From contig NZ_BNBY01000022.1 in NCBI RefSeq assembly GCF_014656195.1, forward strand, positions 24,989 to 88,988: 64,000 nucleotides of DNA, given 5' to 3'. Made by a program: the position numbers and the translations under genes. Shown here one piece after another: positions 1 through 64,000 of the stretch. How positions within the stretch are numbered: position 1 is the stretch's first letter; the number at the start of each line of letters is the position of its first letter. The notes below the pieces were generated by a model that was not told the DNA's origin, did no database searches, and saw only the letters and a program-made list of their open reading frames with translations. Source of the stretch: Kitasatospora xanthocidica. GTDB taxonomy: Bacteria > Actinomycetota > Actinomycetes > Streptomycetales > Streptomycetaceae.

Positions 1-28
1 CGGGGGTGGGTGCTCCGGGGGCTGGATG

Positions 29-86
29 ATTTTCAGACTGCCGACTCTGTGGGGTGGGGGTTGGGCGTCGTTGGCAGTCTGAAAAT
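29..86. repeat. Perfect 14-bp inverted repeat with G-rich loop
   Basis: Arms ATTTTCAGACTGCC (29-42) and GGCAGTCTGAAAAT (73-86) are exact reverse complements around a 30-nt loop containing GGGG, GGGGG and GGG runs. The AT-rich ends stand out from the GC-rich surroundings. It may be the bidirectional terminator of a gene left of the window or a protein-binding site. No gene is seen in 1-292. Confidence 0.6.
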
Positions 87-149
87 TACCCGCAACGCCC
101 CTCTCCGCACCCACCCCCTGCGCCGCCCCTTCCGCGGCGCGTCCCTCTC

Positions 150-290
150 GCCGGTGAGGGGGAGGGGAGTGGGGGTGGGTGGGAGTGGGGGTGGGTGGGT
201 GTTGGGGGTGAGGTGCGGGTGGGGTGGGGTGGGGTGGTGGGCTTCGGGAAAAGCGGGTGACGGGGTGGTGGGGGGCGGGTGAGGATCGGG
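150..290 (+). other. G-run-rich tract upstream of the acetyltransferase gene
   Basis: The plus strand carries more than a dozen runs of three to six G separated by one to three bases, with hardly any C. Such a tract could form stacked G-quadruplexes. It ends immediately before the start codon at 293, so it would cover the promoter and leader of that gene. Confidence 0.5.
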
Positions 291-292
291 GG

Positions 293-877
293 ATGGATGA
301 TCTGGGCAGGTCTGTGCACCTCACTACTGAGCGGCTGGTGTTGCGTCGCTTCACGTCCGCGGATGCCGACGACCTTGTGGGGCTGGACGGTGACCCGGAG
401 GTGATGCGCTTCCTCACCGGGGGGAAGCCCAGTGCGCGGGAGTGGGTCGAGTCCACGTTGATTCCGCGGTACCTGGAGCACTACCGCCGGTACGGGGACC
501 TCGCCTGGTGGGCGGCGGAGGAGCGGGCGAGTGGGGAGTTCCTGGGCTGGTTCGAGTTCCGGCCGACGGTGGAGGGTGTGCGCGCCGAGGTCGAGCTCGG
601 CTATCGGTTGCGTCGGGCGGGGTGGGGGCGCGGGTATGCGACGGAGGGCGCGCGGGCGCTGATCCGCCGCGGCTTCACCGACGCGGGGTCGGGTGTCGAG
701 CGGGTGGTGGCGTACACCATGACGGTGAACGAGCGCTCGCGGCGGGTGATGGAGAAGTGCGGGCTCGGGTACGTCCGCACCTTCCACGAGGACTACCCGG
801 AGATGATCCCCGGCAGTGAGCACGGCGAGGTCGAGTACGCGCTGACCGCCGAGCAGTGGCGGGCCCGGGATAATTGA
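293..877 (+). CDS. GNAT family N-acetyltransferase (RimJ/RimL type)
   Basis: The predicted 194-residue protein has the layout of the RimJ/RimL branch of the GNAT superfamily, which uses acetyl-CoA to acetylate amines. An N-terminal beta strand reads LTTERLVLRRF, the acetyl-CoA loop region is RAGWGRGYATEGARAL (about residues 110-125), and the distal N-E-R-S-R-R-V-M-EKCG segment is typical of the family. The ATG at 293 is preferred because homology begins there; an in-frame ATG at 224 would add 23 residues read from the G-rich tract. The substrate cannot be told. It ends 3 bp before the next start, so the two genes may be co-transcribed. Confidence 0.85.
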   Translation: MDDLGRSVHLTTERLVLRRFTSADADDLVGLDGDPEVMRFLTGGKPSAREWVESTLIPRYLEHYRRYGDLAWWAAEERASGEFLGWFEFRPTVEGVRAEVELGYRLRRAGWGRGYATEGARALIRRGFTDAGSGVERVVAYTMTVNERSRRVMEKCGLGYVRTFHEDYPEMIPGSEHGEVEYALTAEQWRARDN

Positions 878-880
878 GCC

Positions 881-1075
881 ATGAGGCTGACGGAGTTCTG
901 GCGACGGATGTACGAGCACTTCGGGGAGGCGTACGCGGAGTCGTTCGCGACCGACCACGTGATGACCGAGCTGGGCGGGCGGACGGTGCGCCAGGCGCTG
1001 GACGCGGGCTGGGAGGCCAAGGACGTCTGGCGCGTCGTCTGCGCGACCCAGGGGGTCTCGACGCTGCTGCGCTGA
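881..1075 (+). CDS. DUF3046 family small protein
   Basis: A 64-residue protein starting MRLTEFWRRM and containing the core HVMTELGGRTVRQALDAG. This matches the small DUF3046 family, which in actinobacteria is usually found just upstream of recA. The function is unknown. It is acidic, has no signal peptide or membrane segment, and follows the acetyltransferase stop by 3 bp. The conserved position before recA suggests a link to DNA metabolism, but that is only inference from neighbourhood. Confidence 0.85.
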   Translation: MRLTEFWRRMYEHFGEAYAESFATDHVMTELGGRTVRQALDAGWEAKDVWRVVCATQGVSTLLR

Positions 1076-1116
1076 CCCTCCGGCGCCGCTGAGTCGGCCG
1101 GGGCCGCCCGGTCGGT

Positions 1117-2391
1117 ATGGGACAGACTGTCCGGGTGACAAGCAGCGCAGATCAGACGAATTCGGACAGGGCGGGGCGGGCCGCGGACGGCGTGGGGGTC
1201 GACGACGGCCCGGCCGCGGAGGCCTGGAAGGGCGGCGGGGCCCTGTGGGGTGGCGGGATGCCGCGCTGGCTGCCCCGGGCGATGGTGCTGTTCCTGGTGC
1301 TGGTCGGGCTGTTCCAGCTCGCCGACTGGGCCTTCCGGCAGCTGATCGACCTCTTCGTGATGCTGCTGGTGGCCTTCTTCCTCTCGCTCGCGCTGGAGCC
1401 GGCCGTGGACCGGATGGCGGCGCGCGGGGTGCGTCGGGGGGTCGGTGCCTTCCTGGTGTTCGTCGCGGTCGGGGTCGCGGTGCTCGGGTTCCTGGCGGCG
1501 CTCGGCACGCTGCTGGTCGACCAGGTGGCGAAGATCGCCGGGGATCTGCCGCACCTGGTCGACAACCTGATCGGCTGGATCAACCGGACCTTCCACCAGG
1601 ACCTGTCGCTGGGGCAGTTGCAGCAGAAGCTGCTCAAGGACTCCGGGACCATCGAGAACTACGCCCAGCAGGCCGCCGACAACGTCTGGGGCGTCTCCTC
1701 CACCGTGATCGGCGGGCTCTTCCAGGCCTTCACGGTCGGGCTGTTCACCTTCTACTTCACCGCCGAGGGCCCGCGGGTGCGCCGGACGGTCTGCTCGCTG
1801 CTGCCGCCCGCCAAGCAGGGCGAGGTGCTGCGGGCCTGGGAGATCGCGCTCGCCAAGACCGGCGGCTACCTCTACTCCCGGGCGCTGCTCGCGGTGGTGT
1901 CGGCCGCCGGGCACTGGGTGATGTTCGCGCTGCTGGACCTGCCGTACTCGGCGGCGCTGGCGATCTGGGTGGGCGTCATGTCGCAGTTCGTGCCGACCAT
2001 CGGGACGTACCTGGCCGGGGCGCTGCCGGTGCTGGTGGCGCTGACCGTGGAGCCGGTGGACGCGCTCTGGGTGCTGGTGTTCGTGGTGGTCTACCAGCAG
2101 GTCGAGAACTACCTGCTGCACCCGAGGATCACCGCGCGGACGGTGGACGTGCACCCGGCGGTGGCCTTCGGCGCGGTGATCGCGGGCGCGGCGCTGCTCG
2201 GCGCGGTGGGCGCGCTGATCGCGATCCCGGCGGCGGCGACCCTGCAGGGCTTCGTCGGCACGTACGTGCGGCGGTACGAGGTGGCCGTCGATCCGCGGAT
2301 CGACCGGGGTGAGCAGCGGCGGGCCCGGCGGGAGCTGCGCCGGGAGGCGGCGCGGCGGCTGCGGCGGATGGTCGGCGGGGACGGGAAGTGA
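1117..2391 (+). CDS. AI-2E family transporter (PerM/UPF0118-like membrane protein)
   Basis: A 424-residue membrane protein of the AI-2E/PerM family, whose members form eight-helix membrane proteins with export or antiport roles that are mostly unproven. Two helices lie near residues 48-100, a third at about 108-130, then an amphipathic loop (VDNLIGWINRTF), and further helices occupy about 195-375, including PTIGTYLAGALPVLVAL. The basic, arginine-rich tail (from about residue 395) is probably cytosolic. The start is uncertain: ATG 1117 has no clear ribosome site, and GTG 1135 in the same frame could be a leaderless start. It is followed by a strong hairpin, so it is probably transcribed apart from recA. 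Confidence 0.8.
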   Translation: MGQTVRVTSSADQTNSDRAGRAADGVGVDDGPAAEAWKGGGALWGGGMPRWLPRAMVLFLVLVGLFQLADWAFRQLIDLFVMLLVAFFLSLALEPAVDRMAARGVRRGVGAFLVFVAVGVAVLGFLAALGTLLVDQVAKIAGDLPHLVDNLIGWINRTFHQDLSLGQLQQKLLKDSGTIENYAQQAADNVWGVSSTVIGGLFQAFTVGLFTFYFTAEGPRVRRTVCSLLPPAKQGEVLRAWEIALAKTGGYLYSRALLAVVSAAGHWVMFALLDLPYSAALAIWVGVMSQFVPTIGTYLAGALPVLVALTVEPVDALWVLVFVVVYQQVENYLLHPRITARTVDVHPAVAFGAVIAGAALLGAVGALIAIPAAATLQGFVGTYVRRYEVAVDPRIDRGEQRRARRELRREAARRLRRMVGGDGK

Positions 2392-2400
2392 GGCGGGGGC

Positions 2401-2429
2401 GGCGCCCCGGGGGTGAGTCCCGGGGCGCC
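2401..2429 (+). terminator. Hairpin after the AI-2E family gene
   Basis: Perfect 11-bp arms GGCGCCCCGGG (2401-2411) and CCCGGGGCGCC (2419-2429) with a 7-nt loop. It lies 9 bp after the stop codon and 21 bp before the recA promoter. There is no U-tract, which is common for terminators in high-GC actinobacteria. Confidence 0.7.
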
Positions 2430-2449
2430 GGGGCGCGGACGTGCGAAGC

Positions 2450-2478
2450 TTGAATCGAACAGATGTTCTTTGTACTCT
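2450..2478 (+). promoter_or_regulatory. recA promoter with LexA (SOS) box
   Basis: A -35-like TTGAAT (2450-2455) and -10-like TACTCT (2473-2478) are separated by 17 bp. The spacer holds TCGAACAGATGTTCTT (2455-2470), which fits the actinobacterial LexA operator TCGAAC-N4-GTTCGA except at the last two bases. A repressor bound there would block RNA polymerase, so recA should be induced when RecA-ssDNA triggers cleavage of LexA, encoded at 34959-35840. Confidence 0.85.
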
Positions 2479-2587
2479 CCGGCGAAGAGTTTTCCACAGG
2501 GCGAGCCCGGTCGGTCTCGTTTGTCAGTGGGACGCGCTAGCGTCGATGACGATGAAGCGCACAGCACAGAACCCGAGGGAAAAAGCC

Positions 2588-3712
2588 ATGGCAGGTACGG
2601 ACCGCGAGAAGGCCCTGGAAACCGCGCTCGCCCAGATCGAGCGGCAGTTCGGCAAGGGCTCGGTGATGCGCCTCGGCGAGAAGGCCAACGAGCCGGTCGA
2701 GGTGATCTCCACCGGATCCACCGCCCTGGACGTCGCCCTGGGGGTCGGCGGCATTCCGCGCGGCCGCGTGGTCGAGATCTACGGCCCCGAGTCCTCCGGC
2801 AAGACCACCCTGACCCTGCACCTGGCGGCCAACGCCCAGAAGGCGGGCGGCACGGTCGCCTTCGTCGACGCGGAGCACGCGCTCGACCCGGAGTACGCCA
2901 AGAAGCTCGGCGTGGACACCGACGCCCTGCTGGTCAGCCAGCCGGACACCGGTGAGCAGGCGCTGGAGATCACCGACATGCTGATCCGCTCCGGCGCGAT
3001 CGACCTGGTGATCATCGACTCGGTCGCGGCGCTCGTCCCGCGCGCCGAGATCGAGGGTGAGATGGGCGACTCGCACGTCGGTCTGCAGGCCCGGCTGATG
3101 AGCCAGGCGCTGCGCAAGATCGCCGGTGCGCTGAACCAGTCGAACACCACCGCGATCTTCATCAACCAGCTGCGCGAGAAGATCGGCGTGATGTTCGGCT
3201 CGCCGGAGACCACGACCGGTGGCCGGGCGCTGAAGTTCTACGCCTCGGTCCGGCTGGACATCCGCCGGATCGAGACCCTGAAGGACGGCACCGAGGCGGT
3301 CGGCAACCGTACCCGCGTCAAGGTGGTCAAGAACAAGGTCGCCGCGCCGTTCAAGCAGGCCGAGTTCGACATCCTCTACGGCGTCGGCATCAGCCGCGAG
3401 GGCGGCCTGATCGACATGGGCGTCGAGCACGGCTTCATCCGCAAGTCGGGCGCCTGGTACACCTACGAGGGCGACCAGCTCGGTCAGGGCAAGGAGAACG
3501 CCCGCAACTTCCTGAAGGACAACCCGCAGCTCGCCGACGAGATCGAGCGGAAGATCAAGAGCAAGCTCGGCATCGGCCCGAAGGTCGAGGAGCCGGCCGA
3601 GGCCTCGGCGGACGCCGCCACCGCCGCGACCGCCGACGGCGCCGCGAAGCCGATCACCGCGACCGTCGCCAAGACGGCCGCGGCGAAGAAGACGGCGGCG
3701 GCCAAGGCCTGA
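2588..3712 (+). CDS. recA: RecA recombinase
   Basis: RecA (374 residues) forms ATP-dependent filaments on single-stranded DNA, drives strand exchange and stimulates LexA autocleavage. Visible motifs are Walker [11 protein letters not shown] (about residues 68-77), the [18 protein letters not shown] segment covering Walker B and loop L1, and the [18 protein letters not shown] region leading into loop L2. The C-terminus carries an Ala/Lys-rich tail ([10 protein letters not shown]..., [13 protein letters not shown]) longer than in E. coli RecA, as in other streptomycetes. ATG 2588 is chosen because the protein then starts [14 protein letters not shown]; the frame is open further upstream, but that would run back through the promoter. 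recX follows after 4 bp. Confidence 0.98.
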
Positions 3713-3716
3713 GCCG

Positions 3717-4871
3717 TTGACGCAGTACGACACGGTGGGCGACGGCCCGGCGGGCCCGGAGGACGACGACTACGGGCCGCCGGACTGGTTCGCCGCGGTC
3801 GCGGAGGAGCCGGAGTCCGTGCCGGAGCCGCCCGCGCCCCCGTCCTCGCGCCGGGGGCGGCGGGAACGCCCGTCCACCGCACGCCGGACATCCGGTCAGG
3901 AGCCGGAGTCCGACCAGGCCCCGGCCCGGGTGGCGCGCGGCGCGGCGCCCGGGCCGGCTTCGGAGTGGGAGCGGTCGGCGGAGGCCCCGATCGAGACGCT
4001 CGGGCTGGTCTCCGCCTCCGAGCTGCCCACCGGCCGCCGCCGACGGCGTTCGGCCCTGGCAGCCGAGGAGCCCGGAGCGGGCCTGCCCGCCCCGGCACCC
4101 GACGGCTCGGCGGGGAACGGCTTCGACGCGGACGGCTCCGAGGCGAACGGCTTCGCGGGGATGGAACGCGGTTTCGGCGATGGTGGGGCGGCCGGTCACG
4201 GGGGTGCGGCCGCCTCGCCCCTTCGCTCCGGTCCCCGGCGCGGCCGTACCCGGCGCGGGCGTTCCGCCGAGGGTCCGTCGGGTGAGGGGGCGTTCGGGGC
4301 GGAGACGCCCGGCGAGGACCCGTCCGGCGGCGGGCGCGCCGGCCGCGCCTCGCGGAGGAAGCAGGCCGAGGACTCGGTCGATCCGGAGACCCGCGCCCGG
4401 GACATCTGCCTGCGGCTGCTGACCGGTGCCGCCAAGAGCCGTAAGCAGCTCGCCGACGCCCTGCGCAAGCGGGAGATCCCGGACGAGGTCGCCGACGGGG
4501 TGCTCACCCGGCTGGAGGAGGTCGGGCTGATCGACGACGCCGCCTTCGCCGCGGCCTGGGTCGAGTCCCGGCACGCCGTCCGCGGGCTGTCCCGGCGGGC
4601 CCTCACGCAGGAGCTGCGCACCAAGGGGGTGGCCGCCGACCTGGTCGAGGAGGCCGTCGCCCAGGTCGACCACGACGACGAGGAGGAAGCGGCCCGGGCG
4701 CTGGTCGAGCGCAAGCTGCGGTCCACCCGGGGCCTGGACCGGCAGGTCCGCACCCGACGGCTGGTCGGGATGCTGGCCCGGCGCGGCTACTCCGAGGGGC
4801 TGGCGTTCCGGGTGGTGCGCGCCGCGCTGGACGAGGAAGCGGGTGAACCGTCGGAGGGCCCGTGGGAGTGA
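3717..4871 (+). CDS. recX: RecX regulatory protein with long disordered N-terminal extension
   Basis: RecX binds RecA filaments and limits their extension. The RecX domain occupies only the last 165 or so residues, beginning near RARDICLRLLTGAAKSRKQL and containing the helical repeats DGVLTRLEEVGLIDDAAFA, AWVESRHAVRGLSRRAL and the tail GMLARRGYSEGLAFRVV. The first 220 residues are low-complexity, rich in Pro, Arg, Gly and Glu, and probably disordered. The total of 384 residues is about twice the usual RecX length. The TTG start at 3717 lies 4 bp after the recA stop; no closer canonical start was found, and a downstream start inside the extension is possible. Co-transcription with recA would place it under SOS control. 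Confidence 0.92.
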   Translation: MTQYDTVGDGPAGPEDDDYGPPDWFAAVAEEPESVPEPPAPPSSRRGRRERPSTARRTSGQEPESDQAPARVARGAAPGPASEWERSAEAPIETLGLVSASELPTGRRRRRSALAAEEPGAGLPAPAPDGSAGNGFDADGSEANGFAGMERGFGDGGAAGHGGAAASPLRSGPRRGRTRRGRSAEGPSGEGAFGAETPGEDPSGGGRAGRASRRKQAEDSVDPETRARDICLRLLTGAAKSRKQLADALRKREIPDEVADGVLTRLEEVGLIDDAAFAAAWVESRHAVRGLSRRALTQELRTKGVAADLVEEAVAQVDHDDEEEAARALVERKLRSTRGLDRQVRTRRLVGMLARRGYSEGLAFRVVRAALDEEAGEPSEGPWE

Positions 4872-4976
4872 CGGTCCGCCCGGATGCGGCGGACGGCCTC
4901 GGAGCCGCGCTCGCCCACCCGGGACGGATCCGGGGCACCGTGGGCCGGCGTCCTTTCCCCGGCCGGGCGGGCACTC

Positions 4977-6722
4977 CTAACTGGGTGAGTCGACCTGCTG
5001 CGGCGCGTGCCGGTCGAGGTGCTCGTGCTCGGGCTCGTGGTCCGCGACGGGCTCCGGGGCGGGTTCGAGCGGGGCCGGGCCGCCGCGGGCGTGGTCGGCC
5101 AGGGCGAGGAGGTCCTCGGCGACGGCGCCCTGGGTGGCGCCGACCAGGTGGCCGTCGGGGCGGATCAGCAGCACGGTGTGCGGGCCGGCGCCCGGGTACT
5201 CCTCGGTGACCAGCACCTCGGCGGGTACCGGCAGGGCGGCGGCGACCTCGGCGAGCCGGGGCATCAGCCCGGCGCCGAGCCAGTGCTCGGACGACCAGAC
5301 GGCGGTGCCGGGGGCGACCAGCAGCAGCAGGAAGGTGGCGCCGAGGCGGGCGTGCAGGTGGTCGGGGGTGCCGTCGGTGGCGAGCACCGGCAGGTCCGGG
5401 ACGAGCACGCCGGGTGCGGTGGCGGGCAGCAGTTCGCTGAGCGAGGTCGCGCCGCGCGCGCCGCGCTGCACCGGGACCCGGGCGGGCACGCCGGAGGGCG
5501 CCGCCGGGTAGGCGGGCGCGCCGCCGAAGCGGCCGGTGCCGAGCTGACCGTCGGCGAGCAGCGGGGCGTGCTTGCGGAAGCCGCCGACCAGCAGCGAGCG
5601 CCGGGTCTGCTGCCAGCCGCGCAGCGGGCGCAGCAGCGGCATGGACTGGTCGACGGCGCGCAGCCGGGCGCCGACCGCGCCGCGCCGCTCGGCCTCGTAG
5701 CCGTCCAGCAGGGAGCCGCCGGGCTGCGGGCCGCCGGAGTGGAGGTGCCAGGCCAGGGCGAGCCGCCAGGCGAGGTTGTCGGCGTCGCGCAGCCCGTCGG
5801 TGAGGTTCTGCATTCCGAGCGCGCCGTGCAGGTGGGCGGCGTCGCCGGCCAGGAAGCAGCGGCCGACCCGGAACCGGGCGGCGAGGCGCTGCTGGGCGGT
5901 GTGGTCGGCGGCGGCGAGCAGTTCGAAGCGGGGGAGTTCGCCGCACCAGCCGGTGAGGGTGGAGGTGACCCGGGTGAGCAGGGTGTCGCCGGTGACGATG
6001 CCCGGCCAGGTGGCGTGCGGGTCGACGTTCTCGGTGGGCGCGGGCCGGCCGGGGGGCAGCCGCCAGTCGAGCCGCCAGACGCCGTCCGGCAGTGGACGGG
6101 CGGAGGCCTCGCGGTCGCCGCGCCACGGGGGCTCGCGGTGCAGCCGGGCGCCGTCGAAGGGCAGGTCGACCCGGACGGTGGCGATGGCGTTGCGGTCGAC
6201 CGCCGGGCGGCCGGGGAAGCGGATCTTCAGGAGCTTGCGGACGGCGGATCTCGCGCCGTCGCAGCCGACCAGGTGGCTGCCGCGCCACCAGGTGGTGGTG
6301 CCGTCCTGGGTGCCCACGGTGCGGACGCTGACGCCGTCCCGGTCCTGTTCGAGTTCGAGGACCCGGTTGAGCGGGACCAGCTTGATCAGCGGGGTGCCGG
6401 TCAGGGCGTCGCGCAGGCCGCGCTGGAGGCGGTGCTGGGGGAGGTGGAAGGTGGGCGAGTCGGTGAGGTCGATCCGCAGCACCTCCTGGCGGCGCCGCCA
6501 GATGGTGAAGGAGTCCCACAGGGCGGAGTCCGAGACCGCCCGGGGGTAGCCGATCCGGGTCAGGAAGGCGGCGCCGTCGGCGCCGACGACGAGGCTGCGG
6601 GGGCCCTCGGGGCAGAGCCCGGAGCCCTCGTCCAGGACGACGGTCGGCACCTCGTGCCGGGCGAGGGCGAGGGCCAGGGCCAGACCGACCGGTCCGGCCC
6701 CGACCACGATCACCGGGTCCAT
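4977..6722 (-). CDS. FAD-dependent aromatic monooxygenase (PheA/TfdB-type hydroxylase)
   Basis: A 581-residue class A flavoprotein monooxygenase, expected to hydroxylate an aromatic or polyketide substrate with NAD(P)H and O2. The Rossmann FAD motif VVGAGPVGLALALALA opens the protein (residues 4-20), the DG motif appears as VGCDGARSAVRK (about 158-169), and the second FAD motif GD reads FLAGDAAHLHGALGMQNLTD. The last 150 or so residues resemble the thioredoxin-like C-terminal domain of phenol hydroxylases. ATG 6722 (MDPVIVVG) is preferred over the in-frame start at 6740 because GGAGG lies 8 nt upstream. A perfect palindrome at 6744-6759 lies just upstream. No partner reductase or biosynthetic gene is adjacent, so the substrate is unknown. 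Confidence 0.85.
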   Translation of the reverse strand: MDPVIVVGAGPVGLALALALARHEVPTVVLDEGSGLCPEGPRSLVVGADGAAFLTRIGYPRAVSDSALWDSFTIWRRRQEVLRIDLTDSPTFHLPQHRLQRGLRDALTGTPLIKLVPLNRVLELEQDRDGVSVRTVGTQDGTTTWWRGSHLVGCDGARSAVRKLLKIRFPGRPAVDRNAIATVRVDLPFDGARLHREPPWRGDREASARPLPDGVWRLDWRLPPGRPAPTENVDPHATWPGIVTGDTLLTRVTSTLTGWCGELPRFELLAAADHTAQQRLAARFRVGRCFLAGDAAHLHGALGMQNLTDGLRDADNLAWRLALAWHLHSGGPQPGGSLLDGYEAERRGAVGARLRAVDQSMPLLRPLRGWQQTRRSLLVGGFRKHAPLLADGQLGTGRFGGAPAYPAAPSGVPARVPVQRGARGATSLSELLPATAPGVLVPDLPVLATDGTPDHLHARLGATFLLLLVAPGTAVWSSEHWLGAGLMPRLAEVAAALPVPAEVLVTEEYPGAGPHTVLLIRPDGHLVGATQGAVAEDLLALADHARGGPAPLEPAPEPVADHEPEHEHLDRHAPQQVDSPS

Positions 6723-6743
6723 GTGGGGACCTCCGGGCACGAA

Positions 6744-6759
6744 CCGGCCGATCGGCCGG
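6744..6759. promoter_or_regulatory. 16-bp perfect palindrome upstream of the monooxygenase
   Basis: CCGGCCGATCGGCCGG is self-complementary and centred about 30 bp upstream of the monooxygenase start. It could be an operator or a short hairpin in the leader. The GC-only arms make chance occurrence fairly likely in this genome. Confidence 0.35.
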
Positions 6760-6844
6760 CGTCAGTTACCGCTGCCGCATATGCCGCGTGGATGCTCCCG
6801 GGAGGTGTCACGAAGAGCAATGCAACAGTTCACCTGCGTGTCCG

Positions 6845-7693
6845 TCAAGCAGCAGCTGAAGTGCGCCGGTTCGCGCCGCGACGGCCGCGTGCCTCGATCC
6901 AGCGCGCGAGCGCGGTCAGCAGCAGGCACAGGGCGATGTAGATCGGGCCGATCACCAGCACCACGGGGATGTAGGGGAAGCCGGCGGCGTTCAGCGGCTG
7001 GCTGGCGATCTTCTTGCCCATGAACAGCAGCTCGTTGTAGGTGATGATGTACCCGAGCGAGGTGTCCTTGAGGGTGACGACCAGCTGGCCGATCATCGAG
7101 GGCAGCATCGAGCGGACGGCCTGCGGCACCAGAATACTGGTCATGACCTGGGTCTTGCGCATGCCGAGGCCGTAGGCGGCCTCGCCCTGGCCGCGCGGGA
7201 CGGCGTTGACGCCGCTGCGGATGATCTCCGCCTGGACCGAGCCGTTGTAGAGGGTGAGGCCGAGCACCAGGGCCCACATCGGGTCCTTGGCGAAGAAGGC
7301 GTAGTAGAGCCCGACGATCAGGATCAGCAGCGGCATCGCCCGGAAGAACTGGACGATGCCGACGCAGAGCCAGCGGACCGGCTTGTGGTCGGAGAGCTGC
7401 CCGGCCGCCAGGAGTGCGCCCAGCGTGAGCGAGAACGCCGCCGCCAGGCCGAAGGCCTTCAGGGTGGAGACCAGGCCGTCCAGGATCATCTGCTGGACAT
7501 ACGTGTACTGGAAGGCGTCCCACAGGTCGGCGTCGAACTGGCCGTTGTCACTGAGCGCGGTGACGACGTACCAGAGGAGCCCGGCGACGCCGATCAGGGA
7601 GAGGGCGCCGAACAGGCGGTACCGGGCGCGGGTCTTCGGGCCGGGGGCGTCGTAGAGGACGCTGGCCGTCGCGGGGCGGTTCAGAAGACTCAT
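6845..7693 (-). CDS. gluD: Glutamate-type ABC transporter permease GluD
   Basis: A 282-residue inner-membrane permease of the polar amino acid (HisM/GlnP) family and the second permease of a Glu-type importer. After a short cytosolic N-terminus, transmembrane helices start at LFGALSLIGVAGLLWYVV and continue through the conserved module; the EAA loop that docks the ATPase is in EIIRSGVNAVPRGQGEAAYG. The ATG at 7693 overlaps the gluC stop (ATGA), indicating translational coupling. The frame is open further 5', but that reads gluC out of frame. It is the last gene of the gluABCD set; 122 bp separate it from the monooxygenase. Confidence 0.93.
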   Translation of the reverse strand: MSLLNRPATASVLYDAPGPKTRARYRLFGALSLIGVAGLLWYVVTALSDNGQFDADLWDAFQYTYVQQMILDGLVSTLKAFGLAAAFSLTLGALLAAGQLSDHKPVRWLCVGIVQFFRAMPLLILIVGLYYAFFAKDPMWALVLGLTLYNGSVQAEIIRSGVNAVPRGQGEAAYGLGMRKTQVMTSILVPQAVRSMLPSMIGQLVVTLKDTSLGYIITYNELLFMGKKIASQPLNAAGFPYIPVVLVIGPIYIALCLLLTALARWIEARGRRGANRRTSAAA

Positions 7694-8340
7694 CGGGCCA
7701 CCGCCAGTCGGTTTTCCAGGAAGCGGAAGAGCGTGGCGACCGTCGCGCTGATCAGCAGGTAGGCGCAGGCCACCCAGAAGAAGATCGCGAAGATCGAGTA
7801 GCCGCGCTCGGAGAAGGTCTGCTGGGCGCTGTACAGCTCGCCCACGCTGAACGCGCCGGCGATCGCCGAGTTCCTCGGCAGGGCGATGAACACGCTGCTC
7901 ATCGGGGCCAGGACGGTGCGGGTGGCCTGCGGCAGGATGACCAGGGTGAGGGTCTGGCCGAAGGTCATGCCGAGGCTGCGGGCGGCTTCCGCCTGGCCGA
8001 GCGGCACGGTGTTGATGCCGGAGCGGATCACCTCGCAGACGAACGAGGCGGTGTACCCGCCGAGCGCCAGCACCGCGAAGACCAGGTGGCTGAAGTGCAC
8101 GCCCAGCGGCGGCAGGCCGAAGGTGACGGCGAAGAACAGCAGGGTCAGCGGGGTGTTGCGGAACAGCGTCACCCAGGTGGTGCCGAAAGCGCGCAGCACC
8201 GGCACCGGGGAGACCCGGAAGGCCGCCAGCAGGGTGCCCAGCAGCAGGGCGAGCAGGGCGCTGAGGGCGCTCAGCTCGATCGTCTGCAGGAAGCCGTCGC
8301 GGAACAACGCGAAGTTGTCGTCCTCGAACAGGAACCCCAT
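7690..8340 (-). CDS. gluC: Glutamate-type ABC transporter permease GluC
   Basis: A 216-residue permease of the polar amino acid ABC family that would pair with GluD. Hydrophobic helices begin near TIELSALSALLALLLGTLLAAF, and the EAA loop is EVIRSGINTVPLGQAEAARS. It starts at ATG 8340, 72 bp after the binding-protein gene, and overlaps gluD by 4 bp. The order ATPase, binding protein, permease, permease is that of the Corynebacterium gluABCD glutamate uptake system. Confidence 0.93.
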   Translation of the reverse strand: MGFLFEDDNFALFRDGFLQTIELSALSALLALLLGTLLAAFRVSPVPVLRAFGTTWVTLFRNTPLTLLFFAVTFGLPPLGVHFSHLVFAVLALGGYTASFVCEVIRSGINTVPLGQAEAARSLGMTFGQTLTLVILPQATRTVLAPMSSVFIALPRNSAIAGAFSVGELYSAQQTFSERGYSIFAIFFWVACAYLLISATVATLFRFLENRLAVAR

Positions 8341-8412
8341 CCGGCGGCCCTCCTCTCAATCAGGGTCGGGAATGTCGATCGACGGGTCGATCGGGGATGT
8401 CGTGCGGGCTGA

Positions 8413-9312
8413 TCAGTAGCGGTCGAGGGCCGGGACCTCCGGGGCCGGGGAGCCGGAGGCGCCCAGGGTGGCGTCGTAGGCCTTCTTCCAGTCGCCGTTG
8501 TCCTCGTGGGCCTTCAGGGCGTCGCTGATGGCGTTGCGCAGCACCGCGTCGTCCTTGTTGAGGCCGACGCCGTAGTTCTCCTTGGTGAACGGCTTGCCGA
8601 CGACCTTGAGCTTGCCGGCGTACTTGGAGGCGTAGCCCTTGAGGATGGCGTCGTCGGTGGTGACGGCGTCGACCTCGCCGGAGAGGAGCTTCTCGACGCA
8701 GGCCGAGTAGGTGTCGAACTGCGTGATCTTCGGGCTGTACTGCTGGATGTTCTTGATCGAGGTCGAGCCGGTGGCGGTGCAGACGTTCTTGCCGTTGACG
8801 CTCTCCGCCCCGGTGATCGTCGTGTTGTCCTGCTTCACCAGGAGGTCCTGGCCGGCGATGTAGTACGGGCCGGCGAAGGAGACGGTCTTCTTGCGCTCGT
8901 CGTTGATGCTGTAGGTGCCGACGTAGAAGTCGATCTGGCCCTTGGCGATGGCGGGCTCGCGCTGCGAGGAGACCAGGGTCTGCCACTTGATCTGCTGCGG
9001 GGTGAAGCCGAGGTCGGCGGCGATCATCTTGGCGACCTCGATGTCGAAGCCGCTGCGGTCGCCGCTGGCGACGTCCTCCCAGCCGAGGTTCGGCTGGTCG
9101 GCCTTGGCGCCGATGATCAGCTGGCCGCGCTTCTTGGCCTCCGCGATGATCGGGGAGTCGACCTTGGCGTCGGTCTTGACCGTGTAGGTCGGGAGCTTCG
9201 GGGCGTCGCTCGCGGTGGCGGCGGCGCCGGGGGTGCCGTCCTTGCCGCAGGCGGCGGTGGCGGTGAGCGCGACGGCACAGAGCGCGACGGCGAGGGTGCG
9301 GGAAGTCCTCAT
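8413..9312 (-). CDS. gluB: Glutamate-binding lipoprotein GluB
   Basis: A 299-residue extracellular substrate-binding protein (SBP_bac_3 family) that would capture glutamate or a related amino acid for GluCD. A lipoprotein signal peptide runs from MRTSRTLAVALCAVALTATA to the lipobox cysteine in TAACGKD. The family signature GFDIEVAKMIAADLGF (about residues 110-125) and YGVGLNKDDAVLRNAISDAL near the C-terminus are present. ATG 9312 is chosen because it begins the signal peptide directly; the frame extends 22 codons upstream without signal features. It is separated from gluA by 130 bp, the largest gap in the operon. Confidence 0.93.
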   Translation of the reverse strand: MRTSRTLAVALCAVALTATAACGKDGTPGAAATASDAPKLPTYTVKTDAKVDSPIIAEAKKRGQLIIGAKADQPNLGWEDVASGDRSGFDIEVAKMIAADLGFTPQQIKWQTLVSSQREPAIAKGQIDFYVGTYSINDERKKTVSFAGPYYIAGQDLLVKQDNTTITGAESVNGKNVCTATGSTSIKNIQQYSPKITQFDTYSACVEKLLSGEVDAVTTDDAILKGYASKYAGKLKVVGKPFTKENYGVGLNKDDAVLRNAISDALKAHEDNGDWKKAYDATLGASGSPAPEVPALDRY

Positions 9313-9442
9313 GAGGGCTGTTCTCCTGGGGCTGGGCCGCGGTCGCAACCGGGCTCTGGCGTCTGGAAGTTCGTGCACGGGCAGGGCCGGTCGGCACAGT
9401 CGCCGGTGGCGGCCCGTGTGGTCTGGAGACGTCCGGTGGGCG

Positions 9443-10216
9443 TCAGTGGTGCAGGATCTTCGAGAGGAAGTCCTTGGCGCGCTCGGAGCGCGGCGCGGTG
9501 AAGAAGGCGTCCGGGGTGTTCTGCTCGACGATCTTGCCGTCGGCCATGAACAGCACGCGGTTGGCGGCGGAGCGGGCGAAGCCCATCTCGTGGGTGACCA
9601 CGACCATCGTCATGCCGTCCGCGGCCAGCTGGCGCATGACCTCCAGCACCTCGTTGACCATCTCCGGGTCGAGGGCCGAGGTGGGCTCGTCGAAGAGCAT
9701 CACCTTGGGCTTCATCGCCAGCGCCCGGGCGATCGCCACGCGCTGCTGCTGGCCGCCGGAGAGCTGGGCCGGGAACTTGTCGGCCTGCGCGGCGACGCCG
9801 ACGCGCTCCAGCAGTCCGCGGGCGGTCTTCTCGGCCTCCGGGCGGGGCACCTTGCGCACCTTGACCTGGCCGATGACCACGTTCTCCAGCACGGTCTTGT
9901 GCGCGAACAGGTTGAAGCTCTGGAACACCATGCCGACCTCGGCGCGCAGCCGGGCCAGCTCCTTGCCCTCGGCGGGCAGCGGCCGGCCGTCGATGGTGAT
10001 CGCGCCGGAGTCGATGGTCTCCAGCCGGTTGATCGTCCGGCAGAGCGTGGACTTCCCCGAGCCGGACGGGCCGATCAGCACGACCACCTCGCCCTGGGCG
10101 ATCGAGAGGTCGATGTCCTGCAGCACGTGCAGCGCGCCGTAGTGCTTGTTGACGTTGCTCAGCACGACCAGTGGGGCGGCTGCGGGGGTGGAGTCCTGGA
10201 CCGGGCTCTCGGTCAT
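9443..10216 (-). CDS. gluA: Glutamate-type ABC transporter ATP-binding protein GluA
   Basis: A 257-residue ATPase powering the GluBCD importer. It shows Walker [11 protein letters not shown], the Q-loop in [18 protein letters not shown], the signature [15 protein letters not shown], Walker [13 protein letters not shown] and the switch histidine in [10 protein letters not shown]. The start at ATG 10216 (MTESPVQDS) has an AGGGAG ribosome site; an in-frame start at 10282 would extend into the regulatory palindromes. It is the promoter-proximal gene of the cluster, divergent from the two-component system. Confidence 0.95.
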
Positions 10217-10253
10217 CGCGCCTGCTCCCTCTGTGTATCGAATCGTGCCTACC

Positions 10254-10278
10254 TGAGAAGTCTCAACTCCCTTGGGAG
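10254..10278. promoter_or_regulatory. Two adjacent small palindromes upstream of gluA
   Basis: TGAGAAGTCTCA (10254-10265) and CTCCCTTGGGAG (10267-10278) are perfect 12-bp palindromes one base apart, 38-62 bp upstream of the gluA start. They could be an operator pair or leader hairpins. The rest of the 391-bp gap between gluA and the response regulator shows no gene. Confidence 0.4.
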
Positions 10279-10551
10279 GCAATGGTGGTGCGAATCCGGG
10301 AGCCGCGACCGGCGGAGCCGCAGCCCCCGGTGGGCCGACCTTAGGAGCCGTGACGGCACCCCGTCAGCCGATCTGAGCGGAACTTGAGGATCACGAAACG
10401 GCCACACGGTGCGCGCGCACTGTTCGCACGGGTGCCGACGGGGCATGTCACAGCGGGAATCCGCGCCGGCGCTCCCCGTCCCCCACGAGCCCGGTGCGAG
10501 GTCGAACCTGGCGTCGGGCCGTCCGCTGGCTCATACTGCGCAGGACCGGAC

Positions 10552-10584
10552 CGGACCGATCGGTCCGATGATCACCGGTGATCA
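10552..10584. promoter_or_regulatory. Two adjacent 16-bp palindromes upstream of the response regulator
   Basis: CGGACCGATCGGTCCG (10552-10567) and TGATCACCGGTGATCA (10569-10584) are both perfect and are separated by one base. They end just before the ribosome site GGAAGGAGGA (10591-10600). The likeliest role is an operator for autoregulation or for another dimeric regulator. Confidence 0.5.
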
Positions 10585-10607
10585 CGTGGGGGAAGGAGGA
10601 GAACAGG

Positions 10608-11366
10608 ATGCGACTGCTGCTCGTCGAGGACGACGAACGCGTGGCCGCCGCGCTGGTCGCGGTACTGGGCCGGCACGGCTTCCAGGTCCGGCACGCCCGC
10701 AGCGGGCACGAGGCGCTCGACGCCCTGGTGCCGGACGGAAACGAGCCGTACCGGGTGGTGCTGCTCGACCTCGGGCTGCCCGATCGCGACGGCTTCGAGG
10801 TGTGCAGCCGGATCAGGGCCGGCAGCGGCGTCCCGGTGATCATGGTCACCGCCCGCGCCGACGTCCGCTCCCGGATCCACGGCCTCAACCTGGGCGCCGA
10901 CGACTACGTCACCAAGCCGTACGACATGGGAGAGCTGCTCGCCCGCATCCACGCCGTCGCCCGCCGCGGCGCCGCCCCCTCCGTGGTGCCGGTGCCCGCG
11001 CCCGACGCCGTACCGCAGCAGCGCGGCCCGCTGGAGTCCCGCGGCATCCGGATCGACCGGGAGCGCCGCCGGGTCAGCGTGGACGGCCGCGACGTGCCGC
11101 TCACCCGCAAGGAGTTCGACCTGCTCGCCCTGCTCGCGCAGAGCCCGGGCGTGGTCTACCGGCGCGAGCAGATCTTCAGCGAGGTCTGGCGCAGCGGCTG
11201 GGAGGGCAACGGGCGCACCCTGGAGGTCCACATCGGCTCGCTGCGCAACAAGCTCGCGCTGCCCGGCCTGGTCGAGGCCGTCCGCGGCGTCGGCTACCGG
11301 CTGATCCCCGAGTGCCCGGCGGCCACCCCGGCGGACCAGGCCCCGAACGCCCCCGCGGAGCACTGA
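10608..11366 (+). CDS. OmpR/PhoB-type response regulator
   Basis: A 252-residue two-component response regulator. The receiver domain (about residues 1-120) has the acidic pair in LLVEDDERVA, the phospho-acceptor Asp in LLDLGLPDRDGFEV, the Thr in VIMVTAR and Lys in DDYVTKPYD. The C-terminal winged helix shows LTRKEFDLLALLAQ, RTLEVHIGSLRNKL and VRGVGYRLIPE. ATG 10608 is supported by a strong ribosome site 8 nt upstream. It is followed 6 bp later by the kinase gene, with which it forms an operon. The two palindromes directly upstream are candidate targets for its own binding. Confidence 0.93.
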   Translation: MRLLLVEDDERVAAALVAVLGRHGFQVRHARSGHEALDALVPDGNEPYRVVLLDLGLPDRDGFEVCSRIRAGSGVPVIMVTARADVRSRIHGLNLGADDYVTKPYDMGELLARIHAVARRGAAPSVVPVPAPDAVPQQRGPLESRGIRIDRERRRVSVDGRDVPLTRKEFDLLALLAQSPGVVYRREQIFSEVWRSGWEGNGRTLEVHIGSLRNKLALPGLVEAVRGVGYRLIPECPAATPADQAPNAPAEH

Positions 11367-11372
11367 CCGCAC

Positions 11373-12797
11373 GTGCGCACCCGCCTGCTCGGCATCCTGA
11401 TCGCCCTCATGCTCTGCGTCCTGGCAGCCCTGGGGCTGCCGCTCGCGGCGGCGGTCGCGGCGGCCGAGCAGACCAAGGTGGTCGTCGACCGGCTCGACGA
11501 CGCCGCGCGGTTCGCCCAGGACCTGCCCACCTCCGGCGCCAACGACGCCGCCCGCAAGGGCGAGCCCGAACCCGCCCCCGGGGACCTCAGCCGGCAGCAC
11601 TCGATCGACGCCGAGGTCAACCGCTACTTCGACCTGTACGGCGTACGGCTGGGCATCTTCCAGCGCGACGGCCTGCCGATCGCCGCCGCGCCCGCGAACT
11701 GGCGGGTGCCCGCCGCCGGCTGGGGCGCCCAGGCCTTCCAGGAGGCGCTGGACGGGCGGCGCAGCCACAACCCGCCGCAGGTCTGGCCCTGGACCCCGGA
11801 CCGCACGATCACCGTCGCCGCCCCCGTGGTGCGCGACGGCGACGTGGTGGCGGTGGTGCTGAGCGAGTCCCCGACCGGGGCGCTGAGCACCCGGGTGCTG
11901 CACAAGTGGCTGGTGCTCGTCACCGGCGAGGCCGCCGCGATGATCGTCGCCGTCCTGCTGGCCGTCCGGCTCACCGAGTGGGTGCTGCGCCCGGTGCGCA
12001 CCCTGGACCGGGCCACCCACGACATCGCCACCGGCCGGATGGCCGCCCGGGTCGCCCCCGGCGGCGGACCGCCCGAGCTGCAGCGGCTGGCCCGCTCGTT
12101 CAACGAGATGGCGGACCACGTGGTGCTCGCGATGGACCAGCAGAAGGCCTTCGTCGCGGACGCCTCGCACCAGCTGCGCAACCCGCTCTCGGCGCTGCTG
12201 CTGCGGGTCGAGCTGCTCGGCCTGGAGCTGCCCGAGGGCCACGAGGAGGAGCTCAGCGGCGTCCGCGAGGAGGGCACCCGGCTGGCCCGGGTGCTGGACG
12301 ACCTGCTCGGGCTGGCCACCGCCGAGCACGCCCGCCCCGAGCCGGAGCGCACCGACCTCGCCGAGCTCACCCTGGCCCGGATGGACGCCTGGCGGCCGGT
12401 CGCCGAGCGGAGCGGGATCGCGCTGCGCTGGGAGGGCCCGGCGCTGGCCATCGGCATGGCCGACCCGATCGGCTTCGGCTCCGCCCTGGACGCCGTGGTG
12501 GACAACGCGATCAAGTTCAGCCCGGCCGGCGGCGAGGTGCGGGTGCGGGTCGCGGTCCGCCGGGACGAGGTCGCGGTGACCGTCGTCGACGCCGGGCCAG
12601 GCCTCACCGAGGACGAGCTGTCCCGGGCCGGCGACCGGTTCTGGCGCAGCCCGCGGCACCAGAACGTGGACGGCTCCGGGCTGGGCCTGTCCATCGCCCG
12701 CACCCTGCTGGCGGCCGGCGGCGGCTCGCTCGCCTTCGCACCGGTCAAGCCGACCGGGCTCGCGGTGACGCTGGCGGTGCCGCGGCCGGAGAAGTGA
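11373..12797 (+). CDS. HAMP-containing sensor histidine kinase
   Basis: A 474-residue membrane sensor kinase partnered with the preceding regulator. One helix lies at about residues 4-30, an extracytoplasmic region of about 150 residues follows, the second helix (LVLVTGEAAAMIVAVLLAV) lies near 180-200, then HAMP. The H-box is FVADASHQLRNPLSALLL with Gln where Glu is classical, a variant frequent in actinobacterial kinases. The ATPase motifs are DNAIKFSP (N-box), DAGPGL (G1) and GSGLGLSIA (G2). The GTG start follows the regulator stop by 6 bp. The ligand is unknown; the convergent TAXI binding protein is a candidate partner. Confidence 0.92.
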   Translation: MRTRLLGILIALMLCVLAALGLPLAAAVAAAEQTKVVVDRLDDAARFAQDLPTSGANDAARKGEPEPAPGDLSRQHSIDAEVNRYFDLYGVRLGIFQRDGLPIAAAPANWRVPAAGWGAQAFQEALDGRRSHNPPQVWPWTPDRTITVAAPVVRDGDVVAVVLSESPTGALSTRVLHKWLVLVTGEAAAMIVAVLLAVRLTEWVLRPVRTLDRATHDIATGRMAARVAPGGGPPELQRLARSFNEMADHVVLAMDQQKAFVADASHQLRNPLSALLLRVELLGLELPEGHEEELSGVREEGTRLARVLDDLLGLATAEHARPEPERTDLAELTLARMDAWRPVAERSGIALRWEGPALAIGMADPIGFGSALDAVVDNAIKFSPAGGEVRVRVAVRRDEVAVTVVDAGPGLTEDELSRAGDRFWRSPRHQNVDGSGLGLSIARTLLAAGGGSLAFAPVKPTGLAVTLAVPRPEK

Positions 12798-12833
12798 CGG
12801 CGGCGGGCGGTACGGCGGGCGCTACGGTGGCCG

Positions 12834-13853
12834 CTACGGCTTGACCGAGCGGTAGTAGCGCGCCGCGCCCGTGTGCAGGGGGAGCGGGTCGGTGTAGACG
12901 GCGGTGCGCAGGTCGACCAGCTGGGCGGCGTGCACCTGGGCGCCGATCTGGTCGCGACTGTCGATCACCGCCCGGGTCATGCCCTCGACCAGGCCCGGGT
13001 CCACGTCGTCCCGGGTGATCAGCAGGTTGGGCACGGCCATCGTCGCGACCGCGTCCTTGGGCTCGGCGTTCGGGTAGGTGCCCTTGGGCATGGTGGCCGC
13101 CCGGTACGCGTCGATGCCGCCGCCCTCCGCCTTGTGCAGCGCCTCGGACAGGTCGTTCAGCGGCACGATCCGGATCTTGACGTGGTCGGAGAGGTCGGTG
13201 AGCGCGCTGGTGGGCAGGCCGCCGGACCAGAAGAAGGCGTCCAGCTGGCCCGCGCGCAGCGCGTCGGCGGCCTCGCCGACCCCGGCCGGGACCGCGACGA
13301 CGTCGTGCTCGGGGTTCAGCCCGGCGGCGGTCAGCAGCCGCTTGGTCACCAGGTTCACCCCGGACTGCTTCAGGCCGACGCCGACCCGCAGGCCCTTGAG
13401 GTCGGCCGTGCGGTGCACCGGGGAGGAGGCCGGGACGACCAGCTGCAGGTAGTCGTCGTAGAGCCGGGCGATCGCCCGCAGCCGGTCCTTGCCGGGACCC
13501 TGGTAGTCGGCGACCGCGTCGGCGGTGGCGATCGCGAAGGTGTCCCGGCCGGTGATCACCCGGGTGAGGTTGTCTATCGAGCCCTCGGTGTTGTCCAGGG
13601 CCAGCCGCACCCCCGGCATCGTCCCGGAGACGTGCGTCTGCAGCAGCTGCCCGTACCGGTCGTAGACGCCGCGCTGCACGCCGGTGGCGAAGCGGACCTC
13701 CCCGCGCGGGTACCCGGGCGAGCGGCCCGCCGACAGCCACCAGCCGCCGAACCCGGCGACCAGCAGCACCAGCACCAGCACCGTCCGCCACAGCGGGCTG
13801 CGGGCCGCGGTGCGGACGGCGGCGCCGAGACGTGACGGGGTGGTGGGGGTCAT
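12834..13853 (-). CDS. TAXI-type TRAP transporter solute-binding protein
   Basis: A 339-residue TAXI family binding protein. An N-terminal membrane anchor or uncleaved signal ([20 protein letters not shown], about residues 25-45) is followed by the fold start [17 protein letters not shown]. Family landmarks include [17 protein letters not shown] and [22 protein letters not shown] proteins normally feed 4TM-12TM fused TRAP permeases with carboxylates, yet none is encoded in the window. The gene is convergent with the kinase, 36 bp apart. It may serve a transporter encoded elsewhere or present ligand to the sensor kinase; the second is speculation from position. Confidence 0.85.
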
Positions 13854-13879
13854 GCAGGGATACTGCCAGGCGCTCCGGC

Positions 13880-13990
13880 GGAACGGGAGGGGAACGGGCC
13901 GGGGAAAGCTCCGGGGAAGGGCGGGGAGGGGCTGCGGAGGGAGCGGGGAGAGGTCGGGGAGCTGCCGGGGAGGGGCGGGGGAGTTTCCCG
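13880..13990 (+). other. Purine-rich G-run tract upstream of miaB
   Basis: The plus strand is dominated by GGGG runs broken by AA, GA or C (for example GGGGAAGGGCGGGGAGGGG). It lies between the divergent TAXI gene and miaB and could form G-quadruplexes. A -10-like TACCCT at about 14036-14041, only 6 bp before the miaB GTG, suggests a leaderless or nearly leaderless miaB transcript. Confidence 0.4.
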
Positions 13991-14047
13991 GAACGGACGG
14001 GGCCCGCTCCGGGAAAAGCGCTTCGCGGCTGCCCGTACCCTGGTCTG

Positions 14048-15550
14048 GTGAGCGGTGAGAGCGGATTGAAGAGCTACAAGGTCGTCACGCACGGCTGTCA
14101 GATGAACGTCCACGACTCCGAGCGGCTGTCCGGGCTGCTGGAGGAGGCGGGCTACGTCAAGGCCGGGCCCGAGGGCGACCCGGACCTGGTGGTGTTCAAC
14201 ACCTGCGCGGTGCGCGAGAACGCCGACAACAAGCTGTACGGCAACCTCGGCCAGCTGGCGCCGGTCAAGACCCGCCACAAGGGCATGCAGATCGCCGTCG
14301 GCGGCTGCCTGGCCCAGAAGGACCGCGACACCATCGTCACCCGCGCCCCCTGGGTCGACGTGGTGTTCGGCACCCACAACATCGGGCACCTGCCCGCACT
14401 GCTGGAGCGGGCCGCGATCGAGAAGAAGGCCCAGGTCGAGATCCTCGAATCGCTGGAGACCTTCCCCTCCACCCTGCCGACCCGCCGCGACTCCGCGTAC
14501 GCCGCCTGGGTCTCGATCTCGGTCGGCTGCAACAACACCTGCACCTTCTGCATCGTCCCCGCCCTGCGCGGCAAGGAGGAGGACCGCCGCCCCGGCGACG
14601 TCCTCGCCGAGATCGAGGCGCTGGTGGACGAGGGCGTCATCGAGGTGACCCTGCTCGGCCAGAACGTCAACGCCTACGGCTCCGACCTGGGCGACCGCGA
14701 GGCCTTCTCCAAGCTGCTGCGCGCCGCCGGGCAGATCGAGGGCCTGGAGCGGATCCGCTTCACCTCGCCGCACCCGCGCGACTTCACCGACGACGTGATC
14801 GCCGCGATGGCAGAGACCCCGACCGTGATGCACCAGCTGCACATGCCGCTGCAGTCCGGCTCCGACCGGGTGCTCAAGGCGATGCGCCGCTCCTACCGGC
14901 AGGAGCGTTTCCTCGGGATCATCAGATCGGTCCGCGAGGCGATGCCCGACGCGGCGATCTCCACCGACATCATCGTGGGCTTCCCCGGCGAGACCGAGGA
15001 GGACTTCGAGGAGACGATGCACACCGTCCGCGAGGCCCGCTTCACCAACGCCTTCACCTTCCAGTACTCCAAGCGCCCCGGGACCCCGGCGGCGGAAATG
15101 GAGGACCAGGTGCCGAAGGAGGTCGTGCAGGCCCGCTACGACCGGCTGATCGCCCTCCAGGAGGAGATCTCCTGGGAGGAGAACAAGAAGCAGGTCGGCC
15201 GCACCCTGGAGATCCTGGTCGCCGAGGGCGAGGGCAAGAAGGACGACCAGACCCGGCGGCTCTCCGGGCGCGCGCCCGACAACCGCCTGGTGCACTTCAG
15301 CAAGCCCGAGGAGCCGGTGCGCCCGGGCGACATGGTGACCGTCGAGATCACCTACGCCGCCCCGCACCACCTGCTGGCCGAGGGCCCGGCGCTCTCGGTG
15401 CGCCGCACCCGGGCCGGCGACGCCTGGGAGAAGCGCCAGGCCAAGCCCGCCGCCAAGCCGGCCGGCGTGATGCTCGGCCTGCCGTCCATCGGCGCCCCGG
15501 CCGCGCTGCCGCTCGCCGCGCCGGCGGGCGGGGCCTGCTGCGGCGACTGA
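14048..15550 (+). CDS. miaB: tRNA-2-methylthio-N6-dimethylallyladenosine synthase MiaB
   Basis: MiaB is a radical-SAM methylthiotransferase that adds a methylthio group to i6A37 of tRNAs reading UNN codons; the i6A substrate is made by MiaA (16988-17947). The 500-residue product has three N-terminal cluster cysteines in [15 protein letters not shown] and VGGCLAQ, the radical-SAM motif CNNTCTFC at about residue 160, and a C-terminal TRAM domain ([12 protein letters not shown] onward). It ends in GGACCGD, a cysteine pair often seen in streptomycete MiaB. GTG 14048 is the first start giving direct homology; the frame is open upstream only through G-rich DNA. Confidence 0.96.
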
Positions 15551-15585
15551 CGGCCTGCTTCCGGCTCGGTGCGGTGAGAGCCGCG

Positions 15586-15732
15586 CCGAGCCGAAGGGGC
15601 GCGCCGGTGCCGAAAGCGAGGAGCGAGGAGGCCCGAGACGGGGGTCCCCCCGGCCGAAGGCTGGGGGAGAGGGCCTTGGAGCGACGACCGTCGGCACCGG
15701 GCCAAGAGCGCCCCGGAGGCGAGCGCGCGAGT
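15586..15732. repeat. Interspersed inverted-repeat element, copy A
   Basis: Outer arms contain CCGGTGCCGA (15604-15613) and its exact complement TCGGCACCGG (15691-15700), flanked by GGGGCGCG and GAGCGCCCC. Between them lies a G5/C5 hairpin segment with CCGGCCGAAGGC (about 15641-15666). The same arms recur at 18708-18804, and the inner segment recurs at 26949-27008. It occupies the gap between miaB and the LigB-like gene and may act as a transcription terminator. Confidence 0.7.
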
Positions 15733-15778
15733 CACAGCTTCTGCGGGGCCGCCGTTCCCGTTGGCTAGAGTGATCCAC

Positions 15779-16486
15779 ATGCTGGTAGCCGCCGCCGTGT
15801 GCCCCTGTCCGCCGCTGCTCGTCCCGGAGGTCGCCGCCGGGGCGGCGGCCGAGCTGGACGCGCTGCGCGCCGCCTGCGACGAGGCGCTGGCGGCACTGGT
15901 CGCGGCCGAGCCGGAGCTGGTCGTGGTGGTCGGCACCGGGCCGGAGGCCGAGGTGTGGACCGAGGGCGGGGCCGGCTCCTTCCGCCGCTACGGGGTGCCG
16001 CTGGTCGCCAAGCTGCCCGGTGACCGGGTCGAGGGGCCGGAGCTGGCGCCCTCGCTGACCGTCGGCGCCTGGCTGCTGGAGCGCGCCGGGGTGACCCTGC
16101 CCACGCACGCCTGCGCGGTGCCCGCCGACGCCCCGGCCGACCGGATGCTCGGCCTCGGCCAGGGCCTGGCCGGGCTCGCCGACCGGGTCGCCCTGCTGGT
16201 GCTCGGCGACGGCAGCGCCTGCCGCTCGGTGAAGGCGCCCGGCTACCTGGACGAGCGGGCCGAGGACTTCGACGCCGCCCTGGCCGCCGCCCTGGGCGCG
16301 GCCGACCCGGCGGCGCTGGCCGCCCTGGACGCGGGCCTGGCCGCCGAGCTCAAGGCCGAGGGCCGGGCGCCCTGGCAGGTGCTGGCCGGCGCCGCGGAGG
16401 GCGCCGGCCTCACCGGGCGGCTGGGCTACCAGGACGCGCCGTACGGCGTCGGGTACTTCGTGGCGAGCTGGGCCCAGGGGGCCTAG
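15779..16486 (+). CDS. LigB-like class III extradiol dioxygenase-fold protein
   Basis: A 235-residue protein beginning MLVAAAVCPCPPLLVPEVAAG, resembling the LigB / class III extradiol ring-cleavage dioxygenase fold widespread as a conserved streptomycete protein next to miaB and miaA. The PCPPLLVPE loop and VVVVGTGPEAE are the clearest family features. A full metal-ligand set cannot be confirmed by eye, so activity is uncertain. ATG 15779 is preferred; GTG 15770 is possible. A -10-like TAGAGT at 15766-15771 would make the ATG almost leaderless. No ring-degradation genes are nearby, so a housekeeping role is more likely. Confidence 0.7.
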   Translation: MLVAAAVCPCPPLLVPEVAAGAAAELDALRAACDEALAALVAAEPELVVVVGTGPEAEVWTEGGAGSFRRYGVPLVAKLPGDRVEGPELAPSLTVGAWLLERAGVTLPTHACAVPADAPADRMLGLGQGLAGLADRVALLVLGDGSACRSVKAPGYLDERAEDFDAALAAALGAADPAALAALDAGLAAELKAEGRAPWQVLAGAAEGAGLTGRLGYQDAPYGVGYFVASWAQGA

Positions 16487-16545
16487 CCGGTCCCTGGCGG
16501 GTTCCGGTCGGGTTCCTGGCGGGCCCCGGTCGGGCCCCCGGCGGG

Positions 16546-16791
16546 TCAGGACTTCGGGGGCTGTCCCGGCTCGCCCGGCTTCGGCTTGTGCGCGAAGTCG
16601 TCGACGGCGTGCTTGGCCTTGCCGGCGCCGTGCTCGATCTTGTCGCTGTACTTGCCCTTGGTCGCCTTGTCGATCGCGCCGCCGGCCTTGTCCACGGCCT
16701 TCTCGATCTGGTCGCTGTGCTTGCCGGCCAGCTCGCTCGCCTTCTCCTTGAGCTCCTCGGCCTTGCCCTTGAGGTTGTCCATCAGACCCAT
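16546..16791 (-). CDS. MT0933/Rv0909-like small antitoxin-family protein
   Basis: An 81-residue, lysine-rich helical protein: MGLMDNLKGKAEELKEKASE..., with a repeat of KxxGxIDKATKGKYSDKIEHGAGKAK. This matches the MT0933-like (Rv0909-type) family annotated as type II antitoxins in mycobacteria, and also looks like CsbD-type stress proteins. No toxin gene is adjacent; Rv0910-type partners are absent. The name should therefore be read as a family label, not as proof of a toxin-antitoxin pair. It is convergent with the LigB-like gene and divergent from miaA, with 196 bp to the miaA start. Confidence 0.75.
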   Translation of the reverse strand: MGLMDNLKGKAEELKEKASELAGKHSDQIEKAVDKAGGAIDKATKGKYSDKIEHGAGKAKHAVDDFAHKPKPGEPGQPPKS

Positions 16792-16987
16792 GGCGGTCTC
16801 ACCCTTCCCTGTCGTCCGTCCATCCCCGTCCCCTGCACAACGTCCGCGCTCGGCGAAGCGTTCGCAAACCGGGCGCCAACTGGGAAAACGTCCGGAAACG
16901 GTCCGGAGAACAGTCATATCGTCGCGCAGCTCCGGGCGACCGGCAGCCCGGTCCCCGTCCCCGCCGCGGTTTTGCGAGACTGGAGCG

Positions 16988-17947
16988 GTGAGCAGCTCCC
17001 TTACCCCGCGTGTCGCCCCTGCCCGTGTGATCTGCGTCGTCGGCGCGACCGCCGCCGGCAAGTCCGACCTGGCCGTCGCCCTCGCCCGCAGCCTCGACGG
17101 CGAGGTGATCAACACCGACTCGATGCAGCTGTACCGGGGCATGGACATCGGCACCGCCAAGCTCACCATGGCCGAGCGCGAAGGGGTCCCGCACCACCTG
17201 ATGGACGTCTGGGACGTCACCGAGGCCGCCAGCGTGGCCGAGTACCAGCGGCTGGCCCGGGCCGAGATCGACCGGCTGCTCGCCGCCGGGCGCACGCCCG
17301 TCCTGGTCGGCGGCTCCGGGCTGTACGTCCGGGCGGCCATCGACGAGATGGAGTTCCCCGGCACCGACCCGGCCGTCCGGGCCCGGCTGGAGGCCGAACT
17401 GGAGGAGCTCGGCCCGTACGCGCTGCACGGCCGGCTGGCCGGCCTGGACCCGGCGGCCGCCGAGGCGATCCTCACGAGCAACGGACGGCGGATCGTCCGC
17501 GCGCTGGAGGTCATCGAGATCACCGGGCAGCCGTTCACCGCCAACCTGCCGAGCAACACCGCCGTGTACGAGGCGGTGCAGATCGGCGTCGCCGTGCCGC
17601 GTCCCGAGCTGGACGAGCGGATCACGCTGCGGGTCGACCGGATGTGGGAGGCCGGACTCCTGGACGAGGTGCGGGAGCTGGAGAAGGCCGGACTGCGGGA
17701 GGGGAGGACCGCCTCCCGGGCGCTCGGCTACCAGCAGGTGCTCGACCACTTCGCCGGCGAGTGCACCGAGGACGAGGCGCGGGCCGAGACCGTCCGGGCC
17801 ACCAAGCGCTTCGCCCGCCGCCAGGAGTCCTGGTTCCGCCGCGACGACCGGATCCACTGGCTCTCCCGACCGGCCGGAACCGACCCCGTCGAGATGCTGG
17901 AACGGTCCCTCGAACTGATCGGCCGTCAGGGTGTTCCGGCCGCGTAG
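16988..17947 (+). CDS. miaA: tRNA dimethylallyltransferase MiaA
   Basis: MiaA transfers a dimethylallyl group to A37 of tRNA, giving the substrate of MiaB. The 319-residue protein shows the P-loop VVGATAAGKSDLAVALAR (about residues 16-33), NTDSMQLYRGMDIGTAK, the VGGSGLYVRA motif and SNGRRIVRALEV, and ends in a KRFARRQESWFRRD tRNA-binding segment. The GTG at 16988 gives the expected length; the frame is open upstream, but that overlaps the divergent small gene. No ribosome site is obvious, and a near-leaderless transcript is possible. Confidence 0.95.
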   Translation: MSSSLTPRVAPARVICVVGATAAGKSDLAVALARSLDGEVINTDSMQLYRGMDIGTAKLTMAEREGVPHHLMDVWDVTEAASVAEYQRLARAEIDRLLAAGRTPVLVGGSGLYVRAAIDEMEFPGTDPAVRARLEAELEELGPYALHGRLAGLDPAAAEAILTSNGRRIVRALEVIEITGQPFTANLPSNTAVYEAVQIGVAVPRPELDERITLRVDRMWEAGLLDEVRELEKAGLREGRTASRALGYQQVLDHFAGECTEDEARAETVRATKRFARRQESWFRRDDRIHWLSRPAGTDPVEMLERSLELIGRQGVPAA

Positions 17948-18174
17948 GACGGGTTCCGGCCAATTCGGCGGTGCACCTGCGCGGGCAGGTGACCGTGCAG
18001 GACGAACCGGCGGTCACGGCCCGATCACGTGATGGCCACGGATCACCCGTCGACCCCGGTCAGGCCCGGAATGACCGTCTGGACATGCCATCATCGAAGG
18101 CATAGGAGTCGGCCGAACGGGCCGACCGAGCCCGGCCGCGAGTCCGCTCGTGTCGAACTGTCAGGGGAGGCCGT

Positions 18175-18687
18175 GTGTCGACGGGTACCGGCCCCGAACC
18201 CGGTCAGAGCGGGAGTGTCACCGCGCCGGCCGAGGCCTTCGACGAGTCGACGATGGGCGACCTCCCCGTGCTGACCGGACTTGAGGCGCCGACCTCGTAC
18301 GCGGTCGCGATGCCCGCCCTGGACACCCGTACCCCGCCCGGCGGCGCGGTGCACGAGCGGGAGATCCGGCCGCTGCGCCGGCTGCGCTGGTGGCAGACCC
18401 TGCCGATCGCGCTGCTGGGCACCCTCGGCTCGCTGATGTTCGCCTTCCCGCTCGCCTTCGGCTCGGCCGGCGCGCGCGCCACCATGGTCGGGATGCTCGG
18501 GCTGCTGCTCACCGCCGCCTCGGTCGGCTGGGGCGCGATGGCCGCCCGGCACGCCGGCTACAAGTGGCCGGGGCTGCCCCGCCGGGGCTCCGGGCAGCGC
18601 GCCGGGTGGAAGGCGATCGTGCTCTACACCGTGATCGCGCTGGCCGCCTGCGCGCTCGCGGTCTGGCGCGTCGCCTACCTGCGCTGA
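18175..18687 (+). CDS. Conserved actinobacterial membrane protein
   Basis: A 170-residue protein with about 75 hydrophilic N-terminal residues (MSTGTGPEPGQSG...) followed by three predicted helices: LPIALLGTLGSLMFAFPLAF, MVGMLGLLLTAASVGWGAM and IVLYTVIALAACALAVW. I do not recognise a family with a known function. The GTG start has the strong ribosome site AGGGGAGG 6-13 nt upstream. It sits between miaA and dapF and is followed by interspersed repeat copy B. An origin as a conserved streptomycete core gene is likely, judging from its position in a syntenic block. Confidence 0.75.
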   Translation: MSTGTGPEPGQSGSVTAPAEAFDESTMGDLPVLTGLEAPTSYAVAMPALDTRTPPGGAVHEREIRPLRRLRWWQTLPIALLGTLGSLMFAFPLAFGSAGARATMVGMLGLLLTAASVGWGAMAARHAGYKWPGLPRRGSGQRAGWKAIVLYTVIALAACALAVWRVAYLR

Positions 18688-18707
18688 GCTCCGCCCGGGT
18701 CCCCGCC

Positions 18708-18804
18708 CCGAGCCGAAGGGGCGCGCCGGTGCCGAAAGGGAGAGCGCGAGGGAGCGCCGACCGTCGGCACCGGGCCGGAGCGCCCCGGAGGCGAGCGGGC
18801 GAGT
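18708..18804. repeat. Interspersed inverted-repeat element, copy B
   Basis: It carries the same outer arms as copy A: CCGGTGCCGA (18726-18735) and TCGGCACCGG (18764-18773), with the same flanks AGCCGAAGGGGCGCG and GAGCGCCCCGGAGGCGAGC. The inner G5/C5 segment of copy A is absent, so B looks like a short form. It lies between the membrane protein gene and dapF. Confidence 0.7.
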
Positions 18805-18822
18805 ATCAGTACCATCGGGAGG

Positions 18823-19734
18823 GTGAGCGCATCCTCTTCCCAGCACGGCGGCATCCCCTTCTTCAAGGGGCACGGCACCCAGAACGACTTCGTCATCGTC
18901 CCGGACCCGGACGGCGCGCTGGAGATCGGTCCCGCGGCCGTCGCCGCGCTGTGCGACCGGCGGGCCGGCATCGGCGGGGACGGGTTGCTGCGGGTGGTGC
19001 GGGCGGCCGCGGACCCGGCCGCCGCGGGGATGGCCGACCGGGCCGAGTGGTTCATGGACTACCGCAACTCCGACGGCAGCCTCGCCGAGATGTGCGGAAA
19101 CGGCCTGCGGGTCTTCGCCCGCTTCCTGGTCGGGGCCGGTCTGGCCAAGCCGGGTGAGCTGGCGATCGCCACCCGCTCCGGGGTGCTCACCGCGAGGGTC
19201 GCCGAGGACGCCGGGGACGGCACGCCCGGTGACGTCACCATCGACATGGGCCGCGCCCGGCTGCCCGGGCCGGACGGCATCGAGGTCGCGGTCGGGGAGC
19301 GGCGCTGGCCGGCCCTGAACGTCAACATGGGCAACCCGCACGCGGTGGCCTTCGTGGAGAGCCTGGACCACGCGGGCGACCTGTACACCGCGCCGCTCAC
19401 CAGCCCCGAGGGCACCTACCCGCAGGGCGTCAACGTCGAGTTCGTGGTGGACCGCGGCCCGCGGCACGTCGCGATGCGGGTGCACGAGCGCGGCTCGGGC
19501 GAGACCCGTTCCTGCGGCACCGGCGCCTGCGCCGTCGCGGTGGCGGCGATCCGCCGGGACGGCGTCGACCCGGCGGTCACCGGTGAGGCCGTCGCGTACA
19601 CCGTGGACGTGCTGGGCGGCCGGCTGGTCATCACCGAGCACCCGGACGGCCGGGTGGAGATGACCGGGCCGGCCGTGATCGTGGCCGAGGGACGGCTGGA
19701 CGAGCGCTGGTGGGAGTCCGTCCGCCGGAGCTGA
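18823..19734 (+). CDS. dapF: Diaminopimelate epimerase
   Basis: DapF converts LL- to meso-diaminopimelate for lysine synthesis (streptomycete peptidoglycan uses the LL form). The 303-residue protein has the first catalytic cysteine in EMCGNGLRVFAR (Cys about 91) and the second in SCGTGACAVAVA (about 230), plus GHGTQNDFVIV at the start and NMGNPHAVAFV. The GTG at 18823 follows a GGGAGG site by 3 nt and a -10-like TACCAT at about 18811-18816. It is transcribed in line with rshA, 169 bp away. Confidence 0.96.
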   Translation: MSASSSQHGGIPFFKGHGTQNDFVIVPDPDGALEIGPAAVAALCDRRAGIGGDGLLRVVRAAADPAAAGMADRAEWFMDYRNSDGSLAEMCGNGLRVFARFLVGAGLAKPGELAIATRSGVLTARVAEDAGDGTPGDVTIDMGRARLPGPDGIEVAVGERRWPALNVNMGNPHAVAFVESLDHAGDLYTAPLTSPEGTYPQGVNVEFVVDRGPRHVAMRVHERGSGETRSCGTGACAVAVAAIRRDGVDPAVTGEAVAYTVDVLGGRLVITEHPDGRVEMTGPAVIVAEGRLDERWWESVRRS

Positions 19735-19903
19735 CAGCCCGGTTTGCCCAATTCGTACGGCGACGAATCCCCCCGATCGGGTGATACCGGTCGCGGACGG
19801 GAATCACGGCGTCGCGGAACGTGCTCTGCTCGGTAGCATGGACCACCGGGTCGATCACCCCACGGGGAGGGGCGCCGCCCGGCGACCGTTGCCGGAGGTG
19901 CCG

Positions 19904-22084
19904 ATGACCATCGAAGCCGGGCAGTCCCTGACGGGGCAGCCGACGACCGTACGGCAGGCCGGGGCCAGGAGGCCCCTCGGAGAGCTCGGCCGGGCAGCCC
20001 TCGGCCGGGCCGGCCGGGCCGCGCTGCTGGCGACCGGCCGGCCGCCGGTGCCGGACGCCCTGGAACCGCTCGTCCGGGTCCACCGGCAGCACCATCCGCA
20101 GGCCGACCTCGGCCTGCTCGCCAGGGCGTACCGGCTCGCCGAGGCCAGCCACCGCGGCCAGAAGCGCAAGAGCGGCGAGCCGTACATCACCCACCCGCTG
20201 GCCGTCACCATGATCCTGGCCCAACTCGGCGCCGGGACGACCACCTTGGTCGCCTCGCTGCTCCACGACACCGTCGAGGACACCGAGTTGACGCTGGACC
20301 AGGTGAGCGCCGGGTTCGGGCCCGAAGTCGCCTACCTGGTCGACGGGGTGACGAAACTGGAGAAGGTCGACTTCGGCGCCGCCGCCGAGGCGGAGACCTT
20401 CCGCAAGATGCTGGTCGCCACCGGGGACGACGTCCGGGTGATGGTGATCAAGCTGGCCGACCGGCTGCACAACATGCGCACCATCCGGCACATGAAGCCG
20501 GCCAGCCAGGTGCGGATCGCCAAGGTCACCCGGGACGTGCTGATCCCGCTGGCCGAGCGGCTCGGCATCCAGGTGCTCAAGGCGGAGCTGGAGGACATCG
20601 TCTTCGCCACCCTGCACCCCGAGGAGCACGCCCGCACCCGTGCCCTGATGGCCGGCCACGAGGCCGAGCCGGACACCGTGCTGGAGCCCTTCGCCCGGCA
20701 GCTGGCCCGGCAGCTGGCCGAGGCCGGGGTGGCCGCCGAGGTGACGGTCCGCCCCCGGCACTGCGTCTCGCTGCACCGGGTGCTGCTCAAGCGGTCCGGC
20801 GCGCCCGGGCCGGACGGCCGGCCGCAGGGGCCGCGGCCCGCCGACTTCGGGCGGCTGCTGGTGGTGGTCGAGGAGAACGCCGACTGCTACGCGGTGCTCG
20901 GCGAGCTGCACACCTGCTGGACGCCGCTGCCCGGGGAGTTCAAGGACTTCGTCGCCGCGCCCAAGTTCAACCTGTACCAGTCGCTGCACACCGCCGTGGC
21001 GCTGAGCGACGGCGCGGTGGTCGAGGTGCTGGTCCGCACCCGCCGGATGCACGAGGTCGCCGAGACCGGGGTGGTCACGCTGGGCGGCCCGTCCCCGGCC
21101 GGCGCCGCCCAGGACACCGACGAACTGGACCGCACCGACCCGGCCAGGCCCGGCTGGCTCAGCCGGCTCCTGGAGTGGCAGCAGGAGACGCCCGACCCGG
21201 ACGCCTTCTGGTCCGCGCTCACCGCCGACCTGGCCGGCGACCGCGAGATCACCGTGGTCACGGAGAGCGGCGAAACGCTTCAGCTGCGGGCCGGCGCCAC
21301 CTGTGTGGACGCGGCCTACCTGCTCGGCGAGGAGACCGGCCACCGATGTATCGGCGTCCGGGTCAACGGACGGCTCAGCGCGCTCTCCACCGTGCTGGAG
21401 GACGGCGACCTGGTCGAGGTGCTCACCGAGAGCCCCCCGGCCGGCGGTGGACAGCCCTCCGGCCCCGCCCCCGAGTGGCTGGCGCACGCCCGCACCCCGG
21501 CCGCCCGGCTGGCCATCGAACGCTGGCTGGCCGACCCCCCGGCCCGGCTGCCCGCCGTCCGCACCGGCCCGGCCGGGGCCCAGCCCGCCCCGCCCGGCCG
21601 CCGTACCGCCGAGAAGCGGTCCGCCCCGGTCGCGGTGACCGGACGGCCCGGGGCGACCGTACGGCTGGCGCGCTGCTGCACGCCCGTCCCGCCGGACGAG
21701 GTGGCCGGCTACCCGATCCGCGGCGGCGCGGTGGCCGTGCACCGCACCGGCTGCCCGGCGGGCGAGCGGATGCGGGCGGACGGGCGGACCGCGCTGGAGG
21801 TCCGCTGGCAGCCGCAGTCCACCCCGGCCACCGGGCACCGGGCCACCCTGCGGGCCGAGGCGCTGAACCGGCCCCGGCTGCTCGCCGACATCACCGCGGC
21901 GATCTCCGCGGCCGGCGTCGGCATCGTCTCGGCCGGGGTCGAGCCGCCGCAGGAGTCGCGGGTCCGGCACACCTACACCGTCGAACTGCCCGAGCCGGGC
22001 GCGCTGCCCGGGCTGATGCGGGCGATGCTGCGGGTCTCCGGGGTCTACGACGTCAGCCGCCCGCACGCCCCGGAGGTGGGGTAG
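19904..22084 (+). CDS. rshA: RelA/SpoT homologue RshA
   Basis: A 726-residue long RSH protein acting on (p)ppGpp; S. coelicolor has a second RSH gene, rshA, in this dapF-hflX position. The HD hydrolase motifs are intact: ITHPLAVTMIL, LLHDTVEDT and KLADRLHNMRTI. In the synthetase region, GEFKDFVAAPKFNLYQSLHT and VVEVLVRTRRMHEVAE are kept, but the segment before DCYAVLGELH reads ADFGRLLVVVEE, so the conserved Arg of the usual D-x-x-x-x-R pattern is displaced. A TGS domain, the ARCCTPVP cysteine domain and a C-terminal ACT domain follow. ATG 19904 has GGAGG 6 nt upstream. The hydrolase may dominate; this is inference. Confidence 0.9.
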   Translation: MTIEAGQSLTGQPTTVRQAGARRPLGELGRAALGRAGRAALLATGRPPVPDALEPLVRVHRQHHPQADLGLLARAYRLAEASHRGQKRKSGEPYITHPLAVTMILAQLGAGTTTLVASLLHDTVEDTELTLDQVSAGFGPEVAYLVDGVTKLEKVDFGAAAEAETFRKMLVATGDDVRVMVIKLADRLHNMRTIRHMKPASQVRIAKVTRDVLIPLAERLGIQVLKAELEDIVFATLHPEEHARTRALMAGHEAEPDTVLEPFARQLARQLAEAGVAAEVTVRPRHCVSLHRVLLKRSGAPGPDGRPQGPRPADFGRLLVVVEENADCYAVLGELHTCWTPLPGEFKDFVAAPKFNLYQSLHTAVALSDGAVVEVLVRTRRMHEVAETGVVTLGGPSPAGAAQDTDELDRTDPARPGWLSRLLEWQQETPDPDAFWSALTADLAGDREITVVTESGETLQLRAGATCVDAAYLLGEETGHRCIGVRVNGRLSALSTVLEDGDLVEVLTESPPAGGGQPSGPAPEWLAHARTPAARLAIERWLADPPARLPAVRTGPAGAQPAPPGRRTAEKRSAPVAVTGRPGATVRLARCCTPVPPDEVAGYPIRGGAVAVHRTGCPAGERMRADGRTALEVRWQPQSTPATGHRATLRAEALNRPRLLADITAAISAAGVGIVSAGVEPPQESRVRHTYTVELPEPGALPGLMRAMLRVSGVYDVSRPHAPEVG

Positions 22085-22121
22085 GGCCCGCCCGGCCCGG
22101 TCGGCCGGGGCCATGGGGCCG

Positions 22122-22153
22122 GGCGCCGGGCCCGGGGCCGCCGGGCCGGCGCC
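22122..22153 (+). terminator. GC-rich hairpin region after rshA
   Basis: GGCGCCGG (22122-22129) pairs with CCGGCGCC (22146-22153) around a 16-nt loop, inside a very GC-rich stretch with several alternative GGCC pairings. The rest of the 301-bp rshA-hflX gap should hold the hflX promoter, but no clear element is seen. Confidence 0.4.
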
Positions 22154-22385
22154 GCCGCGCGGCGAAATGGGGATGACCGGTCCCGGCCGGGCGTGCGACC
22201 ATCGTGGGGAATTCACGGCCGGTCCACGGCGTTCACAGGGCACAGGAGTCCCGGTGGCACCCGAGGACCCGAGGGGTTAGCTCACCCCCGCCCGGACGGT
22301 AGCCGGGGCGGCAGCTGGGCAGACTCCGTACGGGACCGCGCGGCGGTCCCGGAAGGCCACCCTCACCAGCGAGCCAAAGGACAGA

Positions 22386-23888
22386 ATGACCTCCACGTTC
22401 GACACCCGCGACCACGCCGACGCCACGCGCCGCATCGACGGTCTGCGGGCGGAAGCCCTCATGGACGAGGACCTCGCGGCCATCGACGAGGACCTCGGCC
22501 ACCACTACGACGGCGACCAGTACGACCGCAGCGAGCGCGCCGCCCTGCGACGGGTCGCCGGCCTCTCCACCGAACTCGAAGACGTCACCGAGGTCGAGTA
22601 CCGCCAGCTCCGCCTGGAGCGCGTGGTGCTCGTCGGCGTCTGGACCGACGGCACGCTGGAGGAGGCGGAGAACTCCATGGCGGAGCTCGCCGCGCTCGCC
22701 GAGACCGCCGGCTCCCAGGTGCTGGACGGCGTGATCCAGCGCCGCGACAAGCCCGACGCGGCCACCTACATCGGCTCCGGCAAGGCGAAGGAGCTGCGCG
22801 ACATCGTCGCCTCCACCGGCGCCGACACCGTGGTCTGCGACGGTGAGCTCACCCCCGGCCAGCTGATCCACCTGGAAGACGTGGTCAAGGTCAAGGTCGT
22901 CGACCGGACGGCCCTGATCCTGGACATCTTCGCCCAGCACGCCAAGTCCCGGGAGGGCAAGGCGCAGGTCTCGCTCGCGCAGATGCAGTACATGCTGCCG
23001 CGGCTGCGAGGCTGGGGTCAGTCGCTGTCCCGGCAGATGGGTGGTGGCGGCTCCGGCTCGTCCGGCGGCGGCATGGCCACCCGTGGTCCCGGTGAGACCA
23101 AGATCGAGACCGACCGGCGCCGGATCCGCGAGAAGATGGCGAAGCTGCGCCGGGAGATCGCGGACATGAAGAAGGGCCGCGACACCAAGCGCCAGGAGCG
23201 CCGGCGCCACCAGGTGCCGTCGGTGGCCATCGCCGGCTACACCAACGCCGGCAAGTCCTCCCTGCTCAACCGGCTCACCGGCGCGGGCGTGCTGGTGGAG
23301 AACTCGCTGTTCGCCACCCTGGACCCGACCGTGCGCCGGGCCCAGACCCCGAGCGGGCGGGTCTACACCCTGGCCGACACGGTCGGCTTCGTCCGGCACC
23401 TGCCGCACCACCTGGTCGAGGCCTTCCGCTCGACCATGGAGGAGGTCGCCGACGCGGACCTCATCCTGCACGTGGTCGACGGCTCGCACCCCGAGCCGGA
23501 GACGCAGCTGGCCGCCGTCCGCGAGGTCATCGTCTCGGTCGACGCGCAGAACGTGCCGGAGATCGTGGTGATCAACAAGGCCGACGCCGCCGACCCGCAC
23601 GTGCTGCAGCGGCTGCTGCGCCGCGAGCCGCACGCCATCGTGGTGTCGGCCCGCAGCGGCGCCGGCATCGAGGAGCTGCTGACGCTCATCGACGACGAGC
23701 TGCCGCGACCGGCCGTCGAGGTGCGGGCCCTGGTGCCCTACACCCAGGGCGCGCTGGTCTCCCGGGTGCACGCGGAGGGCGAGCTGATCGCCACCGAGCA
23801 CACCGGCGAGGGCACGCTGCTGCACGCCAAGGTGCCGGCCGAGCTGGCCGCCGAGCTGGAGCACTTCGCGGTGGCCCTGCACGGCTGA
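22386..23888 (+). CDS. hflX: Ribosome-associated GTPase HflX
   Basis: HflX is a GTPase that splits or rescues stalled 70S ribosomes under stress. The 500-residue protein has an N-terminal HflX domain (ERVVLVGVWTDGTLEEAE, DGELTPGQLIHLED), a Gly/Ser-rich linker (MGGGGSGSSGGG, about residues 218-230) and the coiled RETKIETDRRRIREKM-type helix. The G domain shows G1 GYTNAGKSSLLNRL, G3 DTVGFVRHLPHHLVEAF and G4 NKAD. ATG 22386 fits the family, with an extra 80 or so acidic N-terminal residues typical of actinobacterial forms. A strong hairpin follows 16 bp after the stop. Confidence 0.95.
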   Translation: MTSTFDTRDHADATRRIDGLRAEALMDEDLAAIDEDLGHHYDGDQYDRSERAALRRVAGLSTELEDVTEVEYRQLRLERVVLVGVWTDGTLEEAENSMAELAALAETAGSQVLDGVIQRRDKPDAATYIGSGKAKELRDIVASTGADTVVCDGELTPGQLIHLEDVVKVKVVDRTALILDIFAQHAKSREGKAQVSLAQMQYMLPRLRGWGQSLSRQMGGGGSGSSGGGMATRGPGETKIETDRRRIREKMAKLRREIADMKKGRDTKRQERRRHQVPSVAIAGYTNAGKSSLLNRLTGAGVLVENSLFATLDPTVRRAQTPSGRVYTLADTVGFVRHLPHHLVEAFRSTMEEVADADLILHVVDGSHPEPETQLAAVREVIVSVDAQNVPEIVVINKADAADPHVLQRLLRREPHAIVVSARSGAGIEELLTLIDDELPRPAVEVRALVPYTQGALVSRVHAEGELIATEHTGEGTLLHAKVPAELAAELEHFAVALHG

Positions 23889-23903
23889 GGCGCGACCGCA
23901 CGG

Positions 23904-23937
23904 AAGGGCCCCCGGACCGCACGGTCCGGGGGCCCTT
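23904..23937. terminator. Perfect 16-bp stem terminator after hflX
   Basis: AAGGGCCCCCGGACCG (23904-23919) pairs exactly with 23922-23937 around a 2-nt loop, beginning with AA and ending with TT. It sits between the convergent hflX and serine-peptidase genes and can serve both. A second GGGGGCCCTTGCGCG copy of the right arm occurs at about 23970-23984. Confidence 0.88.
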
Positions 23938-24018
23938 GCGCGTGCCGGGCGCGCGGAGGCCGGCGTTGCGGGGGCCCTTGCGCGCGCGGGTCGGCGATCG
24001 CGGTCGGTGCCCGGGAGG

Positions 24019-25137
24019 TCAGCGGACGTTCTTGGCGAAGAAGTCGAAGGCCTGCTTCGCCTGCTCCTGCAGGGAGGGCCCGGCCTGGTAGCCGGCCGGG
24101 TTGCGGTTGCCGATCGCGCCGACGCTGATCAGGTTGGGCTTGCCGTCCTTGGTGATGAACCAGCCGCCGCCGCTCGAACCGGCGGTCATGGTGCAGCCGA
24201 GCACGTACATCGGCGGGCGGGTCCGGTCGAAGGAGAGCCGGACGGGCGGCGCCGGGGAGTCGCAGTGCTCCAGTTCCGTGCCGTCGAAGGGCCGCTCGGC
24301 GGGGTAGCCGTAGGCGGCGACCGAGGTGATCTGGTCGCGCGGGGCGTTGAACCAGACCGGGACCGAGCCGCCGACCGTCTCCTCCAGGGACTTGCCGGTG
24401 TCGTTCTCGGCGCGCACCCGCAGGACCCCGTAGTCGAACTGGTTGTGGGCGCCCACGCCGCTCTCCTGGAGCCAGGTCGGCGACACCAGCGCGCGCACCG
24501 CCGTCCACCGGCCGTACGGGGCGGCCAGCGCGTCGGGGTACGGCTTGCCGCGGGTCGCCCGGCCGTCCCGGTTGAAGCCGGGCACGAAGACCAGGTTCTT
24601 CAGCCAGCCGCCGCCCTTGCCGTCGTGCAGGCAGTGCGCGGCGGTGTAGACCAGGTTGCTGCGGCCGGGGTTGACCGGGTCGGAGACCACGGTGGCGGAG
24701 CAGGCCGCGTCGCCCTGCGGCGTGGTCATGAAGAGCCGGCCGACCACCGCGGTGGCCTGCCCGTACGGGTGCGGCTGCGGCTGGGCGGGCACGGCGGCGG
24801 GCGGGGCGTCCCGCTCGACACCGGGGGCCGCCGTGGCGGTGAGCGAGTACTCCGGGGTGGGCCGGGGCTTGGCGGCGTCCATCCGGGCGGTCGTCCAGGC
24901 GCCCGGGGCCGCCTCGTTGGCGAACCCGCTCTCCGCGACGTACTTGGTCCACTCCTCCAGCTTCCAGCCCGTCAGGTCGCCCAGGCTGGTCGGTGCGGAC
25001 TTGGGCAGGGCGGGGGGCGGGGTGGCGGGCCTGGCGGGGCCGTCCGGGCCGCAGCCGGCCGCGGCGAGGGCGGTCACGGCGAGCAGCGCGGCGCCGGCCG
25101 TCCCGGCCCGGCGCCCCCGGTTGGTGGTTCTCGGCAT
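24019..25137 (-). CDS. Trypsin-like serine peptidase lipoprotein 1
   Basis: A 372-residue secreted or lipid-anchored protein with a chymotrypsin-fold catalytic domain. The signal GTAGAALLAVTALAAAGCG ends in a lipobox cysteine (about residue 29); a Pro/Ala linker follows. The triad is visible: His in LVYTAAHCLHDGKG, Asp in FDYGVLRVRAENDTG and Ser in GSSGGGWFITKDGK. The catalytic half is close to that of the neighbour encoded at 25193-26392, showing a tandem duplication. Substrates are unknown; the conserved Cys pairs around the His and before the Ser suggest disulfides. The ATG at 25137 opens the signal peptide directly. Confidence 0.88.
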   Translation of the reverse strand: MPRTTNRGRRAGTAGAALLAVTALAAAGCGPDGPARPATPPPALPKSAPTSLGDLTGWKLEEWTKYVAESGFANEAAPGAWTTARMDAAKPRPTPEYSLTATAAPGVERDAPPAAVPAQPQPHPYGQATAVVGRLFMTTPQGDAACSATVVSDPVNPGRSNLVYTAAHCLHDGKGGGWLKNLVFVPGFNRDGRATRGKPYPDALAAPYGRWTAVRALVSPTWLQESGVGAHNQFDYGVLRVRAENDTGKSLEETVGGSVPVWFNAPRDQITSVAAYGYPAERPFDGTELEHCDSPAPPVRLSFDRTRPPMYVLGCTMTAGSSGGGWFITKDGKPNLISVGAIGNRNPAGYQAGPSLQEQAKQAFDFFAKNVR

Positions 25138-25192
25138 GCTCCATCGTCCCCCGTGCTGTGCTGGTGTTCCCGTACCGCCCCCCGGTGGCGGA

Positions 25193-26392
25193 TCACTGCT
25201 TCCTGGAGATCCAGTCCAGGGCCTGCTTGGCGACCGCCTCCAGGTAGGGGCCGCTGAGCGAGGTGTGGTCCTGCGTCCCGATCGAGGTGTTGCTGACCAG
25301 GGCGGTCCTCCCGTCGGGCATGGTGGCGAACCAGCCGCCGCCGCTGGAGCCCTGGGTCATGTTGCAGCCGATGGTGAGCATCGTGGGGCGCTTGGCGTCG
25401 AAGGAGAGCCGGGTCGGCTTGCCGCCGTCGCACCTGTACAGCTCCTGGCCGTCGAACGGCTTGAGCAGCGGGTAGCCGGTGGCCGACACGTTCAGCTTGT
25501 CGCGCGGGGCGTCGAACCACACCGGGACGGCCGAACCGACCGTCTCCTCCAGGGACTTGCCGGTGTCGTTCTGGTTGTGCACGCGCATGACGGCGAAGTC
25601 GTACTGGTTGGCGGCGTCCCCGGTGCCGCCGCCCTCGACCATCCACTGCGGCGAGGTGGTGACCTGGTCGGCCCACCAGGTGCCGAGCGGGGCCAGCTCG
25701 GACAGCGGGGCGCGCTTGCCGCCGCTGGAGGCACCCGAGTTGTTGTAGGCGGGCACGAAGACCAGGTCCTTGTAGAAGTTCCCGCCCTTGCCCTCGTGCA
25801 CGCAGTGGCCGGCCGTCCAGACCAGGTTGCTCCTGCCGGGGTGCTGCGGGTCGGCGATCACCGTCGCCGAGCAGTTGCCGCGGCCGCCCTTGGCGGAGAA
25901 GAACACCTTGCCGGAGGGCTGCTTGGTGTACGGGCGGGGCACCGCCACGGCGTTGACCACCGCGGGCTCCGGGTCGGTCACCCCGTCGTCACCGGGCTTG
26001 GGGGTGGCCGGCGAGGGCTTGCTGGCGGGCGGGGCCGGGTCGGCGGGCTTGGAGTCGCCCATCTTGTCCGGGTCCCAGAAGTCCTTCACCACCGGGTTGT
26101 TGAAGACGTGCTTGGACGCCCAGGTGTCCCAGTCCTCGAACTTCCACTTCTTCAGGTCGTCCCAGGTCTTCGGCAGGCCCTCCAGCAGACCGGTCGGAAG
26201 GCCGGACGGCAGGGTGATCCCGCCGATCACGCCGCCTCCGCCCGCGCCGCCGCTCGCCGCGGCCGAGGAGGGCGGCGGCGCGGCGCTGCCCCCGCCGTCG
26301 CCCGCCGGGCCGTCCGGCCCGCAGGCGCTCACGGCGAGCAGGGTTCCCGCGACCGCGGCGGCGGCCAGGGCTGACCGGTGGATCGTAGGCAT
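25193..26392 (-). CDS. Trypsin-like serine peptidase lipoprotein 2
   Basis: A 399-residue paralogue of the downstream gene: signal peptide SALAAAAVAGTLLAVSACG with lipobox cysteine, a long Gly/Ala/Pro/Ser linker, then EDWDTWASKHVFNN and a trypsin-like domain. Triad residues are His in LVWTAGHCVHEGKG, Asp in YDFAVMRVHNQNDTG and Ser in GSSGGGWFATMPDG. ATG 26392 is chosen because the signal starts there; an in-frame ATG at 26593 would prepend a tail encoded by the CTCGGTG repeat tract. It lies 55 bp upstream of the other copy on the same strand, so the two are probably one operon with extracellular or envelope function. Confidence 0.88.
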   Translation of the reverse strand: MPTIHRSALAAAAVAGTLLAVSACGPDGPAGDGGGSAAPPPSSAAASGGAGGGGVIGGITLPSGLPTGLLEGLPKTWDDLKKWKFEDWDTWASKHVFNNPVVKDFWDPDKMGDSKPADPAPPASKPSPATPKPGDDGVTDPEPAVVNAVAVPRPYTKQPSGKVFFSAKGGRGNCSATVIADPQHPGRSNLVWTAGHCVHEGKGGNFYKDLVFVPAYNNSGASSGGKRAPLSELAPLGTWWADQVTTSPQWMVEGGGTGDAANQYDFAVMRVHNQNDTGKSLEETVGSAVPVWFDAPRDKLNVSATGYPLLKPFDGQELYRCDGGKPTRLSFDAKRPTMLTIGCNMTQGSSGGGWFATMPDGRTALVSNTSIGTQDHTSLSGPYLEAVAKQALDWISRKQ

Positions 26393-26430
26393 CTGTGCGC
26401 TTCCCCCTGTGCTCGGTCGGTCTGTGGTTT

Positions 26431-26501
26431 CTGTCGGTGCTCGGTGCTGGGTGCTCGGTGCTCGGTGCGCTGTTGTCGCTCTGTGGCTGCTCGGTGCTCG
26501 G
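26431..26501. repeat. Degenerate tandem repeat of a GTGCTCGG unit
   Basis: The stretch is made of repeated TGCTCGG(TG) words, for example CGGTGCTCGGTGCTGGGTG, in the leader of the peptidase pair. It is part of a 469-bp gap that also holds the iron box at 26768. No gene is seen in the gap. Confidence 0.6.
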
Positions 26502-26767
26502 CGCCCGGTCGGCGGTGCGGGTCCGGTCGGTGACGGCTCGTCCGTGTCCGGCCGGTCCGTGCCGCGGCGGCCCGCCGTCCTGGAGTCTTCCATCGGGGAT
26601 GAGGACGGCCGTGCCCGCCCCCCGGGTTGCGGCGCGGGCCGGAGGACTCCGATCCGTGACGCGGGCCCGGTCGGCTCGTTGGCACAGCAGGCCCTTTCGC
26701 CCGGGTGGCGGACAATCCCCGATTCTCACCCGGACGAGTGAGCGGTCCTTGTGATCACCCCTCAGGG

Positions 26768-26786
26768 ATAGGTAACCCTTACCTGA
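26768..26786. promoter_or_regulatory. Iron box (DmdR/IdeR operator) of the siderophore operon
   Basis: ATAGGTAACCCTTACCTGA has perfect AGGTAA/TTACCT arms with a 3-bp centre and fits the 19-bp DtxR-family iron box TTAGGTTAGGCTAACCTAA. It lies 76 bp upstream of the first siderophore gene. Repression by an iron-loaded DmdR/IdeR regulator, with expression under iron starvation, is the expected behaviour. Confidence 0.85.
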
Positions 26787-26861
26787 CGCGACGGTGCGAG
26801 CGCCCGCCGCCCCCTCCACCGCAGAGCGCGTCCGCACCCCCACGCGCCCCAAGGAGCAGCC

Positions 26862-28805
26862 TTGAGCACCGCCCTCACCGGAGCCCCGCCCGAACCGCCG
26901 CAGCCGACGGAGCCCCCCCGGGCGTCCAAGGGCGAGCGGACACCGCAAGCGACGAGCGAGGAGCGAACGGTGGGGGCACCCCCGGTCGAAGGCCGGGGGA
27001 GAGCGTCGGCGCAGCGGCCCGAGCACCCGGAGGCGGGCGGCCAGGGGCGGCCCGAGCCGGACCCGCTGCTGCACCCCGATCCCGCCGTGGCCGCCGAACA
27101 GGCCGCCCTGGAAGCCCTGTTGCGCTGCTGGGCCCGGGAGACCGGGGCCCGGCCGGGCCCCGACGGCCGGCTGCGGATCGCCGTCCTCGGCGGTGCCGCC
27201 CGGCTCACCGCCCCGGTGCGCTACTGGTCGCCCGGCGGCTGGCACCGCTTCGGCCCGGCCAGCCTCGCGGCCGGCCAGGGCGGTGCGGCGGGGGAGGGGG
27301 CCGCCGCCCCGGTGGACGCCGTCACCGCCGCCGCGCTGCTCGCCGCCGCGGCCGCCGACCGCCCCGACCCCGGGCAGGTCGCCGACCTCGCGGCCCGGGT
27401 CGCCGACTCGGTCGTCCGCACCGCCGAGATCCTCGCCCACCGCCGGACCGCCGCCGAGCCCGGCGGCCCGGAACGCTCCCACTTCCTCGCCGCCGAACAG
27501 TCCCTGCTGCTCGGCCACCCGCTGCACCCCACCCCGAAGAGCCGCGACGGCCTCGGCCCGGCCCAGAGCGTCGCCTACTCGCCCGAACTGCACGGCTCCT
27601 TCCAACTCCACTGGTACGCCGTGGACCGGGAACTGCTCGCCGCCGGCTCCGCCGTCGCCGAGAGCGCCGAACAGCTCACCGCCGGCCTGCTCGACGGCCG
27701 CCTCGCCCTGCCGCCCGGCACCGCCGCCCTGCCGCTGCACCCCTGGCAGGCCCGCGAACTCGCCCACCGCCCGGCCGTCGCCGCGCTGCTCGCCGACGGG
27801 CTGCTGCACGACCTCGGCCCGGCCGGCGAGCCCTGGCACCCCACCTCCTCGGTGCGCACCGTCTACCGGCCCGGCACCCCCTGGATGCTCAAGCTCTCGC
27901 TGGGCCTGCGGATCACCAACTCCCGCCGGGAGAACCTCCGCAAGGAACTCCACCGCGGCCTGGAGATGCACCGGCTGCTGGAGAGCGGGCTGGCCGCCGA
28001 GTGGCGGGCCGCCCACCCCGGCTTCGACATCGTCCGCGACCCGGCCTGGATCGGCGTCGACCATCCGACCCTCGGCGACCCGGGCGGCCTGGACACCGTG
28101 CTGCGCGCCCAGCCCTTCGCGCCCGCCGAGCGCGCGCTGTGCGTCGCCGGGCTGGTCGCCGAACAGCCGCTCGGCACCGGCGACACCGTGCCGTCCCGGC
28201 TCGGCGACATCCTGCGGGCGCTCGCTGCGCGCAGCGGCCGCCCGCTGCCGACCGTCGCCGCCGAATGGTTCCTGCGCTACCTGGACGCCGTCGTGCTGCC
28301 CATCCTCTGGCTGGACGGCCGGGGCGGCATCGCCCTGGAGGCGCACCAGCAGAACAGCCTCGTCCTGCTCGACGAGGACGGCTGGCCGAGCGGCGGCCGC
28401 TACCGCGACAACCAGGGCTACTACTACCGGGAGAGCGCCACCGAGCGGCTCACCGCCCGGCTGCCCGGGCTCGGCGCCGACAGCGACACCTTCCTGCCGG
28501 ACCCGGTGATCGACCACCACTTCGCCTACTACCTCGGCATCAACCACGTGCTCGGCCTGATCGGCGCCCTCGGCTCCCAGGGGCTGGCCGAGGAGCCGGT
28601 GCTGCTGGCCGCGCTGCGCCGCTTCCTCGCCGGGCCGCGGGCCGCCGCCACCGGCTCGGCGCTGCCCGGGCTGCTGCTGGAGGCGCCCACGCTGCCCTGC
28701 AAGGCCAACCTGCTCACCCGGATCAACGGCATGGACGAGCTGGTCGGCCCGGTCGCCAGCCAGTCCGTCTACGTGGACATCCCCAACCCGGTGGCGGGCG
28801 GCTGA
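26862..28805 (+). CDS. IucA/IucC family NIS siderophore synthetase (first)
   Basis: A 647-residue NRPS-independent siderophore synthetase, which adenylates a carboxylate and condenses it with an amine or hydroxylamine. Family segments include GHPLHPTPKSRDGL, LPLHPWQARELAH, PTSSVRTVY, KLSLGLRITNSRRENLRKE and ALEAHQQNSLVLLDEDG. TTG 26862 has AAGGAG 5 nt upstream. Residues of about 21-60 are encoded by a genomic interspersed repeat and should be dispensable. Its stop overlaps the acyltransferase start by one base. Together with the next three genes it makes a complete hydroxamate pathway of aerobactin type (two synthetases, acyltransferase, N-hydroxylase). Confidence 0.92.
   Translation: MSTALTGAPPEPPQPTEPPRASKGERTPQATSEERTVGAPPVEGRGRASAQRPEHPEAGGQGRPEPDPLLHPDPAVAAEQAALEALLRCWARETGARPGPDGRLRIAVLGGAARLTAPVRYWSPGGWHRFGPASLAAGQGGAAGEGAAAPVDAVTAAALLAAAAADRPDPGQVADLAARVADSVVRTAEILAHRRTAAEPGGPERSHFLAAEQSLLLGHPLHPTPKSRDGLGPAQSVAYSPELHGSFQLHWYAVDRELLAAGSAVAESAEQLTAGLLDGRLALPPGTAALPLHPWQARELAHRPAVAALLADGLLHDLGPAGEPWHPTSSVRTVYRPGTPWMLKLSLGLRITNSRRENLRKELHRGLEMHRLLESGLAAEWRAAHPGFDIVRDPAWIGVDHPTLGDPGGLDTVLRAQPFAPAERALCVAGLVAEQPLGTGDTVPSRLGDILRALAARSGRPLPTVAAEWFLRYLDAVVLPILWLDGRGGIALEAHQQNSLVLLDEDGWPSGGRYRDNQGYYYRESATERLTARLPGLGADSDTFLPDPVIDHHFAYYLGINHVLGLIGALGSQGLAEEPVLLAALRRFLAGPRAAATGSALPGLLLEAPTLPCKANLLTRINGMDELVGPVASQSVYVDIPNPVAGG
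26949..27008. repeat. Interspersed repeat core (copy C) inside a coding region
   Basis: The segment reads GCGACGAGCGAGGAGCGAAC then a G5/C5 hairpin and CGAAGGCCGGGGGAGAG, closely matching the inner part of copy A (15616-15672). It is translated in frame near the N-terminus of the first siderophore synthetase. Weaker similarity to copy A/B flanks continues to about 27040 (CACCCGGAGGCGGGCGG). Confidence 0.65.
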
Positions 28806-29431
28806 TGCTGGACGACCTGCCCGGGTGGGGCGCGATCCCCACCCCGGCCGGCGAGTTCCGGCTCAGCCCGGTCCGGCTGCCGGCCGACCTGGACCTGCTC
28901 GCCGGATGGATGAACGACCCCGAGGTCGCCGCCTTCTGGGAGCTCGCCGGGCCGCCGGAGGTCACCGGGCGGCACGTCCGGGCCCAGCTGGACGGCGACG
29001 GCCGCAGCGTTCCCTGCCTCGGCCTGCTCGACGGCGAGCCGGTCAGCTACTGGGAGGTCTACCGCGCCGACCTCGACCCGCTGGCCGCGCACTACCCCGC
29101 CCGGCCGCACGACACCGGCGTCCACCTGCTGCTCGGCCCGGCCGCCAGCCGCGGCCGGGGACTGGGCGCCGTCCTGCTGGCCGCCCTCGCGGAGCGGATC
29201 CTGCGCCGCCGCCCGTCCTGCCAGCGGGTCGTCGCCGAACCGGACGTCCGCAACCGGCGCTCGGTCCGGGCCTTCGAACGGGCCGGGTTCCGGGCGGCCG
29301 CCGAACTCGACCTGCCCGACAAGCGCGCCGCCCTGATGGTGCGGCCGCGCGCCCCCGGCCCGGGCCCGTCTCACCTCGGTCCGGCTCACCCCGGCCCGTC
29401 CGACCCCGGCCCCGGCCCCGACCCCGCCTAG
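28805..29431 (+). CDS. Siderophore N-acyltransferase (IucB/AlcB-like GNAT)
   Basis: A 208-residue GNAT protein of the hydroxamate acyltransferase family, which acylates an N-hydroxylated diamine or lysine side chain. Characteristic segments are LLAGWMNDPEVAAFWELAGP, YWEVYRADLDPLAAHYPARP, DTGVHLLLGPAASRGRGLG (acetyl-CoA loop) and VVAEPDVRNRRSVRAFERAGF. The C-terminal 25 residues are a Pro/Gly-rich tail. ATG 28805 shares its A with the stop of the preceding synthetase, giving tight coupling. The hydroxylase gene starts 9 bp later. Whether the acyl donor is acetyl-, succinyl- or another CoA is not readable. Confidence 0.9.
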   Translation: MLDDLPGWGAIPTPAGEFRLSPVRLPADLDLLAGWMNDPEVAAFWELAGPPEVTGRHVRAQLDGDGRSVPCLGLLDGEPVSYWEVYRADLDPLAAHYPARPHDTGVHLLLGPAASRGRGLGAVLLAALAERILRRRPSCQRVVAEPDVRNRRSVRAFERAGFRAAAELDLPDKRAALMVRPRAPGPGPSHLGPAHPGPSDPGPGPDPA

Positions 29432-29439
29432 GACACCCC

Positions 29440-30846
29440 GTGGACACCCCCGCACCGCCGCCGCCGTACGACCTGCTCGGCGTCGGCATCGGTCCGTTCA
29501 ACCTCTCGCTCGCCGCGCTCGCCGAGCCCGTTCCCGGCCTGCGCACGCTCTTCTGCGACCAGCGCCCGGAGTTCCGCTGGCACCACGGGATGCTGGTGGA
29601 CGGGGCCAGGATGCAGGTGCCGTTCCTCGCCGACCTGGTCTCCCTGGTGGACCCGACCAACCGGTGGTCCTTCCTCAACTACCTGCGCGAACAGGACCGG
29701 CTGTTCCCGTTCTACTTCGCCGAGCGCTTCCAGCTGCCGCGCCGCGAGTACGACCACTACTGCCGCTGGGCCGCCGAGCGGCTGGCCAACTGCCGCTTCG
29801 GCACCGAGGTCACCGCCCTGCACTGGGACGCCGCGCCGGGCGAAGAGCCCTGCTACCGGGTCGAGTTGACCGACACCGCGACCGGCCGGCGGTCCACCGT
29901 ACGGGCCCGCAACCTCGCCCTCGGCGTCGGCACCCGGCCGGTGCTGCCCGAGGCCTTCGCCGGCCTGGCCGGCCACCCGCGGTCCTTCCACTCCGCCGAC
30001 TACCTGGACCGCCGCGCCGGCCTGGCCGACGCCCGGGACATCACCGTGGTCGGCAGCGGCCAGTCCGGCGCCGAGGTCTTCCTCGACCTGCTCCGCCGCC
30101 ACGAGGGCGACGGCGTCCGGCTGCGCTGGCTCACCCGCACCCGGGCGCTCGCCCCCATGGAGTACTCCAAGCTCGGCCTGGAGCACTTCACCCCCGACTA
30201 CACCCGCTACTTCCACGGCCTGCCCGGCCCGGTCCGGGACGCCCTGGTCACCGCCCAGTGGCAACTGCACAAGGCCGCCAGCGCCGAGACCCTCGCCGAG
30301 ATCCACGACCACCTCTACGAGCGCACCATCGGCCGCCCGATCGACACCGCCCCGGTCGAGATCACCCCCGGCACGGCCGTCACCGGGACCCGCCCCGGCC
30401 CCTGCGGCGGCCTCGAACTGCACTGCCGGCACACCGACTCCGGCGCCGAGCACGTCCTGCGCACCGACGCCGTGGTGCTCGCCACCGGCTACCGGGCCGC
30501 CCGGCCGGCCGCACTCGAACCGCTCGCCGACCTGATCGACTGGGACGAGGCCGGCCGCTACCGGGTCGACCTCGACCACCGGGTCGCCACCCGGCCCGGG
30601 CTCACCGGCGGCCTCTACGTCCAGAACGCCGAACTGCACACCCACGGCGTCGGCACCCCCGACCTCGGGCTCGGCGCCCACCGGGCCGCCGTGATCCTCA
30701 ACGCCGTCACCGGCCGGACCGTCCACCGGCTGCCCGAGCGCACCGCCTGGACCGGCTTCGCACCGCCCGCCCCCGCCCCCCTCGACCGGACCCCCGTCCT
30801 CCCTCGCCCCCAGGAGCTGACCCGTGCCGCAACAGCCGGCCGCTGA
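29440..30846 (+). CDS. Lysine/ornithine/diamine N-monooxygenase (IucD-like)
   Basis: A 468-residue FAD- and NADPH-dependent N-hydroxylase, catalysing the first step of hydroxamate siderophore synthesis on an amine. It begins with the FAD motif LLGVGIGPFNLSLAALAEP (about residues 11-29), then MLVDGARMQVPFLADLVSL, the NADPH-binding ITVVGSGQSGAEVFLDLL and the C-terminal VLATGYRAARPAAL motif. No lysine or ornithine decarboxylase is encoded nearby, so lysine or ornithine itself, or a diamine made elsewhere, is the likely substrate. GTG 29440 lies 9 bp after the acyltransferase stop, and its 3' end overlaps the second synthetase by 23 bp. Confidence 0.92.
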   Translation: MDTPAPPPPYDLLGVGIGPFNLSLAALAEPVPGLRTLFCDQRPEFRWHHGMLVDGARMQVPFLADLVSLVDPTNRWSFLNYLREQDRLFPFYFAERFQLPRREYDHYCRWAAERLANCRFGTEVTALHWDAAPGEEPCYRVELTDTATGRRSTVRARNLALGVGTRPVLPEAFAGLAGHPRSFHSADYLDRRAGLADARDITVVGSGQSGAEVFLDLLRRHEGDGVRLRWLTRTRALAPMEYSKLGLEHFTPDYTRYFHGLPGPVRDALVTAQWQLHKAASAETLAEIHDHLYERTIGRPIDTAPVEITPGTAVTGTRPGPCGGLELHCRHTDSGAEHVLRTDAVVLATGYRAARPAALEPLADLIDWDEAGRYRVDLDHRVATRPGLTGGLYVQNAELHTHGVGTPDLGLGAHRAAVILNAVTGRTVHRLPERTAWTGFAPPAPAPLDRTPVLPRPQELTRAATAGR

Positions 30847-32647
30847 ACCGCCGCTCTACCTGCCCCCGCACCTCACCACCGGGCACTGGCAGCGGGCCGG
30901 CCGGGCCCTGCTGGCCAAGATGCTCGGCGAGTTCGCCTACGAGGAACTGCTCAAGCCCGTCCCCGGCGCCCTCGACGGCGAGTACCTGCTGAAGCTCCCC
31001 GAGGCCGAGTACCGCTTCACCGCCCGGCGCGGCGCCTACGACGGCTGGCAGGTCGACCCGGAGTCGATCCACTGCTCCGCACCGGACGGCCTGGACCCGC
31101 TGCGCTTCCTCCCGTACGCCCGGCAGACCCTCGGGATGCGCGGCGAGACCACCGCCCACCTGATCCGCGAGCTCTCCGCCACCCTCACCGCCGACGCCCG
31201 CCAGCTCGCCACCGCCCTCACCGCCGCCGAACTCGCCGACCTCGACCACGCCGCGCTGGAGGGACGGCAGGGCGGCCACCCCTGGATCGTCCCCAACAAG
31301 GGCCGGATCGGCTTCTCCGCCGCCGACGCCGCCCGCTGGGCCCCGGAGGCCCGCAGCCCGCGCCCGCTGCCCTGGATCGCCGTCCACCGCCGGCTCGCCG
31401 AGTACCGCGGCGTGCCCGGCCTGGAACGGCCCGAGCAGCTGTACGCCCGCGAGCTGGACGACGTGGACGCGCTGCGCGCCGCGCTCGGCCCGGACGCCGA
31501 CGACTACCTGCTGCTGCCCGTCCACCCCTGGCAGTGGGACGAGACGGTCCTGCCGCTGTTCGCGCCCTGGATCGCCTCCGGCGAGATCGTCCCGCTCCCC
31601 ACCGACGGCGACCCACGACTGCCCCAGCAGTCCATCCGCTCCTTCTTCAACACCGCCCGCCCCGAGCGCTGCACCGTCAAGCTGCCGCTGTCCATCCTCA
31701 ACACCCTGGTCTGGCGCGGCCTGCCCACCGAACGCACCCTCGCCGCGCCCGCCGTCACCGCCTGGCTGCACGGCCTGCGCGACGCCGACCCCTTCCTGCG
31801 CGACGAGTGCCGGGTGATCCTGCTCGGCGAGATCGCCTCCGTCACCGTCGACCACCCGGTCTACCGGGAGATGCCCGAGGCCCCCTACCAGTACAAGGAG
31901 CTGCTCGGCGCGATCTGGCGCGAACCGCTCGGCCCCTTCCTGGACGACGACGAACGCGCCCGCACCCTCGCCGCCCTGCTGCAGACCGGCTCCGACGGGC
32001 GGGCGCTCGCCGCCGAGCTGATCGCCCGCTCCGGCCTCACCCCGGCCGAGTGGACCGGCCGGCTGTTCGCCGCGATGCTGCCCCCGCTGCTGCACTTCCT
32101 CTACCGCTACGGGCTGGTCTTCTCCCCGCACGGCGAGAACGCCATCGTGGTCTTCGACCGGCGCGACGCCCCGAGCCGGCTCGCGGTCAAGGACTTCGTC
32201 GACGACGTCAACCTCAGCAACGCCGACCTGCCCGAGCTGAGCGAGGTGCCCGCCGAGGTCGCCGACGTGCTGCTGCGGGACGGCGCCCAGGGGCTCTGCC
32301 AGTTCATCCACTCCGGGCTGTTCATCGGCGTCTTCCGCTTCCTCGCCCCGCTGCTGGAGGCGCAGACCGGACTGCCCGAGACCGAGTTCTGGGCCCTGCT
32401 GCGCGCCGAGGTCCTCCGCCACCAGGACCGCTTCCCCGAGCTGCGCGAGCGCTTCGAGCTGTTCGACCTCTTCCGGCCCCGGATCGACCGGCTCTGCCTC
32501 AACCGCAACCGGCTGCTCCTCGACGGCTACCAGGACCGCCCGCACCGCCCGCACGCCGCCCGGTTCGGGACCGTACCGAACGCCCTGGTGGCCGTGGACG
32601 TGCGGCTTCCCGCGCGACGGGACCGGATTGTCACCCCCGCCCCGTAG
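30824..32647 (+). CDS. IucA/IucC family NIS siderophore synthetase (second)
   Basis: A 607-residue NIS synthetase. Segments HPWIVPNKGRIGFSAADAA, LLPVHPWQWDETVLPLFA, QQSIRSFFNTARPERCTVKL and VFSPHGENAIVVFDRRD resemble the C-type enzymes such as DesD and IucC, which join hydroxamate units or act on a mono-substituted citrate. The first synthetase in this operon is divergent from it, so the two probably act in successive condensations. GTG 30824 overlaps the hydroxylase gene by 23 bp. It is the last biosynthetic gene; no export or uptake gene follows, and 12 bp later the helicase gene begins. Confidence 0.92.
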   Translation: MPQQPAAEPPLYLPPHLTTGHWQRAGRALLAKMLGEFAYEELLKPVPGALDGEYLLKLPEAEYRFTARRGAYDGWQVDPESIHCSAPDGLDPLRFLPYARQTLGMRGETTAHLIRELSATLTADARQLATALTAAELADLDHAALEGRQGGHPWIVPNKGRIGFSAADAARWAPEARSPRPLPWIAVHRRLAEYRGVPGLERPEQLYARELDDVDALRAALGPDADDYLLLPVHPWQWDETVLPLFAPWIASGEIVPLPTDGDPRLPQQSIRSFFNTARPERCTVKLPLSILNTLVWRGLPTERTLAAPAVTAWLHGLRDADPFLRDECRVILLGEIASVTVDHPVYREMPEAPYQYKELLGAIWREPLGPFLDDDERARTLAALLQTGSDGRALAAELIARSGLTPAEWTGRLFAAMLPPLLHFLYRYGLVFSPHGENAIVVFDRRDAPSRLAVKDFVDDVNLSNADLPELSEVPAEVADVLLRDGAQGLCQFIHSGLFIGVFRFLAPLLEAQTGLPETEFWALLRAEVLRHQDRFPELRERFELFDLFRPRIDRLCLNRNRLLLDGYQDRPHRPHAARFGTVPNALVAVDVRLPARRDRIVTPAP

Positions 32648-32659
32648 GGTGGGAGGGTC

Positions 32660-34789
32660 ATGACGAACGACTCCGAATCCCACGACTCCGAATCCCAGCG
32701 GGCGGTGGACCTCGGCGACGAGGCCGAGGAAGCCGTCGCCGTCCCGCGCTCGCGGATCCCCGAACTGCTGCACGCCGCGGTGGCGGCCGTCGGCGGCGTC
32801 GAGCGCCCCGGCCAGGTCCGGATGGCCGAGGCCGTCGCCGACGCCGTCGACCACGGCGAGCACCTGCTCGTCCAGGCCGGCACCGGCACCGGGAAGTCCC
32901 TGGCCTACCTGGTGCCCGCGCTCGCCCACGGGGACCGCGTGGTGGTCGCCACCGCCACCCTGGCCCTGCAGCGCCAGCTGGTGGAGCGCGACCTGCCGCG
33001 CACCGTGGACGCGCTGCACCCGGTGCTGCGCCGCCGCCCGCTGTTCGCGATGCTCAAGGGCCGCTCCAACTACCTGTGCCTGCACCGGGCCAACGAGGGC
33101 ACCCCGAGCGAGGAGGGCGAGGGCCTGTTCGACCCGGTGGACGCGCTCGGCGGGCCCACCGGCAAACTCGGGCAGGACGTGCTGCGGCTGCGCGACTGGG
33201 CCGACGAGACCGACACCGGCGACCGGGACGACATGAGCCCCGGCGTCTCCGACAAGGCCTGGGCCCAGCTCTCGGTCACCTCCAAGGAGTGCCTGGGCGC
33301 CACCCGCTGCGCTTACGGGCAGGAGTGCTTCGCCGAGAAGGCGCGGGAGCGCGCCAAGCTCGCGGACGTCGTGGTCACCAACCACGCGATGCTCGCCATC
33401 GACGCGATCGAGGGCGCGCCGGTGCTGCCCGAGCACGGGCTGCTGATCGTCGACGAGGCCCACGAGCTGGTCAACCGGGTCACCGGCGCGGCCACCGCCG
33501 AGCTCACCGTCGGCGCCGTCAACCGGGCCGTGAAGCGGGCCGCCCGGCTCGCCAACGAGAAGGCCGTGGACCTCCTCCAGGCCGCCGCCGAGAACTACCA
33601 CGGCCTGATGGAGACCGCCCAGCCCGGCCGGGTCGAGGAACTGCCCGAGTACCTGGCCTACGCGGTCACCGCGATCCGGGACGCCGCCCGCCAGGTGATC
33701 ACCTCGCTCGGGGAGACCAGGGACAAGGGGCTCAGCGACGAGGACGCCGTCCGCAAGCAGGCGATGGCCTCGGCCGAGACGCTGCACGAGACCGCCGAAC
33801 GGCTGCTGGAGGGCTCCGAGTACGACGTGGTCTGGATCGAGCGCAGCGACCGCTACGGACTGGGCACCGCCTCCCTGCGGGTCGCCCCGCTGAGCGTCTC
33901 CGGGCTGCTGCGCGAGGGCCTGTACAAGGAGCGCTCGGTCGTCCTCACCTCGGCCACGCTCAAGCTCGGCGGGGACTTCAACGGCGTCGCCGCCTCGGTC
34001 GGCCTGCCCTCCGAGACCAGGCTGCCGGACGCCCGCACGGAGGGGGACAACCCGGAGCCCGGCCCCGGCTTCGGCGAGGACGCCGTGCCGCACTGGCGCG
34101 GGATCGACGTCGGCTCGCCCTTCAAGTACCCCAAGCAGGGCATCCTGTACGTCGCCAAGCACCTGGCCGACCCCGGGCGAGACCCCGAACGGCCGGACAT
34201 GCTCGACGAGTTGGCCGAGCTGATCGACGCGGCCGGCGGCCGGACGCTGGGCCTGTTCTCCTCGATGCGCGGCGCCCAGACCGCCGCCGAGGCGATGCGC
34301 GAGCGGCTGGACCACCGGATCCTGCTCCAGGGGGAGGACACCCTGGGCGAGTTGATCCGGGAGTTCGCCTCGGACGCCACCACCTGCCTGTTCGGCACGC
34401 TCTCGCTCTGGCAGGGCGTGGACGTGCCCGGCTCGGCCTGCCAGCTGGTCGTGATGGACCGCATCCCGTTCCCCCGGCCGGACGACCCGCTGATGAGCGC
34501 CCGCCAGCGGGACGTCGAACAGCGCGGCGGGAACGGCTTCATGGCGGTCGCCGCGACGCACGCGGCGCTGCTGATGGCGCAGGGCGCGGGCCGGCTGGTG
34601 CGCGCGGCGGACGACCGCGGGGTGGTCGCGGTGCTCGACCCGCGGGTGGAGACCAAGCGGTACGGGAGCTTCTTCCGCTCCTCGATGCCCGAGTTCTGGT
34701 ACACCACGGACCGCAACCAGGTGCGCCGCTCGCTGGCGGCGATCGACGCCTCGGCGGCGCCGGTGCGGCCGGTGGCGAAGCGGGGCTGA
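32660..34789 (+). CDS. dinG: DinG/XPD-family ATP-dependent DNA helicase
   Basis: A 709-residue superfamily 2 iron-sulfur helicase. It has Walker A QAGTGTGKSLAYLVPALAH (about residues 72-90), a four-cysteine cluster domain (Cys in NYLCLHR, SKECLGATRC and GQECFAE), VVTNHAML, the DEAH box LLIVDEAHELVNRVTG and the C-terminal motifs LFSSMRGAQTAAEAMRERL and LWQGVDVPGSACQLVVMDRI. It should unwind 5'-tailed or forked structures. The ATG at 32660 has GGGAGG upstream. No LexA box is visible just before it, so SOS control is not supported here. It is convergent with lexA. Confidence 0.92.
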   Translation: MTNDSESHDSESQRAVDLGDEAEEAVAVPRSRIPELLHAAVAAVGGVERPGQVRMAEAVADAVDHGEHLLVQAGTGTGKSLAYLVPALAHGDRVVVATATLALQRQLVERDLPRTVDALHPVLRRRPLFAMLKGRSNYLCLHRANEGTPSEEGEGLFDPVDALGGPTGKLGQDVLRLRDWADETDTGDRDDMSPGVSDKAWAQLSVTSKECLGATRCAYGQECFAEKARERAKLADVVVTNHAMLAIDAIEGAPVLPEHGLLIVDEAHELVNRVTGAATAELTVGAVNRAVKRAARLANEKAVDLLQAAAENYHGLMETAQPGRVEELPEYLAYAVTAIRDAARQVITSLGETRDKGLSDEDAVRKQAMASAETLHETAERLLEGSEYDVVWIERSDRYGLGTASLRVAPLSVSGLLREGLYKERSVVLTSATLKLGGDFNGVAASVGLPSETRLPDARTEGDNPEPGPGFGEDAVPHWRGIDVGSPFKYPKQGILYVAKHLADPGRDPERPDMLDELAELIDAAGGRTLGLFSSMRGAQTAAEAMRERLDHRILLQGEDTLGELIREFASDATTCLFGTLSLWQGVDVPGSACQLVVMDRIPFPRPDDPLMSARQRDVEQRGGNGFMAVAATHAALLMAQGAGRLVRAADDRGVVAVLDPRVETKRYGSFFRSSMPEFWYTTDRNQVRRSLAAIDASAAPVRPVAKRG

Positions 34790-34830
34790 GGCGGCCGGCG
34801 CTGAGGCGGCCCGGGGAGACGGAACGCCGG

Positions 34831-34860
34831 AGGGGCTCGCCGCGTGAGCGGTGAGCCCCT
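34831..34860. terminator. Bidirectional hairpin between dinG and lexA
   Basis: AGGGGCTCGCCGC (34831-34843) pairs with GCGGTGAGCCCCT (34848-34860) with a 4-nt GTGA loop and one G-T wobble. Its position 41 bp after dinG and 98 bp before the lexA stop suits both convergent genes. Confidence 0.8.
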
Positions 34861-34958
34861 TCCCGGTGTCGTGGTGCGTGGGTGGTGCCTGGGGGTGGTC
34901 CTGGGCGGTCCCGCGGGGCCGCCGTGACCCCGCGGGGGCAGCGGACCGCGGGCGCTGT

Positions 34959-35840
34959 TCAGAGGCGGCGCAGGACCGCGACGACCTTGCCCAGGATGGT
35001 CGCGTTGTCGCCGTTGATCGGCTCGTACGCCGGGTTGTGCGGCATCAGCCAGATCCGGCCGTCCTCGCGCTTGAGCCGCTTGACGGTGGCCTCGCCGTCG
35101 ATCATCGCGGCCACGATGTCGCCGTTCTCGGCGACCGGCTGGCGGCGCACGGTGACCCAGTCGCCGTCGCAGATGGCCGCCTCGATCATCGAGTCGCCGC
35201 GCACGGTGAGCGCGAACAGCTCGCCCTCGCCGACCAGTTGGCGGGGCAGCGGGAAGACGTCCTCGACCGTCTGCTCGGCCAGGATCGGCCCGCCGGCGGC
35301 GATCCGGCCCACCAGCGGCACGTACGAGGTGGACGGGCGCCCGGCCGTCTCGGCGGTGTTGGGACGGGCCACCTCGACGCCGCGGACCTCGTAGGCGCGC
35401 GGACGGTGCGGGTCCCGGCGCAGGAAGCCCTTGCGCTCCAGGGCCATCAGCTGGTGCGCGACCGAGGAGGTGCTGGACAGGCCGACGGCCTGGCCGATCT
35501 CGCGCATGGACGGCGGGTAGCCCCGGCGCTGGACGGAGTCCCGGATGACCTCGATCACCCGGCGCTGGCGCTCGGTGAGCCCGGCCTCGTCGGTCCGGAT
35601 GCCGGGGGGGCGGCCGGGCATCGCCCGGGCGGGCGAGGGGTGGGAGTCATCCATGGTGGCGGAGTGTTCGATCGGCTGGTCGGGCACCCGGTTCGAGCCG
35701 GAAAGGGCCGTACCGGAGAGGCGGTGGTCTTCGCTGCGGTCCATGCTGATGTCCACGCTCTGCTGATTCGTGGTGCGCTGCCCCACCTTGAACTGGGAGT
35801 GTTCCTGCACCGGGATGGTGTTGCTTTCGATCGTGTTCAC
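34959..35840 (-). CDS. lexA: LexA repressor
   Basis: LexA represses SOS genes and cleaves itself when stimulated by RecA filaments. In the 293-residue protein, the winged-helix domain starts at [17 protein letters not shown] and includes [16 protein letters not shown]; the Ala-Gly cleavage site is in [12 protein letters not shown]; catalytic Ser is in GDSMIEAAI and Lys in [10 protein letters not shown]. About 80 extra N-terminal residues precede the DNA-binding domain, longer than in most LexA proteins. The GTG at 35840 is chosen for its GAGGGG site; a start closer to the domain is possible. Two LexA boxes lie upstream, so autoregulation is likely. Confidence 0.93.
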
Positions 35841-35907
35841 GGCGGCCCCTCTCGACGGCTGTCCTCTCCCTTTTCCAGCCCAACGCACCTCCTATCGAAA
35901 GGTTGCG

Positions 35908-35923
35908 CCAAACACACGTTCGA
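35908..35923 (-). promoter_or_regulatory. LexA-type box proximal to lexA
   Basis: On the minus strand the sequence reads TCGAACGTGTGTTTGG: a perfect left half TCGAAC and a weaker right half. It is 68 bp upstream of the lexA start and probably mediates autorepression. Confidence 0.7.
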
Positions 35924-35970
35924 GTGAATTATTCGGGACTTGGCTGACTCGATCAAGGCTTTGTTGTACA

Positions 35971-35986
35971 TCGAGTAAATGTTCGA
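35971..35986. promoter_or_regulatory. LexA-type box distal to lexA
   Basis: TCGAGTAAATGTTCGA matches TCGAAC-N4-GTTCGA at all but two positions, with a perfect right half. It is 131 bp from lexA and about 200 bp from nrdR, so it could act on either of the divergent genes. Confidence 0.75.
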
Positions 35987-36050
35987 CCAGAACCCGACCC
36001 GGGCAGTCTAATCGGCGCCGACACGCCAGGGGTGTCACCTCCCCCGGAGA

Positions 36051-36095
36051 CCTAGATGTAGTGGCTACAGTCCTCTCCGTGCCCAGTACTAGTGG
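36051..36095. promoter_or_regulatory. Tandem NrdR boxes upstream of nrdRJ
   Basis: CCTAGATGTAGTGG (36051-36064) and CCCAGTACTAGTGG (36082-36095) share ten of fourteen positions and are spaced exactly 31 bp apart, about three helical turns. This is the known arrangement of paired NrdR boxes at ribonucleotide reductase promoters. NrdR with bound dATP/ATP would repress nrdR and nrdJ when deoxynucleotides are ample. Confidence 0.78.
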
Positions 36096-36182
36096 TTGCC
36101 GCGCATGATCAGCTTGCCGAGGCCGGGGGCACATCGCATAGACTCAAGAGGTCCGCACGATCTGCCAGGGAGGGATCCCCAG

Positions 36183-36683
36183 GTGCACTGCCCCTTCTGC
36201 CGGCACTCCGACAGCCGCGTTGTCGACAGCCGGACCACCGAGGACGGCAGCTGTATCCGCCGCCGCCGGCAGTGCCCGGACTGCGGCCGCCGCTTCACCA
36301 CCGTGGAAACGGCCGCGCTGATGGTCATCAAGCGCAGCGGCGTCACCGAGCCGTTCTCCCGGCAGAAGGTCATCACCGGCGTCCGCAAGGCCTGCCAGGG
36401 CCGACCGGTCACCGAGGACGCGCTCGCCCAGCTCGGCCAGCGGGTCGAGGAGTGCGTGCGGGCCAGCGGCAGCGCCGAGCTGACCACCCACGACGTGGGC
36501 CTGGCCATACTGGGCCCGCTCAAGGAACTCGACGTGGTCGCCTACCTGCGCTTCGCCAGCGTGTACCAGGCCTACGACGGACTGGAAGACTTCGAGGTCG
36601 CCATCGCGGAACTCCGCGCCGAGCGGCCCCTCACCCCGGAGACGGACGACGCCTGCGTCTCCGTCCCCGCCGCCGCGCCCTAG
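36183..36683 (+). CDS. nrdR: Transcriptional repressor NrdR
   Basis: NrdR senses nucleotides through an ATP-cone and represses ribonucleotide reductase genes. The 166-residue protein starts at the zinc ribbon (VHCPFCRH... QCPDCGRRF, four cysteines), followed by the [19 protein letters not shown] start of the ATP-cone and [19 protein letters not shown]. The GTG at 36183 has AGGGAGGG about 8 nt upstream and places the first CxxC at residue 3, as in other NrdR proteins. Downstream, 211 bp separate it from nrdJ; that gap holds only a weak hairpin (GGCAGG 36797-36802 with CCTGCC 36810-36815). Confidence 0.96.
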
Positions 36684-36894
36684 GAGGCGCCGGCGCACCG
36701 GCCCCCGCCGCGGGGTCCAGCCGCACCACAACGGCCCCACGGGGCCCCCGCGTGCCCGGAAACGGCGCGCAGAACACTACAAACCGTGCGAAAACAGGCA
36801 GGGTCTCCGCCTGCCCGCACACCGGAAGAACGAACCAGCGGTGCCCGGACTTTTCAGGGCACTACGGGCGTTTGCCCAGGAGGAGGAGCGAGAA

Positions 36895-39774
<2,880 letters not shown>

Positions 39775-39815
39775 TCGCGTTCGACCCCGGTTTCACCCGC
39801 TGAGGTGAATCCCTG

Positions 39816-39850
39816 AGGCGGGGCGAGGACTTCACGTCCTCGCCCCGCCT
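39816..39850 (+). terminator. Terminator after nrdJ
   Basis: AGGCGGGGCGAGGAC (39816-39830) pairs perfectly with GTCCTCGCCCCGCCT (39836-39850) around a 5-nt loop and is followed by TTT, giving the form of a canonical intrinsic terminator. Confidence 0.92.
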
Positions 39851-39954
39851 TTTCGCGTTCTCCTCCGTTCTTCCGGGCCGTCGATGTCGTCGATGTCACG
39901 GATCGGGGCCGTGGTCGGTCTGTAGGGGGAAGGGCAGTCGACGGGAGGAGTGGT

Positions 39955-40725
39955 GTGGTGAACGGGACGGTGCTGGTGACCGGGGCGACGGGGACGTTGG
40001 GGCGGGAGGTGGTGCGGCTGCTGGTGGCGCGCGGGGTGGCGGTGCGGGGGTTGAGCCGGCGGGTGCGGGGCGGGGGTGACGGGGTCGAGTGGGTGGTCGG
40101 GGACCTGGTGACCGGGGCGGGGATCGCGGAGGCGATGGCCGGGGTCGAGGTGGTGGTGGACTGCGCGACCACGCAGAAGAAGGCGGACGTGGCCGGGGTG
40201 CGGACGCTGGTGGCGCGGGCGCGGGAGGCGGGGGTCCGGCACCTGGTGTACGTGTCGATCGTGGGGATCGACCGGGTGCCGATCGCGTACTACGGGGCGA
40301 AGCTGGCCTGTGAGTCGGTGGTGCGGGAGTCGGGGCTGGGGTGGTCGGTGCTGCGGGCCACGCAGTTCCACGACCTGTTGCTGAGGTTCTTCGACGCCGG
40401 GGTGCGGCTGCCGGTGTTCCCGGTGCTCGGCGGGGTGCGGTTCCAGCCGGTGGACGTCCGGGAGGTGGCGGAGGCGGTGGCCGGGCTGGTGGGGGAGGAG
40501 CCCGTCGGGTTCGCGCCGGAGGTGGGCGGGCCGCAGGTGCGGTCGTACCGGGAGCTGGCCCGGGCGTACCTGCGGGCGGCGGGCAAGCGGCGGGTGCTGC
40601 TGCCGTTGTGGATTCCGGGGGCGGGGGGCCGGGGGCTGCGCGGGGGCGGGCTGTTGGCGCCGGGGCGAGCGGTGGGCCGGGGGACCTTCGAGGAGGCGCT
40701 GGAGCGGAGGTTCGGGCAGCGCTGA
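39955..40725 (+). CDS. NmrA-type NAD(P)-binding protein (atypical SDR)
   Basis: A 256-residue Rossmann-fold protein of the NmrA/atypical short-chain reductase group. The dinucleotide motif is VLVTGATGTLGREVVRLL (about residues 6-23); HLVYVSIVGIDRVPIAYYGAKL carries the mid-domain Tyr and Lys. NmrA-like members often act as redox sensors, others as epimerases or quinone reductases. Starts GTG 39955 and GTG 39958 are equally usable with GGGAGGAG upstream. Codons are unusually rich in GGG and GTG compared with neighbours, giving an almost C-poor coding strand. No operon partner is evident. Confidence 0.82.
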   Translation: MVNGTVLVTGATGTLGREVVRLLVARGVAVRGLSRRVRGGGDGVEWVVGDLVTGAGIAEAMAGVEVVVDCATTQKKADVAGVRTLVARAREAGVRHLVYVSIVGIDRVPIAYYGAKLACESVVRESGLGWSVLRATQFHDLLLRFFDAGVRLPVFPVLGGVRFQPVDVREVAEAVAGLVGEEPVGFAPEVGGPQVRSYRELARAYLRAAGKRRVLLPLWIPGAGGRGLRGGGLLAPGRAVGRGTFEEALERRFGQR

Positions 40726-40736
40726 CGCCGGGGTTT

Positions 40737-40783
40737 TGTCAACCGGGGTTGACATCGTCGTGGCTGTCAACCAAAGTTGACAG
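40737..40783. promoter_or_regulatory. Double palindromic operator of the HTH/ClpN gene pair
   Basis: TGTCAACCGGGGTTGACA (40737-40754) is an 18-bp perfect palindrome. CTGTCAAC-CAAA-GTTGACAG (40764-40783) has perfect 8-bp arms. Both share TGTCAAC/GTTGACA, and their centres are 28 bp apart. The second ends one base before the HTH start codon, so a bound dimer would cover the promoter and start. The shared TTGACA word also looks like a -35 hexamer. Confidence 0.8.
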
Positions 40784-40784
40784 C

Positions 40785-41021
40785 ATGAGCGAGAGCGGAG
40801 AACTCGCGGCCGCGGCGAGCAGTCGTGACCCTGCGGTGGGGCTCCGGTCGGTCCGCGCCCTGCGTGACCTGGCGGACCGGCTGGAGGCCCTGCAGGTGGG
40901 CAACGCCCGGTCGCAGGGCTGGTCCTGGCAGGACATCGCGGTCTGCCTCGGGGTGACCAGGCAAGCGGTGCACAAGAAGTACGCGAAGCGCGGCGCCGGT
41001 GGCGACCAGGACGGAGGTTGA
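40785..41021 (+). CDS. Small helix-turn-helix protein
   Basis: A 78-residue protein with a short N-terminal helix pair (LRSVRALRDLADRLEALQVG) and a helix-turn-helix GWSWQDIAVCLGVTRQAVHKKYAKR that resembles sigma region 4 or resolvase-type HTH units. It has no effector domain. The ATG at 40785 follows the second palindrome by one base, making an autoregulatory repressor plausible. The Clp N-domain gene starts 3 bp after the stop. This pair recurs, to my memory, in many streptomycetes, but I know of no assigned function. Confidence 0.8.
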   Translation: MSESGELAAAASSRDPAVGLRSVRALRDLADRLEALQVGNARSQGWSWQDIAVCLGVTRQAVHKKYAKRGAGGDQDGG

Positions 41022-41024
41022 GCG

Positions 41025-41597
41025 ATGTTCGAGCGTTTCACCGAACGGGCCCGGCGGGTGGTGACCGGTGCGCAGCAGGAGGCGCGGGAACTGCGGCACG
41101 GCTACATCGGGACGGAGCACCTGCTGCTGGCGATCCTCGGCGTGCCGGAGGACCCGGCGGCCGCCGTCCTGGTCGAGGCGGGCCTGGACCACGAGACCGC
41201 GCGGCGGGCGGTGCGCCGACTGGTCGGGCCGGGGGACGACGCCGCCGCCCTGGCGGCGATCGGGGTCGACCTGGACGCGGTGCGGGAAGCGGTCGAGTCG
41301 GCGTTCGGGGAGGGGGCCCTGGACGTCCGGCCCGAGGAGGAGCCGAAGCGGCGGGGCTGGTTCCGCTCCGGCGGTTCCTCCGTCGGGCGCAGCCCGTTCA
41401 CGGCCCGGGCGAAGAAGGCCCTGGAGCTGTCGCTGCGGGAGTCGCTGCGGCTGAAGTCGGGGGAGATCGGCGTGGGGCACCTGCTGCTGGGTGTGCTCCG
41501 GGAGGGGGAGGGGGAGGGGCCGGCGGTGCGGGTGCTCCTCGATCACGGGCTGGACCCGGGGGCCGTCCGGCGGGCGGTCGAGCGGACGCTGGGCTGA
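41025..41597 (+). CDS. Stand-alone Clp N-terminal (ClpC-type) domain protein
   Basis: A 190-residue protein composed of two Clp_N repeats without any AAA+ ATPase domain. The first starts MFERFTERARRVVTGAQQEA with RHGYIGTEHLLLAIL, and the second has FTARAKKALELSLRESLRLK followed by EIGVGHLLLGVLREGEG. In ClpC this domain binds adaptors and phospho-arginine-marked substrates. Here it is separated by an insert (residues about 95-120) rich in Glu and Arg. It could act as a decoy, adaptor or ligand sensor. It has a GGAGG ribosome site overlapping the HTH gene end and is in an operon with it. Confidence 0.88.
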   Translation: MFERFTERARRVVTGAQQEARELRHGYIGTEHLLLAILGVPEDPAAAVLVEAGLDHETARRAVRRLVGPGDDAAALAAIGVDLDAVREAVESAFGEGALDVRPEEEPKRRGWFRSGGSSVGRSPFTARAKKALELSLRESLRLKSGEIGVGHLLLGVLREGEGEGPAVRVLLDHGLDPGAVRRAVERTLG

Positions 41598-41712
41598 ACC
41601 GTTCGGGCGTGAACGTTCGGGCACGAGGATTCGGCCGTGAACCGATGGCACGACGGTTCGGCTGTGAACCGTCGGGTGTGGCCCATCGGCTGTGAACGTG
41701 CGGGTGTGAATC
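41598..41712. repeat. Degenerate 13-15-bp tandem repeats upstream of the conservon
   Basis: About eight imperfect units of the form CGTTCGGGCGTGAA follow each other (CGTTCGGGCACGAG, GATTCGGCCGTGAA, CGGTTCGGCTGTGAA, CGTGCGGGTGTGAA). They fill the first part of the 381-bp gap between the ClpN gene and cvnA. The remainder holds a likely promoter and the stem TGATCGG (41818-41824) / CCGATCA (41838-41844). Confidence 0.65.
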
Positions 41713-41793
41713 CGGCCACTCGGCGGTGCGGCGGTTGCGTCGTCAATCGGTGTACGGGACGTGGATGAAGGAGACTGCCCGTCAACTGGCCAC

Positions 41794-41821
41794 TTGAGGC
41801 CAATGTCTGAATCGATATGAT
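41794..41821 (+). promoter_or_regulatory. Putative conservon promoter
   Basis: TTGAGG (41794-41799) and TATGAT (41816-41821) are spaced by 16 bp, close to the vegetative sigma consensus. The first conservon gene starts 158 bp downstream, which implies a long untranslated leader. Confidence 0.5.
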
Positions 41822-41978
41822 CGGCCGAAAGCGTGAACCGATCAGCCGCCCGGAGACGTTTCGTCGCGTCCCCGGGCGGTCTGGCATGCGCCCGACCAGC
41901 TGTCGGCGGTCGCGAGAGTCGCCGACCCGCCGCCGTGCCGCCGCCCGCCGCCCGCCGACGTTGCCGAGGACCGCACCG

Positions 41979-43763
41979 ATGAGAGAAGCCACCAGCCCCG
42001 ACGGCCGGCCGAGCCGACGGCCCGCGCCGCGCACCGTCGCCCTGACGGCGGCCGCCGTCCTGCTGGCACTGGCCGCCGCACCGGTCGGTGTCAGCCGGGC
42101 CCTGGACGCGAACCAGCCGCTCACCGCCCTCGCCGTGGGCGCCGTCGCCGTCCTCTGGCTGATCGCCGTCGGTCTGGCGGCGATCGGCGCCGAGCGCTCC
42201 CGCCGGCTCGCCGAGGAGGTGGCGGAGAAGCACGAGGAGGCGATGACGGCGCTCGTCGTCGCGGGCTCCGCCCGGCAGTCCGAGGCGGCGGCCAGGGGAC
42301 GGGCCGGCGCGGCCGAGGCCGAGCGGGACGCCGCCCGCGCCGAGCTGGCCCGGGCCGAGGCGGACGTCGCCACGGTGCGGGCCGAGCTGGCCGGGGTGCG
42401 GGCCGAGCTGGACGCCGAGCGGGCCGGCCTGGAGGCGGAGCGGGCGCGGGCCGAGGCGGAGCGCGCCGAGCTGGACCTGATCGCCGAGGGGGTCCTGCCC
42501 GAGGTGGTGGAGAGGCTGCGCGCGGGCGCGGCCGTGGACAGCGCGCTGGCCGCCCACCGCAAGCACCCCCAGTACGCGCTGCTGCGGGCCGTCGGCGAGG
42601 AGATCGGCCGCGGCGAGCGGCTGCGGGCCGCCGCGCTCGCGGTGTGCGCGACGGCCGCCGGGCGGGTCCAGGCGCTGGCCACGAGCATGCACGCGGAGCT
42701 GCGCGAGATGCAGCACCGGCACGACGAGGAGGTCCTCGGCGACCTGCTGAGCCTGGACCACTCGACCGCCCAGGCGGGCCGGATGGCGGACAGCATCGCG
42801 GTGCTCACCGGTGCCCGCTCGGGCCGCCGTTGGGCGAAGCCGATCGCGGTGGAGTCGGTGCTGCGCGGTGCGCTCGGCCGGATCGGCGCCTACCAGCGGG
42901 TGCGGCTGCACAACGCCAGCTCCGCCGCGGTCGCCGGGTACGCCGCCGAGGGCGTCATGCACGCGCTGGCCGAGCTGCTGGACAACGCCACCAACTTCTC
43001 GGCCCCGCCGGCCGAGGTGCACGTCTACGTCGAGGAGGTGCCCGCCGGGCTGGCGGTCACCGTCGAGGACAGCGGCCTCGGCCTGGGCGACAGCTGGCTC
43101 CGCCGGGCCGAACGGGCGGTCTCCGCCGAGCCGCTGGACCTGACCACGCTCTCCGCCGGTACCCGGCTGGGCCTCGCGGTGGTCGGCATGCTGGCGCGCA
43201 AGCACGGGCTGCAGATCTCCTTCCGGCCGTCGGCGCGCGGCGGTACCGGGGTGGTGATGCTGATCCCGCAGCAGCTGATCACGCACCAGGCTCCGGCGCC
43301 CGCCCCGGTGTCCGTTCCCGTGTCCGGCCCGGCGTCCGCCCGGACGAAGGCGCCGGTCGTGGAGTCCGCGCGCCCCGTGCTCACCCCCGCCCGCCCGGCT
43401 CCCGCGCCCCTGCCGCCGGCGCCCGCCGCACCGACCGCGCTCACCGCCCCGGCCGCGCTCGCCGCCCCGCCCGTACCCGCCCCCCTCGCCGCGGCCCCCC
43501 GGCCGCCCGCGCCCGCCCGGATGACCGACAGCGGCCTGCCGCAGCGCCGGCGCGGGCAGACGCTGGCCACCACCCCGGCGGCCGACCGGACCGCGAAGCC
43601 CGTACGGGCCGACGCGGCGACCGCCGCCGCCCGGTTCGGCGCGTTCCGGCGGGCAGCCGCCCGTCCGGTGGAGGGCGAGCAGCGCTCCACCGGGATCCCG
43701 ACGCCGACCACGGACCCCGACACCACGCCCGACGCTTCCCCCGTCACCGAGAAGGACACCTGA
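41979..43763 (+). CDS. cvnA: Conservon sensor kinase-like membrane protein CvnA
   Basis: A 594-residue histidine-kinase-like protein that heads a conservon, the streptomycete counterpart of a receptor-G-protein module. Two helices (TVALTAAAVLLALAAAPVGV and LTALAVGAVAVLWLIAVGLAA, about residues 19-70) are followed by a long Ala/Glu/Arg coiled coil (75-170) made of repeated RAELAxxRAEL heptads. The LLSLDHSTAQAGRM segment holds the putative phospho-His (about 260), and the ATPase N-box is ELLDNATNFSAPP with DSGLGL. The C-terminal 150 residues are a Pro/Ala-rich tail. ATG 41979 has GAGGA upstream. Its stop overlaps the next start. Confidence 0.9.
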   Translation: MREATSPDGRPSRRPAPRTVALTAAAVLLALAAAPVGVSRALDANQPLTALAVGAVAVLWLIAVGLAAIGAERSRRLAEEVAEKHEEAMTALVVAGSARQSEAAARGRAGAAEAERDAARAELARAEADVATVRAELAGVRAELDAERAGLEAERARAEAERAELDLIAEGVLPEVVERLRAGAAVDSALAAHRKHPQYALLRAVGEEIGRGERLRAAALAVCATAAGRVQALATSMHAELREMQHRHDEEVLGDLLSLDHSTAQAGRMADSIAVLTGARSGRRWAKPIAVESVLRGALGRIGAYQRVRLHNASSAAVAGYAAEGVMHALAELLDNATNFSAPPAEVHVYVEEVPAGLAVTVEDSGLGLGDSWLRRAERAVSAEPLDLTTLSAGTRLGLAVVGMLARKHGLQISFRPSARGGTGVVMLIPQQLITHQAPAPAPVSVPVSGPASARTKAPVVESARPVLTPARPAPAPLPPAPAAPTALTAPAALAAPPVPAPLAAAPRPPAPARMTDSGLPQRRRGQTLATTPAADRTAKPVRADAATAAARFGAFRRAAARPVEGEQRSTGIPTPTTDPDTTPDASPVTEKDT

Positions 43764-44275
43764 TGAGCAGCGCCCCCGATCGCGACCTCGACTGGCTGCT
43801 GGAAAACCTGCTGGCGGCAACCCCCGGCACCCGGCACGCCCTGGTTCTCTCCGCCGACGGCCTCAAGCTCTGCCACACGGCCGGGCTGAGCACCGACCAG
43901 GCCGACCAGCTGGCGGCGATCGCCTCCGGTCTGCAGAGCCTGGCGCACGGCGCCTCGATCGAGTTCGGCGACGGCAGCGGCGGCGTCCGGCAGTCGATGA
44001 CCGAATTCCACGGCGGCATCCTGTGCATCGTGGCGGCGGGCGAGGGCGCGCACCTCGCGGTGGTCACGGACGACGAGGCGGACGTCGGCGTGGTCGGCCA
44101 CAACATGCACGGCCTGATCGAGCAGATCGGCGTCCACCTCAGCGCGCCGGCCCGCGACACGGCGGGCGGTCCGGTGGACGGCTCGGCGGGCGGACCGGAG
44201 GACGGGGCCGCGGCCGGAGCCCCGGACGGCGCCGCCGGCCCGAGCGCCGCCACACAGGAGGGCGCGGGGATATGA
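43763..44275 (+). CDS. cvnB: Roadblock/LC7 domain protein CvnB
   Basis: A 170-residue roadblock/LC7 protein that in conservons associates with the CvnD GTPase. The domain covers about residues 5-125, with WLLENLLAATPGTRHALVLSADGL, CHTAGLSTDQADQLAAIASGL and LAVVTDDEADVGVVGHNM. The last 35 residues are an Ala/Gly/Asp-rich tail (GGPVDGSAGGPEDG). The ATG shares its A with the cvnA stop, and the stop overlaps cvnC by 4 bp, showing tight coupling. Confidence 0.93.
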   Translation: MSSAPDRDLDWLLENLLAATPGTRHALVLSADGLKLCHTAGLSTDQADQLAAIASGLQSLAHGASIEFGDGSGGVRQSMTEFHGGILCIVAAGEGAHLAVVTDDEADVGVVGHNMHGLIEQIGVHLSAPARDTAGGPVDGSAGGPEDGAAAGAPDGAAGPSAATQEGAGI

Positions 44276-44640
44276 CCGACGGGCCGGTGCTGCCGGGCCG
44301 CGACGACGACCCGGACCGCCTCTACACCATCACCAAGGGCCGAAGCCGCTCCCCCGAGAACGCCTTCGACCTGGTCACCCTGATCGTCGCCGAACGGCAG
44401 CCGGCGTCGGGGATGCAGTCGGAGCACGTCCGGATCCTGCGGATGTGCGAGGCCCCGACCGCCGTCGTGGAGGTGGCGGCGGAGCTGGCGCTGCCGATCT
44501 CGGTGGTGAAGATCCTGCTCGGCGACCTGCTGGAGTCCGGGGCGGTCACCGCCCGCCACCCCAGGTTCGCGCCGAACAAGGCCCGGCTGCCCGACCTCGA
44601 CACGCTGAAGCAGGTGCTGCATGGCCTCCAACGGCTCTGA
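44272..44640 (+). CDS. cvnC: DUF742 protein CvnC
   Basis: A 122-residue DUF742 protein, the third conservon component. The winged-helix-like core includes RLYTITKGRSRSP, EHVRILRMCEAPTAVVEVAA and LPISVVKILLGDLLESGAV. It overlaps cvnB by 4 bp and cvnD by 20 bp. In characterised conservons this protein forms a membrane-associated complex with A, B and D; its biochemical activity is unknown. Confidence 0.93.
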   Translation: MTDGPVLPGRDDDPDRLYTITKGRSRSPENAFDLVTLIVAERQPASGMQSEHVRILRMCEAPTAVVEVAAELALPISVVKILLGDLLESGAVTARHPRFAPNKARLPDLDTLKQVLHGLQRL

Positions 44641-45367
44641 CGTCCGGCCCGCCGCCCCGCGGACCCCGCTGCGGGCGACCGCCGACAACGCGCTGAAGAT
44701 CGTCGTGGTCGGCGGCTTCGGCGTGGGCAAGACCACGCTGGTCGGCTCGGTCAGCGAGATCCGCCCGCTGAACACCGAAGAGGTGATGACCCGGGCGGGG
44801 GAGGGCATCGACCCGGCCGGTGACTGGGGCAAGCGCTCCACCACGGTCGCCTTCGACTTCGGCCGGATCACCCTCTCCGCGCGCCAGGTGCTGTACCTGT
44901 TCGGCGCGCCCGGACAGGAGCGCTTCTGGTTCCTCTGGGACCGGCTGTTCAGCGGCGCCCTGGGCGCGGTCGTCCTGGTGGACACCCGGCGGCTGGAGGA
45001 GTCCTGGTACGCGATCGACCGGCTGGAGCACCACGGCACCCCGTTCATCGTGGCCCGCAACAACTTCGGCGAGCCGACCCACACCCTGGAGCAGGTCCGC
45101 GAGGCGCTGGACCTGCCGACCGAGGTGCCGCTGGTGGACTGCGACGCGCGTGACCGCGAGTCCGGCAAGCGGGTGCTGATCGAACTGGTCCACCACCTGG
45201 CGGCCCTGGCCGGGGCCGACGAGGCCGCCCTGGCCGGGATCGACGAGGCCGTCTTTGCCGGGGCCGACGAGACCGCCGGGGCCGACGAGACCGCCCTGGC
45301 CGGGACCGACGAGGCCGTCGCCCCGGCAGCGGCCCCCACCGCGATGTACGAGGAGAGCACCCCGTGA
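44621..45367 (+). CDS. cvnD: Ras-like GTPase CvnD with repetitive tail
   Basis: A 248-residue small GTPase of the MglA/CvnD type. Motifs are G1 VVGGFGVGKTTL (about residues 29-40), G2 around KRSTTVAFDFG and G3 FGAPGQERFWFLWDRL, with Arg before Phe as in this family. The segment ARNNFGEPTHTLEQVREAL occupies the place of the usual N-K-x-D. Residues of about 195-235 form an imperfect repeat of LAGADEAALAGIDEAV-like units that is not part of the GTPase fold. It is coupled upstream to cvnC and overlaps the P450 start (GTGA). Confidence 0.92.
   Translation: MASNGSDVRPAAPRTPLRATADNALKIVVVGGFGVGKTTLVGSVSEIRPLNTEEVMTRAGEGIDPAGDWGKRSTTVAFDFGRITLSARQVLYLFGAPGQERFWFLWDRLFSGALGAVVLVDTRRLEESWYAIDRLEHHGTPFIVARNNFGEPTHTLEQVREALDLPTEVPLVDCDARDRESGKRVLIELVHHLAALAGADEAALAGIDEAVFAGADETAGADETALAGTDEAVAPAAAPTAMYEESTP
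45202..45320 (+). repeat. In-frame tandem repeat in the cvnD 3' end
   Basis: Units of about 24 bp around CTGGCCGGGGCCGACGAG recur five times with small changes (GGGATCGACGAGGCCGTC, GGGACCGACGAGGCCGTC). They encode repeated A-G-x-D-E-(A/T) peptides. Length variation between strains is likely. Confidence 0.75.
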
Positions 45368-46608
45368 CCGAGCCCGCCGCCACCCCGCCCCCGGGCTGCC
45401 CGGCGCACGCCGGCGCCACGCCGCTGTACGGGCCGCGCTTCCAGACCGACCCGGCCCAGCTCTACCGCGAGCTGCGTGCCGCGCACGGCCCGGTCGCCCC
45501 GGTCGAGCTGGCCGGCGGCGTGCCCGCGTGGCTGGTCATCGGCTACCGCGAGCTGCAGCTGGTCACCGGGCAGCCGCAGTTGTTCGGCCGGGACTCCAGC
45601 CGCTGGCACGCCTGGGAGACGCTGCCCGCCGACTGGCCGCTGAAGCCGATGATGGCGCCGGTGCCCTCGATCCTGTACGCCGAGGGCGAGGAGCACGTGC
45701 GGCGTTCGCGCGCGGTCACCGACGCGCTGGCCGGGATCGACCCGTACGAGCTGCGCAAGCACTCCGAGGAGATCGCCGACCAGCTGATCGACGAGTTCGC
45801 CGGGCGCGGCGAGGCAGACCTGGTCGCCGAGTACGCGCACCGGATGCCGCTGCTGGTGCTGTGCCGGGTGTTCGGCCTGGACGAGGAGCAGGCGCCGCAG
45901 CTGATCGCGGCGCTGCTGGCGATGCTGGACGGCGGCCCGGACGCGCCGGCCGGCGCGCAGCGGCTGCTGGAGCTGATGCTCGCGCTGGTCGAGGAGAAGG
46001 CCGAGTACCCCGGCGCCGACGTGGCCTCGCGGATGCTGGAGCACGAGGCGGGGCTGACCCACGACGAGGTGATGCGCGACCTGCGGGTGCTGCTGATCGC
46101 CGGCCACCAGCCGTCCTCGTACTGGATCTCCAACGCGCTGCGGCTGATGCTCACCGACGAGCGGTTCGCCGCCTCGCTGGCGGGCGGCCGCCGCAGCATC
46201 AGCCAGGCGCTCAACGAGGCGCTCTGGGAGGACACCCCGACGCAGATCTTCGCCGGGCGCTGGGCGGTCCGGGACACCCAGCTGGGCGGTCAGCGGATCG
46301 GCGCGGGCGACATGGTGCTGCTGGGCTTCGCCGGGGCCAACGCGGACCCGTCGGTCCGGCAGCCCGACGGCCGCCCGGCCGAGGGCAACCGGGCGCACAT
46401 GAGCTACTCGTACGGCGAGCACGGCTGCCCGTTCCCGGCGCAGGAGGCGGCCGAGGTGATCGCGACCACCGCGATCGAGGTGCTGCTGGACCGGCTGCCG
46501 GACCTGCGGCTGGCGGTGGCGGAGCACGCGCTGGTGTGGCGGCCGTCGGCCTGGGTGCGCGGGCTGGTGGCGCTGCCGGTCGCGTTCACCCCGGGCCACC
46601 AGGCCTGA
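45364..46608 (+). CDS. Conservon cytochrome P450, CYP157-like, lacking the ExxR motif
   Basis: A 414-residue P450 fused into the conservon by a GTGA overlap with cvnD. The heme cysteine is present in [17 protein letters not shown]. The otherwise invariant K-helix ExxR reads EALW (in [14 protein letters not shown]), and the I-helix AGxE/D-T-T reads AGHQPSSYW, so the usual acid-alcohol pair is missing. Streptomycete CYP157 proteins, found with conservons, are known to lack ExxR, so membership in that group is likely. It may have lost normal monooxygenation and act as a heme sensor or accessory to the next P450. Confidence 0.88.
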
Positions 46609-46620
46609 TCCGTCGACGTT

Positions 46621-46680
46621 CGTCGCCGTTCGCCGACACCCGTCGCCGTTCGCCGACACCCGTCGCTGTCCGTCGACACC
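46621..46680. repeat. Three head-to-tail 20-bp repeats between the two P450 genes
   Basis: Units 46621-46640 and 46641-46660 are identical (CGTCGCCGTTCGCCGACACC) and 46661-46680 differs by four bases. Related CCGTCGACG words flank the array on both sides. It fills about half of the 124-bp gap between the P450 genes. Confidence 0.85.
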
Positions 46681-46732
46681 CGGCCCGATCGGCCGGGACC
46701 CGTCGACGCCCGTCGTCCGAAAGAGAGTTGCG

Positions 46733-47947
46733 ATGACTGCTGCCCCGGCCCCGATCGTCCTCGACCCGCTGGCCCGTGACAACGCGGCCGAGGGCGCCCT
46801 GCTGCGGGCCGCCGGCCCGGTGGTGCCGATCGAGCTGCCCGGTGGCGTGGCCGCCTGGGCGGTGACGCAGCACGCGGCGGCCCGCGAGCTGCTGACGGAC
46901 GCCCGGGTGGTGAAGGACGCCGCGCACTGGGGGGCCTACCAGCGCGGCGAGGTGCCGAAGACCTGGCCGCTGATCGGCCTGGCGGTGCCCGGCCCGAGCA
47001 TGGTGACCACGGACGGCGCCGAGCACCGCCGGCTGCGGGCGCTGGTCGCGCACGCCTTCACCCCGCGCCGGGTGGAGCTGATGCGTCCGCGGGTCGAGGA
47101 GATCACCCACGCGCTGCTGGACGCCCTGGCGGCGGGGGAGGCGGAGGTCGACCTGAAGACGGCCTTCGCCTTCCCGCTGCCGATGACGGTGATCTGCTCG
47201 CTGCTGGGCGTGCCGGAGTCGGAGCACGGCGTGCTGCGCGACCTGTACGAGCGGTTCTTCGGCGTCAAGCCGGACCCGGCGGGCATCCAGGCGACCATCG
47301 CCGGGCTGAACGCCTTCGTCAACGACCTGGTGGCGCAGCGCCGTTCGGCCCCCGGGGAGGACCTGGCGAGCGTGCTGCTGGCGGCCGACACCGAGGGCGG
47401 GGCGCTGACCGACGCGGAGGCGGCGGCCACCCTGCGGGTGATCATCGCGGCCGGTCACGAGACCACGGTGAACCTGATCGGCAACGCGGTGCGGGCGCTG
47501 CTGGCGCACCCGGAGCAGCTGGAACTGGTGCGCGCGGGGAAGGTGTCCTGGGACGCGGTGGTGGAGGAGTCGCTCCGCTGGACCCCGCCGACCAGCAACT
47601 TCCTGTTCCGCTTCACCGCCGAGGACGTCGCGGTGGGCGACGTGGTGATCCCGGCGGGCGAGCCGGTGCTGGTGTCGTACAACGCGATCGGCCGCGACCC
47701 CTTGCAGCACGGGGTGACGGCGGAGCTGTTCGACATCACCCGGGACCCGAGCCGCCACCTGTCCTTCGGCCACGGCCCGCACGTCTGCCCGGGCTCGCCG
47801 CTGGCCCGGCTGGAGGCGGCGATCGCGCTGCCGGCGCTGTTCGAGCGGTTCCCGGACCTGTCGCTCGCGGTGCCGGACGCCGAGCTCCGGTCGAGCGGGT
47901 CGCTGGTGGTGAACAGCCTGCTGGAGCTGCCGATCCGGCTGTTCTGA
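46733..47947 (+). CDS. Cytochrome P450, CYP154-like
   Basis: A 404-residue soluble bacterial P450 with all canonical motifs: I-helix [17 protein letters not shown] (about residues 238-254), ExxR in [11 protein letters not shown], and the heme loop [22 protein letters not shown]154 enzymes typically accompany CYP157 in conservons and accept steroids, flavonoids or macrolactones in vitro; the natural substrate here is unknown. ATG 46733 is preceded by an AAGAGAG site. No ferredoxin gene is adjacent, so redox partners must come from elsewhere. Confidence 0.92.
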
Positions 47948-48040
47948 CGTGCTGGTCTGACGCGCCGGTGACGTGCTGTTGTGGCGCGCTGTCGTGACAT
48001 GCTGTCGTGACATGTCGTTCTGACGTACCGTCACGACATG
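47946..48040. repeat. Degenerate tandem repeats after the second P450
   Basis: Units resembling GCTGTCGTGACAT recur (two exact copies at about 47988-48013, others degraded), followed by the inverted form GTCACGACATG near 48030. This is the third short satellite in successive gaps of the conservon region. Confidence 0.65.
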
Positions 48041-48136
48041 GGCCCCGTCCGGGTTTCCGGGCGGGGCCTTCGACTTCTGGTGGCGGCGGTTCGGAAATCG
48101 CCTGGTCGCGGGTCACGGTCGGGACACCGGGTCGTG

Positions 48137-48155
48137 AAGGTCGAACGTGGACCTT
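48137..48155. promoter_or_regulatory. Imperfectly spaced palindrome upstream of the sugar-binding gene
   Basis: AAGGTC (48137-48142) and GACCTT (48150-48155) flank GAACGTG. It is the only symmetrical site noticed in the 368-bp gap before the sugar ABC genes and could be an operator for their regulator. The remaining gap holds no recognised gene. Confidence 0.3.
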
Positions 48156-48315
48156 GGCGGGGGGCTGCTGCTGCGTTAACGTCTTCGATCAGTCCGGCCC
48201 GCCCGCCGGTCGCCGCCCGTCAGCGGCCGTCCGCGATCCCTGCACGCCCGTCTCCGGTACAGCGCGATGTCGTTCAGCCACCGTCGGCAGCAATGCCCTG
48301 GCGAGGAGGACCGCA

Positions 48316-49704
48316 TTGACTCCCAACCCGACCGCGCCGCATCCGAGGCACCGCCGCCGTCTGGCCGCCGTGCCCGCCCTGGTGGCGGCACTGGCGCTGA
48401 CCGCGGCCTGCTCCAACAGCTCCGGCGGCTCGGGTGACGGCGGGGGCGGTGCGGCCCAGACGCTGTCCGGCGACTGCGCCAAGTACCAGCCGTACGCCGG
48501 GCATTCGGGCACGACCGTGACGATGTTCGCCTCCATCCTGAGCCCGGAGTCGGACAACCTGGAGAAGTCCTGGTCCGAGTTCAGCAAGTGCACCGGGATC
48601 AAGATCAGTTACGAGGGGTCGAACGACTTCGAGTCGCAGCTCCCGGTCCGGGTGGCCGGCGGCAACGCCCCGGACTTCGCGATCATCCCGCAACCGGGCC
48701 TGCTGGCGCAGATGGTGAAGAGCGGCAAGGTGGTCAAGCCGCCCGCCCAGACGGTCGCCAACCAGGACAAGTGGAGCCCGATCTGGAAGACCTACGGCTC
48801 GGTCAACGGCACCTTCTACGCGGCCCCGATGAGCGCCAACATGAAGTCGCTGGTCTGGTACTCGCCGAAGGCCTTCACCGCGGCCGGCTACGAGACGCCG
48901 AAGACCTGGGCGGACCTCATGGCGCTCAGTGACCGGATCGCGAAGGCGGGCGGCGCCAAGCCCTGGTGCGGCGGCATCGCCTCCGGTACGGCCACCGGCT
49001 GGCCGGCCACCGACTGGCTGGAGGAGGTGGTGCTGGGCAGCTACGGCGGTGAGGTGTACGACCAGTGGGTCGGCCACCAGGTGAAGTTCTCCGACGAGAA
49101 GATCACCACGGCGATGAAGACGGTCGCCGACTGGATGCAGAACCCGGCCTGGGTCAACGCGGGCTTCGGCGACGTGAAGTCGATCGCCACCACGACCTTC
49201 CAGGACGCCGGCACGCCGGTCCTGAGCGGCAAGTGCATGATGCTGCAGCAGGCCTCGTTCTACGAGGCGCAGTGGCCGAAGGGCACCAAGGTCGGCCCGG
49301 ACGGGGACGTCTTCGCCTTCCACCTGCCCGCGGTGAACCCGTCCGTCGCCAACCCGGTCGAGGGCGGCGGCGAGTTCCTGGCCGCGTTCGCCGGCCGGCC
49401 CGAGGTGCAGGCGGTGCAGAACTACCTGTCCAGCTCGGACTGGGCGAGCAGCCGGGTGAAGACCGCGACCGGCTGGGTCTCGGCCAACCAGGGCGTGGAC
49501 AAGAGCCTGTACACCGACCCGATCGACAAGCTGTCGGCCGAGGCGCTGACCGACCCGGCCGCCACCTTCCGCTTCGACGGCTCCGACCTGATGCCGGCCG
49601 CCGTCGGGTCCGGGCAGGAGTGGAAGTCGCTGACCGCCTGGTTCGCCGAGGGGCAGTCGATCCAGAAGACGGCCGCCGACATCGACGCCGCCTGGCCGCA
49701 GTAG
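48316..49704 (+). CDS. Carbohydrate ABC transporter substrate-binding lipoprotein
   Basis: A 462-residue family 1 (SBP_bac_1) binding protein. The signal LAAVPALVAALALTAAC ends in a lipobox cysteine (about residue 32), followed by a Ser/Gly linker. The N-lobe includes GTTVTMFASILSPESDNLEKS, and NDFESQLPVRVAGGNAPDFAIIPQPG is typical of alpha-glucoside and oligosaccharide binders. TTG 48316 is chosen because GAGGAGGA lies 6 nt upstream and it precedes the signal directly. The two permease genes follow after 197 bp of GC-rich, repetitive DNA (GCGGGCGCGGGC...). No ATPase is present; such importers commonly use the shared MsiK ATPase in streptomycetes. Confidence 0.88.
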   Translation: MTPNPTAPHPRHRRRLAAVPALVAALALTAACSNSSGGSGDGGGGAAQTLSGDCAKYQPYAGHSGTTVTMFASILSPESDNLEKSWSEFSKCTGIKISYEGSNDFESQLPVRVAGGNAPDFAIIPQPGLLAQMVKSGKVVKPPAQTVANQDKWSPIWKTYGSVNGTFYAAPMSANMKSLVWYSPKAFTAAGYETPKTWADLMALSDRIAKAGGAKPWCGGIASGTATGWPATDWLEEVVLGSYGGEVYDQWVGHQVKFSDEKITTAMKTVADWMQNPAWVNAGFGDVKSIATTTFQDAGTPVLSGKCMMLQQASFYEAQWPKGTKVGPDGDVFAFHLPAVNPSVANPVEGGGEFLAAFAGRPEVQAVQNYLSSSDWASSRVKTATGWVSANQGVDKSLYTDPIDKLSAEALTDPAATFRFDGSDLMPAAVGSGQEWKSLTAWFAEGQSIQKTAADIDAAWPQ

Positions 49705-49901
49705 CCGGGGGCCGGCGCCCGCCGCCCGGCGCCCGGTTCGTCGCCCGGCCCGTGTTGTTCGCGGGTGCGGACACGGGCGCGGGCGCGGGCACGGGCGGTG
49801 GGTGCGGGCACGGCGCACCGAGGACCACCTGTCGAGGGCGGTGCGGGGCCACCCACCCGCACCGCCCGCCCCTTCCCACCGACTCGAAGGGACACGCAGC
49901 C

Positions 49902-50969
49902 ATGTCCGTATCCGGATCCGCGTCACCCGTCGCCGCGTTGGCCGGCGCCGCGTCACCCGTCGCCGCGCTGGCCGACGGGAGACTGGCGGGCGGCGCCTGG
50001 GGCGACGCGGCGGTCAAGTTCGGCAACACCTTCGGCGCCGTCGCCGGCTTCCTCGGCATCCTGCTGGTGGTCTTCCTGGTCGCCGGGCGGGCCCGCGGCC
50101 GGCTGGCCCGCCCACTGGCCGTCGGGGTCTTCCTCGGCCCGGCGGTGCTGCTGCTGGCGGTCGGCCTGGTGGTGCCGCTGGTCCGCACGGTCTACCTGAG
50201 CCTGCAGAACGACGACGGCAGCCGGTTCGTCGGCGGCGAGAACTTCGGCTGGGCCCTCACCACCGACTCGGTCCAGGAGGTGCTGCTCAACACCCTGCTG
50301 TGGCTGGTGGTCGCCCCGCTGGTGGCGACCGGGCTGGGGCTGGTGCTGGCGCTGCTGGTGGACCGGATGCGCGGCCAGGCGGTGTACAAGTCGCTGATCT
50401 TCATGCCGATGGCGATCTCGCTGGTCGGCGCCTCGATCATCTTCAAGTTCGTCTACGAGTCGCGCGGGCCGGGGCAGCCGCAGATCGGCCTGCTCAGCCG
50501 ACTCGCCGTCGCGGTGGGCTGGGACGACCCGCCGAACTGGCTGCTCTCCCAGCCGCTGAACACCTTCCTGCTGATGGCGGTGCTGGTCTGGGTGCAGACC
50601 GGCTTCGCGATGGTGGTGCTGTCGGCGGCGATCAAGGCGATCCCGGACGAGGTCGTGGAGGCGGCCCGGCTGGACGGCGCGAGCGGGCTGCGGCTGTTCT
50701 GGTACGTCACCGTGCCGATGATCCGTACGACGGTGATGGTGGTGCTGACCACCGTCATGATCATCACGCTGAAGGCCTTCGACATCGTCCGCACCATGAC
50801 CGGCGGCAACTTCGGCACCCAGGTGCTGGCCAACGAGATGTACTCGCAGTCCTTCGTGCAGTTCAACACCGGGCGGGGCAGCGCCCTCGCGGTGATCCTC
50901 TTCCTCGCGGTGCTGCCGCTGGTGGCCTACAACATCGTCCAGCTGCGGAAGGAGCGTGAGGTGCGGTGA
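49902..50969 (+). CDS. Carbohydrate ABC transporter permease (MalF-type)
   Basis: A 355-residue permease. After a 40-residue N-terminus carrying a duplicated ASPVAALAxxA motif, membrane segments begin at FGAVAGFLGILLVVFLVAG and include VFLGPAVLLLAVGLVVPLV. The ATPase-docking EAA loop is EVVEAARLDGASGLRLFWYVTVP. LIFMPMAISLVGASIIFKFVY is typical of the MalF/UgpA type. The start is ATG 49902. It overlaps the next permease by GTGA. Confidence 0.88.
   Translation: MSVSGSASPVAALAGAASPVAALADGRLAGGAWGDAAVKFGNTFGAVAGFLGILLVVFLVAGRARGRLARPLAVGVFLGPAVLLLAVGLVVPLVRTVYLSLQNDDGSRFVGGENFGWALTTDSVQEVLLNTLLWLVVAPLVATGLGLVLALLVDRMRGQAVYKSLIFMPMAISLVGASIIFKFVYESRGPGQPQIGLLSRLAVAVGWDDPPNWLLSQPLNTFLLMAVLVWVQTGFAMVVLSAAIKAIPDEVVEAARLDGASGLRLFWYVTVPMIRTTVMVVLTTVMIITLKAFDIVRTMTGGNFGTQVLANEMYSQSFVQFNTGRGSALAVILFLAVLPLVAYNIVQLRKEREVR
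49920..49977 (+). repeat. 27-bp direct duplication at the permease 5' end
   Basis: GCGTCACCCGTCGCCGCGTT... and GCGTCACCCGTCGCCGCGCT... are near-identical neighbours that encode ASPVAALAG and ASPVAALAD. The duplication is recent-looking and lies in the non-conserved N-terminus. Confidence 0.7.
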
Positions 50970-51997
50970 CCTCGCTTCGGAAGGACTCCGTCCCGGAGGG
51001 TCCGGTGCCGGAGGACGGCGTACCGGAGGGCGCGGTACCGGGCCGACGTGTGCGCGGGCGCGGTGGCCGCGGTGGTCCCGGGGGCCCGGCGGGCGTCGGC
51101 GGTCCGGTCCGGAAGGCCTTCAGCAGTCCGCTGGCCTCGGTGTTCGTGATCGCGATGACGGTGCTCTGGACGATCCCCACCCTGGGCCTGCTGGTGACCT
51201 CGCTGCGGCCCAAGCAGGACGTGACCTCCAGCGGCTGGTGGACCGCCCTGCTCCACCCGGACTTCGGTCTCGGCAACTACCGTTCCGTGCTGTTCGAGGG
51301 AGGTTCCGGGGCTTCCACGGGCCTGCTGCCGTTCCTGGTGAACTCGCTGGCGATCAGCGTCCCGGCCACCGTCTTCCCGCTGGTGCTCGCGGCGATGGCG
51401 GCCTACGCGCTGGCCTGGGTGCGGTTCCGGGGGAGCGACGCGGTGTTCTTCACGGTGTTCGCGCTGCAGGTGGTGCCGCTCCAGATGGCGCTGATCCCGC
51501 TGCTGCGGCTGTTCGCCGGCGGCGCGCACCTGGGTTCGCTGACGCTGATCCCGGCGGTGGACCTGAAGGGCAGTTACGCGCCGGTCTGGCTGGCGCACAC
51601 CATGTTCGCGATGCCGCTGGCGGTGTTCCTGCTGCACAACTTCATCGCCCAGCTGCCGCGCGACCTGATGGAGGCGGCGGTGGTGGACGGCGCCTCGCAC
51701 TTCAAGATCTTCCGCTCGATCGTGCTGCCGCTGAGCGCCCCGGCGCTGGCCTCGTTCGCGATCTTCCAGTTCCTGTGGGTCTGGAACGACCTGCTGGTCG
51801 CGCTGACCTTCGCGGGGGGCACGCCGGAGGTGGCGCCGATGACGGTGCGCCTGGCGCAGCTGTCGGGCTCGCTCGGCGGGCGCTGGGAGCTGCTGACGGC
51901 CGGGGCGTTCCTGTCGATCATCGTGCCGCTGATCGTCTTCTTCAGCCTCCAGCGGTACTTCGTCCGGGGGCTGCTGGCCGGGTCGGTGAAGGGGTAG
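50966..51997 (+). CDS. Carbohydrate ABC transporter permease (MalG-type)
   Basis: A 343-residue MalG-type permease. A disordered Gly/Arg/Pro-rich N-terminus of about 50 residues precedes the first helix ASVFVIAMTVLWTIPTLGLLV. The EAA loop reads LMEAAVVDGASHFKIFRSIVLP, and FLWVWNDLLVALTFAG and the C-terminal QRYFVRGLLAGSVKG are family hallmarks. The GTG start lies within the stop of the previous gene. It completes the importer apart from an ATPase; no glycosidase or regulator gene follows to reveal the sugar. Confidence 0.9.
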   Translation: MTSLRKDSVPEGPVPEDGVPEGAVPGRRVRGRGGRGGPGGPAGVGGPVRKAFSSPLASVFVIAMTVLWTIPTLGLLVTSLRPKQDVTSSGWWTALLHPDFGLGNYRSVLFEGGSGASTGLLPFLVNSLAISVPATVFPLVLAAMAAYALAWVRFRGSDAVFFTVFALQVVPLQMALIPLLRLFAGGAHLGSLTLIPAVDLKGSYAPVWLAHTMFAMPLAVFLLHNFIAQLPRDLMEAAVVDGASHFKIFRSIVLPLSAPALASFAIFQFLWVWNDLLVALTFAGGTPEVAPMTVRLAQLSGSLGGRWELLTAGAFLSIIVPLIVFFSLQRYFVRGLLAGSVKG

Positions 51998-52010
51998 TCG
52001 ATGGCGGGAG

Positions 52011-52053
52011 GGTTCTGAACGTGTTCAGAACCAACTTTTGAACCTGTTCAGAA
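52011..52053. promoter_or_regulatory. 22-bp perfect palindrome plus second related site
   Basis: GGTTCTGAAC (52011-52020) and GTTCAGAACC (52023-52032) flank GT and are exact complements. A second copy TTTTGAAC-CT-GTTCAGAA (52036-52053) has one mismatch; centres are 23 bp apart. A -10-like TACAGT at 52059-52064 follows. This is a likely TetR- or LacI-class operator controlling the gene at 52152. Confidence 0.78.
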
Positions 52054-52151
52054 TGGTCTACAGTCGGCAGCGGAGGCGGCGCCCGTCGCGCCCGCCGGCG
52101 GACTGCCCCGAGGGCGGATTCCGCATGCCCGTTGACCACTGAGGGGGACTC

Positions 52152-54038
52152 ATGTCCGCTCTGCCCACGCCCGCCCCAGCCGATCCGCCACCCCTGCCCG
52201 GGGCGGCCGGCCCGCGCGGTCCCGGCGGTTCTGGTGGTCCCGGCGGTTCTGGTGGTGCCGGCGATGCTGATGGTGCTGGCGGTGTCGGTGGTGCGGCCTA
52301 CGCGGAGGGGCCGGGGGGACCGCTCGGCCCGGGTGGCCCTGAAGGTCCCGACGGGCCGTACCCCTCGGACGACCCGTACGACCCGTACGGTCCGTACGCC
52401 GCCTCGGATCCGTACGCCGCGTCGGGTCCGTACGACAGGTCGGGCTCCTACGGCGCGGCCGGTCCGTACGGTTCGTCGCGTCCGTACGGCGCGGCCGGTC
52501 CCCGGCGCTCGCCCGGCGTGCGCGTGGCGGTGGGGGAGAGCTGGCTGCGCCGCAGCGACCCCGAGCGCCGGGCGGCGGCCACGCCCCGGGTGATGCTGGC
52601 CGCCCTGCTCACCGGCCTGCTGACGGCCTGGCTGCTGTACGACGGCCTCGGGGTCAACCTGCTGGTCTGCGGTGTCGTCGTCGCCGTCGGGGCCGGTACC
52701 GCCGCCCGCACGGCAGGTCGCCGGATCCGGCCCTGGACGGCCGTCTGGAGCGTGGCCGCCGTCGCCCTGCTCGTCGTCCCGGCCGTCTGGAACGCGGGCT
52801 GGCCGGCCGTGCTGGCGGCCGTGGGCGCGCTCGGCCTGGCCTCGCTGGCGCTGCACGGGGGGCGCCGCTGGCCGGGTGTGCTGCTCGCCCTGCCCGGCTT
52901 CCTGTGGCAGCCGGTGCCCGCGGTGGGCTGGGTCCGGGTCGGCCTGGAGGTGCGTTCGCTGCCCGGACGCGACCGGATCGTCCCGGTGCTCAAGGCGCTC
53001 GCGGTCGCCGCCGTCCTGCTGACCGTCTTCGGCCTGCTGTTCGCCAGCGCCGACGCCGGCATGGCCGACCTGATGGGCAACCTCAGCCCGGACCTCGACC
53101 TCGGCCGACTCCCGGCGCGCGCGGCGCTCTTCGTGCTCGGGACGGTGACCGCGCTGGGCTTCGCCCACATCGCGGCCGGCCCGCGCCGCTGGGACCGGAC
53201 CGAGATCCGGCCGGGCCGGGAGCGGCGCCGGCTGGAGTGGGCGCTGCCGTTGGTCGCGCTGAACCTGATGTTCGGCGCCTTCACGGTGATCCAGGCCGTG
53301 GTGGTGCTCGGCGGCGCGGACGCCGTGCTGAGCACCACCGGGATGAGCCGCGCCGCGTACGCCCGGCAGGGCTTCTGGCAGCTGAGCGTGATCACCGTGC
53401 TGACCCTGGCCGTGGTGGCCGTCGCCAAGCGCTGGGCGCCGCGCACCACCGGCGCTGACCGGCGTCTGGCGAAGGTCCTGCTCGGGCTGCTCTGCGTGCT
53501 GGCGCTGGCCGTGGTCGCCGCGGCGCTCGGCCGGATGTGGTTCTACGTGGACGCCTCCGGGCTCACCCGGCTGCGGCTCTGGGTGCTCGTGGTCGAGGTC
53601 TGGCTGGGCGTCGTCTTCCTGCTGCTGATCGCCTCCGGGCTGACCGGCCGCACCGGCTGGCTGCCGCGCGTCGTCGTCCTCAGCGGGGTGCTCACCCTGG
53701 CGGTCTACGGACTGATGGGCCCGGACGCGATCATCGCGAACCAGAACGTCACCCGGTACGAGCGGGCGCTGAAGACCGACCTGGCCACCGCGACCATGGA
53801 CCTGCGCAACGTCCGCACGCTCTCGGCGGACGCGGTGCCCGCCCTGGACCGCCTCCCCGAGCCTCAGCGCAGCTGCGCGATGCAACTGATCAACGAGGAC
53901 CTGCGCGGGAAGGCGAAGCCCTGGTACGCGACCGACCTCGCGGCCGCCCGGGCCCGGCAGGTCCTGAAGGAGCGGCCGCTGCTGGTGCAGTCGCCGGCGG
54001 AAGTGCGCTGGCTCTGCGACCTGACGGGGCCGCGGTAG
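52152..54038 (+). CDS. DUF4173/DUF4153-type multi-pass membrane protein
   Basis: A 628-residue protein with about 120 repetitive N-terminal residues (GGSGGPGGSGG, then repeated S/D-x-PYGxxGPY units) and about ten to twelve predicted helices from residue 147 on. The conserved C-terminal segment LRLWVLVVEVWLGVVFLLLIA followed by YGLMGPDAIIANQNVTRYERA is typical of the DUF4173/DUF4153 families, whose function is unknown. ATG 52152 lies 10 bp after GAGGGGG. The double palindrome upstream predicts regulation by a dimeric repressor not encoded next to it. Confidence 0.82.
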   Translation: MSALPTPAPADPPPLPGAAGPRGPGGSGGPGGSGGAGDADGAGGVGGAAYAEGPGGPLGPGGPEGPDGPYPSDDPYDPYGPYAASDPYAASGPYDRSGSYGAAGPYGSSRPYGAAGPRRSPGVRVAVGESWLRRSDPERRAAATPRVMLAALLTGLLTAWLLYDGLGVNLLVCGVVVAVGAGTAARTAGRRIRPWTAVWSVAAVALLVVPAVWNAGWPAVLAAVGALGLASLALHGGRRWPGVLLALPGFLWQPVPAVGWVRVGLEVRSLPGRDRIVPVLKALAVAAVLLTVFGLLFASADAGMADLMGNLSPDLDLGRLPARAALFVLGTVTALGFAHIAAGPRRWDRTEIRPGRERRRLEWALPLVALNLMFGAFTVIQAVVVLGGADAVLSTTGMSRAAYARQGFWQLSVITVLTLAVVAVAKRWAPRTTGADRRLAKVLLGLLCVLALAVVAAALGRMWFYVDASGLTRLRLWVLVVEVWLGVVFLLLIASGLTGRTGWLPRVVVLSGVLTLAVYGLMGPDAIIANQNVTRYERALKTDLATATMDLRNVRTLSADAVPALDRLPEPQRSCAMQLINEDLRGKAKPWYATDLAAARARQVLKERPLLVQSPAEVRWLCDLTGPR

Positions 54039-54099
54039 GACGTCGGGGCGCGAGGGTGCCGGGGTGCCGGGGTGGCGGGGTGGCCTGCGGACAGCGGAA

Positions 54100-54134
54100 G
54101 GGCCGGCCGGGAGCGTGCTGCTCCCGGCCGGCCC
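54100..54134. terminator. Bidirectional terminator between DUF4173 and MFS genes
   Basis: GGGCCGGCCGGGAGC (54100-54114) pairs perfectly with GCTCCCGGCCGGCCC (54120-54134) around GTGCT. It lies between convergent genes and can serve both. Confidence 0.85.
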
Positions 54135-54179
54135 TCGGCGTCGTTCTCCGGCGTCGCTGTCCGGCGCCGTACTCCGGCG

Positions 54180-55727
54180 TCAGTGCATCGCGACGGCGGA
54201 GTCTCCGCTCGGCAGGTCGCCGGCCTTGGCCTTGATCGCGAAGACCGCGACCAGCAGCGCGACCGCCGCGAGCGCGGCACCCACGATGAAGCCGTGCGAA
54301 ATGCCCTCGGTGAGCACGGTGTTGGCGGCGTCCGTGCCCGCCGGGAACTCGTGGTGCTGCTGGAGGTAGGCCAGCTGGTTCGGGCTCGCGCTCTGCATGA
54401 ACTTCGGCATCTGCGTGGCGGCCTCGGCCGTGGCGTAGTGCGCGAAGACCGTGGTCAGGATCGACAGGCCGAGCGAACCACCGATCTGCTGCATCGAGTT
54501 GAGCAGGCCGGAGGCGGCGCCGGTCTCCTCGCCGGGGACGCCCGCGACCGCGAGCAGCATCACCGGGACGAAGATCAGGCCCATGCCGAAGCCGAAGACC
54601 ACCGTGGGGCCGAGCACCCCGTCCAGGTAGCCGCTGTCCTTGCTCATCTGGGTGAGCCAGCTGAGGCCGACGGTGACCAGCAGCGCGCCGCCGGCCATGA
54701 ACGGCTTCGGGCCGTACTTGGCCTGGAGGGTGGACGCGATCTGCGCGGCGATGATGATCGCGACGCTGATCGGCAGGAAGGACACGCCGGCCATCAGCGG
54801 GCTGTAGCCGAGCGGGCCCTGCACGAACAGCACCACGTAGAAGAAGATGCCGAACATGGCCGCGGCCAGGCAGAGCATCATCACCAGGCCGCCAGTGCGG
54901 TTGCGGTCGGCGAACAGGTGCATCGGGGTGATCGGCTGGTCGGTGCGGCTCTCGATCACGAGGAAGGCGGCCAGCAGGATCACGCCGGCGGCGAAGGAGC
55001 CGAGCGTGATGCTGTCCGACCAGCCGTCCGAGGCGGCCCGGATGAACCCGTAGACCAGGCCGACCAGGCCGAGCGTCGAGGTGAGCGCGCCGGGCAGGTC
55101 GAAGCGGCCCGGGTAGCGCTTGGACTCGGCGATGTAGCGCGGCGCGGCGACCGCGATCAGCACGGCGATCGGCACGTTGACGAAGAACACCCAGCGCCAG
55201 TTCAGGTACTCGGTGAGCAGACCGCCGGCCAGCAGGCCGATCGCGGCGCCCGAGCCGGCCACCGCCGAGAAGACGCCGAACGCCTTGTTGCGTTCCGGCC
55301 CCTCCTCGAAGTTGGTGGCGATCAGCGCGAAGGCCGTCGGCGAACAGATCGCGCCGCCGATGCCCTGGAGCGCGCGGGCGGCCAGCAGCAGGGTGCTGTC
55401 CTGGGCGAAACCGCCGAGCAGCGAGGCCAGGCCGAAGAGCAGGGTGCCGAAGATGAACACCCGGCGGCGGCCGAGGATGTCACCCGCACGACCACCGAGC
55501 AGCAGCAGCCCGCCGAAGGTCAGGGTGTAGGCGTTGATGACCCACGACAGGTCGGTGGTCGAGAAGCTCAGGGCGTCCTTGATGTGCGGCAACGCGATGT
55601 TCACGATGGTCGCGTCGAGCACCACCATGAGCTGGGTGGCCGCGATGACGGTCAGGGTGATGCCCTTGCCCCGCCCCTTCGTGGCCTTCGGTGGTGGGTT
55701 CTTGCTGAGCGTGTCGGAGATAGCCAC
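54180..55727 (-). CDS. MFS drug exporter, DHA2 (EmrB/QacA) family
   Basis: A 515-residue proton-driven exporter with 14 predicted helices. The DHA2 signature QLMVVLDATIVNIALPHI is in helix 1, and GGRAGDILGRRRVFIFG in loop 2-3 is motif A. SAVAGSGAAIGLLAGGLLTEY resembles the antiporter motif C. The GTG at 55727 has AGGGGG upstream. It is transcribed divergently from a TetR regulator, with shared palindromes between, which is the usual arrangement for inducible efflux. The substrate is not predictable. Confidence 0.93.
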   Translation of the reverse strand: MAISDTLSKNPPPKATKGRGKGITLTVIAATQLMVVLDATIVNIALPHIKDALSFSTTDLSWVINAYTLTFGGLLLLGGRAGDILGRRRVFIFGTLLFGLASLLGGFAQDSTLLLAARALQGIGGAICSPTAFALIATNFEEGPERNKAFGVFSAVAGSGAAIGLLAGGLLTEYLNWRWVFFVNVPIAVLIAVAAPRYIAESKRYPGRFDLPGALTSTLGLVGLVYGFIRAASDGWSDSITLGSFAAGVILLAAFLVIESRTDQPITPMHLFADRNRTGGLVMMLCLAAAMFGIFFYVVLFVQGPLGYSPLMAGVSFLPISVAIIIAAQIASTLQAKYGPKPFMAGGALLVTVGLSWLTQMSKDSGYLDGVLGPTVVFGFGMGLIFVPVMLLAVAGVPGEETGAASGLLNSMQQIGGSLGLSILTTVFAHYATAEAATQMPKFMQSASPNQLAYLQQHHEFPAGTDAANTVLTEGISHGFIVGAALAAVALLVAVFAIKAKAGDLPSGDSAVAMH

Positions 55728-55832
55728 GAATGTGCCCCCTGCTGGCTATGTGCTCGGTGCTGTGGACCCGGCGGACCCGCCGGACCCGCCGGTGTCCGGG
55801 CGCGGTGCTGCGCCCTTGCGCAGACCGGGAAG

Positions 55833-55892
55833 GAACGGGATCGTTCACTAATCTGGACGATAACCTGTGCTTGATTGTGAACGCAAGCGTTC
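55833..55892. promoter_or_regulatory. Paired TetR-type operators in the MFS-tetR divergent region
   Basis: GAACG-GGAT-CGTTC (55833-55846) and GAACGC-AA-GCGTTC (55879-55892) are two 14-bp palindromes with the same GAACG/CGTTC arms and centres 46 bp apart. They lie between the start codons of the exporter and the regulator, so one dimeric repressor could silence both genes. Confidence 0.78.
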
Positions 55893-55908
55893 CTTAAGGG
55901 TGGTGGCG

Positions 55909-56730
55909 ATGGAACGGTTGGTGCGACGCCTGGTGGCGGACCGGTCCGGTCGGTCCGCGGGGCGGTCGACCGGCAGGGCGGCGGGTGCGGCGGCCCCACC
56001 TGCGGGGCCCGCGGGTGTTCCGGGCGTCCCCGGTGTTCCGGGCGTCCCCGGTGTTCCGGCTGTCTCGGTTGTGTCCGACGTCCCGGTGTCGGGGGGCCCG
56101 GGGGCCGAGTCGCCCCTCTGTCCGGTGCGGGCCGCCCATCAGGCCCTGACGCGGCCCGGGAGGCGCCGGGGGAAGGAGTTGGAGAACGCGATCTTCGAGG
56201 CCACGCTCGACCAGCTCACCTCCGGCGGATACGCGCGGCTGACCATGGAAGGGGTCGCCGGCGCGGCGCGGACCGGGAAGGCCGCGCTCTACCGGCGCTG
56301 GGCGTCCAAGGACGAACTCGTCATCGATGCCCTGGACGCCACTCTTCCACGCCCTTACGACACCCCCGACCTCGGGTCCGCCCATGACGAACTCCTGCAG
56401 CTCATCGGGGCGTTCACGACCGCGGTGACCTCCCGGGTGGGCGCCGCCCTCCACGCGCTGATGGCCGAGATCGACCAGGAGCAGGCCGAGGTCTTCAAGG
56501 GCTTCATCGAGGACCGGGTCATCGGGCCGACCACGGCGACCATCCTGGAGATCCTCCGCCGCGGCGCCGAGCGCGGGGACGTCCGGCCGGGCGCGGCCAC
56601 CCCGCTGGTGGCCGACGTCATCCCGGCGATGCTGCTCTACCAGGCCAAGATCCGCGGATTCCAGGACCTGGGGCCGGACTTCGCGGCCAGGCTGGTGGAC
56701 GAGGTCCTCCAGCCGATCATCCGCGCCTGA
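55909..56730 (+). CDS. TetR family transcriptional regulator
   Basis: A TetR regulator of up to 273 residues. The HTH domain runs through AIFEATLDQLTSGGYARLTM, EGVAGAARTGKAALYRRWASKDELV (about residues 95-150). The ligand-binding half includes ALHALMAEIDQEQAEVFKGF. The roughly 85 residues before the HTH are low-complexity, with an expanded (GVP)n tract from an 18-bp DNA repeat. ATG 55909 is the earliest start compatible with the operator at 55879-55892; a later start is quite possible. It is predicted to repress the divergent exporter and itself. Confidence 0.88.
   Translation: MERLVRRLVADRSGRSAGRSTGRAAGAAAPPAGPAGVPGVPGVPGVPGVPAVSVVSDVPVSGGPGAESPLCPVRAAHQALTRPGRRRGKELENAIFEATLDQLTSGGYARLTMEGVAGAARTGKAALYRRWASKDELVIDALDATLPRPYDTPDLGSAHDELLQLIGAFTTAVTSRVGAALHALMAEIDQEQAEVFKGFIEDRVIGPTTATILEILRRGAERGDVRPGAATPLVADVIPAMLLYQAKIRGFQDLGPDFAARLVDEVLQPIIRA
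56014..56067 (+). repeat. 18-bp tandem repeat at the tetR 5' end
   Basis: Units GGTGTTCCGGGCGTCCCC at 56014-56031 and 56032-56049 are identical and a third (56050-56067) is degenerate. They encode Gly-Val-Pro-Gly-Val-Pro and lie ahead of the HTH domain, where length change should be tolerated. Confidence 0.8.
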
Positions 56731-56753
56731 GGGCTCGGCGGGAGCCGGGGCTC

Positions 56754-56777
56754 GGCCTGGCCGGGCCGGGCCAGGCC
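56754..56777 (+). terminator. Hairpin after the TetR gene
   Basis: GGCCTGGCC (56754-56762) pairs with GGCCAGGCC (56769-56777) around a 6-nt loop, 24 bp after the stop. It is a plausible terminator. Confidence 0.55.
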
Positions 56778-56854
56778 AGGCCGGTGGTCGGGGCGAGGTC
56801 GGGGGCGCGGTCGTGGCCGTGGCGGGGTTGCGGGCGCGGGGCCTGGGCCAGGGC

Positions 56855-56892
56855 CGGGGACGGAGTTCGGGGGCGGGGACGGAGTTCGGGTG
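56855..56892. repeat. 19-bp direct repeat upstream of rnhB
   Basis: CGGGGACGGAGTTCGGGGG (56855-56873) is followed at once by CGGGGACGGAGTTCGGGTG (56874-56892). It lies in the 215-bp G-rich gap before rnhB. A -10-like TAGGCT follows at about 56909-56914, making an rnhB promoter likely here. Confidence 0.65.
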
Positions 56893-56945
56893 CGGGTGTG
56901 GGGCGGGCTTAGGCTGGAGGCCGCCCCAGCTGAACGGAAGCCGCC

Positions 56946-57644
56946 ATGCCCATCGTCCCTCCGACGCACTCCGTCGAACGCTCGCTCCGCCGGGCCGGCG
57001 CCAAGATCGTCGTCGGCCTGGACGAGGTGGGGCGCGGCGCCTGGGCCGGACCGGTCACCGTGGGTGCGGCCGTCACCGGCCTGCGCAAGGCGCCGGACGG
57101 GCTGACCGACTCCAAGCTGCTCACCGAACTGCGCCGCCAGTCGCTCGCCCCGGTCCTCGCCGACTGGGTCAGCGCGTACGCCCTCGGGCAGGCCTCGCCG
57201 CAGGAGTGCGACGAACTCGGCATGACGGCGGCGCTGCGACTGGCCGCCGTCCGCGCGCTGGAGGCGCTGCCGGTCGAGCCCGACGCGGTGATCCTGGACG
57301 GCAAGCACGACTACCTGGGCGGCCCCTGGCGGGTGCGCACGGTGATCAAGGGCGACCAGTCCTGCATCTGCGTCGCCGCCGCCTCGGTGCTCGCCAAGGT
57401 CCACCGCGACGGCCTGATGGCCGAACTGGGCGAATCGTGCCCGGAGTACGGCTTCGCCGCCAACGCTGGCTACCCGTCCCCGGTGCACCGTGCGGCGCTG
57501 GAGGAACTCGGCCCCACCGAACACCACCGGCTCTCCTGGGCGTACATGGACGGACTGCCGAAGTGGCGTCACCTCAAGCGTGTCCGGGAGGTCGTCGGCG
57601 CGGGTCACGCGTCCGCCGACGAACAGTTGACGCTCGGTTTCTGA
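56946..57644 (+). CDS. rnhB: Ribonuclease HII
   Basis: RNase HII nicks 5' of ribonucleotides embedded in DNA and starts ribonucleotide excision repair. The 232-residue protein has the catalytic block [20 protein letters not shown] (Asp-Glu pair at about residues 25-26), [14 protein letters not shown] with a catalytic Asp, and [15 protein letters not shown] with the family Ala-Ser-x-x-A-K. The extended N-terminus [16 protein letters not shown] is common in actinobacteria. ATG 56946 gives the expected length. Confidence 0.95.
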
Positions 57645-57745
57645 CGGTCCGTCTGGAATTGCCCCAGGTGGGGGTGGCGGCGATCTGGTGCCCGAAGGGT
57701 GGGGCGCCCGTGCGCGTTCGACCGGCATTTGATAGATATCCGGGT

Positions 57746-58423
57746 ATGCCTGTCTTCCCCGAGGAGCCGGAGATTCACGAGAGCCTCCCGGGCCCCGGCG
57801 TTCCCTTCCCCCGAGAGTCGGACGCACAAGCCCTCCGCGCGCCTGCCACCGGCGCGCCCGCCACCGCACCCACCACCGTCGCCGCCCCGGCCGCGGTGCC
57901 CGGCCCCCGGCCGGCGCCCCCGCGTCCGGCACCGCCGCGCGCCGCCAGGCCCGGTCCGCCCGGGCTGATCCCCAAGCCCGGTCCGGCGCCGCGCCGCCCG
58001 GCTCCCGCCGCCCCGAAGGCCGAGGTCCAGCGGATCGCCGCCACCCCGGCCCAGGCGGTGGAGCGCGCGGACGACGCCGTCGACCGGCTGCTGGACTCCG
58101 GCCGTGACCCGGGCGAGGTCCTCGTCCTCACGGTCGGCGAGGCGCACCCGTGGCAGCAGCACGAGCTGTCCTTCGGTGAGGAGCGCTACTGGGCGCAGCT
58201 CACCGACGGCGGGGACGTGTTCTACGCGGATGCCGCGTTGGACCGTCCGGTTCGCCGCGAGGTGGTCGTCCTGGTGGTCAACGGTGGAACGCCCGCCCGG
58301 GCCGCCAAGGCGTACGCCGAGGCGCTCGACCGGGCGACCGCCCTGCTGCTGGTCTGCGGCGACGCCGGCCCGGCGACCGCGGTGGCGACCGGAGCCGCGC
58401 CCGCGCGCCCGGTCAAGGCCTGA
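57746..58423 (+). CDS. Hypothetical actinobacterial protein with Pro/Ala-rich middle
   Basis: A 225-residue protein. A short conserved-looking start (MPVFPEEPEIHESLPGPGVP) leads into about 70 residues of Pro, Ala and Arg, then a folded C-terminal part of about 110 residues: VERADDAVDRLLDSGRDPGE, VLVLTVGEAHPWQQHELSFG, YWAQLTDGGDVFYADAAL and VVVLVVNGGTPARAAKAYAEA. I do not recognise the family with certainty. The C-terminal part recalls a domain seen at the end of some actinobacterial superfamily 1 helicases, but no helicase motif is present here. It is 101 bp downstream of rnhB, with its own start, and may be co-transcribed. Confidence 0.72.
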   Translation: MPVFPEEPEIHESLPGPGVPFPRESDAQALRAPATGAPATAPTTVAAPAAVPGPRPAPPRPAPPRAARPGPPGLIPKPGPAPRRPAPAAPKAEVQRIAATPAQAVERADDAVDRLLDSGRDPGEVLVLTVGEAHPWQQHELSFGEERYWAQLTDGGDVFYADAALDRPVRREVVVLVVNGGTPARAAKAYAEALDRATALLLVCGDAGPATAVATGAAPARPVKA

Positions 58424-58450
58424 CCCAGCCGTTCCCTCCCGTTTCGTTCC

Positions 58451-58478
58451 GGGCCCGGTGCCGTACGGTGCCGGGCCC
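58451..58478 (+). terminator. Hairpin after the 57746-58423 gene
   Basis: GGGCCCGG (58451-58458) pairs with CCGGGCCC (58471-58478); the loop can pair further through TGCCGTACGGTG. It lies 28 bp after the stop. The rest of the gap to 58702 shows nothing else. Confidence 0.65.
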
Positions 58479-58701
58479 GAAGTCCGTTCCCGCGGTGGGC
58501 GGTTGTCGTCCTGAACTCGTCCGGTGCCGGTGCCGGTGCGAGTGTCGGAGTCGGTCCCGTGTCCGTCCCTCCGCCGTGCGGTCGAAACGACGAGGCACCG
58601 GGGCGCCGGGGCGGTCGGAGGGTCCGACCGTCGGCGCTCCCGCGGTGCGCGCCGCCTGCCGGGTGTCCGCGGGGTGTCCGCCGAGTGTCCGCCCGGCCGG
58701 G

Positions 58702-59418
58702 TCAGCGCGTGCCGGTGCGGCGGGTCGGCTCGGTCGTCGCGACCCGCGCGGGGATCCACGGCGGCTCGGACTGCGGGGAGCGCTGCGCCTCGCCGAGGTG
58801 CTCGGCCTGCTCCGCCGCCGGTCGGCGGGTGCGCTGGCCGCGCGGTACGTCGAGGGACGAGCGCGGCGGCAGCTCCGTCACGGTGTGCACCGGCCCGTCC
58901 GCCCATGACCCCGCGTGCGGGTTGCGCCCGTTGCGCCCGTCCCCGAGGACCTGCCAGCCCGCCGGGGTGAGTCCGATGTACGCCCCGCAGCGCATCCCGT
59001 GCAGTACGGACGCGTCCCGCAGTGCCCACATCCAGGCGCCGTCCTGTTCCGTCCAGCCGGGCGCGCCGTCGCGGCAGCGCACCAGGACGGCCGTGCGGGT
59101 CGGCTCGGGCAGTCGCAGGTCGTGCGGGACGACCCGGCGCAGGTGCGCCAGCAGGGCGTTCCGGTGCTGCCAGCCGTCGGTGTCGTGCGGCCAGGGGGTG
59201 AAGGATGCCGAGGCGGCGAGGCGGTGGAGCGCGTCCAGGACGGCGACCACGACGGTGCCCGGCTGGGGCAGGTGGCGCTGGTGCAGCTCCAGGACGAACT
59301 CGCGGGGGTCGCGCAGCAACGGGATCCCCGAGGCGGCCCAGGCCTCCAAGTCCAGCACCCGTCTGGGTACCGAGCTCCCGGAGAGGGGATGCTGACCTCG
59401 GTCGATGCCGTTGATCAC
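58702..59418 (-). CDS. Conserved hypothetical protein
   Basis: A 238-residue soluble protein without signal peptide or membrane segment. Folded-looking parts are RVLDLEAWAASGIPLLRDP, PGTVVVAVLDALHRLAASA, HRNALLAHLRRVVPHDLRLP, and MWALRDASVLHGMRCGAYIGL. The C-terminal 50 residues are basic and disordered. I cannot assign a family. The GTG at 59418 has the strong site AGGAAGGAGGA about 6 nt upstream. A possible short leader ORF precedes it (from 59665), and recQ lies further upstream in the same direction. Confidence 0.72.
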   Translation of the reverse strand: MINGIDRGQHPLSGSSVPRRVLDLEAWAASGIPLLRDPREFVLELHQRHLPQPGTVVVAVLDALHRLAASASFTPWPHDTDGWQHRNALLAHLRRVVPHDLRLPEPTRTAVLVRCRDGAPGWTEQDGAWMWALRDASVLHGMRCGAYIGLTPAGWQVLGDGRNGRNPHAGSWADGPVHTVTELPPRSSLDVPRGQRTRRPAAEQAEHLGEAQRSPQSEPPWIPARVATTEPTRRTGTR

Positions 59419-59484
59419 GATCCTCCTTCCTGACCCGTGGGAAGACGGGTGCCCGGGTACGCCGAAAGGTGGGTCCGGCGGACC

Positions 59485-59665
59485 GAGTTTCGGGTACCCC
59501 CCAATTCTCGGGGCATCGGGGCCGGAGCGGCAACGATGAAATGATGAACGCCACCCGATAGCCCATGGTCTGCCGGATATGTTCCACCGTGGCCCGGGTG
59601 CCGCCGGGGTGCTGCCGGGCCTTGATCCACAACGCCCGAAGTGCGAGGTGAGCCGTCGTCGGCAC
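59485..59665 (-). other. Possible small or decayed reading frame with a good ribosome site
   Basis: GTG 59665 is preceded by AAAGGAG at 8 nt and reads MPTTAHLALRALWIKARQHP, then GGTRATVEHIRQTMGYRVAF, a helical, plausibly folded stretch. The frame has no stop until far inside the next gene, so it is either the start of a frameshifted gene, or a leader whose stop was lost. The first 45 or so codons look coding and the rest does not. Confidence 0.35.
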
Positions 59666-59784
59666 GGTGACCACTCCTTTCCGGGGTCCGTCAGCCGGTG
59701 TGATCGAAATCGCTCCGCTTGATCCTTTCTGTTAGGCCATTCGAGTGAAGGCCGTTGGGCTCTCCACGGCCTTCTGCCGTTCTG

Positions 59785-61989
<2,205 letters not shown>

Positions 61990-62148
61990 GTAACCCCGTG
62001 CCGCCGACAAGCGGCGAATGCCGGGGAGGCGGACAAGGGGAAGACCGGGTGTATTTCATCCGCTGATCCGCTGAACGGCAGTCAAAATCGACTCGGTCGA
62101 GGGCGTGTCGCTTGCTCCGAATGAGCGAAGGAAAATCTGAGGCCGGAG

Positions 62149-62157
62149 TTATCCACA
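62149..62157 (+). promoter_or_regulatory. Single perfect DnaA-box-like sequence
   Basis: TTATCCACA, the strong DnaA consensus, occurs once in the comparatively AT-rich recQ-DUF4192 divergent gap. A one-mismatch copy TTTTCCACA lies in the recA leader at 2490-2498. A lone box may titrate DnaA or regulate a flanking gene. Confidence 0.4.
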
Positions 62158-62208
62158 GAAAAAAGTCGGTTTCGGCGCCGTTCGCGGATTGCGTCCACTC
62201 TTGCGGCC

Positions 62209-63780
62209 ATGAACGCGATGAACAACGAACACGTCATTCTGTCCCTCGGCCCGGCTTCCGAGCACCGGCCGGTCGTCATGCGCGGTCCGGCCGACATGGC
62301 CGAGCTGCTGCCCTACTTCCTGGGGTTCTACCCCGACGACAGCATCGTCGCGGTCGGCCTCCACGGTCCCGATCTGCGCCAGGGCGGGGTGATCCGGGCG
62401 GACCTGCCGGACTCGCCCGCGCAGTGGCCGGCCGCCGCGGAGGAGACGGCCGCTCTGTTGGTCGCCCTCGCCGAGCGGCACGGCGCCCGACCGCTCCAGG
62501 TGCTCCTCTACCTCTGCCAGGATCCCGGCGCGCCGCACGCCCCGCCGGTGGTGGACGGCCTGCGGCCGCTGGCCGCCGACCTCAGGGCGGCCTTCGGACG
62601 CCGGGGCGTCGCGGTCAAGGAGTCGCTGTGCGTCTCCGACGGCCGCTGGTGGTCCTTCCTCTGCCGCGGCACCGGGTGCTGCGACCAGGCGGGCAACCCG
62701 GTGCGGCGCGGCCCCGACCCGGGCCCGGCGGCCGCCGCCGCGACGGTCGCCGGCCTGGTGCCGCGCGGCAGCCGCAAGGCGATCCTCGGCGGGCTGGTCC
62801 CGATCGGCCCGCCGGAGGACGCCGCGCAGCGCGAGGCGCTCGTCCGGGCCGAGGCGGCCGTGGGCTCCTTCTCCCGGGAGCAGGGCATCGCGCTGCTCGA
62901 CCAGGCGGTCGCCGAGTTCGCGGCCGGCGCCCGGGAGCTCGATCCGGACCGGACGGCCCGGCTGCTGCTCGCCCTGCGGGATCGGATCGTCCGGGACCGC
63001 GGCGTCGAGTACGCCCGGCCCGCCGAGCTGGCTCCCGCCGAGCGGCTCTGGCGCTTCCTCGCCCGGCGGGCCGTCCCGTCGTACGAGAGCTGTGCGGTGG
63101 CCCCGCTCACCCTGCTCGCCTGGGCCTCCTGGGTCGCGGGGGACACGGCGACGGCCAGGGTCGTGCTCGGCCACGTCCTGCGGCTCGACCCGGACTACCT
63201 GCTGGCCGAGCTGCTCTACGAGTCGCTCAACGACGGGATGAGGCCCGGGGCGCTGCTGGCCGCGGTCGAGGCCCAGCGGCGGCGGCGCGAGCAGCACGCG
63301 TCCGGGTCGGCCCCGGACGGTGCCCCGCTACCGGCCGATGACCCGTCGCCCTCCGACGGGGCGGCGCCCGCGGCCCCGGTGCCCTCGGTCACGGCATCCC
63401 CGACGCCGGTGGGTGAGGTCCCCGACGGGGGGCCCGGCCGGGCCTCCGGCGCCCGCCGACGCCGCCGGGGCGGCCGTCGGAAGGGCGCGCCCGCGGCACC
63501 GGCACCCGCCCCGGCCGACCCCGGGCCGGGCGGCATCCCGCGCCCGTCCGGTCCCGACGGGCCGGCGCCGGACGGTGGCGCCCCCGGTCCGGTCGCCCTG
63601 CTGCCCGCACCCGCCCGGGCCTCGGCCCCCGGGTGCGCCCGCCCGGCCGGCGAACGATCCGCCAGGGGCCTGCGGCTCGGCCGCGCGGCGGGGTGCGCGC
63701 CGGCCGCTCGCTCCGGAAGCGGCCTGCACCGGTGCCGCGGGGTCCGGCGGGCGGCGAGGGGAGGTCGCCGTGCCCACTGA
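62209..63780 (+). CDS. DUF4192 family protein
   Basis: A 523-residue protein. Residues of about 10-370 match the DUF4192 family, common and uncharacterised in actinobacteria: VILSLGPASEHRPVVMRGPA, ELLPYFLGFYPDDSIVAVGL, CVSDGRWWSFLCRGTGCC and APLTLLAWASWVAGDTATA. The last 140 residues are Pro/Ala/Gly-rich and basic, probably disordered. ATG 62209 is preferred; ATG 62218 is a near alternative. The conserved YPDDSIVAVGL and WWSF segments are diagnostic, but no catalytic role can be inferred. It ends 30 bp before the convergent partial gene. Confidence 0.88.
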   Translation: MNAMNNEHVILSLGPASEHRPVVMRGPADMAELLPYFLGFYPDDSIVAVGLHGPDLRQGGVIRADLPDSPAQWPAAAEETAALLVALAERHGARPLQVLLYLCQDPGAPHAPPVVDGLRPLAADLRAAFGRRGVAVKESLCVSDGRWWSFLCRGTGCCDQAGNPVRRGPDPGPAAAAATVAGLVPRGSRKAILGGLVPIGPPEDAAQREALVRAEAAVGSFSREQGIALLDQAVAEFAAGARELDPDRTARLLLALRDRIVRDRGVEYARPAELAPAERLWRFLARRAVPSYESCAVAPLTLLAWASWVAGDTATARVVLGHVLRLDPDYLLAELLYESLNDGMRPGALLAAVEAQRRRREQHASGSAPDGAPLPADDPSPSDGAAPAAPVPSVTASPTPVGEVPDGGPGRASGARRRRRGGRRKGAPAAPAPAPADPGPGGIPRPSGPDGPAPDGGAPGPVALLPAPARASAPGCARPAGERSARGLRLGRAAGCAPAARSGSGLHRCRGVRRAARGGRRAH

Positions 63781-63810
63781 ACCTCCCTCGCCGGACGGGG
63801 CGGTGGGCTG

Positions 63811-64000
63811 CTAGACCTCGCCGTGCGCCATCTTGATCAGGCGGTCCAGCACCTTGCCGCCGCTCACCCGCAGGCCGTCGTGCTCCCACTCGTTGGTGAT
63901 CCAGGTCCGCAGGCCGCGCACCGCGCGGGCGGTCTCCAGCGAGTCGGCGGTGTCCACGTACATGTCGTCGTGGTACACCGCCGCCACGACCGGGACGCTG
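63811..64000 (-). CDS. Alpha/beta hydrolase, prolyl aminopeptidase-like (3' end only)
   Basis: Only the last 62 codons are in the window: the translation includes VPVVAAVYHDDMYVDTADSL, then ETARAVRGLRTWITNEWEHD and GLRVSGGKVLDRLIKMAHGE before the TAG stop. This C-terminus is characteristic of streptomycete alpha/beta-hydrolase prolyl aminopeptidases; the VYHDDMYVD segment and the His in EWEHDGLR recur in that group. The nucleophile and the start lie beyond position 64000. The gene is convergent with the DUF4192 gene. Confidence 0.82.
   Translation of the reverse strand, partial: SVPVVAAVYHDDMYVDTADSLETARAVRGLRTWITNEWEHDGLRVSGGKVLDRLIKMAHGEV

Follow-up and report, generated by a model that had tools for sequence, protein, structure and literature searches.

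We suggest that the first of two consecutive P450 genes in the window (the whole stretch of 64,000 nucleotides of Kitasatospora xanthocidica DNA that was analysed) encodes a CYP157-like accessory protein of the CvnE type, and on balance we lean towards reading it, from its sequence, as a heme-binding, non-monooxygenase subunit which acts on a CvnA devoid of a sensor of its own. The protein, referred to hereafter as P450 #1, would probably be a sensor or regulator part of a G-protein signalling operon, because the residues of ordinary oxidation are lost while those presumed to hold the heme are kept. The family is already known, and within it this protein represents one branch and is well conserved.

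The forward strand carries cvnA, cvnB, cvnC and cvnD, P450 #1 and P450 #2 in that order, bearing out an earlier note on this DNA that had described a CYP157/CYP154-like pair on a conservon. The conservon (41817–45367), with a P450 as fifth gene, was delimited by Pfam matches and gene order, and comprises cvnA (41817–43763, a sensor-kinase-like membrane protein with a HATPase domain, whose true start possibly lies downstream), cvnB (43763–44275, a roadblock/LC7 protein; Pfam Robl_LC7, E 6e-24), cvnC (44272–44640, a DUF742 protein; Pfam DUF742, E 2e-37) and cvnD (44621–45367, a small GTPase by its ATP_bind_1 match, E 1e-26, and its place within the conservon). P450 #1 (45364–46608, 414 aa, non-canonical) begins with a GTG codon inside the sequence GTGA (45364–45367), which overlaps the cvnD stop codon (45365–45367). 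The overlap behind the proposed coupling to the GTPase gene is present here, and such a four-base arrangement (GTGA or ATGA) recurs in 73 of 75 loci, a tally which, like those of neighbours, inserts and mixed conservons below, predates the removal of six duplicate loci; the overlap is also expected from plain operon order. P450 #2 (46733–47947, CYP154-like; Pfam p450, E 4e-28) is canonical, as claimed, with AGHETT at 47450–47467, ESLR at 47567–47578 and the heme Cys at 47786–47788, within a ten-residue stretch.

The motifs initially read in P450 #1, and their coordinates, check out. The heme-ligand Cys355 (46426–46428) is retained, the I helix has AGHQPS (46099–46116) in place of AGHETT, with the acid changed to Gln249 and the alcohol to Pro250, and the K helix has EALW (46216–46227) in place of ExxR. 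"Missing ExxR" turned out to be half right, as Arg has given way to Trp (W288) but Glu (E285) is still there. The pattern [AG]G-x-[DE]-T-[TS] is absent from the whole protein. Restoration of ExxR elsewhere in the structure had been named as a finding that would overturn the reading, and none was found in the AlphaFold2 model (mean pLDDT 88.5): since the further E-x-x-R matches, at residues 110, 235 and 340, all fall outside the modelled K helix (residues 277–289), the motif is, by this prediction, not restored. Also gone, beyond the losses first listed, are the meander D-x-x-R and the C-helix Arg, which is Ser115 within HVRRS (45694–45708), where His111 is kept; we take this Arg to be part of the ferredoxin docking face, and His111, His353 and Arg299 to be heme-anchoring, presumably in the roles assigned from P450cam. 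A two-residue Pro-Phe insert directly after the heme Cys (46429–46434) marks the branch. We dropped position 344 as the third Arg of the E-R-R triad, as most of 14 other P450s have a residue other than Arg there; the meander D-x-x-R is the better candidate. A complete P450 fold is predicted, with CYP154C1/C2 as the nearest solved folds; CYP154C1 (PDB 1gwi) is the closest (~30% identity, Z 45.7, rmsd 2.2 over 386 residues), although it is described as a monooxygenase. The match to TIGR04515, which bears on the EryCII/DesVIII-type activators discussed below, is weak, scoring 85.8 bits where the cut-off is 343.

The double motif loss is real, but it is found beyond this locus without extending to the whole family. 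Among 114 distinct CvnE sequences (120 before six loci present twice were removed; rows under 350 aa dropped) none has the Arg of ExxR, with Trp in 113 and Tyr in one, while the heme Cys is kept in 114/114, His353 in 112/114 and His111 in 110/114. The Arg-to-Trp change is family-wide, and the I-helix acid-alcohol loss is a trait of one branch of 96 sequences, where it goes together with the insert after Cys and the loss of the C-helix Arg. Within this branch the acid position has no Glu and a single Asp, the alcohol is Thr in 6/96 (a Thr, Ser or Cys adjoining it is mostly retained), the C-helix Arg survives in 1/96 and the Arg of ExxR in 0/96; the replacement residues W254 and W288 are each invariant (96/96). 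This genome's other three CvnE-type P450s keep the I-helix acid (AANETT, AGNETS, AGHEPT). The presumed heme anchoring varies across CvnE, because Arg299, present in 96/96 of the insert branch, is lost in 10 of the 18 sequences outside it and kept in 8. The meander D-x-x-R occurs in 5/114 CvnE proteins, as against 14/14 other P450s of the same genome (14 of 27 collected were used) and 43/43 neighbour P450s, the latter being same-strand genes with at least 40% identity to P450 #2, possible repeats included, from 80 named loci which are the best 80 of at least 506 relatives and lean towards the window.

At 72% identity or more, full-length orthologues turn up in 54 of 70 congeneric genomes, that of the window among them, and records of six named families repeat this pattern of motifs, Nocardiaceae being represented by a single, possibly mislabelled record. 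Two of the three orthologues flagged for internal stops (L034 and L043, both read in frame, unlike L047) simply end in their own terminal stops. Median dN/dS, restricted to pairs of 87% identity or more with dS below 1.2, is 0.23 for P450 #1, 0.25 for P450 #2 and 0.27 for cvnD, which indicates purifying selection on P450 #1 much like that on its canonical neighbour. Given the recurrence of orthologues across genus and families under such selection, we dropped chance, assembly error and a pseudogene as explanations. The phylogeny proposed earlier as a check was run on CvnE and CYP154-like rows: in a 71-row tree they form distinct groups, with 51 CvnE representatives on one side of a branch of SH-aLRT 100 and 33 insert-type representatives on one side of a branch of SH-aLRT 99, while support for the non-insert group is 60 and the outgroup rows are long-branched.

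A further association concerns CvnA. The window's CvnA matches Pfam HATPase_c only, with no NIT match, and has two predicted TM helices whose centres lie about 30 residues apart, so it is without an extracytoplasmic sensor domain. In 69 conservons from seven genomes (the window's own and six chosen Streptomyces genomes; the contig-end cvnA G363:C129 and the weakest cvnA matches, E > 1e-20, left out), CvnA lacks the sensor domain in 24/24 conservons with CvnE and in 7/45 without it (Fisher p 1e-12, counting related conservons as independent; 4 of the 24 were called by eye, and a single predicted TM helix was counted as sensorless). The insert-type P450 lies within the signalling operon in 79 of 84 loci, and in 86 of 100 CvnE loci the P450 and every cvn gene found there share one reference conservon as their nearest. 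Several observations nevertheless count against the preferred reading, namely that cvnD is not adjoining in 5/84 loci, that conservon genes are of mixed type in 9/100, that sensorless CvnA also occurs without CvnE in the 7/45 above, and that the ExxR Glu is mostly kept (95/96 of the insert branch), as is the Thr, Ser or Cys beside the lost alcohol. A separate idea, that the CvnA beside this P450 is phospho-dead, was dropped: Thr replaces the His of DHp helix 1 in the window's CvnA, and its relatives mostly carry Thr, Val or Asn there, but many CvnA with a sensor domain also have a different residue (Glu, Gln, Asn, Gly or Arg) in this column, and almost all CvnA have a second His (LDH, helix 2).

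CYP157 proteins (CYP157A and CYP157C of Streptomyces) reportedly lack ExxR, a description which papers citing it ascribe to Rupasinghe in 2006. The citing literature also places CYP157 genes after conservons, and P450 #1 resembles them in its Arg-to-Trp change and conservon link. The branch's motif strings match those of Svu023 (157A) of S. virginiae, an assignment made by motifs (GHQPT, EVLW and GEHRCPFPA in Table 2 of PMC3599690), whereas the C type as tabulated there keeps both acid and alcohol (Svu024; AFETT, EQILW). According to the same source, svu023 and the gene of Svu022 (CYP154H) cluster with genes for ATP/GTP-binding proteins. The insert, C-helix Arg loss and I-helix change as one branch signature were absent from the literature passages searched, the FEBS Lett 2006 paper lying outside that scope. 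According to PMC8510531 and PMC13343842, P450-type CvnE is found with CvnA proteins that have no sensor domain, which it may modulate. P450 #1 shares with CvnE of S. coelicolor cvn9–12 the position of fifth conservon gene, the P450 fold and a sensorless CvnA, and adds a member from a Kitasatospora-like genome. By its own account PMC13343842 was preceded by no biochemical study of either accessory type and by no assessment of any CvnE; it reports that CvnF8 raises CvnA8 ATPase activity and autophosphorylation, and that AlphaFold2 docked CvnE11 onto the ATPase domains of CvnA11. That modelling, together with the sensorless CvnA association seen here, points to CvnA rather than to CvnD, whose interaction with P450 #1 the earlier note proposed to test. 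CvnF8, likewise a fifth gene beside a sensorless CvnA, acts as proposed for CvnE but has a GAF fold unrelated to P450. The sensory or regulatory role first proposed agrees with published suggestions, though the argument from the double loss was not supported in the form in which it was put.

Under the preferred reading P450 #1 would bind heme by means of Cys355, and its shape would change in response either to a small ligand, bound to the iron or within the distal pocket, or to the heme or redox state. It would dock to the cytosolic region of CvnA, which has no sensor of its own, and so docked would tune the CvnA–CvnB/C–CvnD switch, in the position held by the GAF-type CvnF in cvn8. The canonical P450 #2 may make or destroy the ligand, although it would not be obligatory.

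P450 #1 could instead still be an enzyme, peroxygenase-, isomerase- or dehydratase-like, which needs neither the acid-alcohol pair nor ferredoxin electrons, and its conserved non-canonical motifs could serve such an unusual reaction. The full P450 fold and heme residues under purifying selection are compatible with this, the loss of the C-helix Arg, in the docking role given above, would fit a P450 without a redox partner, and a rough pattern filter on small open frames found no ferredoxin candidate in the window, a weak negative. We nonetheless consider an enzyme unlikely, as the gene sits in a signalling operon in nearly all insert-type loci and goes with sensorless CvnA, and its surroundings comprise transport genes downstream (one solute-binding protein and two permeases) and, upstream from 35500 to 41800, ORFs judged by eye to be housekeeping-like, with no biosynthetic cluster evident among them. 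An outright decaying duplicate of the neighbouring P450 would account for the loss of several canonical motifs, but we give it next to no credence in view of the matching dN/dS, the separate tree groups and the invariant replacement tryptophans.

The neighbour itself suggests another reading, in which P450 #1 is a pseudo-P450 heterodimer partner stabilising or steering P450 #2, comparable to EryCII for the glycosyltransferase EryCIII. In 64/84 insert-type loci a canonical P450 gene is no more than 2.5 kb away (44 on the same strand, 20 convergent), the motifs are canonical in 43/43 same-strand neighbours, and CYP154H (Svu022) of S. virginiae is described in PMC3599690 as converting estradiol to estriol. 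However, such a neighbour is absent in 17/84 insert-type loci, 9 of them among the 14 from Pseudonocardiaceae, and in 14/16 other-type CvnE loci, which makes a heterodimer of this sort quite improbable. Had P450 #1 lost heme as well, it might serve the signalling complex simply as a protein scaffold; the K-helix and meander Arg residues are gone, and heme has been lost in EryCII-type homologues (PMC3391682). EryCII and DesVIII, P450-derived glycosyltransferase activators, do illustrate how a P450 fold can come to serve as a partner without catalysis of its own, but PMC3391682 has both without the heme Cys and EryCII without the C helix, whereas P450 #1 keeps the Cys and has a predicted C helix. 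With the Cys present in every CvnE sequence counted and the presumed anchoring His residues in nearly all, a heme-free scaffold seems very unlikely.

A wider and distinctly tentative extension of the preferred reading, with the odds rather against it, is that Actinobacteria recruited a heme-thiolate P450 as the input sensor, detachable from the rest, of a switch resembling a G protein. CvnE would have taken over after CvnA lost its extracytoplasmic sensor, and one branch would then have given up both the activation of oxygen and the docking of a redox partner, while a reshaped heme pocket became fixed (Trp288, Trp254, the I-helix Gln-Pro and the insert after Cys), with the adjacent canonical P450 making or clearing the ligand. 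If true, a histidine-kinase/GTPase cascade would here have a ligand sensor with a P450 fold and a thiolate-ligated heme. Should CvnE sense through heme, it would become feasible to study what feeds into a large class of regulators of development and antibiotics; the branch signature names residues worth testing, and natural controls exist in the neighbouring canonical P450, the CvnE types of the same genome that retain the acid, and conservon-less copies. Few P450 families of Streptomyces are as common as CYP157, with 525 members in 203 species according to PMC7369989, which counts CYP157 even though it labels as pseudo-P450 any protein with only one of EXXR and CXG. Both that label, which covers proteins with one of the two motifs, and the Pfam p450 model, which gave no match to P450 #1 at E 0.001, are a warning for annotation.

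A complete conservon in the window is followed on the same strand by two P450 genes. The conservon comprises cvnA (41817-43763, +, Pfam HATPase_c), cvnB (43763-44275, +, Robl_LC7), cvnC (44272-44640, +, DUF742) and cvnD (44621-45367, +, ATP_bind_1), and the first P450 gene (CvnE/CYP157-like, hereafter P450 #1; 45364-46608, +) starts within the final cvnD codons, at GTGA (45364-45367). The motifs read from P450 #1 in the earlier note were confirmed: AGHQPS in the I helix, E285-A-L-W288 (EALW) in place of ExxR in the K helix, and a retained heme cysteine, in the loop GEHGC355PFPAQ. The C helix of P450 #1 reads HVRRS. The second, canonical CYP154-like P450 (P450 #2; 46733-47947, +) carries AGHETT, ESLR and [10 protein letters not shown], and the genes downstream of the pair encode a solute-binding protein and two transport permeases. 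P450 #1 gave no match to Pfam p450 at E 0.001 and is therefore missed by Pfam-based P450 counts. Among the matches listed, its closest named orthologue is from Streptomyces novaecaesareae NRRL B-1267 (98%), the further close ones being from Kitasatospora.

CvnE relatives were collected from 80 named loci, the genus (30 of the matches fetched), the window's genome and six Streptomyces genomes; with identical and doubly fetched rows removed, this gave 114 proteins including the window's, 96 with, like the window's protein, a two-residue insert after the heme Cys (insert type) and 18 without it. The heme Cys is kept in all 114 and the ExxR Arg in none, its position being occupied by Trp (113) or Tyr (1). 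The I-helix acid Glu is found in 0/96 insert-type proteins vs 15/18 of the others, Thr at the alcohol position in 6/96 vs 7/18 and the C-helix Arg in 1/96 vs 18/18, whereas I-helix Trp254 (96/96 vs 1/18), beta-strand Arg299 (96/96 vs 8/18) and the Glu of ExxR (95/96 vs 5/18) are commoner in the insert type. Both histidines, His111 of the C helix (92/96 and 18/18) and His353 of the Cys loop (94/96 and 18/18), are widely kept. At the matching positions, same-strand neighbour P450s have the Cys, both His, three Arg, the ExxR Glu, the acid Glu and the alcohol Thr in 43/43 cases, and the meander D-x-x-R, present in 5/114 CvnE, occurs in 43/43 neighbours and 14/14 other P450s of the window's genome. 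Therefore, replacement of the ExxR Arg by an aromatic residue is family-wide, while the insert, combined with the missing acid and alcohol and the missing C-helix Arg, is a trait of one CvnE branch.

CYP157 proteins without ExxR have been described (FEBS Lett 2006, as cited in PMC3599690, PMC4694641 and PMC5018878), their conservon linkage is in print, and Table 2 of PMC3599690 gives the strings GHQPT, EVLW and CPFPA for 157A. Neither the branch signature nor CvnE biochemistry was found in titles and abstract openings among the matches listed, a scope mostly outside the subscription literature. The present analysis adds a sharper signature, open to testing, for one CvnE branch.

In two Nocardiopsis loci (L114, L125) the CYP157-CYP154 pair is doubled; in the second CYP157 the I-helix alcohol position is Thr, yet the acid position is Gln. 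Two further loci (L095, L111) have one conservon followed by two CYP157 copies; their records bear the names Kibdelosporangium aridum and Rhodococcus rhodnii but show the same motifs, suggesting either transfer or a mislabelled assembly.

The phylogeny with CYP154-like proteins proposed in the earlier note (71 rows: 33 insert-type and 18 other CvnE, 6 CYP154-like and 14 other P450s) placed all CvnE to one side of a branch and set the CYP154-like neighbours apart, each with an SH-aLRT of 100. Insert-type CvnE were likewise separated (SH-aLRT 99); the non-insert group reached only 60. The P450 #1 gene is not decaying: among close pairs of 28 Kitasatospora-type loci, median dN/dS was 0.23 for P450 #1 and 0.25 for P450 #2 (113 pairs each), and 0.27 for cvnD (48 pairs), 0.23 for cvnC (117) and 0.20 for cvnB (154).

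An AlphaFold2 model of P450 #1 (71 aligned relatives, mean pLDDT 88.5) has a single I helix (233-264, with Pro250 inside) and a K helix at 277-289 containing E285-W288. Foldseek ranked CYP154C1 first, and VIA-align gave CYP154C2 (Z 45.9, rmsd 2.1, 384 residues) and then CYP154C1 (Z 45.7, rmsd 2.2, 386 residues). A whole P450 fold is therefore predicted, in which ExxR is not restored elsewhere (remaining E-x-x-R matches lie at 110, 235 and 340).

The four-base start-stop overlap between cvnD and the P450 #1-type gene is conserved in all but 2 of 75 loci with cvnD (GTGA 51, ATGA 22, none 2). It was seen in 7/7 insert-type and 8/16 other-type loci of the six Streptomyces genomes and the three other CvnE loci of the window's genome, a set partly shared with the 75. 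When every gene was compared with the eight conservons of the window's genome, the cvn genes found and the P450 were all closest to one reference conservon in 86 of 100 CvnE loci; 5 had no cvn gene and 9 were mixed. In one of the mixed loci, from S. silaceus (L124, 4003-9477), insert-type CYP157 and CYP154 are joined to cvnA-D of another type, closest to an acid-keeping conservon (L062); this is either a swap that occurred in nature or a chimera produced by the assembly. No cvnD was seen in 5/84 insert-type loci (L110, L117, L131, L138 and L144, the last with just 525 bases upstream); heme-anchoring His departures occur in 3 of these 5 vs 2/91 others (Fisher p 0.0007, noticed post hoc).

Four of the eight conservons in the window's genome have a CYP157-like P450, and all four CvnA lack the NIT sensor domain; of the remaining four, NIT is present in three (E 8e-38 to 9e-29) and absent in one. 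Across 69 cvnA of seven genomes, CvnA was sensorless in 24/24 conservons with CvnE vs 7/45 without (p 1e-12, relatedness uncorrected), which repeats, on different genomes, the association reported in parts of PMC8510531 and PMC13343842. Conservons L063, L151, L159, L172, L182, L189 and L197 combine a sensorless CvnA with no adjoining P450 found, and visual inspection of the ORFs listed at L063 pointed to no GAF gene. In the window's CvnA (41817-43763) the His of DHp helix 1 is Thr, in a column highly variable across CvnA proteins (window and L148-L203), and nearly all proteins of this set carry a second His (LDH).

Judged from sequence and model, P450 #1 keeps its predicted heme-holding residues, has lost the oxygen-activating and probable redox-docking residues, and its gene is linked to a signalling operon in which the kinase has no sensor. 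We suggest that P450 #1 binds heme, may sense a ligand or the heme/redox state, and would act on CvnA. Published support for this site of action is by analogy: in passages of PMC13343842, the GAF-type accessory protein CvnF8 binds CvnA8 and raises its ATPase and autophosphorylation. CvnE11 sits on the CvnA11 ATPase domains in an AlphaFold2 model from that paper. The heme-based sensory or regulatory role put forward in the earlier note is partly supported; the acid-alcohol loss on which it also drew belongs to one branch and not to the family.

A neighbour P450 is usual for CvnE, not needed. In a tally where six loci, five of them insert-type and one other-type, enter twice, 84 insert-type loci have a same-strand CYP154-like gene within 2.5 kb in 44 cases, a convergent P450 in 20, a second CYP157 in 2 and no neighbour P450 in 17, with one ending too soon, and 16 other-type loci have none in 14 and a CYP154-like gene in 2. 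One CYP157 subgroup (L094, L097, L102, L113, L120 and others) repeatedly has, in place of CYP154, a convergent canonical P450 downstream, with the motifs GGETT, ETLR and RHFCVG.
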